A stretch of DNA of 64,000 nucleotides from the NCBI GenBank assembly GCA_026770025.1, contig JAMXDE010000057.1, forward strand, positions 310,001 through 374,000. Reading direction: 5' to 3'. Shown one piece after another: positions 1-64,000 of this stretch. The position numbers and the translations under genes were made by a program. The DNA is from Craspedostauros australis (taxonomy: Eukaryota > Bacillariophyta > Bacillariophyceae > Mastogloiales > Achnanthaceae). Below the pieces are notes generated by a model. That model was given only the letters and a program-made list of their open reading frames with translations. It was not told where the DNA came from and did not search any database. The number at the start of each line of letters is the position of its first letter. The stretch's first letter is position 1.

Positions 1-1
1 C

Positions 2-970
2 GACCGCACCATCCTGGACTCCGGTGACATGGCGCCCATCAGCGCCTTCGAGGTGTTCTCCGGCAAGATGTACTCCGTGAAGACGATGGCAGGAGACCGA
101 CCGGCGGCGCAGCAGCAGTTCCAGCCAAAGAATGAGACGCCGCTGCAGCGACTGGCCAGGCTCCAGGCGGAGGTCGCGGAGCTGGAGGCCGAGCTCAAGA
201 CGTCCTCCACGGCGGACTCGGGCGCTGCCTTCGACGAGGAGGTCATGACCTTGGCGTCGTCCCTGAAGTCGCGGCTGTCCACGGTGGCGTCCACGCGCGT
301 GCCGGAACAGGATGAGCTCACGCGTCTCATCCAGGCGCAGAAGCAGCAGATTGCGCAGGTGGGCGGCGCGTCGTCGGCGGCCGCTACGGCTGGAGCCGAT
401 GCCGCGTCGTCGTCGGGTGTCGTCTACGAGCTGTACGGCACCGCCACCAACCCCACCACCACGGCGCAGGATCGTCTCACGAAGATCGAACGTCTCGTCG
501 GCAGCTCCACGCAGAACCAGAAATCGCTGATGGCCCGGCTGGAGGAGATGGAGACCTTGGTCGCCGTCATGGACGCCCCCAAGCTGGACAAGGTCTCCAA
601 CAAGGCCAAGGTCATCCGCGCAGACCTCGAGGCGGCAAGCAAGGCCCGCAACAAGCTCACGGCCACGTACAAGAAGGAGGACTCCAAAATGATCCAGTCC
701 CTGCATCAGCAGATGGTGGAGCTCGAGGGACTGTCCGGGCACTTGCCGGCATTGACCCAGCGTCTGCAGCAGCTCGCCAATCTGCACGTGCAAGCGTCCA
801 CCTTCGCATCGCGTCTGTCCAGTGCGGAGGAGCAGGCCAACACCGTCCAGGCGTCTTTGGGGCAGCTGGAGGGCACGTTGGATGCCATGCAGGAGCAGAT
901 GCTGGAAAATGCCACCGTCATCGAGCAGAACATGCAGCGTCTCGATGAGCGGCTCAGCAACTTGTCCTAG
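2..970 (+). CDS. DCTN2: Dynactin subunit 2 (dynamitin, p50), 5'-truncated
   Basis: The frame is open to the left edge of the window, so only the C-terminal part (about 322 residues) is present; the ATG at 29 is internal. The visible protein is almost entirely coiled coil: heptad-rich stretches near the start, a conserved VYELYGT segment that introduces the second half, then long helices ending in ERLSNLS and a TAG stop. Dynamitin is the shoulder subunit of dynactin, the cofactor that links cytoplasmic dynein to cargo. The family usually has about 400 residues, so roughly the first 80-100 are missing to the left. The order of coiled coil, linker rich in Ala/Ser, then the LERLVG-type motif is what supports the call; a generic coiled-coil protein is the alternative. 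Confidence 0.75.
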   Translation, partial: DRTILDSGDMAPISAFEVFSGKMYSVKTMAGDRPAAQQQFQPKNETPLQRLARLQAEVAELEAELKTSSTADSGAAFDEEVMTLASSLKSRLSTVASTRVPEQDELTRLIQAQKQQIAQVGGASSAAATAGADAASSSGVVYELYGTATNPTTTAQDRLTKIERLVGSSTQNQKSLMARLEEMETLVAVMDAPKLDKVSNKAKVIRADLEAASKARNKLTATYKKEDSKMIQSLHQQMVELEGLSGHLPALTQRLQQLANLHVQASTFASRLSSAEEQANTVQASLGQLEGTLDAMQEQMLENATVIEQNMQRLDERLSNLS

Positions 971-1296
971 TTACCAATATGAAGCAGAACAGAATTGAGC
1001 AGAACGGAGTGAATTGGATTGGATTGGATTGAAACAGAGAATGAAAACGACTGCGATAGTGTAATGCATGAATAGCGATCCTTCAATATCTGCGTGTTAA
1101 GATTCTTCACATGATCGGACTTGTGGTGTCGCACAGTCGTCTGAGCATGCATGGTAGGTACGTGTATTGTAATAGGCACTAGTCATAGTACGAGACATGA
1201 ATGCGCCCAACACCAGTATCCAGAGACAACAGCGTTCGGGTGGATTGAGTCATGAATTTTGGTTCGTGGAGCAAAACAGTCCACTTTGATGCGCCA
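971..1296. other. 3' flank of the dynactin gene, no gene seen
   Basis: About 330 bp between the dynactin stop and the transposon target site. It holds short direct repeats of a GGATT-type pentamer near 1012-1032 and no coding potential that I can recognise. It should contain the dynactin 3' UTR and polyadenylation site. Confidence 0.5.
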
Positions 1297-1306
1297 ATTT
1301 CCCAAC

Positions 1307-2165
1307 GAGGAAATTCACGAACCAGCCCTTTTGAAGTGCCGATTTCCACCAACCAGCCTGTTTTGACACTATTTAGTGGTTCAAAACGTCCAGATGTCCA
1401 TACGACATCTCATGGACACAGAGGTTTCCCAGCGACTTGGAAGGTTAGTATGTAAATATAGACTAACTACACCACACAGGAAAAGTACAAGCCACGTCAT
1501 ATATGTTTGTCATGAATGCCATAGAATGCGTGTAAACAGTCCATACGAATATGTAACATCTAATTAAGGGATAATTACTACTTTAGTTTGTTGGTATGTG
1601 CATAATCCACCTGTTTGCTCCACCTCTTTGCGTTGTGGATCGTATTCTGACCAAACCTTCATTGAAAAGGATAAAATACTACATTCTAACAAGATCGGCG
1701 CATCGAGGGCATTCCCATGGGTATAAATCCAGCTTGCAAGTGACTGGATCCAGCTAGAAGGTGTTGCAGATTATACGCGATCACATCATGTGATACCGCA
1801 CAGTGACTGTGTGCGGTGTGCAGAGCTTTACCCAAACCTTCATATGAAAGATCCAACATTTAAAATTCTACCAACCCCATCATTGCAACGGCGCTTCAAT
1901 AGGCACGGGGGTGGCTTGGGAGGATCTGGATCCTTCTTGAAGAAGTGCTGGTATCCAAATCTACGGATCTTGTGATACTGTGTGGCACACATGATGCTGT
2001 ACTCTATTCCAAGTATCTATGCATTCCACAGGCTGTTTTGAGAGATCCGACCAACCACACCACTCCAAACGTACCACATAGAATCCGGACATGGAGTTTG
2101 AAGTCATGGATCCGCCAGGAAGGGATCGAAATCTGCAAATGTGAATATCATGCAGCACTGATCGT
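1307..2165 (+). repeat. Left arm of the foldback element
   Basis: This arm pairs with the complement of 2735-3393. Shared landmarks in order are GTTTGCTCCA near 1613, CTTCATT near 1660, TACATTCTAACAAGATCG near 1680, ATGCTGGTATCCAAATCT near 1945 and GGAGTTTGAAGTC near 2093. The left arm is about 200 bp longer than the right because an extra diverged copy of the CCAAACCTTCAT module sits at about 1830-1920. Confidence 0.75.
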
Positions 2166-2734
2166 TGCACATCCAGCTATACGATGTTCTGAGCACATGT
2201 ACGCAGAAAATTTCGATCACATACCAATCCAACGCTTTTTCCACTCCAAGCACATTCCAAAGAGTACGATCCTGGAGTTTGGGGTCCTAGATCTGTACAG
2301 AAATGATCGATATGTGCAGATGCTGATATTCCCCAGCACTACGCGGGCCGGGAGTGTGCAGTTCGCATCGCACTGTACAGTATTCCGCATCTCTATGCAT
2401 CCGGCCAGCCGTCTTGAGAGATGTGACCAGTGAGGCTACTCCAAGCAGACTCCAAAGGCGATGACCATGGAGTTGAAAGACCAAGACCTGTTTGGAAAGA
2501 TGTAATTCTACAGATGCTGATGTCCAGTGGCACTTGGCAGCGCCGTGACATGTGAATCACCTGGGCGCATGCCGATATACCTTGTTGACGCCTGTACGGC
2601 ATCAAACAATAAATCTGCACTCTGTGGAGTGTGTTGTGAGCCATCGAAGTATTGTATTGAAATATGATCGACATTTTATATACACGTATGCTCAGAACAC
2701 TGTACAGCTTGGTGCGTACCGTTCCGTACTGAGT

Positions 2735-3393
2735 GATATTCATACCTGCAGAATTAGATCGCTTCCAGACGGATCTAAGACTTCAAACTCCATGGCTGTA
2801 GTCCTTGGAGTGTGTTTGGAGTGGTGCAGCTGATCGGATCTCTCAAAACGGCCTGCCAAATGCGTAGATATGCAGAAGACTACAGCACGATGCGTATCGC
2901 ACAGTATTACAATATTCACAGATTTGGATACCAGCATCTCTTCCAGACAGATATAGACACTCGCAAGTTGGTATTTTCCCGATTGGAATGCCTTCAATGC
3001 GTCGATCTTGTTAGAATGTAGTATTGCTATCTTTCCCAATGAAGGTTTCGTCTGAATACGATCCACAAGCAAGCACTTGGAGCAAACAGACGGATGATGT
3101 GCTTATCTATGACTAAAACAGGCATTGATTCCCCTCATAAGATGCTATTCATTCTTGTGGAAAAATTAATGGCATATTGTTACGAGTGTAACAAATAAAT
3201 ATGCTGTGGCTTGCACTTTTCATGTGTGGTATTGGTAGTCTATATTTATATACTAGCCTTACGAGCCGACGCGAAATCTCTGTGTCCATGAGATGTCGCA
3301 TGGACATTTTGACGGTTTGAGTCGGTAAGCAACACAAAACAGGCTGGTTGGTGGAAATCGGCACTTCAAAAGGGCTGGTTCGTGAATTTCCTC
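2735..3393 (-). repeat. Right arm of the foldback element
   Basis: Inverted copy of 1307-2165, with its terminal 58 bp identical to the left end. Between the arms (about 2166-2734) there is a further, more diverged direct copy of the ATGCTG/TTTTGAGAGATC/GGAGTTGAA module, so the element grew by both inversion and duplication of a unit of about 300 bp. Confidence 0.75.
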
Positions 3394-3551
3394 ATTTCCC
3401 AACGCACACTCAACCGCCCACCTTGTTTGCGTTCTTCACAATCACAAAACTGATCATCTGGACGCACCAGCCAGTTGATCCAACAGGATCAATCGAACGG
3501 AGCACCAACGGCACAACTGCACAACGGCAACGGGAGAAGCGACAGAACGCA

Positions 3552-4796
3552 ATGCCGAGGCCAATCGAGTTCCGGCTTGTGCCAACACCAGGCGCCAAGA
3601 GCGAGTTCCTGGCCATCCTGGAATCCAAGTCGGCAGCTTCAGGAAATGGTGCCGATCTGCTGTCGCAGCTGCCGTCCAAGATCACTCTCGAGGCATACAC
3701 ACGCGATGCGTGGGCCGCGGACAGCACCACCAAGTGGCAGAGCATCTCTTTCCATTTGGCATCCAACACGAACGGCGTCAACAACAACAAGCTGCCGGGA
3801 TTCATCAACTACCTGCGTCAGCGTGGCAAGGCTGCCTTCGGGAGGTTCCCAAGCAAGGCGGATGGTTCCACCATCGTCATCATCGTCCCCAGCAAGCAGG
3901 CATCATCGCAGATGGCCAACTGCCGCTTTGCCAAGCTCTCGTCGATTCCCAACTGCCCCTTGCGTCCCATCAAGTTGATGGCACCACCGTCATCTCAGCA
4001 ACAACAGCAGGCCAAACCAGTGACAAAAGCACCACCAAAGACGATCCGCAAGAAGGGAGCAGGCTTGCTGGGAAATCTCGTGGGAGCGCAGAAACGTACC
4101 AATCAGCACTTGAACATCAGCCGGCAAGCCACCGCTGCACGATCCGTACCGTCCGCCAGCGGCAACGCCAAAGGTCCCGCCGGTGACGGCGTCGCTGCAT
4201 CAGCCACGCAGGAACAGGGAGCATCGCTCAAAACTGCAGGCCAGGTGCTGGCGGAATTCCGCCAAGAGCTCGAACAGAAGATGCTGGACTTTGATATCGC
4301 TCCCGACCCCGTCATCAAGATCTCGCTCGATCTCACGCAGAAGCTAAAGAAGGTCGTGCCGCACGAGCGGGAGAATGGCAGGATCACGATCGAAATTTTG
4401 AAGTACTTGGTCTACGAGGCCGCCGAAGACGTCAACGAGGAATGGATCGCGCACCGGGAACCCAGCGAGTTCCTCGACGATGTAGTCATCGCGGTGTACA
4501 AGGAAGGCGAGGCGCCGCCAGAGGTCCTCGAGGACATCAACAAGGGCGAGCTTCCCGACGAAGTCAGAGGGCAGCAGCAGGCGTTGCAGCAACAGCAGCA
4601 GCGGCAGGAACAGCAACGTGCCATGAAGAACATGGCCGAACAGCAACGCCACGCGCTCAAGAAAGCCGAGGCGGATGATGAAAGCTTCGCGGCGTTGAAC
4701 CAGAACAAGCGTGATCGACGGACGATCGAAGAAATCCAACGCTCCACGAATGACGGCGATGATGATGAAAATACTGCCAAGCGCATGCGGACGTGA
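3552..4796 (+). CDS. Hypothetical protein with possible SPOC-like N-terminal domain
   Basis: 414 residues from the ATG at 3552. The frame is open further upstream to 3348 but that part runs through the transposon end, so it is not taken as coding. Residues about 5-150 form a globular region containing FINYLRQRG followed by GSTIVIIVPSKQ, which loosely resembles the core of SPOC domains of RNA-processing and transcription co-repressors; this match is weak. The middle (about 155-235) is basic and Gln/Ala/Lys-rich. Residues 245-360 are helical with an acidic character, and the C-terminus has a glutamine-rich coiled coil (about 345-385) ending in an acidic stretch and a basic KRMRT tail, suggesting a nuclear protein. 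It converges with the minus-strand gene that stops at 5378. I do not recognise the family with certainty. Confidence 0.7.
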   Translation: MPRPIEFRLVPTPGAKSEFLAILESKSAASGNGADLLSQLPSKITLEAYTRDAWAADSTTKWQSISFHLASNTNGVNNNKLPGFINYLRQRGKAAFGRFPSKADGSTIVIIVPSKQASSQMANCRFAKLSSIPNCPLRPIKLMAPPSSQQQQQAKPVTKAPPKTIRKKGAGLLGNLVGAQKRTNQHLNISRQATAARSVPSASGNAKGPAGDGVAASATQEQGASLKTAGQVLAEFRQELEQKMLDFDIAPDPVIKISLDLTQKLKKVVPHERENGRITIEILKYLVYEAAEDVNEEWIAHREPSEFLDDVVIAVYKEGEAPPEVLEDINKGELPDEVRGQQQALQQQQQRQEQQRAMKNMAEQQRHALKKAEADDESFAALNQNKRDRRTIEEIQRSTNDGDDDENTAKRMRT

Positions 4797-5377
4797 GAGC
4801 GACAATGAGTAGATGCGCTTCTTGATAGTCACGTCGACGCGCCCGTTCATTGCCGATCGAATGCCAGAGCAGCATGGCGTGATGGTTTTAGGCATGGGGA
4901 TTCGCGCAAAAAACTGCCACAATGCTACGTTGTACCAATACGCATCGTCCAGCCTGGGGTTCAAATCTCGAAACTATCGTTGTGTAGCGTATTCGGAAGA
5001 GACGCTGTCATTGGCCATGCCAGTGGGGGAGGACGGGTCTGCCAATCAACAAACGCTATGGGGGAAGCCGTGATTGCACATATGTACGCGGTACCTACAC
5101 AGCAGATTCCAACTGTGAACATCGACGGCCCAACCAGAAGATCGGATGCGCATGTAGAGCGCGTACTTCTACTGTTGCATAGCACTGAAAGTTTCAACAA
5201 TGCTCTCCCGACACAGTGCAGGATACTGAGAGAGTGAACAGATCCAGCATCCACACAGAGTGGCACAGTTGCGTTGCGTCATTTGTATACGTATATCTCG
5301 ATCTACTACTTTATGCTTTGTATCGTCTCTTGTATTCTATCCACTGAAAGGCAGTTCTACTCGCACCATTGCTCCTC
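4797..5377. other. Intergenic space between convergent genes
   Basis: 580 bp between two convergent stop codons. It presumably holds both 3' UTRs. I see no conserved open frame and no RNA gene; a tRNA-like B-box at about 4960 has no matching stem. Confidence 0.5.
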
Positions 5378-6373
5378 TTAGAACAACATCGCGATGGAGC
5401 CCAACAGAGACACAGCCACCAATGCACCAAACTTCCATTCCAAAACAACATCGGCGCCGGACTCATCAACATTGGCCTCATCAACCTCACCACTCACTCC
5501 ACCGACATCTTCAGCAAGGAACTTGTCCAATGCCTTCTGAGCCAAGGAAGAAAGAGCACGCCCACCTCCTCCATTGTTGCCCGCATCACTGCAGTCCAAC
5601 ATGTCAGCCTCAAAGCCAGGACAGCTGCCGAAGTTGATGTTGTAGAACGCATCCCAACGGTTGGACTGCATCCCGAACAACGCATCCGGGTTCGCCTCCA
5701 AGTTCTCACGAACGATGAAGTCGAAGCACAATGGCGTGAATCGTCCGAACCCAACATCACGGCCGATGTCGAAGCAGATGGTCTGCTTTCCGGTGAAGGT
5801 GATGAACTCGAAGTTATCACGAGGACGCGCGGAAGGGAAGACTTCGAGGTTTGTGTGGAGGCGGTTCTTCGCTCCAACTCCCGTTTCGCAGAATGCGAGG
5901 AGTTCCTCCGATGTCGTATGACATTCGGCATCACCTTCGCAATACTCGAAGGTGGGCGCATCAGCGCTGTTGCTGTTGCTGCTGCTGCTACTGCTGGAAC
6001 CGGATCCCGAGCCTGATCCAGAGCCAGCTCCAAAGACGTTGCCGTTTCCTGTTGGGATGGACGCTCCTGCGAATGTGAGGAGGAAGTCGTTGCAGTCCAG
6101 GAGAACTCTGTCGATTTGATAGTCGACGAAGGCTTGAGCATTGGCTCTGGTGAATGGTGTTGGGTTGGTTTGTTGGAGAGCCCTTTCTTGGTGATTGCCA
6201 TCGATGGGATCAACAGGATTGATGGGATCGATAGGATCATGGTGATTGACCGTGATGGCTTGAGCCTTGGAGCTGAATGCGGTGAGAAGCACAGTGAGCA
6301 AGAGGGTTGCTGTCATGGCTTTGTTGTTGGTGTTGGTGGTGTTGGTGGTGGTGGCGGTGTTGATGAAAGACAT
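5378..6373 (-). CDS. Secreted, possibly GPI-anchored hypothetical protein
   Basis: 331 residues from the ATG at 6373. A threonine/asparagine-rich N-terminus precedes a hydrophobic core (ATLLLTVLLTAFSS) and a likely signal-peptide cleavage after KAQA. The mature part contains a Gly-Ser/Ser-Asn linker (about residues 130-160) and at least six cysteines spread across two globular pieces (YCEGDAEC, CFDFIV, CPGFEADMLDC). The C-terminus ends in a hydrophobic segment (ALVAVSLLGSIAMLF) directly at the stop, the layout of a GPI-attachment signal, although a C-terminal membrane anchor is also possible. No catalytic motif is recognised. A decayed relative lies on the same strand at 9421-10150. Confidence 0.75.
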   Translation of the reverse strand: MSFINTATTTNTTNTNNKAMTATLLLTVLLTAFSSKAQAITVNHHDPIDPINPVDPIDGNHQERALQQTNPTPFTRANAQAFVDYQIDRVLLDCNDFLLTFAGASIPTGNGNVFGAGSGSGSGSGSSSSSSSNSNSADAPTFEYCEGDAECHTTSEELLAFCETGVGAKNRLHTNLEVFPSARPRDNFEFITFTGKQTICFDIGRDVGFGRFTPLCFDFIVRENLEANPDALFGMQSNRWDAFYNINFGSCPGFEADMLDCSDAGNNGGGGRALSSLAQKALDKFLAEDVGGVSGEVDEANVDESGADVVLEWKFGALVAVSLLGSIAMLF

Positions 6374-9300
6374 GTTGGTGTTCGTGATTGTGATTGTGGT
6401 TGTGTTGGTTTGGTTTGGTTGTATGTCCTCGTGTTGGATTGGTTTAGTTTTGATTAGATCGGCTGATCGTTTTTATGATCAGATCTGGAGCAACATCCAT
6501 CAAGATCGATGGTTTTGATGGTGTTGATGGTGTTGATAGATTGATGGCGAGAAAGCATGGGCAACCAGTGGTTGGTACAATGGGCTGGGTGCATGATCGT
6601 GTGCATGTAGGTATAGTCATTCTCGTGCCTGTGCTCCTGGTCATACGATCCTATATCCATGCTGCACTTGTACGATCTACTCTACGTGGATGGAGTACTG
6701 TATCCTGCGGTGATACGAGAGCCTCATATGATGATGATGTATGATGGTGGGTATGATGGTGAGCTAGTGGTGTGTGGTGTGTGAGTACTCTACTCTGGTA
6801 CATTACTCTGCACTCTGCCCGTGTAGGTCGATGCCAAGTATTGACATGGTTCTGTCCATGTCTACATCTACCCATGGCTCTCTCTCTCGTGGATGACGCG
6901 AGGTGCCGAAGACATAGTCATCATACCCTCCAGAGAGTCATCATACCATGCAATACTCCGTTGTCCGCTGCGAGTTCTCAGTTCTCTCTCTGTGTTGGTA
7001 CACATCGACATGGCTTCTTGTACCCCACCCAAGTCGGACATATCTCGGCTTCGTCGATGTCAGATGCGAGAAGCGGGGAGAAGGGAGGCGAAAAGGGAGG
7101 AGAAAGAGGAAGATGAGAAGGAGGAAGGGGAGAAAGAAGTGTGCTCGTGAGATTGGATTTAGATTAGATTGGACTTGGAAGAGATTTGGACGAGACTTGG
7201 AGAAGAGGAGAGCAAAGTACCTCTCTGTGGCATGACGAAGCAACACATTGCGCCCCAATGGATGCACAGCGTTGCCGATGAAAGCTTGTACGCCGTCATG
7301 GTGGCACATCCTTTGCTTTGATGCTTGCTTTGGTGTTTGCTTTCGTCTTTCTTCCTCTCTTTGGGAAAGCCATTGTGCATCAAATCTCCGATTTGAGTCA
7401 CCTCATCCGAAAGGAAAACGACAATACTCGTGGTTCGTATCACAGGTTGGATGAAAGTTGTGCAAAGGCCACAAATGAACCATTGGCCATCGATATTTCT
7501 GGACGTGAAGAGTGGAGGTGTTTTCTCATACTCCACGTGTACGAGTTGCTCGTATGTAGTATTATATCATAGTATACGTGTGTATCGTTGTATAGTATGT
7601 CACTTCTCGTGTTCACAACTTCAAAGGAGTGACCCTAATCACAACCAACCCCATCAACGGATCATCGATTGCATCAGGGTCCAGTACCCGGAAGCGCATG
7701 AGGCTTATCGGAGGGTGAGCCAATCCATCAACTCACCATCCGCAACCAAGATGTGATACCGTCATTTGAGAGTGACCAGGACGAAACCGATGTTGAGATT
7801 TATCGGCATGAACCGTCGCGAGGTGTCATTCCGACCCAACAAATGGCGAAGCAATCAACGGAAGGGGAATGGAGGAGCGTTCCAATCCAAACAAGAGAAA
7901 GGAAGGATGGATGGAAGGAGGTCATTCAATCCAAAAACAGAACATCGATCGAACACAACGAAACAAAGATGACATTCGCAATGTGGTACCAAACCACACC
8001 ATACCATAGTCGTACCATAGTCGTACTATACCATGCCTCTCGAATCGCAAATGGTTCCATTCATTTCTCGATACGAGCAGGTCGTACTTGCTGCTCCTTC
8101 CACTCTACGTTCTGTTCTCTGCTCTGGTTGTCTCCATGCCTCTTCAATAGTTGTATGTTGCTATTTCTACCTCGTACTATACTTGTGATGCCGATGGTCA
8201 TTTCCAATATTGGCCCAACATGAAGCCCGAAAGGAACCGACCTTCTGCCAGCGATATCTACGTTCCATGTTCTTCGCATCAGATAATGACCGGTCAACTT
8301 CAGATGCTTAATGGGAGAGCTCTGCCCCAGCATCTATCAATACATATCTACAACCAGCTTGCGGTTGCCATGTCGATGACCGCCCCAACACTCTCAGGCT
8401 GTTGTCTCCAACCGTCGAGTGAAGTCGAAGTGGAGCTGAAGTGAAGGCAATGCGAGCCGAGATCTCCAAGTGCTCGTGTGCTTTCAAATGTCACCATCTG
8501 GAGGTGCTGGACGGACGGATCAAGCTGATGATGTGGATTAGAATACCACGGAGTGTTCGTAAAGTAGAGTCGAGTTGAGTCGAAGAGGAGCCGGATTGCC
8601 AGAGGCCGACAAGTCCAGCATGGGATCGTATTCCATACCCGTCTTCCGAGGACAAGTTGGGTGTTGCACCGAACCTTGGTTCCGGAGCGGCTTGGATAGA
8701 ATGGTTGTGTATTCGCATGGTACTCCTGTTGGAGTACTATCCTTGCAGAGGAGTTGAATTGACCTTGGTGTGCGTACCAACTTCAACTCCAACGTCAATG
8801 CTAACGTCAACGACATCGAAAGCGAGCAAGTCCATTCATAGGTATCCGTTCATACATGCCGTGGGAAGGAGGAGTGGGTCAAATCTCTCTTTGAGATGGT
8901 AGAATGGATCGTGCCACCGCAAAAGGGGGTTGATTTGGGGGACTCTATGCTTCGAACACAGAATTGGCCAAGCCACGAATGAGCCTAGTCGGATCCGTTT
9001 TGTGTCTTGGCCACCACTCGATGGGCGCCTGTTTCATTCGTAGCGTGCACTCAGTCTCATGATGAATTCATTGATTTGTTTGGACCATTGTACTGAACGG
9101 TTGGTTTGCTTGGTAAGTCATCGAAGCTTGTTGACAATATGCAATTAATCCGCAAGGGCATGCGATCGTTGCAGTCCATAACATTAAGATCGGTAGCGCA
9201 ATTGCGTTCGAGTCAATGCGAGGACATACTCAATGCTGGATGTGGTGTGAAATCCAGGATCTGTGAGAGGCAACAACCCACTTTGCATCCTGCGGTAGAT

Positions 9301-9420
9301 GTAGTTCGGTACAGAACTGGGTTCTGTAATGATTCATTTGCGGTTCATCTGTATGAGGCAGGTTAGATGAAGACTCGGCGATGCGCAGATGCAGAAATAC
9401 ACCGTTGACGTAGTGGAGGG
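6374..9420. other. Gene-poor region upstream of the secreted-protein gene
   Basis: About 3 kb without a convincing gene. It contains the promoter of the secreted-protein gene, a purine-only tract at about 7070-7142, and many short overlapping frames with no domain character. Weakly hydrophobic frames around 8060-8330 do not look coding. Confidence 0.5.
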
Positions 9421-10150
9421 CTATTTGCGGTTGCCCGATCGCTCGAAGTATGCTTCGTAACCATTCCGCAAAGCAGCCAAGTCCGTGGCCAGAAAGGCGA
9501 GTTGAGCGGTTGCCCAGGACAGTAGTCGTACGCTGGTGAGGAGGGATGGTGCCGCAGAATCTTCACTCTTGTCGGCATCATCCACAGAGGATGAATCGGC
9601 GGTTTCCTTGTTCGAGATAGTCTTGTTCTTCTTGGCCTTTCGTAGGCAATGCCTGGGAAGATCAGCCATGCTCGGTCCGACGCTCCCTGCAACGACGCAT
9701 CTACCATTGCAATGAAGGATAGCATCGTCCATGTTGGGGCGCGAGGCGAAGTGGGTTTCGAACTATCCATGTCACGGACGAGATTGCAGTCCATGCGCCA
9801 CATCCTCGTTGGCGTACAGGATTTCTGGAATGACGAAGTCGGAGCAAATCGGTCCTGGTTATCCGGTACCGACACACCGAGACTCTACATGAGTATGGAA
9901 ATAGTACCAGTGCCCAACTTGTACGTGGAGAGCGACCGCTGCACTCGCTCGTTGCGATGTTGGCGAGGTTCCTGTGGCCCCAAAGACACACCATGTCTCG
10001 GCGGAGTAGACGGACATCCTGGTTTGTTTTCGCAGGCGTGGGCTGGTGCTGCCGACGGACTCATCTCTTTTCCCCCATCTGTTGGCAAAGATCGTGTCCC
10101 TGTGCCACGCCTGTGCGTTTTTTTTTTTTTGCGTCCTGCGCTGACCACGC
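9421..10150 (-). pseudogene. Decayed paralogue of the secreted protein at 5378-6373
   Basis: No single frame is intact, but fragments in successive minus-strand frames align in order with the protein encoded at 5378-6373. NAQAW (near 10110) matches NAQAF; CVFGATG (near 9985) matches NVFGAGS; ICSDFV followed by AN-x-D and GLQS (near 9840-9790) matches LCFDFIV, ANPD and GMQS; MDDAILHC (near 9730) matches EADMLDC. Stops and frame changes separate the pieces, and a 12-base T run at about 10118 breaks the N-terminal part. The alignment is by eye and individual matches are short; the collinear order is the main support. The C-terminal portion ends at 9421 and does not preserve the GPI-like tail. 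Confidence 0.55.
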
Positions 10151-10913
10151 CGGCCTTGCTGGATTCCGCTCCAGCCTCTTGCGAAGGTGGATATCATCTG
10201 TCCATCGTCACCGCTCGTCGAGCGCTGGGGGGATGTGTGACATGGAATGCTTCCCCGTACTCCCGAAGTTGTGTTGCCTCCAAGTGATCTCATTGCCATG
10301 GGAGGGGTGGCTCGCACGGGCATGCACAACACGGAGATTTGCGCTTCCAATCATCATCGTCCTCGATTGATGGGCACGATGAGTGAACAGAACCATGTGC
10401 ACGACTGGTTTCACGGCAGGCCAATCGTGTCGCCAACGAGTCGCAGGGTCTGGCATTCGCCCGTATCGAAGATTCTCCCTTTTGGTTGGCTGTCATCTCT
10501 CCAATACAAGTCGATCTAGTCAAAAGAAGAGGAACGCCAACACATGTCAGATTCGAGAAACTGACGGTGGACAGACGTTGGCGCCAGAATGAAGGAACAA
10601 CAATGCGAAGTTTTTCTGCGTATCGCTTCGTGCGTTGTTTTTGCACACATCAATGACGACAACACGTGCGCGAAAGGTTCGATGGTTCAGCACAAGATGC
10701 GGAAGATTCGTCCTTGGGGGTCATCATGGTGACAAAAGATCGCACCTGTCGCATTGCATGCTTCATCGAGTGAAACCGGCCAACCGCAGCTGGTGCTTCT
10801 CATCAACCGATTCGACATTTCTTGATCCGTCCACGACACGGTGAGAGATCAATGCTTTGCGACCACTCATTCTCTCCAGAGTCCGACGCGAACGCAAAAC
10901 AAAACCCATCACG
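10151..10913. other. Intergenic region upstream of the PGS1-like gene
   Basis: About 760 bp between the pseudogene and the next start codon. It must contain the promoter and 5' UTR of the downstream gene. Nothing else recognisable. Confidence 0.45.
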
Positions 10914-12698
10914 ATGTCTTCCGCGAAGCAAGCAACAAAGCTACTGCTGCGCCGATCGCGTTTGTTGGATGCAGCTCGCGGGTTCGTCGGAGACTCGGTG
11001 ACCGGGGGCGCCACGAAGACAGCACCGTCGCAGGATCAGCGTCCGCTCAAGACCTTCCCGCTGTACCAAAGCCATGTCCACGCCATCTCCTCCGTTCCGA
11101 ATCAACCGGCGTCACCGTCGGACTTCCACTCATCGCTGTGCGATATGATTCGTGGTGCGAAACGGAGAGTGTACTTGGCGTCGCTGTACGTGGGGCCGGC
11201 AGCGTCGTCTCACCACACCCGAGAGCAGGAGCTGCTGGATGCCTTGCAGGCCGTGTCGCGCAATGGTGATGGTGATGGTGACGACAATACGCGCAGCGCC
11301 AACAATAACAACGAAAGCATGCCATCACCCAACAACAAGCCGATTGACGTGAAGGTCTTGCTGGACAAGAACCGAGCATTGCGGCCTGTGCCTTTGAATG
11401 CAGACAAGACGGAGCACACGTCGTCGGCCCAAGCAGTGGCAGAGGCGATACAGGCATCCTCCCAAGCAAGCCTGCACCTGTTCCAGGTGCTGCCGCCGCC
11501 ACTGGAGCACGTTCTGCCAAATCCAATCGATGAGATCGCGGGCGTCTTCCACATCAAGGCGTACATCGTGGACGACGTCATGATCCTTTCCGGTGCCAAC
11601 CTCAGCGAAGAATACTTCGCGGATCGGCAAGATCGGTACATGATGATCGTCAACGGTGGCTCTGGCCTGGTGGACTTTTATGCCCAGCTGGTGGAGCTGC
11701 TGTGCGATCATGCGGAAGCGTACGATACCGTGGAGGGGACAACGATTCAGAAATCCTATGATTCAAAGGCCAACGAAGAATTTGTGCGCAAGATAACAGA
11801 TTTATTCATCGACGATAATTCAGCATCTTCGGAGGATTTGTTATCGTTTGGTGGTGGTGGAACACAAGAACAAGGCACGGAGGAAGCTGCGCCATCCTCG
11901 CCACCATCGGAATCGCCAGTTGCTGTCGCAGTTCCAACGTTCCAGGCACCCAATTGGTTTTTGCGCGGTGCCTTCACTCGGCAACCGTTTCTGTCTGACG
12001 TGGAAGCAACAAATCGGCTATTGGAGCAGGGACTTGAGTCTGCAGACGATGAGGGCCGACCTGATGAGGCAGTTGGTGCTGCCGTTTGCATCTCCAGTGC
12101 GTACTTGAATCCGACGCAACCGCTCGTCGATCGGCTGCGGCGGTATGCATCAGTCGAATTCCTGAGCGCGGGCCATGTATCGCATGGCTTCCGTCCCAAG
12201 AAGAAAGCAGGGAACAAAGGCAAGGCGTGGATCCCAACCGTGTTCGACAAGTTGGCAGATGAGGCATGCAGGCAGCTACCACTTGCAAAGCTGTGGCATT
12301 GGGAACGTGAGGGATGGACATTCCATGCCAAGGGTCTCTGGTTGTTCCAAACACTTCAGAAGCAAGGGCAGACAAGGTACGGAGATCTTATGGCAGCCGT
12401 CGTGGGTTCGGCAAACTTCGGCGCAAGATCTCATTACAAGGACATGGAGAGCAACTGCATCTTGATTTTCTCGCCCGACTTTGAAGATGACGACGACGCA
12501 GCAGCAGCAGCGAAAGGCGCCTATGATGAGCAAGAGTCTCCGAGTGGGAGAGGCAGCTGGAAGGATGAGCTGGTGAAAGAGTGGGAGGGGATGAAGAGAT
12601 CAGCGGCCAATGTCAAAAGCGAGACAGTATTGGAATCCTCCGCACCAATGCCACCTTACGTCCAGATGATGTATCCTTTCGTCAAGAAGTTCTTTTGA
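10914..12698 (+). CDS. PGS1: CDP-diacylglycerol-glycerol-3-phosphate 3-phosphatidyltransferase (PGS1 type)
   Basis: 594 residues. The ATG at 10914 is chosen because the frame upstream has no other ATG and the first 25 residues (MSSAKQATKLLLRRSRLLD) form a basic amphipathic helix typical of mitochondrial presequences. The protein has two phospholipase-D type halves: HIKAYIVDD at about residue 213 (HxKx4D) with SGANLSEEYF after it, and FHAKGLWLF at about residue 471 followed by GSANFGARS. The second motif lacks the canonical Asp, as is usual for eukaryotic PGS1. The enzyme makes phosphatidylglycerophosphate, the committed step to phosphatidylglycerol and cardiolipin in mitochondria. Low-complexity inserts (Gly/Asp/Asn near 120-145, Ser/Glu near 300-345) lengthen it relative to the usual 500-550 residues. 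Cardiolipin synthase of the PLD type is the less likely alternative. Confidence 0.88.
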   Translation: MSSAKQATKLLLRRSRLLDAARGFVGDSVTGGATKTAPSQDQRPLKTFPLYQSHVHAISSVPNQPASPSDFHSSLCDMIRGAKRRVYLASLYVGPAASSHHTREQELLDALQAVSRNGDGDGDDNTRSANNNNESMPSPNNKPIDVKVLLDKNRALRPVPLNADKTEHTSSAQAVAEAIQASSQASLHLFQVLPPPLEHVLPNPIDEIAGVFHIKAYIVDDVMILSGANLSEEYFADRQDRYMMIVNGGSGLVDFYAQLVELLCDHAEAYDTVEGTTIQKSYDSKANEEFVRKITDLFIDDNSASSEDLLSFGGGGTQEQGTEEAAPSSPPSESPVAVAVPTFQAPNWFLRGAFTRQPFLSDVEATNRLLEQGLESADDEGRPDEAVGAAVCISSAYLNPTQPLVDRLRRYASVEFLSAGHVSHGFRPKKKAGNKGKAWIPTVFDKLADEACRQLPLAKLWHWEREGWTFHAKGLWLFQTLQKQGQTRYGDLMAAVVGSANFGARSHYKDMESNCILIFSPDFEDDDDAAAAAKGAYDEQESPSGRGSWKDELVKEWEGMKRSAANVKSETVLESSAPMPPYVQMMYPFVKKFF

Positions 12699-12976
12699 GC
12701 GGACAAGACTTTGGCAAAGATGGACTGTTGACACAACGTCAAGCGCTGCATGCATGCATGCATACGACACGTGTGGCATGGGACATCATTTTCATTCGTA
12801 AGTTGGATAGGTCTTGACATATAACTGCCTACTGGACTCTACTCGTACGTCAGTACATTACGGATAATGATTGCAAATGTTATGTGTTTTGCTTTTTGTA
12901 AGGAGCGTCCCCGTTCTCTTCGTATGAGCATGACATCGATGGCATCATGGCATTTCAGAATACGGCTGTCAAGAGC

Positions 12977-13503
12977 TCAGCTGGTCGATTCGTTGTTGCT
13001 GCTGTTGTCGGTAAGATTGCTGTCATGGATCTCGTGCGTGCGCTTGAAGACGCGATTGAGCATGTCCTCAAGGCGGTTGAAGGCACGGTCGACAAGACCC
13101 TTTGCATCGATCTCGTTCGGGATTACCTTGCACCAGAAAAGGAATCGAAGATGGTGCAGAAAAGGATGAAGATGGCAGCAGTACCAATGCCAGTACCAAT
13201 GGCAGTACCAATGACAGCACCAACGGTAGCAGCATATATCACCTTTATTGACTCAGTGTCTTTCGGGGGGATGGATAAACGATTGGTTTTGGAGAAGCCA
13301 TGTCCAGTATCATCTTCAGTGCCATCACTGTGGGTCAGACCGACGGCACTGCCTGGCGGGCCATCTTTCGTATTGCCTCCAGCTTTGATGTCAGCTTCAC
13401 CTGGGGCGCCTTCCAACTTCGTACTGTCGCGACCGGGGCAGGAAACAGAGGCTGGGCTGCTTTCGAGAACGGCACACACGAATGCCAGGCGAATGAACTT
13501 CAT
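12977..13503 (-). CDS. Small secreted protein, probable two-exon gene (intron 13127-13242)
   Basis: The ATG at 13503 opens a signal peptide (MKFIRLAFVCAVLE) followed by a Gly/Pro/Asp-rich mature part. Reading straight through gives a 126-residue protein with a strong glycine-zipper transmembrane helix and a stop at 13123. Alternatively, a 116-bp intron (GTGATA donor at 13242, GCAAG acceptor at 13127) removes that helix and its stop exactly in phase and joins SIK to a clean 49-residue C-terminus (VIPNEIDAKGLVDRAF...) ending at 12977. The intron size is typical for diatoms and the downstream frame has good coding character, so the spliced model is preferred. Both readings are plausible; no family is recognised. 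Confidence 0.5.
13181..13228 (+). repeat. 12-bp tandem repeat, four copies
   Basis: Four consecutive units based on GTACCAATGGCA. On the minus strand they translate as repeated IGTA/IGTG and would form the core of the glycine-zipper helix in the unspliced reading of the gene at 12977-13503. Confidence 0.8.
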
Positions 13504-15809
13504 TGTTGGTTGTTGTATCGTTGAATTTATGGAGATGGCGTTGCTTGTTGTTGATACTGCTACTCATACTATGTGATGGGAGTGATCGCAGCGACAGTTG
13601 TCGATTCTGCTCTCCTTACTTTGCTGTGGTTGTTCTGAGGTTTTGTTGTGCTCCTGCTCAAAGAAGAAGTCAGTACTCTACAGTCTCAGCCGTAGAATAG
13701 TACGCTTACTTCGTTTCATGCTCTCTCTCTCTCTCTCTGGAGCGCTTTGTTCGATATGAGGAGTGAGACGCACAGCCACAAACATGAACTGATTCTATCT
13801 CCCTATCTCTCTCTCTCTCTCTCTGGTGGGAGACACAAGAATATGCCATGTAAGTATATTGCACTATACTCCGCTCTAATCGACCCTGTCTCTCTCTTCT
13901 CATAGAGAAACAGCAACACGGTCGTTGCACCTTGTTGGGTTGAGGGTACTTGACGTTGTTCATTTTCGAGCAGTCTAGTTTGAATTTGATTGATTGGTTG
14001 ATGAGGGGATCGGTCCATCGCACTGCATCGCGTTGCATCATAGATGCGCCTGCATAGGTACCTTACGGACATGTTGTCCAACGAGTCTGGACTTGATTCA
14101 CACTCCTTCATGTACTTTGATGCAATTTTGGGTGTCATTCGCGATTTCCTTGGCGGTGCTTGGACTGCCGGTTCAGCATGCAACAATTCTCACTTCAGTG
14201 AGCTTGGATTCATCGAGCAACAACCGTGAGAGGCGACGAGTGTATCTCTTACCTTCCTTCGATTTGTTCGCTCGTTCCATGCGTGCCGTCATGTTGATCA
14301 CGCAGCCCAATCCAAACACGTTGACATTGCCAGGACTAGCGGCGGCGATCAAGGAACGCTCGCCGCTTCTTGTTTGTCTGTTTCGTCCGGAGGCGGAAAC
14401 CGATCTGGACTGCTGCCCTCCGCCTTTCTCATTTTCCTCGTCCATGATGGCATTCCCATCTCGCTCTGCAAGATCTGCCTTGAGCTCTCCATTCCGACGA
14501 CACGGGATGAAAATGGTCACATCGACACCGCGGTCGACCAACTCACTGCATATCCTCACCGTCCCCCACGACGTCCATGATGATGTGCATGACAAGTAGC
14601 GTCATCTTGGAGGCGTCACATGCCTGATTGCCGGGGACCTCCTGACGGTTCAGATGATGATACGCCTTGCCTTGCTTTCCGGCGTTTCATCGTTGGATGG
14701 ACGGAGGTGACGACATCGATTGGAGAGACCCGAGGCGTCGTCGGAGTCTGTCTCCACGCATTCGTCGCGAGCGGAATTGCGAGTGAGATTCTGGGCAGGT
14801 CACGGCAGAGCACTGATACTTTACCGATACTCTGGAGTAGGTACGAATGCTTGTGATGGTGATGTCTCGCGTCGAGAATAGCCCATAGATGTGGAGTGCA
14901 ACGAGATTGACCGTTGAGTGATACAGCATTCAGCTCATGTTGCCACTACCTTGTCGTTTCATGCCATGCTATGCACACCGTGCCATGCTGTACGACCTGT
15001 GATAATATTTTGATCGTGCGAGTTGCTCCACAACATGACAGTCCGACCGGAAGTACTCCGCGAGTGCACACTCCATGTGCTTCGAGCAACGATGGACGGA
15101 GTATCATCGTCGCTGGTGTCATCACCAGCAATGCTATCGACATCATCGTTCTCCTCGTCAATGAATGATCGTGGACGACACGATGTTGGTGTCACGAGCT
15201 CAACGGCCAATACGTGGAGACTCACCTTAAGAATCATCGATCGTGAAAAGCCAGTCGGCACCAGTCACGTGATGTACAAGCATCGTGGACATTGACAACA
15301 ACCCGCACTGCGCCACACTACCGATGCTGGCACTACCAAACCAAGGCCAACGACCTGCAAAACGAAACAGCGCAAAGCATCATAGCACAACTCCGCTCAT
15401 CTTCGTTGCAATGCAAGGCGAGGCGAGATGTGACGAGACGAAACACGGCAGAACACGACGAAAACGAAACGAAACGAAACGAAACAGGGTAGGACAACAC
15501 GATACATGACGAGACGGAACATGAGATCATGAGGGAAAGGCGTATTCTGGCAGCTCCATCCAACCATCTCTTCGAAGCTGTGTTCATAAAATGAATGAAT
15601 CCTCTGCACAAATCAAACTTCTATCGCATACATACTCCATTCCTCTCATATCACATCAGCGACGACTCACATCGTCTCGTCACGTCCACACGATGTGTTT
15701 CTATTCTTCATGCATCCGCAATGTACTGTCGCGGTTTGCTTCAGCTTTCGGACATCACTTACACAATACCAACACATCACACGTCACAGCCAACAATCAT
15801 GACGCCGAC
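13504..15809. other. Gene-poor stretch with microsatellites; promoter region of the ankyrin gene
   Basis: CT microsatellites lie at about 13721-13738 and 13805-13824, and a GAAAC pentamer repeat at about 15463-15485. A minus-strand open frame at 14173-14595 contains stretches that look coding (RICSELVDRGVDVTIF) but has no usable ATG and no recognisable family; it could be an exon or a remnant. The ankyrin frame is open upstream of its chosen start, to 15591. Confidence 0.4.
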
Positions 15810-17447
15810 ATGTCCAACATCACGAAAGACAAACTCCTTCGCGCTGCCACGGACGGTAACCTGACGGTGTTGACGGAGTGGAAGAACAGCAACCCAAGAG
15901 ACGATCACGGTGGCATCAAGGATGACGATGGCAATACTCTCCTGCATCGAGCATGCAGCAAAGGCCACTTGGTTTGTGTGAAGTATCTGTTGAAATCAAG
16001 CCCGACCGATATCAACATCCAATCCAACAATGGGAGCACCCCGCTTGTGTCAGCATGCTGGAATGGCCACCTGGATTGCGTGAAGTACCTGGTGGAAGCA
16101 TGCAATGCTGACATATCCATCCCTGGTCACCGTGGCGCAACTGCATTCCAGTGCACTTTCCATCACGGTCATTTGGATTGTGCGAAATATCTCGTGGACT
16201 CATGTGATGCAGACATCGATGTTCGGGACACTCGCGGCCTCACTCCACTTCAATGGGCATGCACGGGAGGTCATCTGGACTGCATGAAGTATTTGGTGCA
16301 ATCGCTCAACGTCGATGTCACTATCGTGGATAGTGTTGGCTGCACGCTGCTGCATTATGCATGCAGACGTGGCGCTTCGGATGTGGTCAAGCGCGCGGCC
16401 GAGCTACGCTCCACTCTCGTCAACCTTCGGACGTGGAATCAATGCGCTTCATTGAATGTTGAGTGCTCTGGAGGTGACCCTTTGGAGGTCGTGAAGTACT
16501 TGGTGGACTCATGCAATGCTGATGTCAACGTCCAAGACGCTCATGGTGCCACTCCACTTTATACTGCCTGCGCATTCGGCCATTCAAACGTTGTCAAATA
16601 TTTGTTGGAATCTTCCAACGCCGATGTCAATCCACGAACCGACCAAGACTTCACTCCATTTCATATTGCATGCTTATTTGGCCGTTTGGAAGTTGTGAAG
16701 TGCTTGGTGGAATCTTCCAACGGCGATGTCAGCGCACAAAACAGTGTCGGCTTCACCCCACTTCATTGTGCATGTCTTAGCAGCACGACTGATCTTGTGA
16801 AGTATCTTCTGGAATCTTCCAACACCAATGGCAATGCACAAGATAGCAACGGCCTCGCCCCACTTCATTTTGCATGCTTATTCGGCCGTTTGGAAGTTGT
16901 GAAGTGCTTGGTGGAATTCGGCAATATTGAGGTCAACATCCAAGCCAGTAATGGCGTCACCCCACTTCATTGTTCATGTGGCAAGGGTCACTTGAATGTT
17001 GTGAAGTATCTTCTGGAATCTTCCAACGCTGATATCAACGCACAAGACAATGAAGGTGTCACCTCACTTTATGCTGCATGTGCCAGCGGTCACTTGAATG
17101 TTGTGAAGCATCTTCTGGAATCTTCCAACGCCGATGTCAATGCACGAAACAACACAAACTTCACCTCACTTCATCTTGCATGCTTAAACGGTCACTTGAA
17201 TGTTGTGAAGTGTCTGGTCGAGTCTGGCAATGCTGACATCAACGCACAAAACAGTAACGGCCCCACCCCCCTTCATATTTCATGTGCCAGCGGTCACTTG
17301 GATGTTGTCAAGTATCTGGTCGAGTCCGGCAATGCTGACATCAATGCGCTATGGCACAACAACACACCTGCGATTTTTGCTGCAGATCTTGGTCACACTG
17401 AGATCGTTGATTTCCTTGCAACTTGGCAGCAGGAGCATGGGGCGTAG
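15810..17447 (+). CDS. Ankyrin-repeat protein, about 15 repeats
   Basis: 545 residues from the ATG at 15810 (MSNITKDKLLRAATDGNL), which is preferred because the first repeat starts shortly after; in-frame ATGs at 15591 and 15693 are alternatives. From residue 34 onward the protein is a continuous array of about fifteen 34-residue units with the ankyrin core TPLHxAC-x-GHLxVVKYLLESSNADVNAQ. Units five and six are degenerate (ASDVVKRAAELRSTLVNLR). No signal peptide, membrane span or other domain is present, so it is probably a cytosolic or nuclear protein-binding scaffold. The neighbouring glycosyltransferase gene converges on it, with 219 bp between the two stop codons. Confidence 0.88.
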   Translation: MSNITKDKLLRAATDGNLTVLTEWKNSNPRDDHGGIKDDDGNTLLHRACSKGHLVCVKYLLKSSPTDINIQSNNGSTPLVSACWNGHLDCVKYLVEACNADISIPGHRGATAFQCTFHHGHLDCAKYLVDSCDADIDVRDTRGLTPLQWACTGGHLDCMKYLVQSLNVDVTIVDSVGCTLLHYACRRGASDVVKRAAELRSTLVNLRTWNQCASLNVECSGGDPLEVVKYLVDSCNADVNVQDAHGATPLYTACAFGHSNVVKYLLESSNADVNPRTDQDFTPFHIACLFGRLEVVKCLVESSNGDVSAQNSVGFTPLHCACLSSTTDLVKYLLESSNTNGNAQDSNGLAPLHFACLFGRLEVVKCLVEFGNIEVNIQASNGVTPLHCSCGKGHLNVVKYLLESSNADINAQDNEGVTSLYAACASGHLNVVKHLLESSNADVNARNNTNFTSLHLACLNGHLNVVKCLVESGNADINAQNSNGPTPLHISCASGHLDVVKYLVESGNADINALWHNNTPAIFAADLGHTEIVDFLATWQQEHGA

Positions 17448-17666
17448 GTGCATAACACAGGCTCATCAATGATGAATATACCTAATACCAATCAAAAGCA
17501 CCACGAGGACTCTGTGTTTCACAGTTTAGTCGTAACTGTATGTATAATGCCATAGAGATGTCTGCATAGCCATCAACTGACGATACGGTCAAGTGCCAGT
17601 TTCCAATCAATCAATCAATCAACCAACCACCCAACCAATCCAGCTGGCCAAAATATCTATTGCGAC
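17448..17666. other. Short convergent intergenic region
   Basis: 219 bp separating two convergent genes. Contains an (AATC)n-like run near 17607-17640; otherwise nothing recognised. Confidence 0.5.
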
Positions 17667-20048
17667 TTAAAACACCAAGCCTTTCATGTGGAAGCACCAC
17701 CGCATCAACGCCAGATACGTCTTGGACACAGCCTCAATAGATGGGACTTCAATTGCACGCACGTATGTTCCCAAATCTCGTGCCACGCCATCGATCGCTG
17801 TCAACAGCCCATTGTCTGCTGCAGCGAACCCCCTCCCCGCATCACGGACCAAGTCGCCATGACTGCTGCCCTCTTGATAGACGACCGGCAATCCGCACGC
17901 CAGCGCCTCCATCACAGCATTCGAGGCCGGTTCGCCACGTGATGGTGCCAGGTAGAGATCGCCAGTGCGCAGAAAGTCAGCCAGATCTTGCGAGGTCCCT
18001 GATTTGAGGAGCTGGATGTTGCGTGGCTCGAATCCTTTGGCTGGGATGCCACCCATGTACACGAATTCGTAGGTATTGAAATTGAGATTCTGATCCAGCC
18101 ACAGCATTGTGTCGAATCCTTTGCGCGGATTGTTCGAATGGGATGATGCGACGATGCGGATGCGTTCGCGTTTGCGTGTGGTGAAATCGTTGCTGCTATT
18201 GTGGTGGTCGTTGTCGTTGTTGTTGTTGCTCTCACTGTGGTTGCCGCTGTCGGATGGTGGATGAAAGATGGTAGGATTGATAGTGTTGGGAGCAACAATT
18301 GGATTGCGCAGCTTGAGCTGGATGTCCAGATTGGCATCCATGCTCCATTGCGACTGGAACACAGTTGCGCAAGCGTACTTACGATTGAAGCCCTGAGTTC
18401 GTCGATCTTCCTTGGGTACTTTTGGATCCTCCACACCGAGAGGACGAAAGTAGCGCGCAACGTAGTATGGACCATCGATGCGATGGACCAAGGCCAGGTT
18501 GGAGCTGTTCAGCTTTCGATCCAGTACCGTCGTCTTGCCTTTGAATGTGATGGCATTCGCAAGCAAGGTGTCCGTTGAGTTGTTGATGAGCGACTTGCCT
18601 TGGGGATCGCTCTTTGCGATGACCGTCCGATTCCAAATGTTCTCCAAACCGTATCGCAGAGCAAGGAGGAACTGATTCCCGCCACCCCAAGGAGGTGGGT
18701 GGAAGTCATGCCAGATTCCGATCCGTTGCAGTGATGGATGCGGACATGCCGCGTCCATTTTCCATTTCAGGAATGCCGGCATGTTGCCGGATGCACCTGT
18801 ACCATGTATCGTTGACGCCATCGCTCTGTAGTCTTTCTTTTGCATTCGGCAGCCATGGTAATCGTACTTTGGACTTTCTCCGCCAACGCTGTTGCTTTTG
18901 TTGTCTGCTGGATCATGGTTGTCTTGACGATGCGTGGCGTACATTGATAGCAACGATGCCGCGGATGGCACAGACTGGGTACTCATTTGTTGAACAAACC
19001 CGTTCGCAGCTCTTGTTTCCATGACCATCCATCCATCGTTGCCTTTTGGATGCGATGCCGTGAGCTGGATGGGCCGCAGAAAGACGGTGGTGTCCCGCAG
19101 CACCAAGTAGCTGTCGCTGAGGTTTGGAACAGCATTGGCCAACTGAGTTGCATGGAAGGCCGTCCACTCCAGAAGCATGGATGGATCGTCATCGTTGTTG
19201 CTCTGCATTCCGCGCATGCGTATTTGGATGCAGGCATGGCGGTGGTCGATGTTGTGGTTCGGCAGGATATCGAAGAATTCATCACAGTGTTCCTGGCCTT
19301 GCTTCGGTGTTGTTGCTGTTGTTGTTGTGGTGGTGGTAGTTGCTGCTGCTGGTGGTGATGTGATTGATGGCGATGATTGCAGCGTATCCGTAGCGATCAC
19401 GAAGACGACTCGCCGTATTCCCTCCTTCGCGAATTGGAATAAGTTGTGCATGCTGAGTGCAAGTGGTGCTGTGGCATGTTGCGCGCTACTGCGAAGCGTG
19501 GGAGTGACGAGGACGACAACATCGAGACCTGCTTGCGTCTCTGATGCCCGTTGCAATGGTGGCTTCCTGCATGTCGTCCCTGTGACATTCATGATGAATG
19601 CGCTGCACAATGTGTGCGATTGTGGTGGCAATCGATCAAAGACGACATCATGGTGCGATATGGTGATGGTTGGCAGCGTGTTCAAGTGTGGCTGCGATTG
19701 GTGTGGCGGCTGATCCACCTGTTGTTGATGCACCTGCTGTTGATCCATCTGCTGCTGCTGCTGCCAGATCTGCTCCTGACCCATGCGATGTTGATCGTTC
19801 GCTGCGTCGTCTTCCACAATGCCATTCAAAGCTAGTTGCAAGTTGAAAGAGGCCAGGCCCGGTTGATACATCCCCACAGACGCAGCGCCTGCAATCCCTG
19901 CTGCGATCAGCGCAACATTCCTCAGCACACATCTTCGACCTGTTGGTCGGTTCTGTGACGACATTGTGGTAGCAGCATTCCCCGTCGATACGCCAGAGCC
20001 GCGCTCATTGGCAGTCGCCATCGTTGGCTGTTTGCGAGATCGCATCAT
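17667..20048 (-). CDS. Type II membrane glycosyltransferase, GT4/GT-B fold
   Basis: 793 residues from the ATG at 20048. A basic, Ser/Thr-rich cytosolic tail precedes a single hydrophobic span (about residues 38-60, NVALIAAGIAGAASVGM), then a glutamine/histidine-rich stem, the architecture of a Golgi transferase. A middle region (about 130-270) has Rossmann-like strands. A second half carries GIWHDFHPPPWGGGNQFLL near residue 445 and a GT-B C-terminal domain: RIRIVASSHSNNPRKGFDTM, then ADFLRTGDLYLAPSRGEPAS followed by NAVMEALACGLPVVY, giving the E-x7-E signature of GT4-like retaining enzymes. Donor and acceptor are unknown. Low-complexity Thr and Asn runs interrupt the domains. Confidence 0.82.
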   Translation of the reverse strand: MMRSRKQPTMATANERGSGVSTGNAATTMSSQNRPTGRRCVLRNVALIAAGIAGAASVGMYQPGLASFNLQLALNGIVEDDAANDQHRMGQEQIWQQQQQMDQQQVHQQQVDQPPHQSQPHLNTLPTITISHHDVVFDRLPPQSHTLCSAFIMNVTGTTCRKPPLQRASETQAGLDVVVLVTPTLRSSAQHATAPLALSMHNLFQFAKEGIRRVVFVIATDTLQSSPSITSPPAAATTTTTTTTATTPKQGQEHCDEFFDILPNHNIDHRHACIQIRMRGMQSNNDDDPSMLLEWTAFHATQLANAVPNLSDSYLVLRDTTVFLRPIQLTASHPKGNDGWMVMETRAANGFVQQMSTQSVPSAASLLSMYATHRQDNHDPADNKSNSVGGESPKYDYHGCRMQKKDYRAMASTIHGTGASGNMPAFLKWKMDAACPHPSLQRIGIWHDFHPPPWGGGNQFLLALRYGLENIWNRTVIAKSDPQGKSLINNSTDTLLANAITFKGKTTVLDRKLNSSNLALVHRIDGPYYVARYFRPLGVEDPKVPKEDRRTQGFNRKYACATVFQSQWSMDANLDIQLKLRNPIVAPNTINPTIFHPPSDSGNHSESNNNNDNDHHNSSNDFTTRKRERIRIVASSHSNNPRKGFDTMLWLDQNLNFNTYEFVYMGGIPAKGFEPRNIQLLKSGTSQDLADFLRTGDLYLAPSRGEPASNAVMEALACGLPVVYQEGSSHGDLVRDAGRGFAAADNGLLTAIDGVARDLGTYVRAIEVPSIEAVSKTYLALMRWCFHMKGLVF

Positions 20049-23000
20049 CGTTCCAATCTTGTGTGGTGCACTGTGGTGTGCGTGTGTGGTATCACATGTA
20101 TGCTGAGCAGTCTTCGTGTCATGTACGTCAGCAGTTGCGGCAGAAAGCAGAGCGTTCTGCTGTGCCCATGGTCATTTGGGAGAGTCCATCATCGCAGGTT
20201 GCGGATGGACACAAAAGACGAAGGCGTGTTGTGGAGATCCTTCGCCTTTCTCACGTCCACATGATCATGAACAACACGACAAGTTCTCATTTTCACCTTG
20301 TGTCTGATTGATTTGATTTGATTCGCGAGGTTAGCTTTATTCGTACTAGTCGATACCGTCTTTTTGTCGGTTGATCGGTTTGGTCGATTGTTGATAAGGG
20401 TGTTCGTACTCCAAACTCGAACGAGAGAGGGAGGTTGGTTGGATTTCTCTGTTTCGCGTTCGTGTTCATCTCTGTGGCACCAAACGCGAAGGACGACCCC
20501 CTCGGAGGTTGCGGTATTGTTGGGATATCGCACCGTATTTCGGACATTATGCCGTATTGTCCGATTTTGAATACACATTGATCGTACTTTAGTTAACAGT
20601 TGTGCGCATATCGGACATTGTGAAACAGCACGTTATCCAACGTTGGTCCTACATTATGTTCGTTTGTCCGTTCAATGAAAATCAGTTTTAGCCCAGATTC
20701 CTGGTTTCGAACTGCTGACCAAAGTAGGATGTGTTTCATGATTTCCATCACAACATCAACAGCACCATCATCATCCGATGTGTTGATTGATAGGAGTTCT
20801 CTGTGTGGCCAACTGTACTATGTCTGAGGGAACGCACATTGCCACCGCACCAATGATTGCGTAGAATGATGCTGTGCCACAATCCATCGAGCAAGCAAAT
20901 CGAGCGAAACGCAAAACGTCATGCAATCGGACCGTGGTTTTGCCGGACCAAAAATGTCTTGACACAACACAGAGGAAATGTCAAGTCAAACCGTACCCGC
21001 ACAATGCTTGTATCATTCTTGAGTGAACCACACAACAGCCATTGCATCAGTGGTTGGGGGAATGTCACTGTGACCGCCACGGCGCCATCACCTGCGGAAG
21101 CGGAGTTGCCCACGTAAACAGGCAACAACGACACCTGCGGGTGGAACATCTTGTGCGACTGAGGACTGCAAAGCACACAACAGTGGTTGCAAAGGCAGCA
21201 GCGCGCTGTCGTGTTCATCGCTGTGTCTCGTGAGATGACTGTCGTCCTACTGTTTCGCCAGAATACGAATGATCGTGTCTCGAGTACAGCGTTGTTGGAG
21301 AGAGGAGTGCTGCTCGTGGTCGTTCGCAGTCGTACCGCAAATGTAGTTGCCTGGTGATACACCTGTCTGGTAATCGATGTTGCTTGTGATGTTGTGGATG
21401 ATAGATCTTGCGCGCATCCCCCTTTCTGGTATCGGTATGATAGCGCCCAGTTCGTTGACACGTGCGCAGTTCAGGTCTTCCTGAGCAACCCCCGTTCTGC
21501 GCCGAAATGACGTGCGCAAACAGGGGTCGCCCACCACTGCTGACCTATGACTATTGACAGAAAACAAAAAAACAAATGGTCGTAAAGATAAAGCACTTTT
21601 ACTTCTGTTGGTTTGCCATGACTGCTGTCGAATGTCAAACCGCAAGAGAATGTCAGTTTCTGTTCAACCTTGTGTATGGCGAATCCTCCGCTGCGGTGAT
21701 GGCGAGATGTAAATGATTAATTGTTGTCCTTCTTTGGTGTGGAACAGAACGGACATGTCTCACGCAAGAACAACTCGTTTGTTGCCATGAGGATGATGGA
21801 CGTTGTTGCTTCGTTGATGTTGTGTATGCAGGCATGTTTCCGCATTAGACAGACACAAGTGCGTTGTTGTGGCAAACAGTCACGTCGCTATGAGGTCCAG
21901 TCGACGTCGTACGACGTTGGTCGGACCAGCATGCACAGCAAGCTGATCAACATCCGACGTCAGTATGCAATCAGCTGACAAACATCATACATTGGTATGA
22001 TGTATGTCTGACATGTGAATGACGTAATTGACATTTTTGCTAGAAGTAAGGCTAATCACACCAATTTAGACACCCTCTTTAGAGATAACTATAATATTAA
22101 TGGCAACAAAAGTTCCACTACGTGATAGGGGAGGCCTCCTTTGGTCATTCTATGTGTATAGTTGCAAACTAATCATACTCAGTGATCGCAGAGAGGGGTG
22201 GCAAGTTGCGCCTTTGAAACATGGAAAAACCCTGCCGCCGCAATGTCATACTTTACGGTAACATTGGTCTGACATTGGTCAAACATTGATCAGACATCAG
22301 ATGACGTAGGTTGGTTGTTGAGATGACATGATCCGACGGAGGTACGACTTTGGTCGGATGTTGCAACGACATCGTCTTCCCCACGCAGTGTGTTGGAAAG
22401 GCGCGGCACACTGACATTCCACGCGTCCAAGAAACACGAAGCAGCAGACAGCCATTCTCCAACAACGCGTGCATGAACTTGACACTGGCTCGATGGTAAC
22501 GGACAGAAGTGGTGGTCGCTGTACGAACTGGTGTCGGCGAAGAATGACCGTCTTTCTGTACATTGACGTACGAAGTTGGAATTTTGTTCGCAGATGCACG
22601 ACTACGAGACATTTGCCATGGTCACAACAGGTGCTTGTGACAACACTTATTTCCATTGCGTGTATCTCCGCTACCATCAATGCCCACACATACTGACCAT
22701 CAGCAAGGAACAAAAGATGTGACATAATTGTTTTTCGGCACTACAACGTGGTGCGCTTGCGTTGTGTGTTACGTGTGATGTGGTGTGTGTTAGCAACAAG
22801 ACCTGTTCAGACGCACTTTCTCATGTGGTCGTGTAATCATGCAATCTCACATCGGCAATGTCGAAGCTACATGGAATCTACGAACATGTAGTGTGTCTAT
22901 GAACCAGCGACCGCCGCGAACTGTTGCGACCACAGCCAACGATTACGCCAGACAAAAGGGGTATCGGGATAGAGAGGAACCTGCTGTGCTTCGTGTATCT

Positions 23001-25240
23001 TGTGATTTGGAATACAATTCATCACCAGGCGATCGCATGCAGCAAGGGTATTGCATGTCTGTCACAACACCCCTTCTCCATTGTATGTAGTATGGAGAGT
23101 CTGGTATCTCGTCCGCGCGGCAACAAAGAGAAAACGTGCAGAGAATATCCGTGACAAACATCCGAAATGGCTCACTTGTCAAATGTCAGAGAGCGAATGC
23201 TGCACAAGTTGTTCCATATTTATAGTAGATTCAATACCATGATCAATGCTGACCGATCCGGGTGGTGCCTTACATGTCCAGCATTCGAAGATAGAACTCT
23301 GATTGCAAACATCTTCAACGCTATCAATATCATGAATCGCATAGGTGTTTCGATTACTTGTTTCCAACGAATAGCCAACCTTAAAGCAGGCATCTCACAA
23401 TGACTGGCGTGCTTGTTATTCCATTCAACGATGTCAATTGTTGGAAGAAGTGTGAATGTAGCAACGAGAAGGAGGCCATTGATGCTCTTTGCCATCAAGT
23501 ATACTCTACAATAAGCAGTTCAGGTGATTTTATGGTGGAAGAACATGCGATAGAAGTATGACCTTAACTTGGAACAGTGCAACCGAGTGTGTGCCTAAGT
23601 ATGATGTGCACTATTGTGCCAATCAAACTCAGGACTGCGTTTTCAGAAGTCTAACTTTGTGTCTACTTTGGGTAGACATTGGTCGTCTGTCGTGCATACG
23701 TCGGATTTTTGTGCGCACCGAAGTCTGCGGTGCGATTTCCAACAATACCGCAACCTCCTCGATGATCCAACAAGAACACAAAGGAGAGCATGGGGCTCAC
23801 GCCATTTGATGGCGACTGTTTCTCTCCAACCAAAACCCAAAGATCTTGTGTTCTCCGTCTCCGCCGTGTGGCGGCGTGTTGATGGAACACGACCCATCCT
23901 CGAAATGCGCACGCCGTTGCTGTGTTACGCTACAAGTATAGTATAATACTATACGTAATAGAATAGTAGTAGTACATTGCGGTGTCCCTCACAGAATCGT
24001 GATCTTACCGTACACGCCATCTCCTTGCTTCTGTGGTTTGTTTCGCCCAAGACCGAATTGCCCCAAGATGGAAACAGAAACGGAGGCGGAGATGATGGAT
24101 GAGTCTGGGGAAGGTTCCACTCGCCCAATACCGCAGGACATCGTTGTTGGAGAACCATCTCTGGCAATGTCTCCCGCCAACTCGATGTCTGACCATCGCG
24201 GATGTCATCACGATTGTCGTTGGCCGTCGTTCAACCCCCATGGCAGATTCGACTCCCAACAGAAACGGACAAAAGTGTGGACATCCTTCAACAACCAACA
24301 CCCACGCTTGTTTGAACGATAACGCTTCCAATTTGGGCGACTGTTCTTCCCCATCATTATTGGTCTCCATTCCGTTCTCTTCACAGCCAGCTGTCCCACG
24401 AAATCGACTCCTCGTCACGCCAAATTCAATGAGTCGCACACGACAAGTCAACCTCGTTGAGATCGTGACCTTTCCACTGATTTTGTCCGCCACATTTTTC
24501 GCCAACGACGACGCAGAACTCCACCTTTGTGTTGAACAAAAGATGTGAGGTGACAGCGAGGCACATGAAAGATGACAGACAGAATGGATGCATGTGGTTT
24601 AGTTAGGTGAGGAAAATTCTTTATTTACGGGCGTGTGTGTCGAACAAACGTTATCTGGCGTTACTAACACTGAAGCGAAAAGTTTCTGTTGCGACAATTT
24701 TCGTCCACGTTCGTGGTCGCGGACTTCCTGTGTCGTCACATTTTGAGAATTTGACGGGGGAACGTTGTGTTTGTGTCTCGAAATCAAAGAGCGGACACGG
24801 CGGAGAGAGACCCGCCCATCATCGATGACATCCTCTCCGACAGTGCCCCCTCCAACAGTCACGCAAACCATCATCACGATTTGGACATGCATTCGATTGG
24901 ATGGATGATAACGATGATGCTGTTGGCAATCTGTGTCCTCGCGGATGGAGTCCGTTGCATCGCAAAAATTGAATTCACGCTTCGTCAATCGCAACGTCCC
25001 TCTCACATTCTCACTGCTCTCGACTGTTATTACTGCCATACACTCTCGCGCAACAACACTCATACACATACACATAGATCGTCCACATACAATACTCGAA
25101 CCAACGTCACTGTCCATCATCATCAGCTCATAAAATCTGCAATACCACCGACAGCAACAGCAACATCCACACAACCGATACCAACACTAACTGCAACGCT
25201 AACTGCAACAACATCAACAACAACACAAACAACAAGCATC
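20049..25240. other. Five-kilobase gene-poor region
   Basis: No convincing gene. Features noticed: short inverted GGACA/TGTCC palindromes at about 20550-20575; an AT-rich segment at about 22010-22130; related ACGACNTTGGTCGGA segments near 21911 and 22345; and scattered short frames without domains. Minus-strand frames at 21247-21645, 22253-22725 and 24005-24505 have partly coding-like stretches but no ATG-started conserved protein, so they may be remnants of old genes or elements. A 159-codon open extension in frame with the gene at 25241 begins at about 24767. Confidence 0.4.
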
Positions 25241-25945
25241 ATGGGAGCCAAGCACAATCACCGCCAAGAGCATGCGCAATCCGGACTGTTCCGAGTCCTT
25301 TCGGATCAGCACGATTGCGATGATTCCAACATGAACGAAGTTGATGGCAACGCCAATAACACGAGCACCACCCAGATCCCGCTCGACGCTTGGATCGACG
25401 CCTCGTCATCCTCATCATTCTCGCTGTCATCCTCGGCCAACGTCCTGCTGCTGCCACACGACGCGACACCACTACCCGCCGTCGATCTCACACAGGACAC
25501 GAAGCCCTCCGCTTTCTCGTGCAAGGGCGATCTGATCCAGATTCCCATGTCCAGCATCGACCAGCAAACCATGCATCAGTACATACCATCCTTCGATGCC
25601 GAAGACGACGACAGCAGCACGGCATCGTGCCCCATGCACGAATGGGAGATGTACAGTCGCAAGCGCGCCACGCGGAGCTGGTCGTCAACGTCGCAACAAC
25701 AACATGACACAACAACGGACCAGTATCCCACGCTGAGCCGCAGTCCGGCATGGAGCCAGGACGACGACGACGACGAATCATCGACCGTCGACGATGAGAT
25801 GGTGCAGCCTTGCAAGAAGCGACGATTGGGCAGCTACGTTCCCACCCACATCCTGTGTGCTCGCGATTCCATCGATACATCGGTGGGTGCGTGGGACTAC
25901 CAGCAACTGTTCCAATTCACGTCGGATGACGCGAGCCTGGAGTAG
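25241..25945 (+). CDS. Hypothetical acidic, Ser/Asp-rich nuclear protein
   Basis: 234 residues from the ATG at 25241 (MGAKHNHRQEH). The frame stays open upstream to 24767 and includes another ATG at 24887 that would start a hydrophobic segment (MITMMLLAICVLADG), but the intervening Thr-rich sequence looks like 5' UTR, so the later start is preferred. The protein is mostly disordered, with Asp/Glu runs (DAEDDDSS, DDDDDESS), a conserved-looking block VDLTQDTKPSAFSCKG and a basic CKKRRLGSYVP element that would serve as a nuclear localisation signal. No catalytic domain is recognised. The last residues (WDYQQLFQF) are hydrophobic and aromatic, as in short transcription-factor interaction motifs; that is inference only. 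Confidence 0.6.
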   Translation: MGAKHNHRQEHAQSGLFRVLSDQHDCDDSNMNEVDGNANNTSTTQIPLDAWIDASSSSSFSLSSSANVLLLPHDATPLPAVDLTQDTKPSAFSCKGDLIQIPMSSIDQQTMHQYIPSFDAEDDDSSTASCPMHEWEMYSRKRATRSWSSTSQQQHDTTTDQYPTLSRSPAWSQDDDDDESSTVDDEMVQPCKKRRLGSYVPTHILCARDSIDTSVGAWDYQQLFQFTSDDASLE

Positions 25946-26716
25946 AGCGGGGTGGTTGTGCAGTCATCAGGCGAAAAGGGAAGCATATGCGCAGGAAGCA
26001 CAGATAGAATGGAGCGGATCACTCCACCACAGCATTAATAACAACACACTCATTTTGAACTATCTCGTGTCAATATCAGCATCGCAAGTACGAGGACAGT
26101 CATGGACGCTCCGTCCCACCATGCCCGACAGACAGAGTAGACTCGACCCATACCGGTACCTCCAAGTGCTCGGACAGAGAGGATCGGAAGGTGGGAGTGA
26201 CTTCGCGGTGGAAGGCACCAAGGTGGACTGGTGCCACGTTTCTTGTTTGGAACTTGAGTCCCGAATTGCGCCCACGCCAGTCCCCAATTTCTTGTTGAGG
26301 CTACAACGAATGTAGAGGAAGCATAGACGTGCGTCAGTGGACCGTGTTGTGCCGAACGGAGGATTGATTGGTTTTGGGCGGAACATCGGTGATTTGGGAT
26401 GTGATGGCCGCGCATCAACGTGTGGTTTTGTTCCCTCCCGAATCAATCAGGAGGTTGGAACAGACGCCAAAGATCAAAGGGTTGGCATCAAGAGCAGGTA
26501 TTACCGATGCTGCGATCCATTGGTGTTGTAGAATAGATCGTCGTCGTACGTACTCCAGCTCGTAGTCGTACAACCTATTCATCTTGTTCTCCCACACACA
26601 CACGCTTCGTTCGTTTGAGAGCGAGGGAGGTGCCAAAGAGTTGAGCGGCGGACCAGAGACAACACAACATTCACGGTACACCATCGTTTGACAGAACGCA
26701 ACCATCCACCATACGG
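25946..26716. other. Intergenic region
   Basis: About 770 bp holding the 3' end of the upstream gene and the promoter of the TPR gene. No conserved frame seen. Confidence 0.5.
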
Positions 26717-26807
26717 ATGCTACTCTACTCTACTACTGTTCTTCCATCGATCTCTCGACTCAACAGGAACATCAACAGATATTGTACATCAACGACGACA
26801 TCAACAG

Positions 26808-26842
<35 letters not shown>

Positions 26843-29800
26843 AAAGGAACAAGCGAGGTCGCCAGAATGCAGTCATTGTCAGGCAGAAGAAGATTGGCCG
26901 GAATGGATCAAGGAATCTGCATTGTTCCGTCAAGATCGTCGCTGTCATCACCGAAGCGCTCGGCGAGATGGCATCATCATTGCAGTCTCCACGGCCACAA
27001 GCAGACGCTGAAGCCGCAACAGAACAATGCCACAAATGACGCTGCCAAGGACGCCAGATGCCATCACCGAAGCCATCTCCAATGCCATGTCTCCCGGCTG
27101 ATGCTGTGCGTGCTCTGCATCGCGTTCTGCTCGATTGAGCAGGCTGCGGCCTTCCTGCAAACCATGGACACCAGCGCAACGCATCGATCAGATCTCAGGA
27201 GCAGCACAAGCAAAGCTGTTGGCCACTCGTCGTTGCCCTCTATTCCCACTGTCGTCAGCGTGCCGGCCATCGCATCCTCCGCGCTCGGCAGGCAGGACCC
27301 TCAGCAGCGGCACTTCACATTCTCTTCTTCTTCTTCCAGAATAGCATTTGGTGCTGCGTCAAGAACCGGCCGCAGAGGCACCCAGCTGGCATCGCAGGTC
27401 ATCGAAAGTGGCGCTTCTTCGGTTTCCAATGAAGAATCGGACTTTCCGGATCACCGACCAACGACAGGGGCAACCAGCAGCAAAGAACAGAAGCAGCAGG
27501 AGCACGCACATGCACATGCCGTGAAAGGCGATCACAAGCCACAGCGAGGATCTCACAACAGCAACAACAACGGCAACCACAACAAACGACAGCAGTCATC
27601 GTTGCCATCACGGCCAAAGAAACAATCCAACAACCGCCGCACCATCCGTTCCATGTTCCAGAATGCCAAGGGCTTAGAACGTCGTGGCAAATGGAGGGAC
27701 GCCGTCGATCTCTATCACAAGATCCTGGCCATGGACCCGGCGGATGCTCACACCCATCTGGCACTCGCGAGGCTCGCAGCACGACGCGAACGCAACAATC
27801 AGATCAAGTACCACGGTCGTCGATCGCACGGCCACAGCGGCCACTACAATGGCGACGACAGCCAACGCCCAGAACTCGAAGCACGCAAGGCCTTCCAACG
27901 CGGCATCGACGCATGTCCGCACAGCGTGCATCTGCACCAGGCCTTTGCCGTCTACGAGGAAGCCTGCGGACACACCGACACGGCCACGCAATTGTTCGAA
28001 AAGGCCCTGCGCCTCGACCCGCGCAATCCCTACGTCTGCCACGCCTTCGGTCTGATGCAGAAGAAGCTGGGCAACATCCAGCATGCTGAGGAACTCTTCG
28101 AACAGGCTCTCGAGATCGAACCGACAGCGGCGCTCGTCTGCTCCCTGGGCGAGATCCACATCGCCCATCGGGACTACGACACGGCGCAGGATCTCTACTC
28201 GCGACACCTCATGCACATGACGACGGAGAAGGACAAGACGGAGGTCTACCTGGCGTCCGCGTGGTTGCAGGAACGCTACTACGTCAACTACAAACGCGCG
28301 CGGCAATTCATCTCGTTGGCCTTGCAGGAATGCCCCACATCCGGCCTGGCCCAAGTGGCCATGGCGCGGTTGGAAGGGCGCATGCAGCAACACAAAGGCG
28401 GCGTCAAGGCCACGATCCAGCGCTTGTCGCAGGCCTGCGAGACGATCGAGAAGGAACGGCAGCATCACAGATCGCAGGATGGGCGGTTGTTCAATACGTG
28501 GGCGTCGATGGAAGTGCAGCTGAAGCGGTTCGGCAAGGCCAGGAATATCCTGCAGCGCGGGATGAACGTGTATCCCAACGATCACTGGGTACGTATCATG
28601 GTACAGTGCAGTACTGCTTATCAGTGAATGCGTGTATGCGGTGTGTTTGCAAGTATCGTTTCAATGCAATGTTCACCTTGCACATCCGTTCGTCCACAAC
28701 TCATTTATTCTATTGTACTCTATTCTATTATGTTCACACTCAACTATTTGCGCTACACTGGACAGCTTGTGCAAGCCGCCGGCAAGGTGGAAGAAAGGGT
28801 GGGTAACTACACTTTCGCGCGAGATTTTTATGAACAAAGCAGAAAACTGCGAGCGACCGCACCAACGCTGGTGGCACTGGCGATGCTCGAATTGAAACAC
28901 CCGCAGTCGGCCGACGGCGTTTCTAACTTCACATTGGCGCAACATTTCTTTGAGGAGGCCTTGCTGGTGGATCCGCGTCACGGTCCGGCCTACAATGCGT
29001 ACGGCACGGCGGAATTGAGACGCGGCGATACGGAGGCAGCACGCTCCATCTTCCAGCGTGGGGTGCAGGCAGGCACATCGGATGCGGCGTCCTTGTATCA
29101 TGGGTATGGCAAACTGGAGCTGTCCCTAGGCAACGTCGACAAGGCGCGCGAAATTCTGATGCAAGGGTTCGCAGAGATCGAACGCAACGAGATTGGGATG
29201 GACACGACGACACGGGATCGTGCCAAATTCCTGATCCACACGCTGGGAACGCTGGAGCTCAACAGCAACAATCCCAGGATTGCATTGGAAGTGTTCGACG
29301 CGGGTATTGAACGATGCGGCAACTCGTCGCAGCTGCTGTTGGGCGCGGCACTATGCAACGTGCGGTTGGGCAAGGAAGACGATGCGCGTGTTCTGTTCGA
29401 ACGTTCCGTGCTCAGCGACAAATCCCACGCCCAGGCCTGGCAGGCATGGGGCGTGATGGAGATGCGCGCAGGCAACTTTGACACGGCCAAGACGCTGCTC
29501 GAGACAGGCATGAAGAGCTCGCCGCAGCACGCCGCCTTGTGGAAGTCCTACGCGGTCATGGAGATCCGCAGAGGCCATCTCCACAACGCGCAGGTGGTGT
29601 ATGCCAGCGGCATCAAGAAGTGTCCCAAAAACGCCGACCTGTACCAAAGCTGGGCGTCGCTGGAACTGCGGATGGGCAACAACGAATTCGCTCGCAAGCT
29701 CATTTCGAAGGCGCTGACGCTGGACAAACAACTGGGACAGGCCTGGCAGATCGCTGCCGCAATCGAGAAGGCCTTGGACAATGACGGTCTGGCTGGTCTG

Positions 29801-30343
29801 CTGCTGCGTCGTGGCATCGAATGCGCGCCGGATGACGCCGAGCTGTACAAGGAGCTGGGCAGCCACTTGCTGCAGGAAGGCAAGGTAAATGACGCGCGTC
29901 AGGTTCTGGAGAAAGGCATCGAGGTCAACCCCATGTACGCCCCGTTGTACCATTCCCTGGCGGAGCTTGAAGCACGCGTGTTCAACATCGAAGGCCTCTC
30001 CAAGCTCAACAAGCTCGCGGCGGAGATGTTCAACACCAATTCCACAGACCCGACGCCTTCGTCGTCGCACGCCTGGGGCAACAAGCTGCGTGCACGACGA
30101 TCTCGCGGACTCTCCAAGAACGTGGCGGCTTTGGCACAAACGATTGTGGAGGAGGATGATCTTGGATCGCCGTCGCCGTCGTCATCAGATTCACGAAATG
30201 ATGCTGGGCCAATGTTTGAAGATCTCGATAACTTGCAGACGTACAAGATGGAGGATGAGCTCGTTGATACGCTGCTGAACTCGGATTCCATCATCTCGGG
30301 TGAGGTGCCGTTGCAGTTTGTGAATGAAACCGCGAAGTCATGA
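26717..30343 (+). CDS. Plastid-targeted TPR/HAT-repeat protein, Mbb1/HCF107-like; two exons (intron 28589-28765)
   Basis: Exon 1 runs to 28588 (ending NDHW) and exon 2 begins at 28766 (LVQAAGKVEER); the 177-bp intron starts GTACGT and ends GGACAG, and phase is kept. The joined protein has about 1,150 residues if the first ATG is used. An internal hydrophobic stretch (MLCVLCIAFCSIEQAAAFLQ, from 27101) followed by a Ser/Thr-rich region looks like a diatom bipartite plastid signal with the usual Phe after the cleavage site, so the true start may be nearer 27101. The rest is an array of more than fifteen 34-residue TPR/HAT units with the RxxFxxGxxxxP pattern. The nearest family is the nucleus-encoded chloroplast factor that stabilises psbB/psbH mRNA. 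An AGC trinucleotide repeat at 26811-26839 encodes an alanine run at the N-terminus. Confidence 0.82.
26811..26839 (+). repeat. (AGC)n microsatellite
   Basis: About ten AGC/GCA units read as an alanine run if the first ATG of the TPR gene is used; if the start is at 27101 the repeat lies in the 5' UTR. Confidence 0.85.
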
Positions 30344-30674
30344 GACATGGAGCTACCTTCGATGGTACGGACGGCAGTGCCAATGGTGGCACCGGCGGCG
30401 GCAGACACGCGGACAAGCGCAAGGACATCTTGAGGACAATTTGCTCTTTCGAGTAATGGCTACGATTACTCGTCGTACTGTAGAAACTTAAAGGAATCAT
30501 GCACTGGATTGAGAAGCATGATACGCTATGCTACGAATAACTTTGACATCATACCAATATTCCACAAGTACATGGTCTCTACATACGAGAAGGGAAGAGA
30601 ACCGTCGGTTACCACTGGCGGAATGCCATAGAGTGCTTAACTACTCCATACCTCACGGTGCTCCATCAGCCACT
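30344..30674. other. Convergent intergenic region
   Basis: 331 bp between the convergent TPR and SET-domain genes. No gene seen. Confidence 0.5.
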
Positions 30675-33176
30675 CTACAGCGACGAGTGATCTTCGTGAT
30701 TGTAATCGCCGTTGCCTTCATCACGTTCGTGGACGTTGCGAGTGCCATGATTCCTCAGCCGACCGTCATCCGAATCCGACCCGCCGCTGATACCCATGTG
30801 CTTGTCGTCATTCGCGAACAGATTGGTGGGCGTGGCAAACAACGACGATGGCTTCCATTGAGCTGGAAACAAGGACGGCGGCGGCATTCGGCGTTGCTGC
30901 TGTTGCTTGCTGCTATTGCTGTTGACACGCGGCTTGTCCGTTTTGGTGTCACAGCAGGTGCAGTCGTCCAAAGTTTGCTGCGTCGATTCCAATGCCAGTG
31001 CCATGCGATCCAGCTCTTCTATCATGTTTCGCAATTCCTGCTGCAAGTCGTGGTTCTTCTTGGACATCGTTTGGGCATGCCCTTTCCAATCGTTGGCGCC
31101 AAAGCATTTGGGGATCATGGTTGGGAAGGCGAATCCGTAATTGGCAATGATGATGTCTTGGCAGGCATCCGAGTACCAGAATGTGATTTCTTGACCTGGG
31201 ACGAAGGAACATGTGGCGACGATGTCGAAGGATTGATTCTCGGCATTGTAAATCCCTCTCGTGCAGGGCGGGCCGAAATTGATGAGATCGGCGACGGGTG
31301 CCAGGAAGGAATGGCTCGTGTATCCGTAGTTGTCGTCCTGAAGGTCAGTGATACTTCCATCATCCCCCTTACTATCGGATGATGCGCCCTGCTCATTCGT
31401 TTGCAGATCGTGATCATGCATTTCCACCCATTCGTCGGTCGGTACCGATGCCGGCGGTGCGTCCATGATGTTGCCTTGATTTTCGTTGGGCGATCCAGCC
31501 CCCGTTGCTGAATCTCCCTCGTTCTTGTCTTCGGCATCATCGCTCGAATCCACCAAGGCGCCATCCGTCTGCGCCATCTTCAGAACCCGATTGCGCTGCT
31601 GCGTCGCTTCTTCCGCGCGCGCCGTCGCAGCATCCTGCGTGGACGGCACGGTCAAATGCCAATGCCGCGAATTGACGATGGTGAACGCCCATTCGAATCG
31701 TTCAAACGAAAACATCCACTCCTCCAGGCCTTCCTCGTCCAGGTCTTCGTCTTCGTCGTCGCCGTCGTCTTCCATCATGCCGTCTTCATCGATGATGGCG
31801 TCATCCGTCGGCGTGTTCAACGGTCCGAACTGCTCGGGATACGTGTCGATGAGCACCTGCACGACGGACACGTACATCTCGCGAATATCCTTCTGAATAT
31901 CCTTCGCGATGCGCCTGACGCCGATGCTGGCATCCGTCTTGAGACGGTGCGCCTGCCACAGCGTGGGCAAATCCAGCGCCTCGTCGTGCAGGAGTTCCCA
32001 GTAGGGCCAGAAATGAGAATGCGGTCCCAGCTGCATGTGATGCAGCACGGCGATGGCCAGCAACGGCAGTTCGTAGTACTGCAGATCGTCCTGCCAACCG
32101 AACTGCGACCGTATTTTGGGTCCCAGGACGTTGCTGAGGACGGGGTCATGATCGATGACGTTCTCGATGGACCAGAGGGCCTTGTAGGGTATCTGGATGA
32201 TGGTCTCGCCCGCCTCGATGGGTTTGCTGGCCGCCAGTCCGCGCACCTGCGTCTTGGGATACTCCGTGACGCTGATGGAACAGGGCGATCGGTAGTGCTG
32301 CGTCTTGCGATTATTGAAGCGTGAGAAGAAGTGCGTCTCGTCGTCCATGGCATTCGTGTCGGCGCGCGCAAGGTTGCGTCCTTGCAAATGATTGCTGCCG
32401 TCTCCGCCGTGACCGCTGTTGGTGTGAAATGCATTCCTGTGGTTGTTGATGCTGTTCTCAATGCCATCCCTTTGTTGCCCGTCCTCCTCGTTGTAGTTGT
32501 CATTATCGTCCTCGTCGTCTTCGTCGTCGTCGTCGTGACAAAATACATCCGTCCCTTCCGACATGGCCCGCATGTAATCGTAATACTCGAACGTTTGTAT
32601 CTGCACCGATGGCGACGTGACGATTCCCAACGCTTTGTGACACCACGCCAGAAACTCCTTGCCACCATTGCGCGTCGATCGCTCATAGGGATCATTGTGG
32701 TGGGTCATGGATGCACGTCCATCTTTCGTCTGCCTCTTCGATGATGTTGGAGTATTGCGATTCTGCCGTTGCGGCTCCCCGCGTCGGATACGAACGGGAG
32801 GCAACGCAGCATCTTGCGATTTGCGCAGCTTGGGTTCCTCGTGGTTGCGCGTGCCGCGGTGCTTGTCATTGGAATTGTGTCGGTGGTGATTGGAGCTGCG
32901 ATCTTCCTGCGCTCGTACCAATGAGGAGCGAGCGTTCGTGTGAGTATTCGTGATCGTGGATTGCCACATCGGCGCGCACTCCAAGCTGCAAGCCACCATG
33001 GTGAGAGCAATGAGAGTTCTGGGGTTCATCCATCTGTTGCCTTCTGGTGTCCTCTGCCGCCTTCTCGTTCGTTTCGCGTGTGGTCGCATTTCTTGGGTCT
33101 GTTGTTGCTGTTGTTGCCGTTGTCGTTGCCGTTCATGCTGTTGCTGTTGACCATTGTGCCTGATTGGGAGCATCAT
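30675..33176 (-). CDS. SET-domain protein of the SETD3/Rubisco-LSMT class
   Basis: 833 residues from the ATG at 33176. A basic, Gln-rich N-terminus contains one hydrophobic segment (about 50-70, LIALTMVACSLECAPM) that could be a signal anchor. A long disordered region with Asp/Glu runs follows. The SET domain begins with VRGLAASKPIEAGETIIQIP near residue 310 and ends with FLAPVADLINFGP (matching the catalytic DxxNH-like segment, here N-F rather than N-H) and EITFWYSDACQDIIIANYGF. About 130 acidic disordered residues split the domain between the two conserved parts. Proteins of this class methylate lysine or histidine on non-histone targets. The substitution at the DLxNH position could mean altered or lost activity. 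Confidence 0.8.
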   Translation of the reverse strand: MMLPIRHNGQQQQHERQRQRQQQQQQTQEMRPHAKRTRRRQRTPEGNRWMNPRTLIALTMVACSLECAPMWQSTITNTHTNARSSLVRAQEDRSSNHHRHNSNDKHRGTRNHEEPKLRKSQDAALPPVRIRRGEPQRQNRNTPTSSKRQTKDGRASMTHHNDPYERSTRNGGKEFLAWCHKALGIVTSPSVQIQTFEYYDYMRAMSEGTDVFCHDDDDEDDEDDNDNYNEEDGQQRDGIENSINNHRNAFHTNSGHGGDGSNHLQGRNLARADTNAMDDETHFFSRFNNRKTQHYRSPCSISVTEYPKTQVRGLAASKPIEAGETIIQIPYKALWSIENVIDHDPVLSNVLGPKIRSQFGWQDDLQYYELPLLAIAVLHHMQLGPHSHFWPYWELLHDEALDLPTLWQAHRLKTDASIGVRRIAKDIQKDIREMYVSVVQVLIDTYPEQFGPLNTPTDDAIIDEDGMMEDDGDDEDEDLDEEGLEEWMFSFERFEWAFTIVNSRHWHLTVPSTQDAATARAEEATQQRNRVLKMAQTDGALVDSSDDAEDKNEGDSATGAGSPNENQGNIMDAPPASVPTDEWVEMHDHDLQTNEQGASSDSKGDDGSITDLQDDNYGYTSHSFLAPVADLINFGPPCTRGIYNAENQSFDIVATCSFVPGQEITFWYSDACQDIIIANYGFAFPTMIPKCFGANDWKGHAQTMSKKNHDLQQELRNMIEELDRMALALESTQQTLDDCTCCDTKTDKPRVNSNSSKQQQQRRMPPPSLFPAQWKPSSLFATPTNLFANDDKHMGISGGSDSDDGRLRNHGTRNVHERDEGNGDYNHEDHSSL

Positions 33177-34221
33177 CTTTGAATTCACTTGGAGCGATCC
33201 AAGCAGAACCGAACAGAATAGAGAGTGGAGTATAGTGGAGTCGTTGAACTGGTGATGCCGCGATTGAATGCTCCGCTCGTCCGACTGAAGTGGGACGTGT
33301 TATGGAGTGCAACTGTGTGATCGATGGATGGCTTGCATCGATGTGTGCAACGTGTGCAATGCGATGGTAACTGCTCTTGCACTCCCACTTGTCCCTGACA
33401 CGCCTGATGATGCACTCGTTTGTATTGTGTGGTATTGTGTGGTGTTGTGTGGTATTGTGTGGTATTGTGGGCGTATCGACAGCCTTGCTTCCGTGCGGCT
33501 TCTGCTTTGCCTGTTCCTCTCAGAATTGTGTCGTGCGAAGCAATGCGATGCAATGCAAGATTCGATCGGAGACGACAGATTCAAAACAGAAGCGCGTGGA
33601 GCAGATCGCAGGGCGAAACAGAACAGCCACGATACAATCTTCTTTGCTCTCTTCCTTCCCGTGTTTGTCGTCTTTGTACCAGCAATGCAGCTTTCTCGAT
33701 TGTTCACAACAACTGCGAAGGATGCAGATCGAGTATCTTGACGACATCAGCCAACAACAACAACAACAACAACAGTCGGATGGAGAGCACGAATACGGAC
33801 AGCGGAGACGTGGGAGATGGACTGGTTTGGCGTGTGTCGTGTGCCTTGGTTCGTTGTTGTTGTGCCTTCGTTTTCATCGCGTTGCGCAAACTCGCCATGC
33901 GTTCCGCGCAACAAATTTCGCGGTTTGTGTCTTTGAGACGTGGATATATAGTCCAACGAATCGACCCATCGCCGAAATTCTTCAGCTCGTGACGTGGGTT
34001 AATAGCCGTCGTCTGTCTTCGTACGTAGCAAACCAAGATCGAGCAGCAACGACACGAAGACCGCCAAAAACCGAAGAGAAATGGCGGCGATGGTTACATC
34101 ATCACGGTCGTGTTTACCACCATCGTCGCCATCGCTGTCGCCGCTGTCGCTGTTGTTGCTGTCGCCTCCATCAACGCCCACACACGCCCACACACAAATA
34201 CACACTGCAAAGATCAACACC
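33177..34221. other. Upstream region of the SET gene, with minisatellite
   Basis: Contains a TGTGTGGTAT decamer repeat (33421-33470), a CAA repeat (about 33751-33774) and a TATA-like GGATATATAG near 33942. A long plus-strand frame (33377-34381) is open but low-complexity and not convincing. Confidence 0.45.
33421..33470 (+). repeat. 10-bp minisatellite, about five copies
   Basis: Tandem units of TGTGTGGTAT with one G substitution in the third copy. Confidence 0.85.
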
Positions 34222-35114
34222 ATGGTGCGTCGGCATTTGGATCGGAAGACGGATCAAGTGCATCTTGGATGGATGTCTCGTGGAGAACATAATCAGATGG
34301 GGATGTCCAGCGATGCGATGCAATGCGACCTCATCCGCAACGATCCAGTCATCGTCATTGTCTCTCTTGTGTGCTTGCTGATGCGTTGGCGTGTGGAGAC
34401 TTTGCAACCCGTGACTCGATGAATCTCAGATCACGAAAGCATTCCAAATCAAACTGAATACGAGATGGGATGAGACGCAGTGAGCATTGGAGGGCAACAT
34501 CATGGGCGATGACATGGATGATGCAAAGCGGATGGCAAACAGCGATGGAGCGACTTCTCTACCAAGCTCTGTTGGTTCCCGAATTGATAATGCAATGCAG
34601 TGAACATCAACGTCAACGTCAACATTTGGCCATCATGCGACCAGCCTTCTCACACAATCAACCCTCTTCATGTCTGCTCCCGCGAACGACATGCCTCTCC
34701 TCAACACAACTGCGACGCCCTATGATGTGATATGATGCGATGTGACCGGTACCATTGGCATCTTTGGGATGTGCAACATGCAACCATGGCAAACACCGCA
34801 ACAATGACGACGATGATGATGCCGAACAAATGTGACAAAATACGACGAATGGTTGCGCATTGGAACATGCAACTCGAACGATTCCCATTGCGGCACTACC
34901 GTTGCAGAGTGACGAAGAGCCAGTCGATCAGCTTCCGCAAATCCGAAAGGATTGCATCAAGACATGCCCGGGACCACTGGCCAACTACGAGGCCTGCAAG
35001 GACCGTATCAAGGGGAAGGAAAATGTCAGCTGCGAAATCTGGTACTATGAACTGCACCACTGTGTCGATCTGTGCGTCGCACCAAAGATCTTTGCCGTCA
35101 CCAAGGGAGGCTAA
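34222..35114 (+). CDS. QCR6: Ubiquinol-cytochrome c reductase hinge protein (complex III subunit 6), split gene
   Basis: The exon 34908-35114 encodes SDEEPVDQLPQIRKDC followed by a twin-cysteine hinge domain: cysteines in KTCPGPLANYEAC and in SCEIWYYELHHCVDLC, ending APKIFAVTKGG. This matches the small acidic hinge subunit that assists cytochrome c1 in mitochondrial complex III; plant homologues begin M-x-DEEPVD. No ATG lies in frame in front of the exon, so an upstream exon is required. The best candidate is the ATG at 34222-34224, which is followed at once by a GTGCGT donor; splicing to the GCAG acceptor at 34907 gives M-SDEEPVD, exactly the expected N-terminus, with a 683-bp intron. Alternatives are a short intron from the ATG at 34849, or an upstream exon near 34502. 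The C-terminal exon is secure; the first exon is inferred. Confidence 0.8.
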
Positions 35115-35571
35115 GCCATCGCGCTCCATCTCCGGTGCATGATGTTGTACGATGCATGACAGTATGGCACAGCATCACCGTCGACAGCAGCGAGAACAGC
35201 AGCAGTCACAATAACATTACGATAGAACTTCCAAACGTAATAGCAAGCACAGCAACTCTCTACGAGCACACCTTGTTATTATAGGTACGAAGTGGAACAG
35301 TGCTACCTGTGTCGATCTCTTCTTTTTTCAAAATGTGTGCTGTTCCAACCATACACTGGCTTATCGGTCGGTCACAAGCAAAGCTGTATGATACTTACTG
35401 TTCTAAACGTAGCGAAGTGCTTGCACTGGATCAATCCCTTGCGCTGCTGCGCGTTGCATTCCAAACTCTCTACTCGTCAAGAGTGACACCTGCGCAAATA
35501 CAGTGTACTCTACTCCACATGATCATCTCTGCGTCCCCAACCTCTTCTTGCCGTTGATATCACCAGCGCCA
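35115..35571. other. Convergent intergenic region
   Basis: About 460 bp between the QCR6 stop and the stop of the cotransporter gene. No gene seen. Confidence 0.5.
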
Positions 35572-38079
35572 TCACAATTCGTCGCTCTGATCGAATTCGT
35601 TGCGTCGATGACGGTTCTGCCGACGACGTCGAGGTGGCTGCTTCAGGTTCTCCATCTTCACGTTGGAATGCATGAAGAGCACGCGGATGTTGGACTTGAT
35701 GAAGGCAATGTCCTGCGGCAAGGACTGGATCGCCGCGTCCGTGCGGTTGACGTGCTCCAAGTAATCGAGAACGTACTTCGTGCCGAAGAAAATGAAGCAG
35801 ACGACGAACAGCATCCATCCGACGAGCAGCGAAGCGAAGAACAAGGCGAATCCGCGCGTGCCCTTCGTATCCTCGTTCCACAGCGCGATGATGCCCCAGA
35901 TGGCGAGGGGGATGCTGACGAAGCCGATGCAGATGAAGTACCGCGGTATGTTGTTCCACACCGACGACGGCCGGAACCTGCGCTGGTCCTCGTCGTCGCT
36001 GCCTTCCAGCGAGATGCGGCGGTCAGGGCGCTCGGGATCGTCGCTGTCGTAGTCCGTGTCCATGTTGCGGCCGGTGTTTCTGGTGTTGCCTTCGGATGGT
36101 TCGAGGAATTCCTCGGGCAGACCGGTGTAGTAGATGAGCGCCGCCAGCTTCTCCTCGACCCACTCCATGTCGTCCGCGAGGTCGTTGAGCGCTTCGCGCC
36201 TCGAAACTATTCGCGTCATGTCGGCGTAGCCGTCGATGGTGTTGACGTCGTGGCCGAGGCCCGTGAAGTCGCGCAGGGCGTGGATCGTGTGTTGGGCGCG
36301 CTTCATGTCATCAGCGAGCCTGTACTTGGCGTCGATCTTGCGCCCACTCTCCGACAACCAGTCGATGGTGATGTCTCGTCCTTCGCGGAAGTAGAACCAG
36401 CGCAGGAAGGCGAGGCCGCCGATGGCGATGAGGCCCGTGAGGACGCCCGCGATGGCTTGCAGACCCGCTTGGCTTCGATTGTACAGCGCGGAGAGGCCCA
36501 GGACCGTGGCCGGGAAACCGATGAAGAGCGTTCCAATGTACAGCAGGGCCAGCGGCCGCCACAGGCGCACCCACATGCCGAGGCGGTTGGCCGCAGCGAT
36601 GGGGATGTTGCGGATGATGGGGATGGGATACCAGATCATGAATCCCGTGAGGTTGAACATGAGATGCGCCACGGCCACCTGCAGCGCCTGGTTGCCATCG
36701 GTGGCCAAGGCGGAGAAGAGCGCCGTGATGGTCGTGCCCAGGTTTGCCCCGATCGTCAGGGGCAGCATCTGCTCGACCGGGATGGCGTTCATCCCCACGA
36801 AGGGCGTGAGGAAGGACGTGGTGGTGGAGGAGCTTTGGAGAAGCATGGTGGCGGTTGTGCCGATTGCAATGAGGACGTATCCATTGAGCTTGGTGACCTT
36901 GTAGATGACCCTCGTGGAGTAACCGAGCAGCAAGCGTTGCACGACGAACACGAGGACCGAGAGGGAGACGAAGATGACGAAGCTGCCGATGACGACGCTG
37001 CAGAGACCCGCGATCTTGTCGTCGCGCAGATCGGCCGTGGGGCTGAAGAAGGCGGGGCAGTCGCCCGAGGTCTTGTCGCAGGCGAGGATGCCGACCTTGC
37101 AGGTGCCGTAGGTCGGATCGTCGTTGTCGTCGCAGCGGATGGGGTAGAAGTCGCTGCAATCCCCGCCCTTGGAGACGTGCTCGATGGCCTTCTTGTTGGC
37201 CACGATGACCTTCTTGCCCACGGGCGTGATGAATCGCTTGACGGGTCCCTCCCATGTGTCGCCATCCTCGGTGTCGGCGCCCTTGGTGAGAGAGGATGAC
37301 ACGCGCTCGAGGAATCCCGTGGCGGCCTCGACCGGCAGCAGGATCGCCACCGTCATGAAGTTGAACATGTCATGCAACGTCGCGCCCGCGAATGCCAGCT
37401 CGAACTGTTCCGGATCGCGGATGTGGCTGAGCGAGACGAAGGTGTTGGTGACGGCCGTGCCGATGTTGGCCCCCATGACCATGTAGATGGCATTCTGGAC
37501 GGACAGCGCCGACCCCTGCACACCGACGAGGGAAACGATGATGGTCGTCGTGGTGGAGGAGGACTGCAGCATGACGGTGGCGAGGATGCCGATCATGACG
37601 CCCGTGACGGGGTTGTTGGTGTCGTTGCCGAAGAGCTGGCCGGCGGCGCAGCCAGCCATGACCTTGGCGCCGTTGGACAGGAACTCCAGGCCCAGCCCGA
37701 AGAGGAAGAGGCAGGAGAAGATGACGAGGACCCCGCTGATCATGCGGAGGTACCCCGACGACGAAGCGAAGCAGCAGCAGGTGTTCCACACCTCGCCCCA
37801 CGTGGCATCCAGGTCGACGTAGACATCGTCTGCGTTGTTGGGGTCCAAGCCCATGCCGCTGCCATTGCCGCTGCCATTGTCGTTGCCGTCGAGATCGAAG
37901 TCATTGCCGTCGAAGTCGTTGGCTTTCACGCGACTCGAGCGCCCTCCCCTGGAGCCTGCGACAGACTGCGACACTCTCGACTTGCGGTAGGGGGTGGAGT
38001 GGGACGATGCTCGACTCGCGGACGCCATCCCGCTGTCCCGGGTTTGCAGGCCCACCATCTCGCTTTGTGCGGATTCCAT
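35572..38079 (-). CDS. Na+/phosphate cotransporter, SLC34/NptA (PNaS) family
   Basis: 835 residues from the ATG at 38079. After a Gly/Asp/Asn-rich cytosolic N-terminus (about 1-95) come two inverted transport repeats, each with the family signature QSSST: ATVMLQSSSTTTTIIVSLVG near residue 170 and TATMLLQSSSTTTSF near 415. Each is followed by a GANIGT or GANLGT motif. A cysteine-bearing loop (about 300-350, DCSDFYPIRC) separates the halves and is probably extracellular. Two to three further membrane spans lie in the C-terminal third (about 510-560 and 720-780), around a soluble region that is helical and PhoU-like in position. The protein would import inorganic phosphate at the plasma membrane using the sodium gradient, expected in a marine cell. 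GC-rich, strongly biased codon use creates long false frames on the opposite strand. Confidence 0.9.
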   Translation of the reverse strand: MESAQSEMVGLQTRDSGMASASRASSHSTPYRKSRVSQSVAGSRGGRSSRVKANDFDGNDFDLDGNDNGSGNGSGMGLDPNNADDVYVDLDATWGEVWNTCCCFASSSGYLRMISGVLVIFSCLFLFGLGLEFLSNGAKVMAGCAAGQLFGNDTNNPVTGVMIGILATVMLQSSSTTTTIIVSLVGVQGSALSVQNAIYMVMGANIGTAVTNTFVSLSHIRDPEQFELAFAGATLHDMFNFMTVAILLPVEAATGFLERVSSSLTKGADTEDGDTWEGPVKRFITPVGKKVIVANKKAIEHVSKGGDCSDFYPIRCDDNDDPTYGTCKVGILACDKTSGDCPAFFSPTADLRDDKIAGLCSVVIGSFVIFVSLSVLVFVVQRLLLGYSTRVIYKVTKLNGYVLIAIGTTATMLLQSSSTTTSFLTPFVGMNAIPVEQMLPLTIGANLGTTITALFSALATDGNQALQVAVAHLMFNLTGFMIWYPIPIIRNIPIAAANRLGMWVRLWRPLALLYIGTLFIGFPATVLGLSALYNRSQAGLQAIAGVLTGLIAIGGLAFLRWFYFREGRDITIDWLSESGRKIDAKYRLADDMKRAQHTIHALRDFTGLGHDVNTIDGYADMTRIVSRREALNDLADDMEWVEEKLAALIYYTGLPEEFLEPSEGNTRNTGRNMDTDYDSDDPERPDRRISLEGSDDEDQRRFRPSSVWNNIPRYFICIGFVSIPLAIWGIIALWNEDTKGTRGFALFFASLLVGWMLFVVCFIFFGTKYVLDYLEHVNRTDAAIQSLPQDIAFIKSNIRVLFMHSNVKMENLKQPPRRRRQNRHRRNEFDQSDEL

Positions 38080-38154
38080 GATGATATAGTATAGTATGGT
38101 CGAGTAGAATAGAGTGCTGCGGCTACGAGCAGATCGTATTCCCCGGCTGTCCTT

Positions 38155-38995
38155 CTACGAGTAGTAGTTTGCTACAAGTATGGCACCACACAGTATGCCT
38201 ATCTCTGTCTTCCCTTCTGGCTTCCGCCTCTGCGCTCTCGTCTTGATTGTTGTTGCTGTTGTTGTTGCGCTCTGGTCTATCGAAGCGGTGGAGTCTGCGC
38301 TGCGGCTGCCCTGTTTGCTTGAGTCTGCACTAGCGTTCTGTTTGTTGTCAAACAACAATGATGAAACAGAGACAGAGACAGAGAGAGGTGTTGATCGTCC
38401 TGGTGCGAGAACTTGGATGCTCTGGGGAGTGTCTTCTGCCGCTTTCGTCACCGCCTTCACAGCGCCAACCATGATGTCACGAAGGCTTCGCGTGCAACGA
38501 GCCCAGGGTACTTGTGCGTTCGCGAAGTTCGTGTACCACCACACCGCACAAACTGCATAACAGAACGAGAAAGTCAACAAGAATCACAGGTGCATTTGGT
38601 GCTGAAATTACCATGGGAGGAATGACCGGACGCTAATCGCGGCGAAAACAGGACTAATTGCCCTTTGGGTGTCTACTTAATTATCAATTCAAGGCGGTTT
38701 TCTCTCATGCCGTCACACGACCGTTTCGCCTTGACACAATCGACTAAAATGTCATTCCCTCCGTCGATGTACAGGCGTAATACATGCCAATTTGAAAACA
38801 ACTCAACAACAAGAACTGAGCCGCCAAAAATGGCGCCATCACGAATGGCACCAAATCGTGGACGAACATCCAGATGGTGTCAATCATGTCAGCGTGTGCG
38901 CCATCGTCAACCATTGTTCTGCCTCCATCTCCACTGTTTCGCAACTGTCCCTCCACGAAAGTCGGAGCCACAGCCGCAGTCTCGACCACATTCAT
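38155..38995 (-). CDS. Small two-exon membrane protein, unrecognised (intron 38553-38772)
   Basis: Exon 1 (ATG at 38995) encodes an N-terminus followed by a hydrophobic segment, IWMFVHDLVPFVMAPFLAA then QFLLLSCFQIGMYYA. A GTACAT donor at 38772 and a pyrimidine-rich TATGCAG acceptor at 38553 remove 220 bp and keep phase, continuing the membrane region as FCAVWWYTNFANAQVPWARC. The C-terminal half is hydrophilic and Ser/Thr-rich. The predicted product has 206 residues with two closely spaced membrane spans. It is transcribed away from the gene at 39115, with only 119 bp between the two start codons, so the pair probably shares a bidirectional promoter. No family is recognised; the continuity of hydrophobic sequence across the splice is the main support. 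Confidence 0.5.
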
Positions 38996-39114
38996 AGCTG
39001 CATCTGATTACCACTCAGCAAACGGAGGAACTGGACAGGATCAACTACAGATACAGCAGTACTGTTCGGTACCGCGCGGCGAAACGTACATCTGACATCC
39101 ATCAATCGTCCACG

Positions 39115-40176
39115 ATGAGCCGAGCGATATTGGAATCGTTTGCGCCTGCCACAACGCAGATGGTGAGGCAGCGCGTGCCGTTGGCTGGCCTCATCTTCGA
39201 TCTCATCCTCACGGAGAAGACCGCGGAGCAGTGTCCCGAAGTGCAATCGCCGTTCCGGTCCGATCTGCTGGGCGTCGATCACACGATCCGCAGTCCCTAC
39301 CTCGCCATCTACGCCATCGTCGGCACGGCGATTGGATTCGTGGGTTCGCTCAGCTTGCTGCGGTTGCAGTCGCAGCAACGGCGGCGGCGGGTGGAACGCG
39401 ATGCAAGGCAAGGGGGGAATGCAGCAGATCAGGAATCAATGACAACGGCAGCAGCGCAATTCGCGGACCCGGTCCCGTGGTGCTGGCCGCTGGCCTTCTT
39501 CGCGTTCGGGTGCATGAATATGAGCGCCTTCTTTCTGCACAACTGGGAGGCTGCCATCACGGACCTACCGTATCCCACGGTGTCACCGCATTGGTGGGCG
39601 ATGGACACGTACTCCACCGGCGCATTCTGCATGAACCTCTTGCTGGGCCTCTGCAATCAACTGCATCCGCGATCGTCGACGCTGTGGTCTCGGCTCTACG
39701 CGGCACTTCAGCTCATGGGGTTGCTGGCACTGGCGGTGTTTTACGGCGAGCATTACGGCCTCTTGCCGACGCCCTTGGTGGATTCCAATGGCACCGCGTA
39801 TGCCACGATCTTCCTGGAGCAATGGTACGTGCTGCCCGTCCTTGCGTTTGGGCACTTTTGGGCGGAATTCTTGATCCTGCGCAACAAGCAACTCAAGTTC
39901 CCCATCCTGACCGTCTTCCTGACGGTGTGGGCCTACATCATCATGGCGCTCGGCATATTCATGGACAACTCGCTGTGCGCCTTCGTCCAGTTCGAGTCGG
40001 GCGACTATCACGACATGCTCTACGTCACCTCCGTCGCTTTCTTGGCGTGCGATCTTGTGTTTGTGGCCGTCTATCTCTTTCTGCGGTGGATGTACACTGC
40101 GGACGTGGTGTCATCGAGGAAACTGCCGATCAAACAAACAGGAAGGGCTGGGGGAGCGAACAAGAAGACGAACTGA
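39115..40176 (+). CDS. Multi-pass membrane protein, unrecognised
   Basis: 353 residues from the ATG at 39115. About seven hydrophobic spans: residues 64-83 (AIYAIVGTAIGFVGSLSLL), 122-140 (WPLAFFAFGCMNMSAFFL), around 165-180, 195-215 (LQLMGLLALAVFYG), 235-255, 265-285 (FLTVWAYIIMALGIFM) and 305-325. A basic loop (QQRRRRVERDAR) lies between spans 1 and 2. Polar residues within or next to spans (HNWEAA, GEHYGLL, LEQWYVL, FGHFWAEF) repeat a His/Glu/Trp pattern that could line a cavity, but no known transporter or enzyme motif is evident. Possible EXPERA/EBP-like sterol enzymes were considered; the span number is too high. The gene ends 365 bp before the remnant end of the cyclase/PDE gene on the opposite strand. 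Confidence 0.7.
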   Translation: MSRAILESFAPATTQMVRQRVPLAGLIFDLILTEKTAEQCPEVQSPFRSDLLGVDHTIRSPYLAIYAIVGTAIGFVGSLSLLRLQSQQRRRRVERDARQGGNAADQESMTTAAAQFADPVPWCWPLAFFAFGCMNMSAFFLHNWEAAITDLPYPTVSPHWWAMDTYSTGAFCMNLLLGLCNQLHPRSSTLWSRLYAALQLMGLLALAVFYGEHYGLLPTPLVDSNGTAYATIFLEQWYVLPVLAFGHFWAEFLILRNKQLKFPILTVFLTVWAYIIMALGIFMDNSLCAFVQFESGDYHDMLYVTSVAFLACDLVFVAVYLFLRWMYTADVVSSRKLPIKQTGRAGGANKKTN

Positions 40177-40540
40177 GGTAAAGCAAAAGAGAGACGAAGG
40201 GATGAGGCGGAATGCAGCGAAAAGCCAATCACAAGCACAAGCAAAGGAATGGCATGGCGTGGACTGATACGAGTATTAGGAGTCTCTACCGTGAATAAAA
40301 GTGGAACTAGTGTTGAAATTACATCTTGGTGTATCCCCCATGCAACCAACTGTGCCACCAATTGGGATGTACGTACGTATGGTACATGAAAACAGTCCCA
40401 CGGTTCCCCTGTCCCTGTTTGCGTAGGCAGCACTGCTGGTGGCTTTCTGATGCCCTCTCGCCATGCCCAATCTCTTCGTTTCATCCCGATGATCACGGCG
40501 GAGAAAAGCAGGCACCGGCACTAGCAGAAGCAGCTGCTAC
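40177..40540. other. Convergent 3' region
   Basis: About 360 bp between the membrane-protein stop and the original stop of the cyclase/PDE gene at 40541. Probably the 3' UTRs of both. No gene seen. Confidence 0.5.
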
Positions 40541-40587
40541 TTATTGCGCTGATGAGTCGTCACCTTTCTGGCCGTACCGCTTCATAT
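40541..40587 (-). pseudogene. Detached 3' end of the cyclase/PDE coding sequence
   Basis: On the minus strand, starting with the ATAT target duplication (40587-40584), these 47 bases continue the last exon of the cyclase/PDE gene in frame. They encode the residues MKRYGQKGDDSSAQ and a TAA stop at 40541. They are cut off from the rest of the gene by the 3.3-kb transposon at 40588-43914 and are no longer reached by translation, because the frame stops inside the element. Confidence 0.8.
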
Positions 40588-40822
40588 CCGTAAGGAAAAT
40601 TTTGTGCGGGCGTTTTCGTAACTGTCCTGAGGAGGACATTTATCGCTTCCTGTCGATGTTTTTCCCACAACTGTCCTGAGGAGGACAGATAATTTATCTG
40701 TCCTCCTCAGGACATTTAATTTTGGCGTTTGACTGGCTGGAACACGTATCCACGACACAAATTATGAGTGTCGCGACAATTCATCGCGTTGTTGGCTGGC
40801 GCCATCTGCTTCGTTCTTTTCT
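40588..40822 (+). repeat. Left terminal inverted repeat
   Basis: Matches the complement of 43680-43914. The outer 80 bases are diverged by small indels, while the inner part (about 40710-40822, from ATTTAATTTTGGCGTTTGAC to CATCTGCTTCGTTC) is nearly identical. Confidence 0.85.
40672..40714. repeat. Perfect hairpin within the left TIR
   Basis: Two 21-base arms (40672-40692 and 40694-40714) with a single central T. Each arm is TGTCCTGAGGAGGACAGATAA or its complement, so the DNA could extrude a cruciform. Confidence 0.85.
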
Positions 40823-41225
40823 GTGCGCTTGTTCTGGGTGTTAGCGCACCTCCACTTGCATCGTGGTACTTGCTTGTTCTAGTTTTGTCGCCTTCTGCGT
40901 CAACAAAACCATGCTAATGTGTGTCTGCTGTCCGACAAGCTTGGCTACGTCTATTTTACAGTCTTTTCTTAGCGGATGCGTTTGCGTTTGTGTTTAACTT
41001 GTCTTCCACTGCAACTACGTTCTACCCCATTTGCAATTCTTTCTTTCATTCGAGTTTCCGCCGCATCTCTTCATTATAATGCCAATGCAGATTTCTAATG
41101 TATCCCTCTCTCTCTCTCTCTCTTTCGAGGTGGCTGTTTTGTTCAGACCTTTTCTTGTTGATTGTTGCAGCTGCTGCATCCGTTCTTTCATCTTTGTCTT
41201 CGTCATTGCTGTTATCATGCTTGTC

Positions 41226-42748
41226 TCACTCTATGTTCGTAAACAATTCGGTGAACTCCGTCCTCGTGACTCGGGGAGGATGTCCATCATGGCCGCTGTG
41301 GTATTCCCTGTCACCGCAATCTGAATCTTGTTGGGAGACAGTGATTGCGGAATCGCTGTCACTTCCGTTTCTGTTTCGGTTGCAACTGCCACTGCCACTG
41401 CCATCGTGGTTGTCATTGCCATCGCGGTGGCTGTTGATGTTGCCATTGCTATTGCCGCTGACAGTGCCATTGCTGGTGTGGTAGTTTTGGAACATGAGGT
41501 CCGCAAGAGACCTCATATCAGCAGAGAGCCTATCTTGGGTGTAGCGCAACTGAGAAGTCTCTCGCTCCAAGCTGTCACGATCCTCCTACCAGCAGTGGCA
41601 TGTATCGCGCATTTTCTGTTGCTGATTCAACATGTGCTGGATGAATTGGCTGTTGTTTCTGTTGTTGTTATTGTCATTGCTACTGTCCCTGTCCTTGCTG
41701 CCATTTCTGTTGCCGTTTCCATTGCCGATATTGTGGATGTGTGCGCTTGCCTCCACAGCTGGTACTGAAAGGGGGGAAGCAGACCAGACCACCATGATTG
41801 GATGAAGTCCGGCTTGGGTGGGAGCAGGAGGCATTGCCACATGCAGCCAATCTGCGAGCTTGTTTCGATTTTGTTCAGCCTGTTGAGGAGGCTTGCAGTG
41901 TTCTGCATCTTCTGTTCCATACTCACGTGTGGCCTCTTATCAGGCTTCGTTGTGGTGGATGACATGCAGAAAGATGAGGCATTCTCTTCACTTCCTGCTG
42001 CCTTCTGTTTGCACGCGGCTTTGCCGGCCTATTCCTTTGAGATTGCAGGGCGCAGGGCGAGCATGTGGGATCTTTGCTTGCTGTTGATGCTATTGCATCC
42101 TTGAATTCTTTGCTCCAAGGTGACGCAATCCTTGGTGTAGTTCTTGCGCTCCTGTATCAGGTTGGTGAGCTCATCGAGCCACTGCTTCATATTCTCCGTC
42201 ATGCCGCTGCAGCAAGGGGTGCGCTTCAGGAGTGTTTTGGTGAGCTTCAGGAAGTTATTGAATTGGTTGGCCAATGCGGACTCTTGTGGCATATTCAGCA
42301 ACACCGTGGAGTTCTGCTGGTGGAGTTCGTTGCAGATGATTGTCCATGCTGTGCCAATGAGTGGTATCCATGGCTTGTTTGGAAGCCTGGTCATCACATT
42401 CATGGGGATTCTGTTGCATGGTTGCAGTATGTGCAGCCAAGGCAAGCAGTCCACCTTTCCCTTCAGTTTGTAGTACATTGGAGGGAAACGCTATGCGGCC
42501 TTGCCAACAGTGGTGGTGGGATCAGGCCATGAAGTGGGCTGATTACTGTTGCTACCGACTGTCACAATTTTGAAGACTGAGGTAGGAGGAGCTGACGGCT
42601 TCTTGCAATGGCATGCCCTCTTGTTGTTCGTCTGGTCCGTAGATGGCGGTGTTGTGCAGGGTAAGCCATCAGTGACAGACATAGTGCGGGATTCGTTGTT
42701 GTTGCATTCCATGTAGGCAACACCTGCATCCTGAGGAGACTGCACCAA
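41226..42748 (-). pseudogene. Decayed transposon-internal gene with SANT/Myb-like region
   Basis: Several minus-strand frames in series read as fragments of one protein: an N-terminal piece (42748-42491, GLPCTTPPSTDQTNNKRAC), a central 149-residue piece (42478-42029) and Asn/Ser/Gly-rich tails (41965-41627 and 41570-41226). The central piece has PLIGTAWTIICNEL, then NQFNNFLKLTKT and MKQWLDELTNLIQERKN. This follows the pattern P-I-G-x2-W...N-x-F...P...A-x-x-I found in element-associated Myb/SANT-like proteins of stramenopiles, from memory of the pattern and not from a search. The last piece (MERETSQLRYTQDRLSADMR) is a coiled coil. Stops and frame changes separate the pieces, though introns cannot be excluded. 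Confidence 0.4.
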
Positions 42749-43679
42749 CGTGAATACATTGGGAAATCATGTGATGGTTGGTGGCTGCTTCACGTCGTCG
42801 GCATAGGAAGGTGGTTGTATCGTGCAAGTGGATGGCATGGGAGACTGCGCTGCAGTCCCATCAGGATGGTCACTGTTGTTGTTGAGGCGAGGGGTGGAGA
42901 GATAATCGAAAGGATGGGATGGATCAATGATGGAAGAATGTGGCTTGTTGTTGATTTGGCAAGAAGATGTACAGTGGGGTGGGGTATGGATGAATTGGCT
43001 GTTGTAGGTGGGTGTGGATCAGAGGAAAGCAAAAACGTAGAGTGGTTTGGATGATGCGGATGATGCAGAGGAAGCATGTGATGCAATGTAATCCCATGGC
43101 ATGGATGTGTTGCGGTGGTTCTCCTTGACGTCGTGGTTTGAAATGGAATGCAAATGAGATAGCCCAGCGACAAGCATGGAGCAATGAAGACGACAAGAAC
43201 AAGAAAACAACGCAGAATAAAGTACGATGATTGGCTAATGTTCGGTTAACGCATGGAGCTGCTAGTTTGCCGGAACTGTGCAAGCTTAGAACATATCAGC
43301 TTGGAGCGCACGAACTTAAATCTATTCGGCTTGCGCCAAGGGAGAAGCTCTGATGCCACCCCTCGAAAGGTGTGGCTATCGGGCTGTGGCTCCCTTGCAG
43401 GCTTGCTTGTGAAGGGCTGAGCGGAGTGCGAGAGTCCTCTATCGCAACAACGAGAAATCAACCAAGCTTTTTTTAAATGGACACACAGTTACATGGCTCC
43501 GTTGATGAAAGAGGAAACATAACCAGGACACACAAGTTCCAGAACACAATTAGAGATCCCCCCAACACCCATAAGTGACGCAACTGAAAGCAGATGTTGT
43601 AGAACATTATAGAATATAATAATATAGAATAATATTCTGGAATACTATTGAACAGATTGGCGTGTGGATGTGCAGATGG

Positions 43680-43914
43680 CAAAAAAGAACGAAGCAGATG
43701 GCACCAGCCACAACGCGATGAATTGTCGCGACACTCATAATTTGTGTCGTGGATACGTGTTCCAACCAGTCAAACGCCAAAATTAAATGTCCTCAGGAGG
43801 ACAGATACGTTTTCTGTCTTCCTGAGGACAGTTACGATGCATGTCAAAAATAAATGTCCTCAGGAGGACAGATAGCACTAAATGTCCTCCTGAGGACCGA
43901 AACTTTCCTTACGG
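43680..43914 (-). repeat. Right terminal inverted repeat
   Basis: Inverted partner of 40588-40822. Its outer end supplies the last codons and the stop codon (TAG at 43878-43880) now used by the cyclase/PDE frame. Confidence 0.85.
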
Positions 43915-46900
43915 ATATATCTCGCCACCACGTCCTGACCCCGTGTTGCCCATTCCTGGCGGTTGGCCTGCGCGTAGTTCAAGTACTCGTCGCTCGATAC
44001 GCCGAACACGCCGCAATCCTTCAACTTCTTCGCCAACGGGATGATGTAGAAATCGAAGAACCCGAGCTCGCCCTTGTACCAACCCAAGGATGGGTCGTTC
44101 TCTGCCTTGCCGGCCTTGTACGCGACGTACATTTCATGGAACAGCTTCTCATTCCACTTTTGGTAGACGTGCCAATCTGTGGTTGCACAGCAGAAGGTTG
44201 GAGAGGATGAATGGCAGGGATACAATCGGAGCACAGGCAGTGCGTGAATGTCAAGATATGTAGAGTAGAGCAATGCGAAAGGGAAATATAGTTGAGATCA
44301 TGTTGCTGCCGAATCGTGATCGTACAGCTGGCATGCTGCCAAAGAGGTGCTCGAGCACACACGAACCCGCAAGCACGTAATCACACAATCACATCACATG
44401 CATCACATCAACTCAACTCATTTCACGAAACTGTCACAAAGCGATCTGACTTACGTTGCATCGTGTGCGAGACATCCGAGGCCTGGATGAGATGCTCAAT
44501 GACAATGGTGGCCATTCGGTTGGCATCTTCCTCGCTGTTGCTTCCCTTCGATGAATCGCTCGTAAGGGTGCCGGAATGGTCCAAGCGTGTGTGTTTGGCT
44601 TGTGGCTTGTCGAATGCTTTGGCCCAACGGGCTTTGCGGAGGGCGTTGAGCTCTTTGTCCATGATGTCCGTAGCAAGCACGGCGTTCACCAGCAGCTGGC
44701 GGAATCGCATGAGCTCCTGCTTGGTGGAGTAGATGCACTCTCGCATCTCACGGTACTGCGGGGACATCATCAGATCCCATGCAATATCGAAGGAATTTTG
44801 CTCTGCAACGCTCTTGTTCTTGTACTTGCTGGCGATATCCACCCCCTCCTTCACCAACTGGGAGTTGGGAAGGCCGGTGTGATCAACATCATGAATCAAC
44901 GCAGCAAGCACGCATGCGAATTGCGTGATGGGATCGGACGTGATGCCGAAGGTGAACTTGTGAAGCGCGTCTCCGTTGCTCTCCTTGTAGCACATGTCGT
45001 TGTAGTCAATCGCCTCCTTCCTCACGATTCGGGAAAGGAGCTTGACGGTGGATTGGACCACGTGGCTGGCATGCGAGAAGGAATGGAACGGGTTGGATCG
45101 GTACATTTGGGAGATGGTGAAGACGAAGTGATCGACCTGCGACCTTACGGCGGGGCTCAGCTCTATCGCGGACGGATCCTGCTGGTACGGCAGCGATTCG
45201 CTGGGGAGCTTGATGACTTCCTGCACTTCGTCGAGGGCTGTTCCATGGCGTTGGGGCAACTTGATGTCACCATGGCGGCTCTTGGGACTATTGAGCAGCT
45301 TGAGCTGGTCCTTCGAGCGCATTGCAAGGATTCGCCTGATCATGCCCTTCATCACATCGGCATTCCACTGGACCTCCAGCTGCGAGGTGTTCGACATCGC
45401 TCCGTATCGCCTTCCCACGAAGGAGTTGGTGTGCTTTGGATTCCCAGACGAATGTTGCTCGGTAAATGTGTTCAGGGACTCGCTCGACATTTTCTTGGCC
45501 AAAGCTCTGGAAGAATCGTGCGTTGTTGATGTTGCCGATTGCTCAGATGACTCGTGCTGTGTATCGACATGGAGGTGTGCGTTGCCAACCTTCACCTGAT
45601 TCATGATGACAGTATCCATGGCTTGGAGGATGGGCATCTCCTCGTGGATCTTCTGGATGATCCAATATGTCTGGAGCTCACCCTTACCCTTGGCGCAGAT
45701 TCGGTCCGCGCGTGGCTCCAGCCAAGCCTTCTTGCCAGCGGCAGTGAGGGCGTCGGCAGTGTCCTGCGACACCTGGATCTTGTTGGGCGCTCCGAGCGCC
45801 TCGATACGTGCGGCGGTGTTGACGGTGTCACCGAAGAGTTGAAATCTTGACTTCTCGCCACGGAGGACACCTGCGGTCACTGGGCCGGAGTGAAGTCCAA
45901 AACGCATAGTGAGGTCGCCGGTGTCTGGGCCCAGCTTGGCAGCCAGATCCCTCATGACGACTCGCAGCTTCGAGACGCAGAGCTTCGCAAAGCGCACCAT
46001 GATGACAGCGTGGTCGGGGGTTGGATCTGGCAATCCAGCCGCAGCCACGTAGCAGTCGCCCACCGTTTCGACCTTGAACACCTTGAGCTTTTTCGCGATG
46101 CGATCAAAGGACGAATACAGCGTCTCCAGCAAGGAGAAGACCTGCGCCGGTTCTCGCATACTTGACCAGGCTGTGTTGTTGTATCACATGGTCGAATAGT
46201 GTGGTGTGTCGTCGTACCGTGTGTCATCGTATCGTATCGTGTTCGGTTTGGTATTGCGTTCAAGGTACGAGAATGGACCAATGCGAAGGATGCAAGTAGA
46301 AAGTGGACCATGAGTTGTGAAGGAATGTGTGAGGGTTCGAGATATCTCGTGATCGACAGGGGTTAAGTGATCGGAGGGTGATTGGAGCGTGATGCGAGGG
46401 CAAGTGTTTCCAAGTTGGGAGTACCGCGCGCTAATGTTTGACAAGAAGGGACAAACATACTGCGGGGGATTGGAGCCCGTGGTGCTCTTCTTGTAGACGA
46501 GGGTTTGCGGCGTGTTCCTTCCGCGTACTATGGAAAGCTTGTCTGTGACTGCACCAACACAGCACAACACAAGAGGAACCACGGAATGATTGATCTTGCT
46601 CACGTACCTGTGAAGCCCACAATGTCCGCAAACATGACAGTAACGTGGAGGAAGAGATCGGCGATGGGCATTGGCTTGTTCGTTGTTGATGCCATCAGAT
46701 CCAATCCAGGGTCCATGAACTGGCCCTTGCCAAGACCTTTGTTGCCTTCGTCGGATGAGGACTCTGGGTTGGCTGCGCCGCCAAAATGTGAGCGGAATGG
46801 GAAGAACCTTGGTTCTGGTTTCTTGGCCGCGGTGGGCATTAGACGATCCTTGACGCTGGCTGGGAACAGCGAGTTGATCAGAGCGTCGGAGCGCTGGGCC

Positions 46901-48662
46901 TTCTTCATCACGTAGGCCTGACGCCGCTCCACGAAGACGTCGTACATGAGGAAGACGATCGCGGTCAGCAGGAAGGTGCCGATAACCATGAGTGTGCTTC
47001 TGAGAGGCTCGCTGGTGTGGTATGTGTCGTAGAATTCGGATGAAGGGTAGACGTGCATCTGGAAGGTGCAGTCCTCGAAGCTCTTGATGGCGCTGAAATC
47101 GTACACATGCTCGACGTTGCCGTCTAGGTCTTCGTGGATGCTGTGATTCCCGAGGTACATGACCTCAGGACCATCGATGAGGTAGGAGAACTCTTGTCCG
47201 CACGTGTTGCTAATGACCACGTACACCTGGTCGATGTCTTCGGTCACGACGTTCTCGAAGAATTCATGCCAATTCACATTGACACTGAGGACAGCTTTCA
47301 GCGCCCGTTCGGATTCGAAGATTGAATCAAAGATGGGGACGCCGAGGAAGGAGGATGGCCACTTCCGGCGGATTTCGGCTGGGTTGTCGAGATTGTTAAC
47401 CGTCGAGAAGATGGTCGTCTTGAGTTTCATGATGTTCTCGATGGTGGTCTTGGTTGGCTCTACAGCGAGCGCATCCAGATTGTAGGCGTACGGAGTGAGC
47501 CGAATGGGGCTGACGTGACGGTAGGGTGCGAAGTAGCCCGTGTCAGTTCGCTCTGCACCCTTCACGAGACCTCCGCCAGCAGTGACGTATATGATTGGCG
47601 AATACGGCGGCCGCTCGCCGCCTTCGTCACCTTCGAACTTCTTGGCCATATCCAGCCAATCCAAGTTATCGTTGACGTACTTCTCGTAGGCGTCGACCTC
47701 GTCTTCCTTCACCAGCACGTTGATGCCGACAGAGTTCGTCCCCGTGAACTCGGCCAGCTGTTGTGCTTGTGCCTCGAAGGTAGGGATGGAGACGAACGGC
47801 CAGGTTACGTTCTGGATCTCGAAGAAGGCGGTCATCTGAAGAGCGACCGCCTCGCTGGTCTCCAAAATGGCCTTGGCGTTCAGTTCCGAGACGTCATGGA
47901 GACTGTTGGCAACATCCCTGAACTGTGGGCATTCTCATCAGTAGTGGGTAGCGGGTGATGGGTGATGGTAGAGCGCGGTACACGTACGTATGGTAGGAGA
48001 TGAATAGGCCGGTGGAGAGAGGCACGATGAGATGTTCGCATCATACGAACATGGGCACATTCAATCGTGTGCCACACAAGCACAAAAGCAGAGAAACGGG
48101 AAGGAGAAGGAGAATGTGAGTTCGTGGAAGCCCATCGAGTTCGTCGTGATGTTGGGCCTGGTCGCTGGGCGTGCATCGTTCGTGTACCAAACGGGGTATC
48201 CCGTGATCCCCATGCGATCAGCAGCATACTAATACACGTACGATACCATCGCGTTTGACCATGGCGAGATGATCTGATTCGATGGGCTATTGATGAATGT
48301 GTGCGTGATGATGCACGCATGCATGGACTTACCCTTGTCTTGTAGCCTTGATGCTCCTCGTCGCTCGCGACCCTGTAGACGACAATCGCGCTTGACACTG
48401 CGGCCAGCAGGAGGATGACGCACATGATCGTCTTCGAGCCAAGGAGCCACCTGGATGGCCTCCATCTCCCTACTGATTTCTCCTCGGACGCCGTGGATGC
48501 AGACGAAGAGATTGTCTGCCTTCCGCTCATGCTGTAGGCGTACGATGATTGATCGCCGCTGTCCGATCCGACGGATGCGGCCCCATCTCCATCGGAGGAA
48601 TCAGGCGTGGTATCGTCAGCATAGTTCCCCGTGTGGCCCATGCGTTCGTCCGGTCGCTTCAT
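43878..48662 (-). CDS. Receptor-type nucleotide cyclase fused to class I cyclic-nucleotide phosphodiesterase; 3' end altered by transposon
   Basis: Four exons: 48662-48333, 47922-46608, 46170-44455 and 44176-43878 (introns begin GTAAGT, GTACGT and GTAAGT; acceptors CACAG). All phases agree, giving 1,219 residues. Order: Ser/Asp-rich cytosolic tail; membrane span 1 (79-96); an extracellular sensor of about 310 residues; span 2 (about 418-440); class III cyclase domain (about 530-720) with MFADIVGFTAWSS (metal Asp) and VFKVETVGDCYVA; class I PDE domain (about 850-1205) with NPFHSFSHASHV, LIHDVDHTGLPN and LIQASDVSHTMQHW. The Glu in KVETVGD favours GTP, while Gln in RFQLFGDTVN replaces the usual guanylate-cyclase Cys, so substrate choice is open. 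The ATG at 48662 is the first in frame after a stretch with only non-ATG starts. The last 12 codons come from the inserted transposon. Confidence 0.9.
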
Positions 48663-51316
48663 GATGATTGCTTTGCTTTCCGTCCGAGCTTGCTCTTGAT
48701 GTTCAATTTGGTCTGCTTTGCTTTGCCTTCTCGTTGGTGCTTTTCTTGATGCTGTTGATTGTCGATGATTGCGATTTGTGAGCACAATCGGTTTCTCCTG
48801 CAGCTGCTGGTGATCTCTGTTCTACTTGTTCTCTACAATTTCCTCCTTTGGCTTTTCCCCGAACCCGCTTTGCCATCACGCGTCCAAATGCGTGAGGGTC
48901 GCTTGATAAACAGCGTCGAACCGGTATGTCGGAGGATGATGGAGGTACATGCAGCATCCGTAAGAAGGAGGTCGTGTCAAGGTGACAGGCCTTGCTCCCA
49001 TCGTCACGAACATCGCGCTCAACCACCAACAGTCATCGTTACAACCCCTCGTTCCCTCCCCCAGGGAAGTCAGAAATGCACAGAATGGGCCCAAAGGAGG
49101 GAGCAGAAGAGAACATCAACGCGATTGGGAGTTCTTGTTTGGGTCGTCGTTTTGGTCGTTCATCGGGCTCCACGCGATTGTAAAGTGGATTATTCCGTTC
49201 GCAATCAGAGAGTCATAAGCGTCCCTTCGCAGTTCCCATCGCCTACTGGGAAAATTCTCGTGATGCTCTGCGTGCCATTTGGTAAGGACACGAGAGCATC
49301 TCCCACAACACCAAACGAACCCAAAACGATACTCATGCCCGTGTTCGTGGCTGGTTGACCAGAATGAGACGATGATTCCTTGGGCGCGATTTATTTGCGC
49401 TCCCCAGAATCATAGAAGCGCAGGTGGTGTGTACGGTGGACGTCACCGATGACATTCCTCCCCTTGCGCGAGAAGCACGGATCGCGCAAGAGCAGAAAGA
49501 AATCAGAGCGGCAACCAATGTGGATTGATACAAAACCACTACCTTCACAATGTCTTCCTTGATGGTAAAGTCTCTTTGAAGGAGAGGACACGGTATCAGC
49601 ATTTATCCTACTTCGTCCTCACAGGAATGTACGCGCGAGAGCGGATTTGTATTGGCGGCCATGCGTATCTGAGAGAAATTTGTGGCCAGAGAATCGGTCA
49701 GAGCAGTTCGTAGCCCGTATTCGTACTAACGCGGAGAGAGGATGCACCCTCGCAGAAAGCCATGACGAACCTCCTCTTTCTTCGGGGAGGGGGAGCGTTC
49801 TGCATTGAGTGCTATCGCGTCTGACACCATCGCTCGTATTGTACTATACATACCACTCAATCAATCCGCTCCTGGATGATCATGGAACGAATGCAGAGGT
49901 GCCACAAGGGCGACCCACAAGATGATGGATGATGGATGAAACCAACTGATGACCATTGGCGACAGTCGCTCGTCAACAGGCATCGTTAGATGCCAGTCAG
50001 CCAAGACCGACGCATTCAGCGCCGGTCCATGCAAAGGGACATTGACAAACCGAAGACTACGCCTGACCGAGACTTCGTTTCGTCGAGGTGATGCATAGTG
50101 GTCATTGATGCAAGACGCTGACATCCGCGGGCGTTTAAGAATGAATCCGTAGCTGGGAGGTATGCGGCACGGCAGAGCACCACGGCTGCGCGTGCGGCTG
50201 TGGACGTCATTGCTGCCGCTATCGCCTCCGCATCCTTGTCGATGTCCATGTCGTTGCTGTTGCTGTTGCTGTTGCTGTTGTCGTTCTCGTGCTCATCGGT
50301 GCGATGGATCCCAGGTTTCTGCAATTCCGGGGCAAGTTCGTACTCGTAGATCCATGCGCGAGCTCTAGAATAGGTCGTGCTGTTCGCGGAATGGGATCAA
50401 TGGCCCTTCGAGATGCTACGGTTCCGCTTCTGATGGGCCATTGCGGTATTGGATGTGGGTTGAGTGCGTCGCAGATGAAGCGTATCACGGCACGCTGGGG
50501 CCACTTCTACCCTGGCGGGCATGTACGAAGTTGCCTGGAACGGACAGAACGCATCATGCGCGTCTCAATGTGTTCATTGAGCTTTCGAAAACAGCCTTCT
50601 TCCCCTATCAACCTTCTGATCCCAATCACGTTCCTTGGATTTATGGAATACTCCGATAAGAGCACACGGGTTGCAAGGAACGGAGCGCCGCCTGGCTGCA
50701 GTTCTGTCCGGACAGATGCCATCATCTCATGGCGAGGGCATCTTGTTCGAATCCTGCACAAAGACGCCACCTCCTGAAAGCTCGTCTTCTCCTCCATCTC
50801 GCTTCTCGCGGGTAGGCTCATTGTTCCTCGTGCCATACTCGCACTTCCATGCCCTGGATCCAGAGCACTAATAGTTCGTACCTGTGCAGCGTGTGGCATG
50901 CACATTCCTGTGCTCGCCCGCTCTCATTCCCTTCCGCCGCCACTGAAAATGAAACGAACAGCGAGGAACGTCAAACCAAGCCGTGGCCCAAAACGTGAGC
51001 ACCAATTGGTTGTGTTGGCGCTTTCAGCACAAATGGTCGATTTATCCACGACTCGATTGTACGAAGGATACCGAACGACGGGCAGACCATGATACCATGC
51101 CCAACCAAAAGCGATGGCAAACAATCCACCCCAAACCGCGACCTCGACACGTCTCTCTTTCTCTGCTCTCTCTGCCCGTCTTCGGCGGACGCGCATCGGC
51201 AGCACCCCATCTCCCGAACCCTGGGGCATCCTCATCAATACCTGCACATACCAACACACACATCCACTGCCACATCCATCCATCCGCACACACGCCGGAC
51301 AAGAAACTGCATTATT
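48663..51316. other. Intergenic region between divergent genes
   Basis: About 2.6 kb between the cyclase/PDE and CCCH genes. It contains both promoters, a TTGCTG repeat at about 50254-50280, and a possible small gene at 48982-49530 listed separately. Open frames at 50289-50905 on both strands show no domain. Confidence 0.4.
48982..49530 (+). CDS. Possible small multi-exon gene, model unresolved
   Basis: Three pieces in different plus-strand frames look coding by residue composition. The first has EHQRDWEFLFGSSFWSFIGL with a membrane-like segment (49110-49200), the second PFAVPIAYWENSRDALRAIW (about 49226-49283), and the third TVDVTDDIPPLAREARIAQE with an amphipathic helix ending NVD and a TGA at about 49528. 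A GTAAGG donor at 49282 and pyrimidine-rich acceptors near 49235 and 49398 exist, but I could not join all three without a stop. It may be a small single-pass organellar protein, or chance. Confidence 0.25.
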
Positions 51317-52555
51317 ATGGACGCTACCGATGATACCGCCACCGCCGATGCCGCGGAAACAAACATCCACGATGATGCTGAAGCGAAGGAATTCAAGCTC
51401 CACATTTCACGGGTTCCGACATCGTTCGATGAGGACATCGTTGCGAGGATCCTGCGAGATGAGCTGAAGCAGGAGGATGCCATCACGGAGGTCGTGCTGA
51501 TCTACCCCAGAGATCCCTCTGGCGATGACGATGCCAACAAATCGAACGAAAATGAGTACTCCGGCAACGCAAGCAGCAATGACAACAGCAACCATGAACA
51601 TGGTGGGGAGCATGGCGATGAAAAGCCGACGCATCGCGGATTTGGGTTCGTGACGGTGTCATCGCAGGCAGTGCTGGATACGTTGCTGCGGGATCACACA
51701 ACCGTCCGTGGTGGACGCAAACCAGCCTCGCACAAGCAGCACACCATGTACCTGCGCCCGTACCAAGTCATCGACAAGGCCGATGAGACTCGCCAGGAGG
51801 TTTGCTATCTGTGGTCCGAATTCCGATGTCCCTACGGCGACGCCTGCAAATTCCAGCACGTCGGTCCTGGCGGCGTCAAGCTGCTGGGAGACAAGACGGC
51901 GACAAAGAAGAAGAAGAAATGCTTCCAATTCAAGAAGACCGGCAAGTGTTCGCGCGGCGATGATTGTCCCTTTTCGCATGACGTTGCCACACCCAAAGTG
52001 GACGACGCCAAATCCACCACGAAACGATCCAACGCGGAGAAGGATTGCATCTCGTGGAAGACCAAAGGCAAATGCAAGAAGAAGGAAACCTGTCCCTACC
52101 GCCATGATGAGGCATTGCGCCAAAAGGTTCTGCAAAAGAAGGCCGCCAAACGCAAATCGCAGGAGGCCACCACACAGCAGCAGCAGGAGCAGCACAAAGA
52201 ACGACAGCCGTTGTCGGTGCGCGTGTTTGGCATGAACTACGAGACGACGCAGCAGGACATCGAGAACTACTTCCAGGACTGCGGCAAGATAGTGGAGATC
52301 ACGTTTCCGACCTTTGAGGACAGCCAGCGGTCGAAGGGATATTGCGGCGTGCTGTTCACGAGTCCCAAGGCTGTGGCGAAGGCAATCGAGATGGACGGCA
52401 ACGAATTCATGGGTCGGTGGTTGCGGATTCAGGCCGGGAAGATGTACCTGAAGAAGTGGGAAGAGTTCCATCAGACGCATCAGGAGCAGAACAGGAAAAG
52501 GAGAATGGATTCCTCGTATGGAGACGGCCGGCGGTATGGCAACAGCTTGGAATGA
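51317..52555 (+). CDS. RNA-binding protein with three CCCH zinc fingers between two RRM domains
   Basis: 412 residues from the ATG at 51317 (MDATDDTATADAAET); the frame is open upstream but that part reads as UTR. Residues about 28-125 form a divergent RRM-like fold (FKLHISRVPTSFDEDIVARI, RGFGFVTVSS) split by an Asn/Glu/His-rich insert. Three CCCH fingers of the C-x8-C-x5-C-x3-H type follow at about 162-180, 198-216 and 236-254 (CYLWSEFRC, CFQFKKTGKC, CISWKTKGKC). A Gln/Lys-rich linker leads to a canonical C-terminal RRM (about 296-375): VRVFGMNYETTQQDIENYF with RSKGYCGVLF as RNP1. Such proteins act in mRNA processing, export or decay. It is a single exon, and the last residues are basic. Confidence 0.88.
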   Translation: MDATDDTATADAAETNIHDDAEAKEFKLHISRVPTSFDEDIVARILRDELKQEDAITEVVLIYPRDPSGDDDANKSNENEYSGNASSNDNSNHEHGGEHGDEKPTHRGFGFVTVSSQAVLDTLLRDHTTVRGGRKPASHKQHTMYLRPYQVIDKADETRQEVCYLWSEFRCPYGDACKFQHVGPGGVKLLGDKTATKKKKKCFQFKKTGKCSRGDDCPFSHDVATPKVDDAKSTTKRSNAEKDCISWKTKGKCKKKETCPYRHDEALRQKVLQKKAAKRKSQEATTQQQQEQHKERQPLSVRVFGMNYETTQQDIENYFQDCGKIVEITFPTFEDSQRSKGYCGVLFTSPKAVAKAIEMDGNEFMGRWLRIQAGKMYLKKWEEFHQTHQEQNRKRRMDSSYGDGRRYGNSLE

Positions 52556-53058
52556 GGATGGATACCATACTTTGCATCTGAATGAGCGTGCTTGTAGCGT
52601 GCACCACACTGGCACGAGTAGAGAACCGTGTATCGCAAAAGAAGATAGAGGTCTTGCTCAGCCAGGAGTCTGGCATGTAGCTGTCGTCTGCGTGAATCTG
52701 CGTCGTTGGATCGTCTACTGCATACTTGTGCAGTGGAGCTGGACAGTCGGGCAATCTTGAAGCTATGGGTACACGAGTCGAGTAGACTGCGAACGTAAGG
52801 AGTCTCTACTCTGAGTGCTCGACTCTGCTCCACACTCGTCGTTGAACGTATTTGCAGTCGCAAGTACATACATGCTCTTCCTAGTACATACAGACAGACA
52901 TGCACACAGTGCAATCAGGTTGTTTTGGTAGATGAGAGTCGTACGACTATTGGCACGATTACTGGTGGACATGTGGAGATCCACATCAGATTCCTTCCAT
53001 TCCATTCCTACTCGTGTCCTCCACTGCGCTCTCCTCCACTTCAAGATGACTTTCAAAA
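52556..53058. other. Convergent intergenic region
   Basis: About 500 bp between convergent stops. No gene seen. Confidence 0.5.
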
Positions 53059-54396
53059 TCACACCAATCCATCTTCTTCCTCGGCTTGCTGCTGCCGATA
53101 ATACTGCTGCACGGCCTCGTTCTGCCACCAGCCGACCTGCACGGAATGGCAGACCTCATCGCGATCGTCGCGCTTGAATTCCGAGACGATCCCGGACCGC
53201 CGGCGGTTGGCACCGGCGCACTGCACGAAGGCGGGCCCGCAGCGTTTCTCGTCGCACTGCGTGCAGGCGTTGAGGTCCTGCTGCGTGCGGTCGCTCTTGG
53301 TGTTCTTGTCGGCATCGACGGTGGAGAACATGGCCTGCCACATGCAGACGAAGAGACAGTTGCGCACGTCGCACATGATGTTGTCGACCCAGCAGTCGTT
53401 GCAGCCTTGCGTGAAACCGATGCGGTCTTGCAGGCAGTCTCGCACGTCGTCGGCGCCGCCCAGGACGGCGAGTTTGGAGCACGCCAAGGAGTCCTGGAAG
53501 AGGGTGTCCTTGGTGTCGTCGTAGATCTTGATGTCGTGGGGGTTGCTGCAATATCCGCAGTCTCCGCAATGCGCGACGGTCAAGTTCTGCGCGGCGTTGG
53601 CCTGTTCCGGAGAATCTAGATTGAGGTGTGCGATGGGTTCCAGTGGCGTTGCGTACTGAAATTCCAGCGCCTGCTCCGACGTACCGCCCGAAACGCCTCC
53701 ACCAAGGACATGATTCTCCGTCGTGTTGGCGGCATGAAGCGGCATCTCCTGGTGCTGCTGTCGTTCCAGCTGCTGCATGAGTTGCTGCGGGTATTCGACC
53801 GCGCACACGTGCCCGGTCTGGTAGAGCGAAACGGTATCGGGAATGCGCTGTGTCTTGATGCGCTGCGTGACGGCTCCGATCCACACGGAAACGAACATGA
53901 TGATTGGCGTCATGATGCAGCGCACGAGCATCTGGCGGCGGCGCTGACGTCGGCGATCCGTCGGCGATTGCAACGATGCCTCCTCAGCATCCTTGTTGCG
54001 AGCGCACTTCCACCTCTTTCGCTGTTGCTTGGGCCTTGGGATGTCGCCATTGAGAAAGAATGGCTCTTCCTCGTCGTTGTCATCATCATCGTGCTTGTCA
54101 TTGTCCATACCATGATGGCGCTCATCACCGGGCCTGTTCTCGTCATACGCGTCATCGTCTTCGTCTTCGTCATCACCACCAGCGTAATGATCAATGGAAG
54201 CCAGCTCGTCGTTCATCAGGATGCTGTCCATCTCATCGTAATCGCAGCCCCCATCGCATCTGCGATTGCCATAGTCGTCGTCATGTGAGAACGTTCTCAT
54301 CATGGTCGTTGTCGTCGTCGTCATCGTATGAGCAGACTCCAGCGAACCGGCGTCTCGGTGTGCTGCGTCGCTGCCAACACAGTCCAACTCGGTCAT
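53059..54396 (-). CDS. Type II membrane protein with cysteine-rich C-terminal domain
   Basis: 445 residues from the ATG at 54396 (MTELDCVGSD). The N-terminal 150 residues are Asp/Glu/His-rich and disordered, followed by a very basic stretch (RRQRRRQ) and one membrane span (about 160-178, CIMTPIIMFVSVWIGAV). The basic side faces the cytosol, which places the C-terminal 265 residues in the lumen or outside. That part begins HCGDCGYCSNPHDIKIYDDT near residue 275 and has about 16 cysteines, mostly as C-x2-C or C-x3-C pairs (CNDCWVDNIMCDVRNC, CTQCDEKRC). The domain is probably disulphide-rich. I believe similar HCGxCGxCS proteins occur in other algae, but I know no assigned function. Confidence 0.75.
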   Translation of the reverse strand: MTELDCVGSDAAHRDAGSLESAHTMTTTTTTMMRTFSHDDDYGNRRCDGGCDYDEMDSILMNDELASIDHYAGGDDEDEDDDAYDENRPGDERHHGMDNDKHDDDDNDEEEPFFLNGDIPRPKQQRKRWKCARNKDAEEASLQSPTDRRRQRRRQMLVRCIMTPIIMFVSVWIGAVTQRIKTQRIPDTVSLYQTGHVCAVEYPQQLMQQLERQQHQEMPLHAANTTENHVLGGGVSGGTSEQALEFQYATPLEPIAHLNLDSPEQANAAQNLTVAHCGDCGYCSNPHDIKIYDDTKDTLFQDSLACSKLAVLGGADDVRDCLQDRIGFTQGCNDCWVDNIMCDVRNCLFVCMWQAMFSTVDADKNTKSDRTQQDLNACTQCDEKRCGPAFVQCAGANRRRSGIVSEFKRDDRDEVCHSVQVGWWQNEAVQQYYRQQQAEEEDGLV

Positions 54397-57300
54397 CGTC
54401 ACGATCGCCTTTTGGCTGGTTGATGGACTGATTCTGGAATGCCTGGTGGTGAGCCTTTCACCGATGTCTCTGTTGACTCGGAAGATGACCGCTTCGTTTG
54501 CGTGTTTGCAGTCGTGGAACCACTTCCACAGCCAACGAGGCGTGATCTACGAGGATGTATGTACGAGTATGGGACGATGGCCTCCTCGAATGGATGCTGT
54601 TGTCTATGATGACGATTGCAACGCCAGGTGTCAACAACGTCTCTCCAACAGCGCTCCAAGTGCTTCGAAGAGAGACAAATCTTGGTTGTGATCCCTTTCT
54701 TCTGCGTCTTCTTTGGCTTTGCTTTGGTCTGTTTTGGTCTGCTTTGGTTTGATTCGTGCCCACAAAGTGCTTCCGTGGCAGAACCGGTACAGGACCATGA
54801 AGCCGGTGGAACATCATCGTTTGCTCCTCTCCTTGCCTCTTCTTCCCGAAACTCTTTCTTCCGTCACAAAAGGAGGCGTTTTCCGCCTTTCTCACCTTCA
54901 TGGGACTCGACTGAAGCCAAACACGAATGACGTTTTGATTCATGGTCGCACAAATCAGACCTCCTTGATGAGGCTCCACCACCACGGTCTCCATCCATGA
55001 CAGAGACGAACAACCGAACGATTTCGTGGGCAATCGTTCTTGCGTGACGGTGGTTATTGCTTTTGGGGTCATGCTGCGGCGCTTGGATACTCTGCTCAAT
55101 GCTGAGATTCCACCGCCATCGATACCTTGCCCTCCCACAATCGCCATGGACTGCAGCTTGTATTCTCTTCGTATCCCCACTCACCTTGTGCTGCGCTCAA
55201 TTGTTGACCGTCTCGCTATTTTGGCGCCACATTGGTACATAGAATAGAATATTTCCACACCCATCCAATACTGGGAGATTCGACCGACCATTTGTTGGTT
55301 CACGCAGACCACGATCCTGCTTCTCTGCTGCATTAGCGGTTGGACGAAGGCAGCATTGTCAGTGTAGAGAAGAGTGACCGTGATGAAGAGAAGAGGTGTT
55401 TCGAGAGACCGCGCGCCTTGTTGGAGAGCTTGGCGCCATTTCACCGATACGTTGGCCTGCTCATTGGCCTGTTCTTGTGTCCGCCAATTCTCTCAGCATC
55501 GCCATCGTGGCTGTCCATGGTGGAGTTGCTCGATGCTGATCAAATCCCACGGTCCTGTTCGCGGATGCCTCTGCATTCCTCGCAATCTGAATGTGCTCAT
55601 GTTGCATTGGGCCGACGTTGTCTAACTTCGTGTTGTCATTGATCAAGGGATGATGTCGCCCGAACACCCAGATGTGCGTGGGGAACAACCGACAAACACC
55701 AGATGATGAGTGGTGTATTATATCATGCAATCGTCAGCGATGCTTTCATGGTTGAGTCCGCCAGCAGCCTCATGGAAAGTTTGAGCTCGTCTGCCACCTT
55801 TCATGGGCTGCATGGATGGAAGCACCGTGAAGTGTTGCTGCATCTCCATCCATCCATCCATCCATCCATCCATCAATGCACGCATCCATCCATCCACGCT
55901 CACATTCCAATTTCTTGTGTGCCCGTCGACACACATCCATGATCGCATCTTGCCTCTGCATCAAAACACTTGTGTACAATTCATCTTCTCCTCAGGGATC
56001 GGTACGGCGGCTGCAAGATATCATCGAGTTCTTCGTATGATCGCATTTAGAATTTCATCATTAAGTGAGGATGAATCCAACGGCCGTCTTGCTCCAGCCC
56101 CTATTTGGATGATACAGCATGTTGCTTAATGCCACTTGCCATGGTGTGAGTGAGAATGCAACATTCGCCCTCTTGTGAACCGGACCAGATATGTTCGAAT
56201 CAGCGTGGTGAGAAGGACCATCACGCGCATCTGCGGATTGCATTGTAGCGATGCTGATGGCAGAGACTGCATGGTCATATCGCGCACTGCGTGGTACGTG
56301 GTGTTGGACGAGTGTTGATGCAAATCACAGCCGTTCAGATTCCAGAAAGCATGCCAAAAACCAAGCAAGTATGATATAATACCAACAACCGTCCCCAGAT
56401 CTATGCTTCCCCTCTTCTTGTTCTATTCATTGCCCGTTGTACCATCCACATCGCATCATCAGCGCCACATCAGGGAGCGAAACAGATTTTGCACGACCCG
56501 AGGTCGTTTGTGCTTCCTTGTGTTCATGCATCCAATCTGTACCATGCCCGCACCGTACTGCCGTCTCCGTCCACTCGTGTGCTGACGCAACAAGCTGCTT
56601 GTTGCATTCTCTACGCGTACTTTACTGGTTGGGAGCGCCTCGCCAGCATTGCCTTTTCTTCAGAGGACTCTGAGCTTCTAGACGGTCTTCCATAGTATGC
56701 ATTCTACAGTACGCATTCTACAGACTACATATAGTAGGGCGCATCATGTAATATCTCCACAAGCAACGTATTACAAGCGATCTGAACGGAGTGGAGGGGA
56801 CGACTGACACCTGCTCATAATCGCATCCTTACTTGCGTCACTAAGTACACACATGTTTGAAGAGAAGCATCCTGAGTGCTGTTGATCGCCGGACACTCGA
56901 TGCTTGTTCCGGCAGGCAGCGGATGGAGTAGTAGACTCTTGCAATACGGGCTCTGGGAATGGTGAGAAACAAATCGGTCTTTGACACACGCGTGTGGTGC
57001 AAACAAAGAAATTGAGTGACTTCGTGTCCTCGCCAGATCGCATCGGACACTGAGATGGATCGCCAATTTTGCATCAAGAAGTGCCTCGCCACAAATTCTC
57101 GGACTCCACGAATTGGCCCCAATACAGTCATCACAGCCTCAACCACACACAGCAACTATTAGACTTCTACAAAATGAAGTCGAATAGAATACTCTCGAGT
57201 GGACAGCTACTGAGTCGAGTAGATCGTATAGTATACCCAAAGAGCTCCAACTGGTTGCACCCTCACACGATTTCCATCATTCCAGTCGCTCCCATTCTGG

Positions 57301-58667
57301 AGAGGCCCAATCAGAAAGGTATTGGCTGAACAGAAGGAAAGCAAAGTTGATGCAAAAGTACCATCTATTCGATGACGCAAACATCAATACCACAATGGAG
57401 AAACAGCAACACTGAGGCTCGCCTCGGATAGATCGTACACGTACGTCAACTTTGGCAGAGTACTATACTCGAAAGAGTATATTCATTCGCTTGAACCATG
57501 GTGGCGATCCCGAGGTATTGCCAATCGCTCTTCGAGAGCGACTGTGCTACATAGTATGATGGCAAAGTGGTCGCCCATTCGTTCAGATTGCACCACAGGG
57601 CTACTGTCCCATACTATTGTCAACAGCTACTCCAATATTGACATCATACAAGTCCTCCTTTGTTACGTCACCCTCAGAAGAACACAGAAGGCCTTTGATT
57701 GCTTGTTATTGACGCAAAATTGAATGCGATCATAGGCATGTTTACTTTACATAATGGCGTGGCGAGATTGCAAGGATGTCAGATTATATGCAAGCTGCAA
57801 GACACGATGGTCGGAATGGTGCAATAGGTATTCGAAAGTCGCGCGTGCTCCAAGTGCCGCTCGTTGCGTGAGTTGCCACCGTTCCCGATGGCCTGATGGC
57901 AGGTACAGGAGATGGCAGCAAGGGAGCAGGCGAATACAACACAGTTCTAAACTCGCTGATGGTAGCTCGTGACGTGCCAGCATGTTGAGACTGCCACTCT
58001 ACAAACAATGCAACGGCTTCCCTGTGGTTCCTGAACTCTGTGAGCCATAATCGCTGCAAAGCAACAACAGTTGGTACACGCAAACAGAGTCAGACTTTCC
58101 TTTCGGTCGTCGACTGCATCCGAACGGGGAAGCCGATTAACATTGGGGAGGATTTGTCACTTCTTGTGGCACATTCTGATTGCGTTCCTTCTGCAAGGAG
58201 TGCTTCTGGTGGCGTGTTTGCTCAGGGAGTCCATCGAATGGGGTGGAGCACAACACGTGTTTGCAAACGGAATGGGCACCAGATCAATTATCTCACATTT
58301 ATTCAGTCTGTCGGCCGCTCCTTGTTCTGGATTTGTCATTTCTTGAACAGACAGACACAACCAATAGACACACAAACAGACTACTATTCAATGCTGTCAA
58401 CAAGACAGACATGAACATAGTTGACTCATGCGAACAAATCAATACCACGACTGAATTTGTTCTTGGGTTAATAGAACCAATAATAACGGCTATTGATACT
58501 TGCTGGGAGGCAGGGGCTTAGATGCTGGTTGCGTCCACCTGTTGACCGGCCAATCGTCATGCCTAATTCAAGGAGACAAACGCCATCATCAACAGCACCA
58601 TCGTCATCATGGTGATGGCAATCGCGGTGAACACCCACAGGACCACTTTGGTGATGTTCTGATGTCA
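54397..58667. other. Four-kilobase gene-poor region
   Basis: No convincing gene. A 240-codon minus-strand frame at 54458-55180 has no domain and overlaps the probable promoter of the Cys-rich gene. A CATC tetramer repeat occupies about 55846-55875. A minus-strand frame near 55181-55444 encodes a hydrophobic stretch followed by AAFVQP, reminiscent of a plastid signal, but it lacks an ATG and a following domain. Confidence 0.45.
55846..55875 (+). repeat. (CCAT)n microsatellite
   Basis: About seven tandem CCAT units. Confidence 0.85.
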
Positions 58668-59215
58668 GGGACACCCAATAATTTGTCCAGAATTCCGAAA
58701 ATTACATGTTCTGGAGTCTTGCGGGACTAAATCAAGAGAAAATCAGTGCAATGATCGAATTGTGTATTTATTATTCAAACACGACAATTCAGAGAGAAAT
58801 TCCTTGAAATGCGCAATTTCCGTTAACGGACAATCAATTATCGGACATAGTCGAACATGAGGACAAATCCGGACAGTCCCTGACAAATCCGGACAAATCC
58901 GGACAAGCCACGACACTAACCGGGTACAAATACGATTCCATGTAGTCGGATTTGTCCGGATTTGTCCGGATCTGTCCGGATTTGTCCGGATCTGTCCGGA
59001 TTTGTCAGGGACTGTCCGGATTTGTCCTCATGTTCAACTTTGTCCGATAGAGTCCGTTAAGCCATTGCTCGCCATTGCTGAATTTTTTCTCAAATGGTCG
59101 ACTTAGAAGAAAATAATGACAAACTTGATCGATACTCTGGTTCTGTCCTTTTTCAGTCCCGCAAGACTAGAAAAGATGTCAACACACAAATTCTGGACAA
59201 ATTATTGGGTGTCCC
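58668..59215. mobile_element. Small non-autonomous TIR element with nested palindrome
   Basis: The ends are a perfect inverted repeat of about 28 bp (GGGACACCCAATAATTTGTC at 58668, complement ending at 59215). A second inverted pair, AGTCTTGCGGGACT, lies inside at about 58717 and 59156. No target duplication is obvious. The interior has no coding frame. It sits about 280 bp upstream of the ATPase gene start, within its likely promoter. Confidence 0.7.
58823..59060. repeat. Inner 238-bp imperfect palindrome bounded by TTAA
   Basis: Both arms start with TTAACGGAC and carry GAACATGAGGACAAATCCGG plus tandem TCCGGACAAA/TCCGGACAGA units; the centre is near 58930-58945. TTAA at both edges is the target duplication used by piggyBac-type elements, so this could be a separate element nested in the larger one. 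Confidence 0.7.
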
Positions 59216-59491
59216 AGGAGCAGCCTTTGTGTTCATCTTCGTTCTTTCCGGCTGGTTCGTTGGCAACACAGGCACAAAGACACGTGCCCATCCAACGGGT
59301 CACCAAGGCGATTACATCACGGACAACAGCTCTGCGTGGAACGTGGAGCGGAAGAGTTGAGAAAGACACAGATCCTTCTTGAATGATCTTGATGCACGTC
59401 ACGTCACAAAGGTTGGGTCAGAGCAGAGTGGAGCAGCTGCAGAGTAGAGGAGAAGCAATAATACAGACTCCAGAACGTCAGTAACTCAACG
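59216..59491. other. 5' region of the ATPase gene
   Basis: About 280 bp that should contain the core promoter and 5' UTR of the gene at 59492. No clear TATA box. Confidence 0.4.
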
Positions 59492-62400
59492 ATGTCTTCC
59501 TTGATGGCCGGGACGATCCCCGACAGCTCCGCGACCGCACGCCAACAACAGAAGGCGCTGGCACAAGCGCAGCACCAGCATGGCCTACACGAAGACCAGA
59601 AGCAAATGGAAGGAGATAGCGGTTCGGTCGGAGCCGACCACAACGTGGCACCGCTCCAGAACATGTCGTCGCGCTCGGTTGCCAGCTTGACACTCGCAAG
59701 TGCAGACAGCGTGTTTGATCACGCCGGAAACACGATCCCCACGGCGAGCATTAATAGTAGGAGCAGCAGCAGGAACAGCGCACATCGACGGAGTGGCACG
59801 GGTAGACCTTCGTCAGCCAGAAGTTCGATTGTGCCGCTGCCGCAATCATCCGCATCTTCGCTGATGCGCGGAACACTTAATATTGATGCCACCGGCGGAA
59901 CGCGCAGAAGCGGGATGCTCCAAGCGGCCGTTCCTGCGATACAATTGACCAGCAACCTCGAAATCAATGAACCCGTCATGGCCACTCTCAGTGCGAAAGC
60001 GCATGCAACGTCCAAGCTGACGCAACTGGCGCAGGAAAAGCTCAACTTCTCCCGTCTGTGCCTTGTTGGGAGGGACGTCGAACAGCGCGTGCTGTCCCAT
60101 GAATTCTCCCAAATGGTGAAGGCCACATCAGCTGCAACCTCATCATCGTTGGCAATGGCAGCAGCGACGGCAACCGCAACGGCGACAGCTGCCGCGGTTG
60201 ATGGCCTCGACCAAACGCAGCAACACTCACAGGAACGGTACGAAACTCGCACTACCACCAGATCCTTCGTAACGATCGCCGGCCTGTCTGGCACAGGCAA
60301 GTCCTCACTCGCGAGAACGTTGCGAGGCAAATGCATCGTCCACGGTGCATTCTACGTCGTCGGGAAGTTCGATTTGAAGCAGATGGATGAACCGTTCTCG
60401 GGTCTCAAATCGCCGATGGCGGACATTTGTTCGCAGATTCGGAAGTTACCGAAACGGTCGTCGCAGCAACAAACAACCAACGGAACAAGCCAACGACATT
60501 CCCTCCACACCAAGTCATCCTTCAGCGCGGCAGATCGTCGCTGTTTTGATGATCTACGCGATCGGATTGTGAGGAATCTGGATGTCACCGAACTGCAGGT
60601 TCTATCCGGACTGGTGCCAAACATCGAGGATATCATTGGCGCGGATGTGCTGTCCGGTGCGTCCCACGGCAACACAGCAAGCCGCACCAATACGAGCGCA
60701 AGTGTCGACACTGGTAGAAATACTAACGCCAACGCCAATGCCACTTCTAAATCCAGCACTCCGCATCGGCGGCATGTGATTGCGAAGGATGAAACCAACA
60801 AGCACGGATACAGAGAGCAGTCGGATCGTTTGAAGTTTGCCTTCCGCAGGTTCATCAAGGTGATCTGCGACCATTGCCCGCTGGTCTGGGTATCGGATGA
60901 CATGCAGTGGGCCGACAAGGCATCGTTGAACATGATCGAGTCATGGGTGCTCGACACTGAGATCTCGTCGCTGATGGTGGTAGCCTGCTACCGGTCCAAC
61001 CTGGTTGGCCCAGACCACGACAACCCGTGCCAGCGCATGCTCCAATCCATCCACCAGGCCAAGCAAGATCGATCCATCCGAACCGCGCACCTCCGAGTGG
61101 GCGACTTGTCAGTTGAGCACGTGCACACTATGCTTGCCGAGTTGCTGGGGAGCGAATTGCGGGTACAGGACACCCAGGGATTGGCAGAGATCGTGCACAA
61201 GAAGACAGACGGTAACGTCTTCTTCGTGCAGCAGCTCATGAAATTGCTGGTGCACGAAGATCTCCTTTCCTGCTCCATTGCCACGGGTCAATGGAAATGG
61301 GACAACGACACCATCCAGCGCGACTGTCCTGCGACGACCAACGTGGTCGAGCTGATGAAGTCCAAACTGCGGCAGGTCGCCAACGCGAAGCTCGTCCTGC
61401 CCGTCGCGGCTTGTTTGGGATCCACGTTTTCCATTGCGTCGGTTTGCCAAGTGATCAGGGGCTTTCGCGAGTCCAATGACGATCTCGCCTTCTACAAAGA
61501 CTTGTTCCAGAGCGATCCACCGGCCGATAACGCTAGGACGGTGCAGATGCTGCAGACATGTGAAGAGGAAGGACTGATCGATGGGACTTTCGAACTCGAC
61601 AGTGGACTTGGAGACGGAGATGATGCGAGCGGAGCAGGTCTCACGCTTGATAGCGCATCCAGCAACACGGTCACCGAAGGCGCCTTCATACATGACAAAG
61701 TGCAGGAATCGGCGCTGGACATGGTACCCGATACAAAATTGGCGGAGTTGCAATTCCGGATCGGCAAGATACTGTTGGACAGGCTATCGTCGGCGGAGCT
61801 CGCTCGATCACTGTTCATCGTCGTCAACCTGCTCAACGCCAGGCTGGATCTAGTGCCGCCGTACTCGTATCCCAACGATCAGCATGGGGACGACAATGAT
61901 GATCAGCGAAGCAAGACGCGCCTAAACACTCACAGCAGCAACGCAAATCGAAGACACCACGAACAGGACCAAGATCCTACCCGACCACTTGCTGAATTGA
62001 ACCTCACGAGCATTGAGGCATCTCAACGCTTTGTGTTGGCCGAACTGAATCATTCCGCAGGATCGCAGGCCGTCGTATGCGCGGCATTCAGCGCAGCGGC
62101 AGTGTACTTCAAGAATGCCATTGAGTTGCTTCCGAAGAGCCATTGGAAAACGCACCATGCCATGAGTTTGGACATCTTCACGGCAGCCACCGAGTGCGCC
62201 TTCATGACTTCAGAAACGAAGCTGTTTCGCAAATACGCCGACGAGGTCATCAAGCTGGATTGCCCAATGATCGACAAGATGCAAGTGTACCATGTCATGA
62301 TGGATGCATCGATGGGTAACATCGAACGTGAAAAGGCGAGCGATGCCACCGATCTTGGCCGCGAAGTGTTGGCCCATTTCGGGTACCGGTTCCCAAAGAG

Positions 62401-63769
62401 GAAGCTCCCCATGACCATTGCCACGATGTTTGGTCTGCTGCGGCTCAACGCAACGGTCAACACATGGACACCCCAGACCATGGACACGCTCCCCGATGCA
62501 ATAGATCCGACAGATATGGCCGTGATGAAGGCGCTCGACAAGCTATCGACGGCGGCGTACCTGACAAAACCCAGCCTACTTCCGTTGGTCCTCCTGAAGA
62601 GCGTGAGGCGGACGTTCAACAACGGCATCACGCTGTACTCCCCAGCCGCATTCGCAATCCTTGGGATGATCCTGGGTTGGACGCTGGGACGATCACAGGA
62701 GAGTCGAGTTTGCGCCAACCACGCAATCGACATGGTGCAGAAGATGGAAGATCGGTCGTCGGAGGCCAGAGTCATCCTCTTGTGCAACGCCTTCGTGCTG
62801 CAATTCACCCAGGCGTTCGAAACCTTGAGAAAATCGCTGTTGCGAGCTTACAGCATCGGAATGGCGACGGGGGATGTCGAATCGGCCCTGTGGTGCATGT
62901 TCGTCTTCATCGACATGTCTTGGTTCACCGGCAAGTCACTCCATACCCTCGACATGGATTGTTCCACCTACAGCAAAGTATCGGCGGACTTCGGCCAGAT
63001 GCGGCAGGCGGAATGTATCAAGCTGACTTGGCAAGCCATACTGAATCTGAGGGGATTCGCCAAGGATCCATCCATCATGGTCGGGGACGCGTGTGACGAG
63101 GTCACAGCAATGCCTCGGTACGAGCAACAAGGAGACGACTTTCTGAAAGCAACACTGCTGAGAATGAAGATCATGATGGCGACATACTTCGGAGATTTTG
63201 AGACCGCCGCTGATCTTGCCCTGATCACGTTTGATCTGCACCATGAGGCAATCCCAGCCAGCCTAGTATTTCTTCCATCGTCCTTCTTCTGTTCCTTCGC
63301 GTGCTACGTGGCCGTGTCGATGAACCGGAGGAGCAGGCGGGTCATTCGGCAATACAAACGCATGGCGACTCGGGCTCGACGGATGATCCAGATGTGGAAC
63401 AATCGGGGCAATCCGAACTGCGCGCACTACTTGGCCATCCTCGATGCAGAGAGATCCATCGGGAAATCTCCCACCCCGCCGGGCCGCTTCGCTGGAAGAT
63501 CCAACAACCAGCATCCAGCAGTTACAAGCTACCAAAAGGCAATCCGGTTGACAGCGCGCCGTGGTTTCATCAACGATCGGGCATTTGCCAACGAAAGGCT
63601 TGCATACTACTTCCGCCAACACACGGACGATGAAGAGAGCGCGCGGTTTCATTTTGACGAGGCCATGCGCTTGTACAAAGAATGGGGCGCCGATGGGAAA
63701 GTGAAATCGATGGAAGGCAAGAGCAACCACCTGTGGCAGCCACCGTCTGAGATCGAAGTCACGATGTGA
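59492..63769 (+). CDS. Large STAND/AAA-type ATPase (predicted-ATPase family) with helical C-terminal region
   Basis: 1,425 residues from the ATG at 59492 (MSSLMAGTIPDSSA). The first 185 residues are Ser/Ala/Gln-rich and disordered. A conserved CLVGRDVEQRVLSHEF block near residue 190 starts the NTPase module; Walker A is GLSGTGKSSL (about 264-273) and Walker B LVWVSDDMQWADKASL (about 462-477), followed by MVVACYRSNLV as sensor. A winged-helix-like part follows (LPVAACLGSTFSIASVCQVI near 635). From about 800 to the end the protein is alpha-helical and TPR-like, as in the multidomain signalling ATPases that often carry a kinase or cyclase; here neither is present. Such proteins act as nucleotide-driven signalling or scaffold switches. 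It is a single exon and the TGA is at 63767. Confidence 0.85.
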   Translation: MSSLMAGTIPDSSATARQQQKALAQAQHQHGLHEDQKQMEGDSGSVGADHNVAPLQNMSSRSVASLTLASADSVFDHAGNTIPTASINSRSSSRNSAHRRSGTGRPSSARSSIVPLPQSSASSLMRGTLNIDATGGTRRSGMLQAAVPAIQLTSNLEINEPVMATLSAKAHATSKLTQLAQEKLNFSRLCLVGRDVEQRVLSHEFSQMVKATSAATSSSLAMAAATATATATAAAVDGLDQTQQHSQERYETRTTTRSFVTIAGLSGTGKSSLARTLRGKCIVHGAFYVVGKFDLKQMDEPFSGLKSPMADICSQIRKLPKRSSQQQTTNGTSQRHSLHTKSSFSAADRRCFDDLRDRIVRNLDVTELQVLSGLVPNIEDIIGADVLSGASHGNTASRTNTSASVDTGRNTNANANATSKSSTPHRRHVIAKDETNKHGYREQSDRLKFAFRRFIKVICDHCPLVWVSDDMQWADKASLNMIESWVLDTEISSLMVVACYRSNLVGPDHDNPCQRMLQSIHQAKQDRSIRTAHLRVGDLSVEHVHTMLAELLGSELRVQDTQGLAEIVHKKTDGNVFFVQQLMKLLVHEDLLSCSIATGQWKWDNDTIQRDCPATTNVVELMKSKLRQVANAKLVLPVAACLGSTFSIASVCQVIRGFRESNDDLAFYKDLFQSDPPADNARTVQMLQTCEEEGLIDGTFELDSGLGDGDDASGAGLTLDSASSNTVTEGAFIHDKVQESALDMVPDTKLAELQFRIGKILLDRLSSAELARSLFIVVNLLNARLDLVPPYSYPNDQHGDDNDDQRSKTRLNTHSSNANRRHHEQDQDPTRPLAELNLTSIEASQRFVLAELNHSAGSQAVVCAAFSAAAVYFKNAIELLPKSHWKTHHAMSLDIFTAATECAFMTSETKLFRKYADEVIKLDCPMIDKMQVYHVMMDASMGNIEREKASDATDLGREVLAHFGYRFPKRKLPMTIATMFGLLRLNATVNTWTPQTMDTLPDAIDPTDMAVMKALDKLSTAAYLTKPSLLPLVLLKSVRRTFNNGITLYSPAAFAILGMILGWTLGRSQESRVCANHAIDMVQKMEDRSSEARVILLCNAFVLQFTQAFETLRKSLLRAYSIGMATGDVESALWCMFVFIDMSWFTGKSLHTLDMDCSTYSKVSADFGQMRQAECIKLTWQAILNLRGFAKDPSIMVGDACDEVTAMPRYEQQGDDFLKATLLRMKIMMATYFGDFETAADLALITFDLHHEAIPASLVFLPSSFFCSFACYVAVSMNRRSRRVIRQYKRMATRARRMIQMWNNRGNPNCAHYLAILDAERSIGKSPTPPGRFAGRSNNQHPAVTSYQKAIRLTARRGFINDRAFANERLAYYFRQHTDDEESARFHFDEAMRLYKEWGADGKVKSMEGKSNHLWQPPSEIEVTM

Positions 63770-64000
63770 GGCGCGAACTGAAGACTTGATTACCTTCGTT
63801 CGACGAGCTACCAGTTCCCATGTTGCGAACAGTCATTACATCGGAGGACGCGTCATACGAGCTATTGGCAGGAATCCGATGGCTGTAGCGGCATCCGTTC
63901 AATCCTATCTGAAGTGATCACAACAGATGATATGGTAGAATGAATTGTATTGAGATACGAGCTATGGGAGAGTAGTCAAGTCATCTGATACGATTGTATT
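63770..64000. other. 3' flank, window end
   Basis: 230 bp after the ATPase stop. Presumed 3' UTR, nothing else seen. Confidence 0.5.

Follow-up and report, generated by a model that had tools for sequence, protein, structure and literature searches.

In the stretch of DNA analysed here (the window: 64,000 nucleotides, C55:310001-374000, from an assembly of 74.8 Mb in 90 contigs), a non-autonomous transposon of an ATAT-targeting family has very probably inserted into the last exon of a guanylate-cyclase/phosphodiesterase (PDE) gene, where it replaced the variable tail of the encoded enzyme and spared the enzyme core. A reading of the letters of the window without database searches (the sequence-only reading) had described a cyclase/PDE gene whose last exon is split by a transposon and claimed that the empty site can be reconstructed in frame. 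Both points are borne out by the join with one ATAT and by a colinear paralogue on contig C43, and all of its coordinates hold. All positions below are those of the window unless stated otherwise.

Insertion site and reading frames

The features of the insertion site are as follows.

40541..40583, minus strand: stranded original 3' end of the coding frame, which reads MKRYGQKGDDSSAQ when joined through one ATAT, and TAA
40584..40587, plus strand: left copy of the target duplication, ATAT
40588..43914, no strand assigned: non-autonomous DNA transposon of 3,327 bp with TIRs CCGTAAGGAAA (from alignment and related copies)
43878..43914, minus strand: new tail IRKESFGPQEDI encoded by the element, first codon shared with the ATAT, TAG at 43878-43880 (from translation)
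43915..43918, plus strand: right copy of the target duplication, ATAT
43915..44176, minus strand: part of the last exon that was kept, from the PDE C-terminus to ...DVVARY plus ATAT (from the in-frame join to the preceding exon)
44455..46170, minus strand: exon that encodes the bulk of the guanylate cyclase domain and the beginning of the PDE domain (from the open frame, PF00211 and PF00233)

The TIRs of the element are perfect over 11 bp. Read on the minus strand, the occupied exon passes from ...RGQDVVARY into IRKESFGPQEDI and ends with ...VARYIRKESFGPQEDI* at the TAG. The first of the 12 new codons is made up of two ATAT bases and one element base. With one ATAT, the frame continues through the 43 bases at 40541-40583 as MKRYGQKGDDSSAQ and closes with the TAA at 40541-40543; the rejoined flanks then read ...RGQDVVARYMKRYGQKGDDSSAQ before this stop, and the empty-site end becomes ...VARYMKRYGQKGDDSSAQ*. 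The net coding change is a loss of the final 14 codons and a gain of 12. We also considered other empty sites, with AT alone, with no ATAT and with both ATATs. In all of these the frame is broken, whereas the site with one ATAT matches the C43 paralogue without gaps. A 2-bp TA duplication within an ATAT target would yield the same empty site as a 4-bp ATAT duplication, and the two are indistinguishable.

Origin of the stranded 43 bases

Across the genome 115 stretches match the last exon, with the window's own counted, and 30 of these (again including the window's own) were cut out as loci. The closest relative is the C43 paralogue, the protein of which is 90% identical over 86 residues. Its DNA aligns to the reconstructed empty site without gaps through the junction, the stops fall in the same column and the tail after the W...G motif has 21 residues in both. 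The base-by-base comparison of the tails was made with this single close paralogue: 25 of the stranded 43 bases are identical in register. In 20,000 shuffles a score of 25 came up once, and at the other 3,214 offsets on the C43 locus it did not occur. Two of the 29,957 43-mers of window positions 30001-60000 reached it as well, one of them being the stranded piece itself, and the element's own first 43 bases scored 15. Chance is excluded as the source of this match in register. The sequence-only reading had made its case depend on homology of 40541-40587 to the PDE tail of orthologues; the homology was found in a paralogue instead.

The tails of this family are variable. Their length after the W...G motif ranges from 11 to 56 residues in the 29 paralogues, with a median of 20 over all 30 loci. 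Just past the insertion site 11 of the 29 paralogue tails carry the motif Y/M-[MLIR]-x-x-[YF], which we picked after the tails had been seen (a stricter pattern occurs in 7 of 29). The motif is present in the reconstructed tail and absent from the occupied one.

Structure and copies of the element

Inside the element we distinguished four further features.

40669..40823, plus strand: left subterminal inverted repeat (element positions 82-236; pairs with 3093-3246, 93.5%)
40972..41381, minus strand: remnant of the C-terminus of a relative's protein (residues 452-584, third open frame of the copy on contig C16; tblastn, two pieces with 55% and 67% identity)
41364..43045, minus strand: decayed passenger gene of a family of 550-630 aa, with five stops in the window's copy
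43680..43833, minus strand: right subterminal inverted repeat

Four other near-full-length copies share this structure, namely a second copy on C55 (207 kb off) and copies on C11, C4 and C2, which are 95.6-98.0% identical over their pieces. Pairwise substitutions among the five near-full-length copies amount to 1.78-3.38%. C41 and C33 hold one that is broken up by other DNA. The perfect 11-bp TIR stands at both ends of all six full-length copies, that on C16 included, and ATAT flanks both sides of each of the six that were examined. ATAT also directly precedes 19 of the 20 exact genome matches to CCGTAAGGAAANTTT, with the exception on C81; two of these 20 terminal matches probably come from a second haplotype (C33 paired with C41, 99.9% over 17.8 kb, and C82 with C2, same flank). 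Furthermore, every full-length copy contains seven or eight TCCT[CG]AGGA palindromes, compared to 0.02 expected in the window's element from base composition. They all lie in the outer 135 bases, apart from a single internal site that five of these copies have. The subterminal inverted repeats of the window's element span about 155 bases and are 94% alike. At the insertion on C11 a joined frame of 231 codons is present but does not have a coding look.

Neither strand of the window's copy has a frame of more than 155 codons, and of a transposase of its own the element retains only leader-end and C-terminal remnants of the C16 relative. The element is non-autonomous and Pack-like. The sequence-only reading had missed both this gene-carrying, non-autonomous nature and the traceable protein-coding relative.

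Of the 27 genome matches to the passenger family, seven are located at element copies and most of the others lie in frames of more than 400 codons; the C16 copy gave no match to passenger sequence. Five stops fall in the aligned parts of the window's copy, and three of them, called shared by their alignment position, are common to the five near-full-length copies and the C41 copy. Because these three are shared, the decay of the passenger came before the spread of the element. A comparison of the passenger family with Pfam returned nothing above the cut-off (best E 0.0049). The captured gene may belong to another mobile family.

The coding relative

The copy on C16 has a length of 6.5 kb. Its ends resemble those of the window's element, with 86% identity over 0.8 kb on the left and 92% over 0.27 kb on the right. 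After removal of two introns of 110 and 113 bases, which were predicted from the frame and GT-AG words only, it holds a single 1,903-codon open frame with an uncertain start. The encoded protein is the presumed transposase, on account of its place and its distribution and not of any family match. The 975-aa middle part of the protein is matched by at least 78 stretches of the genome, its own among them, a lower bound that comes from scoring 47 of 2,003 candidates; the others are 23-76% identical.

Searches of the C16 open frames against Pfam, NCBIfam and PDB gave no family above the cut-off and no trustworthy structure match. The best match was RE_HindIII with E 0.11 (Pfam), E 0.12 (NCBIfam) and E 0.32 (PDB). 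Among distant relatives the best-conserved region covers residues 765-949, mostly at 39-49% identity, and five segments taken over it have 34 invariant columns out of 207. One of five segments of the core matches DDE_Tnp_1 in Pfam, weakly (E 0.018). Neither the C16 protein nor any of the five core segments matches PF13843 (DDE_Tnp_1_7), the piggyBac family, which has 160 matching stretches in the same genome.

A link to piggyBac is not supported. When a profile of the five core segments was aligned by hhalign to four piggyBac-like proteins from this genome, the score was 18.2 in a plausible register; out of 100 column shuffles, at least 10 scored higher (best 22.3). The reversed control scored 17.6 and the other domain 14.9. 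Leaving out one piggyBac-like row each time gave scores from 16.2 to 23.7, and one of the four trials beat the best shuffle of the full set. Matches of the core profile to 45 PDB sequences (best E 9.1e-7), mostly ankyrin repeats, were also set aside and taken as chance; they are composed of several weak stretches around a LKLVKKLVELGADIQG-like helix, and in the best two no single stretch is significant.

The best-conserved part across distant relatives carries the motifs LGHxNExPLM...YARxSxDFL...VFVVEMKTRA...QLLHHA, and by these motifs the domain is putatively nuclease-like (PD-(D/E)XK, YqaJ type). It had no match in PDB, and in Pfam only single members matched, at E 0.05 or worse. The stretch DRGY...GTHKR resembles the piggyBac region around the second catalytic aspartate. 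A scan for viral relatives of the C16 protein gave one pattern match and no relative. It is possible, though less likely than not, that these copies represent an undescribed superfamily of diatom DNA transposons which has a strict ATAT target, combines in its large protein a DDE-like core (DRGY...GTHKR) with a conserved nuclease-like domain, and captures and spreads gene copies.

Age of the insertion

In the five-copy alignment the window's copy carries private substitutions at 28 of 3,309 gap-free sites, which sets an upper bound of 0.85% on the change since insertion. At a substitution rate of ∼5e-10 per site per generation, that of another diatom, this allows an age of up to ∼2e7 generations. 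No second near-identical copy of the gene flank, occupied or empty, was present among the best candidates in the assembly. Because of the private sites and the lack of a second allele among those candidates, the insertion may be old, and the description of it as probably recent or polymorphic in the sequence-only reading is not upheld. The nearest relative of the window's copy is the one 207 kb away on C55, from which it differs at 59 of 3,321 sites; the other three near-full-length copies differ at 84 to 112 sites. That the nearest copy lies on the same contig suggests that the element arrived by a local jump.

Consequences for the host gene

The exon at 44455..46170 contains PF00211 (E 2.3e-37) and PF00233 (E 5.9e-21) in a single open frame. 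Exon limits were set by splice signals and the C43 paralogue. The junctions at 44455 and 44176 have GT-AG signals and give the in-frame join ...HTMQ-HWHVYQKWNE.... In the frame at 46600-47865 a hydrophobic stretch is visible. The sequence-only reading had spoken of a receptor cyclase/PDE gene: the cyclase and PDE domains are confirmed, whereas the word receptor follows from the layout, the CHASE sensor domain reaching only E 0.058 and thus staying below its cut-off. Compared with the C43 paralogue the gene has a dN/dS of 0.134 (657 codons; dS 0.95), which speaks for long-term constraint on the two paralogues and not for the time since insertion. The genome is very probably that of a diatom, as 88 of its stretches match the silicon transporter family PF03842 and diatoms are known to have GC/PDE fusions.

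The course of events that we propose starts with a cut-and-paste transposon of the ATAT-targeting family, which would have entered an ATAT in the last exon and duplicated this 4-bp target. The element keeps about 0.8 kb and 0.27 kb of its relative's ends around a decayed copy of an unrelated gene. As it is non-autonomous, a protein such as that of the 6.5-kb C16 copy probably mobilised it in trans. The gene now runs 12 codons into the right terminus of the element and then stops. Since the coding sense of the relative runs with the host gene, the message may end inside the element, using 3' signals that the element itself supplies near 40588-40970. Poly(A)-like words in the sense of the gene are weak, with one ATTAAA (40720), TGTAA at 43493 and 40960, and no AATAAA.

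The claim that the C-terminus was changed and the catalytic core left intact agrees with our results, as the domains are open and only the tail was swapped. The stronger wording, that the insertion changes a signalling enzyme, goes beyond these results, as the swap may be neutral. With the core intact and paralogue tails of such different lengths, the swap is probably tolerated. It is nevertheless conceivable, though in our judgement unlikely, that the insertion made a pseudogene whose fused message is degraded or whose protein is unstable. The Y-M-x-x-Y tail motif was lost, the new 3' UTR could exceed 3 kb (up to 3.3 kb of element lie past the stop at 43878) and the missing AATAAA would fit such an outcome as well, whereas the cyclase and PDE exons that we examined are open, their junctions are canonical and paralogues with tails of just 11 and 12 residues occur. 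We therefore prefer an insertion that left a functional gene: with a complete catalytic core and a replacement confined to the variable C-terminal tail, the enzyme is most likely still active.

It is very improbable that splicing removes the element, or uses part of it as an intron, and that the old tail is still made. Seen from the gene side, the right terminus starts with a donor-like CC-GTAAGG; however, with either of the first two AGs of the stranded exon as acceptor (after GAAG or after GGCCAG) the old tail would be read out of frame, and 3.3 kb is far above the lengths of the three introns that we inferred (110, 113 and 278 bases). An assembly artefact at the join, for which the several near-identical repeat copies, one of them ∼207 kb off on the same contig, might be held responsible, is hardly credible, as the flanks belong to one gene that rejoins in frame and in register with its paralogue and the window's copy is distinct from the nearest one at those 59 sites.

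Comparison with known systems

The 4-bp AT-only target of the family and its TIRs starting with CC resemble piggyBac, which has a 4-bp AT-only target and terminal repeats that start with CC. The family differs from piggyBac in its target, ATAT instead of the TTAA of piggyBac, and in its extra conserved domain.

Pack-TYPE or Pack-MULE elements are non-autonomous DNA transposons described for plants; as characterized there, they have the terminal repeats of an autonomous-type relative around an unrelated gene fragment, lack a transposase of their own and can merge with adjoining exons (PMC8903248). The window's element is alike in all of these respects. Unlike the plant elements covered by that source, it resides in a diatom, and its relative is unclassified and targets ATAT. 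Sola2 DNA transposons are reported to have a 4-bp AT-rich AWWT target duplication and short terminal repeats (PMC3627910). The ATAT target fits this rule and the TIRs are short, the likeness consisting of these two features, while the window's family is strictly ATAT and not AWWT in general. Among the papers listed in searches of an open-licence library, including PMC3627910 and PMC4455052, we found no description of the element family.

Bifunctional GC/PDEs, with both domains in one protein, have been described in pennate diatoms; in Seminavis robusta they are reported to be upregulated on sex pheromone (PMC8027222, PMC5485032). Cyclases are also named among the tandem-duplicated genes of S. 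robusta (PMC7335047). Unlike the GC/PDEs described in the former sources, the window's member lost its native tail to a transposon.

An insertion as such is a well-known kind of event. The locus points to a family of transposons whose target is strict and whose protein is unclassified, and if this family is new, it would be an addition to the catalogue of eukaryotic transposases. The locus is also a clean case of a signalling enzyme, within the very large cyclase/PDE family of a diatom, whose end was rewritten by a transposon.

Insertion sites and terminal repeats

The 6.5-kb protein-coding relative of the element on contig C16 may, like the element in the window, lie within a gene. This reading is based on the sequences flanking the copy in its locus L017: when we joined positions 1-590 and 7080-7701 we obtained a 250-codon frame that reads ...DRTDRITS/YALYEWLMERV..., where the slash marks the junction. 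On the opposite strand another frame of similar length also spans the junction.

Only one exact terminal repeat, C81:71398-71412, is not preceded by ATAT. Some 2 kb away, at C81:73399-75489, lies a stretch distantly related to the C16 protein, and the repeat could be the end of a related family with a different target or belong to a truncated copy.

Two pairs of contig segments appear to be second haplotypes that were retained, namely the end pieces of C33 and C41, judging from 99.9% over 17.8 kb, and the pieces on C82 and at C2:1820000, which have the same flank.

Gene families in the genome

The passenger inside the element derives from an uncharacterised family of 550-630 aa proteins with 27 matches in the genome, including the loci L071 (C13:225700-227800) and L072 (C1:1473700-1475800). 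The family has a conserved core (FPPMYY-LKGKVD-FPWL...KPWIPPIG-AW) and low-complexity tails.

The cyclase/PDE family is very large: the 86-residue PDE exon has 115 matching stretches, many of which lie within long open frames, and there are clusters on C22, C3, C69 and C1. PiggyBac-type transposases (PF13843) are plentiful as well: there are 160 stretches, and several of these contain a long frame that is intact. For the silicon transporter family (PF03842) we observed 88 stretches; 32 are near full length and 28 of these are stop-free. This is far above the number of silicon transporter genes known from other diatoms.
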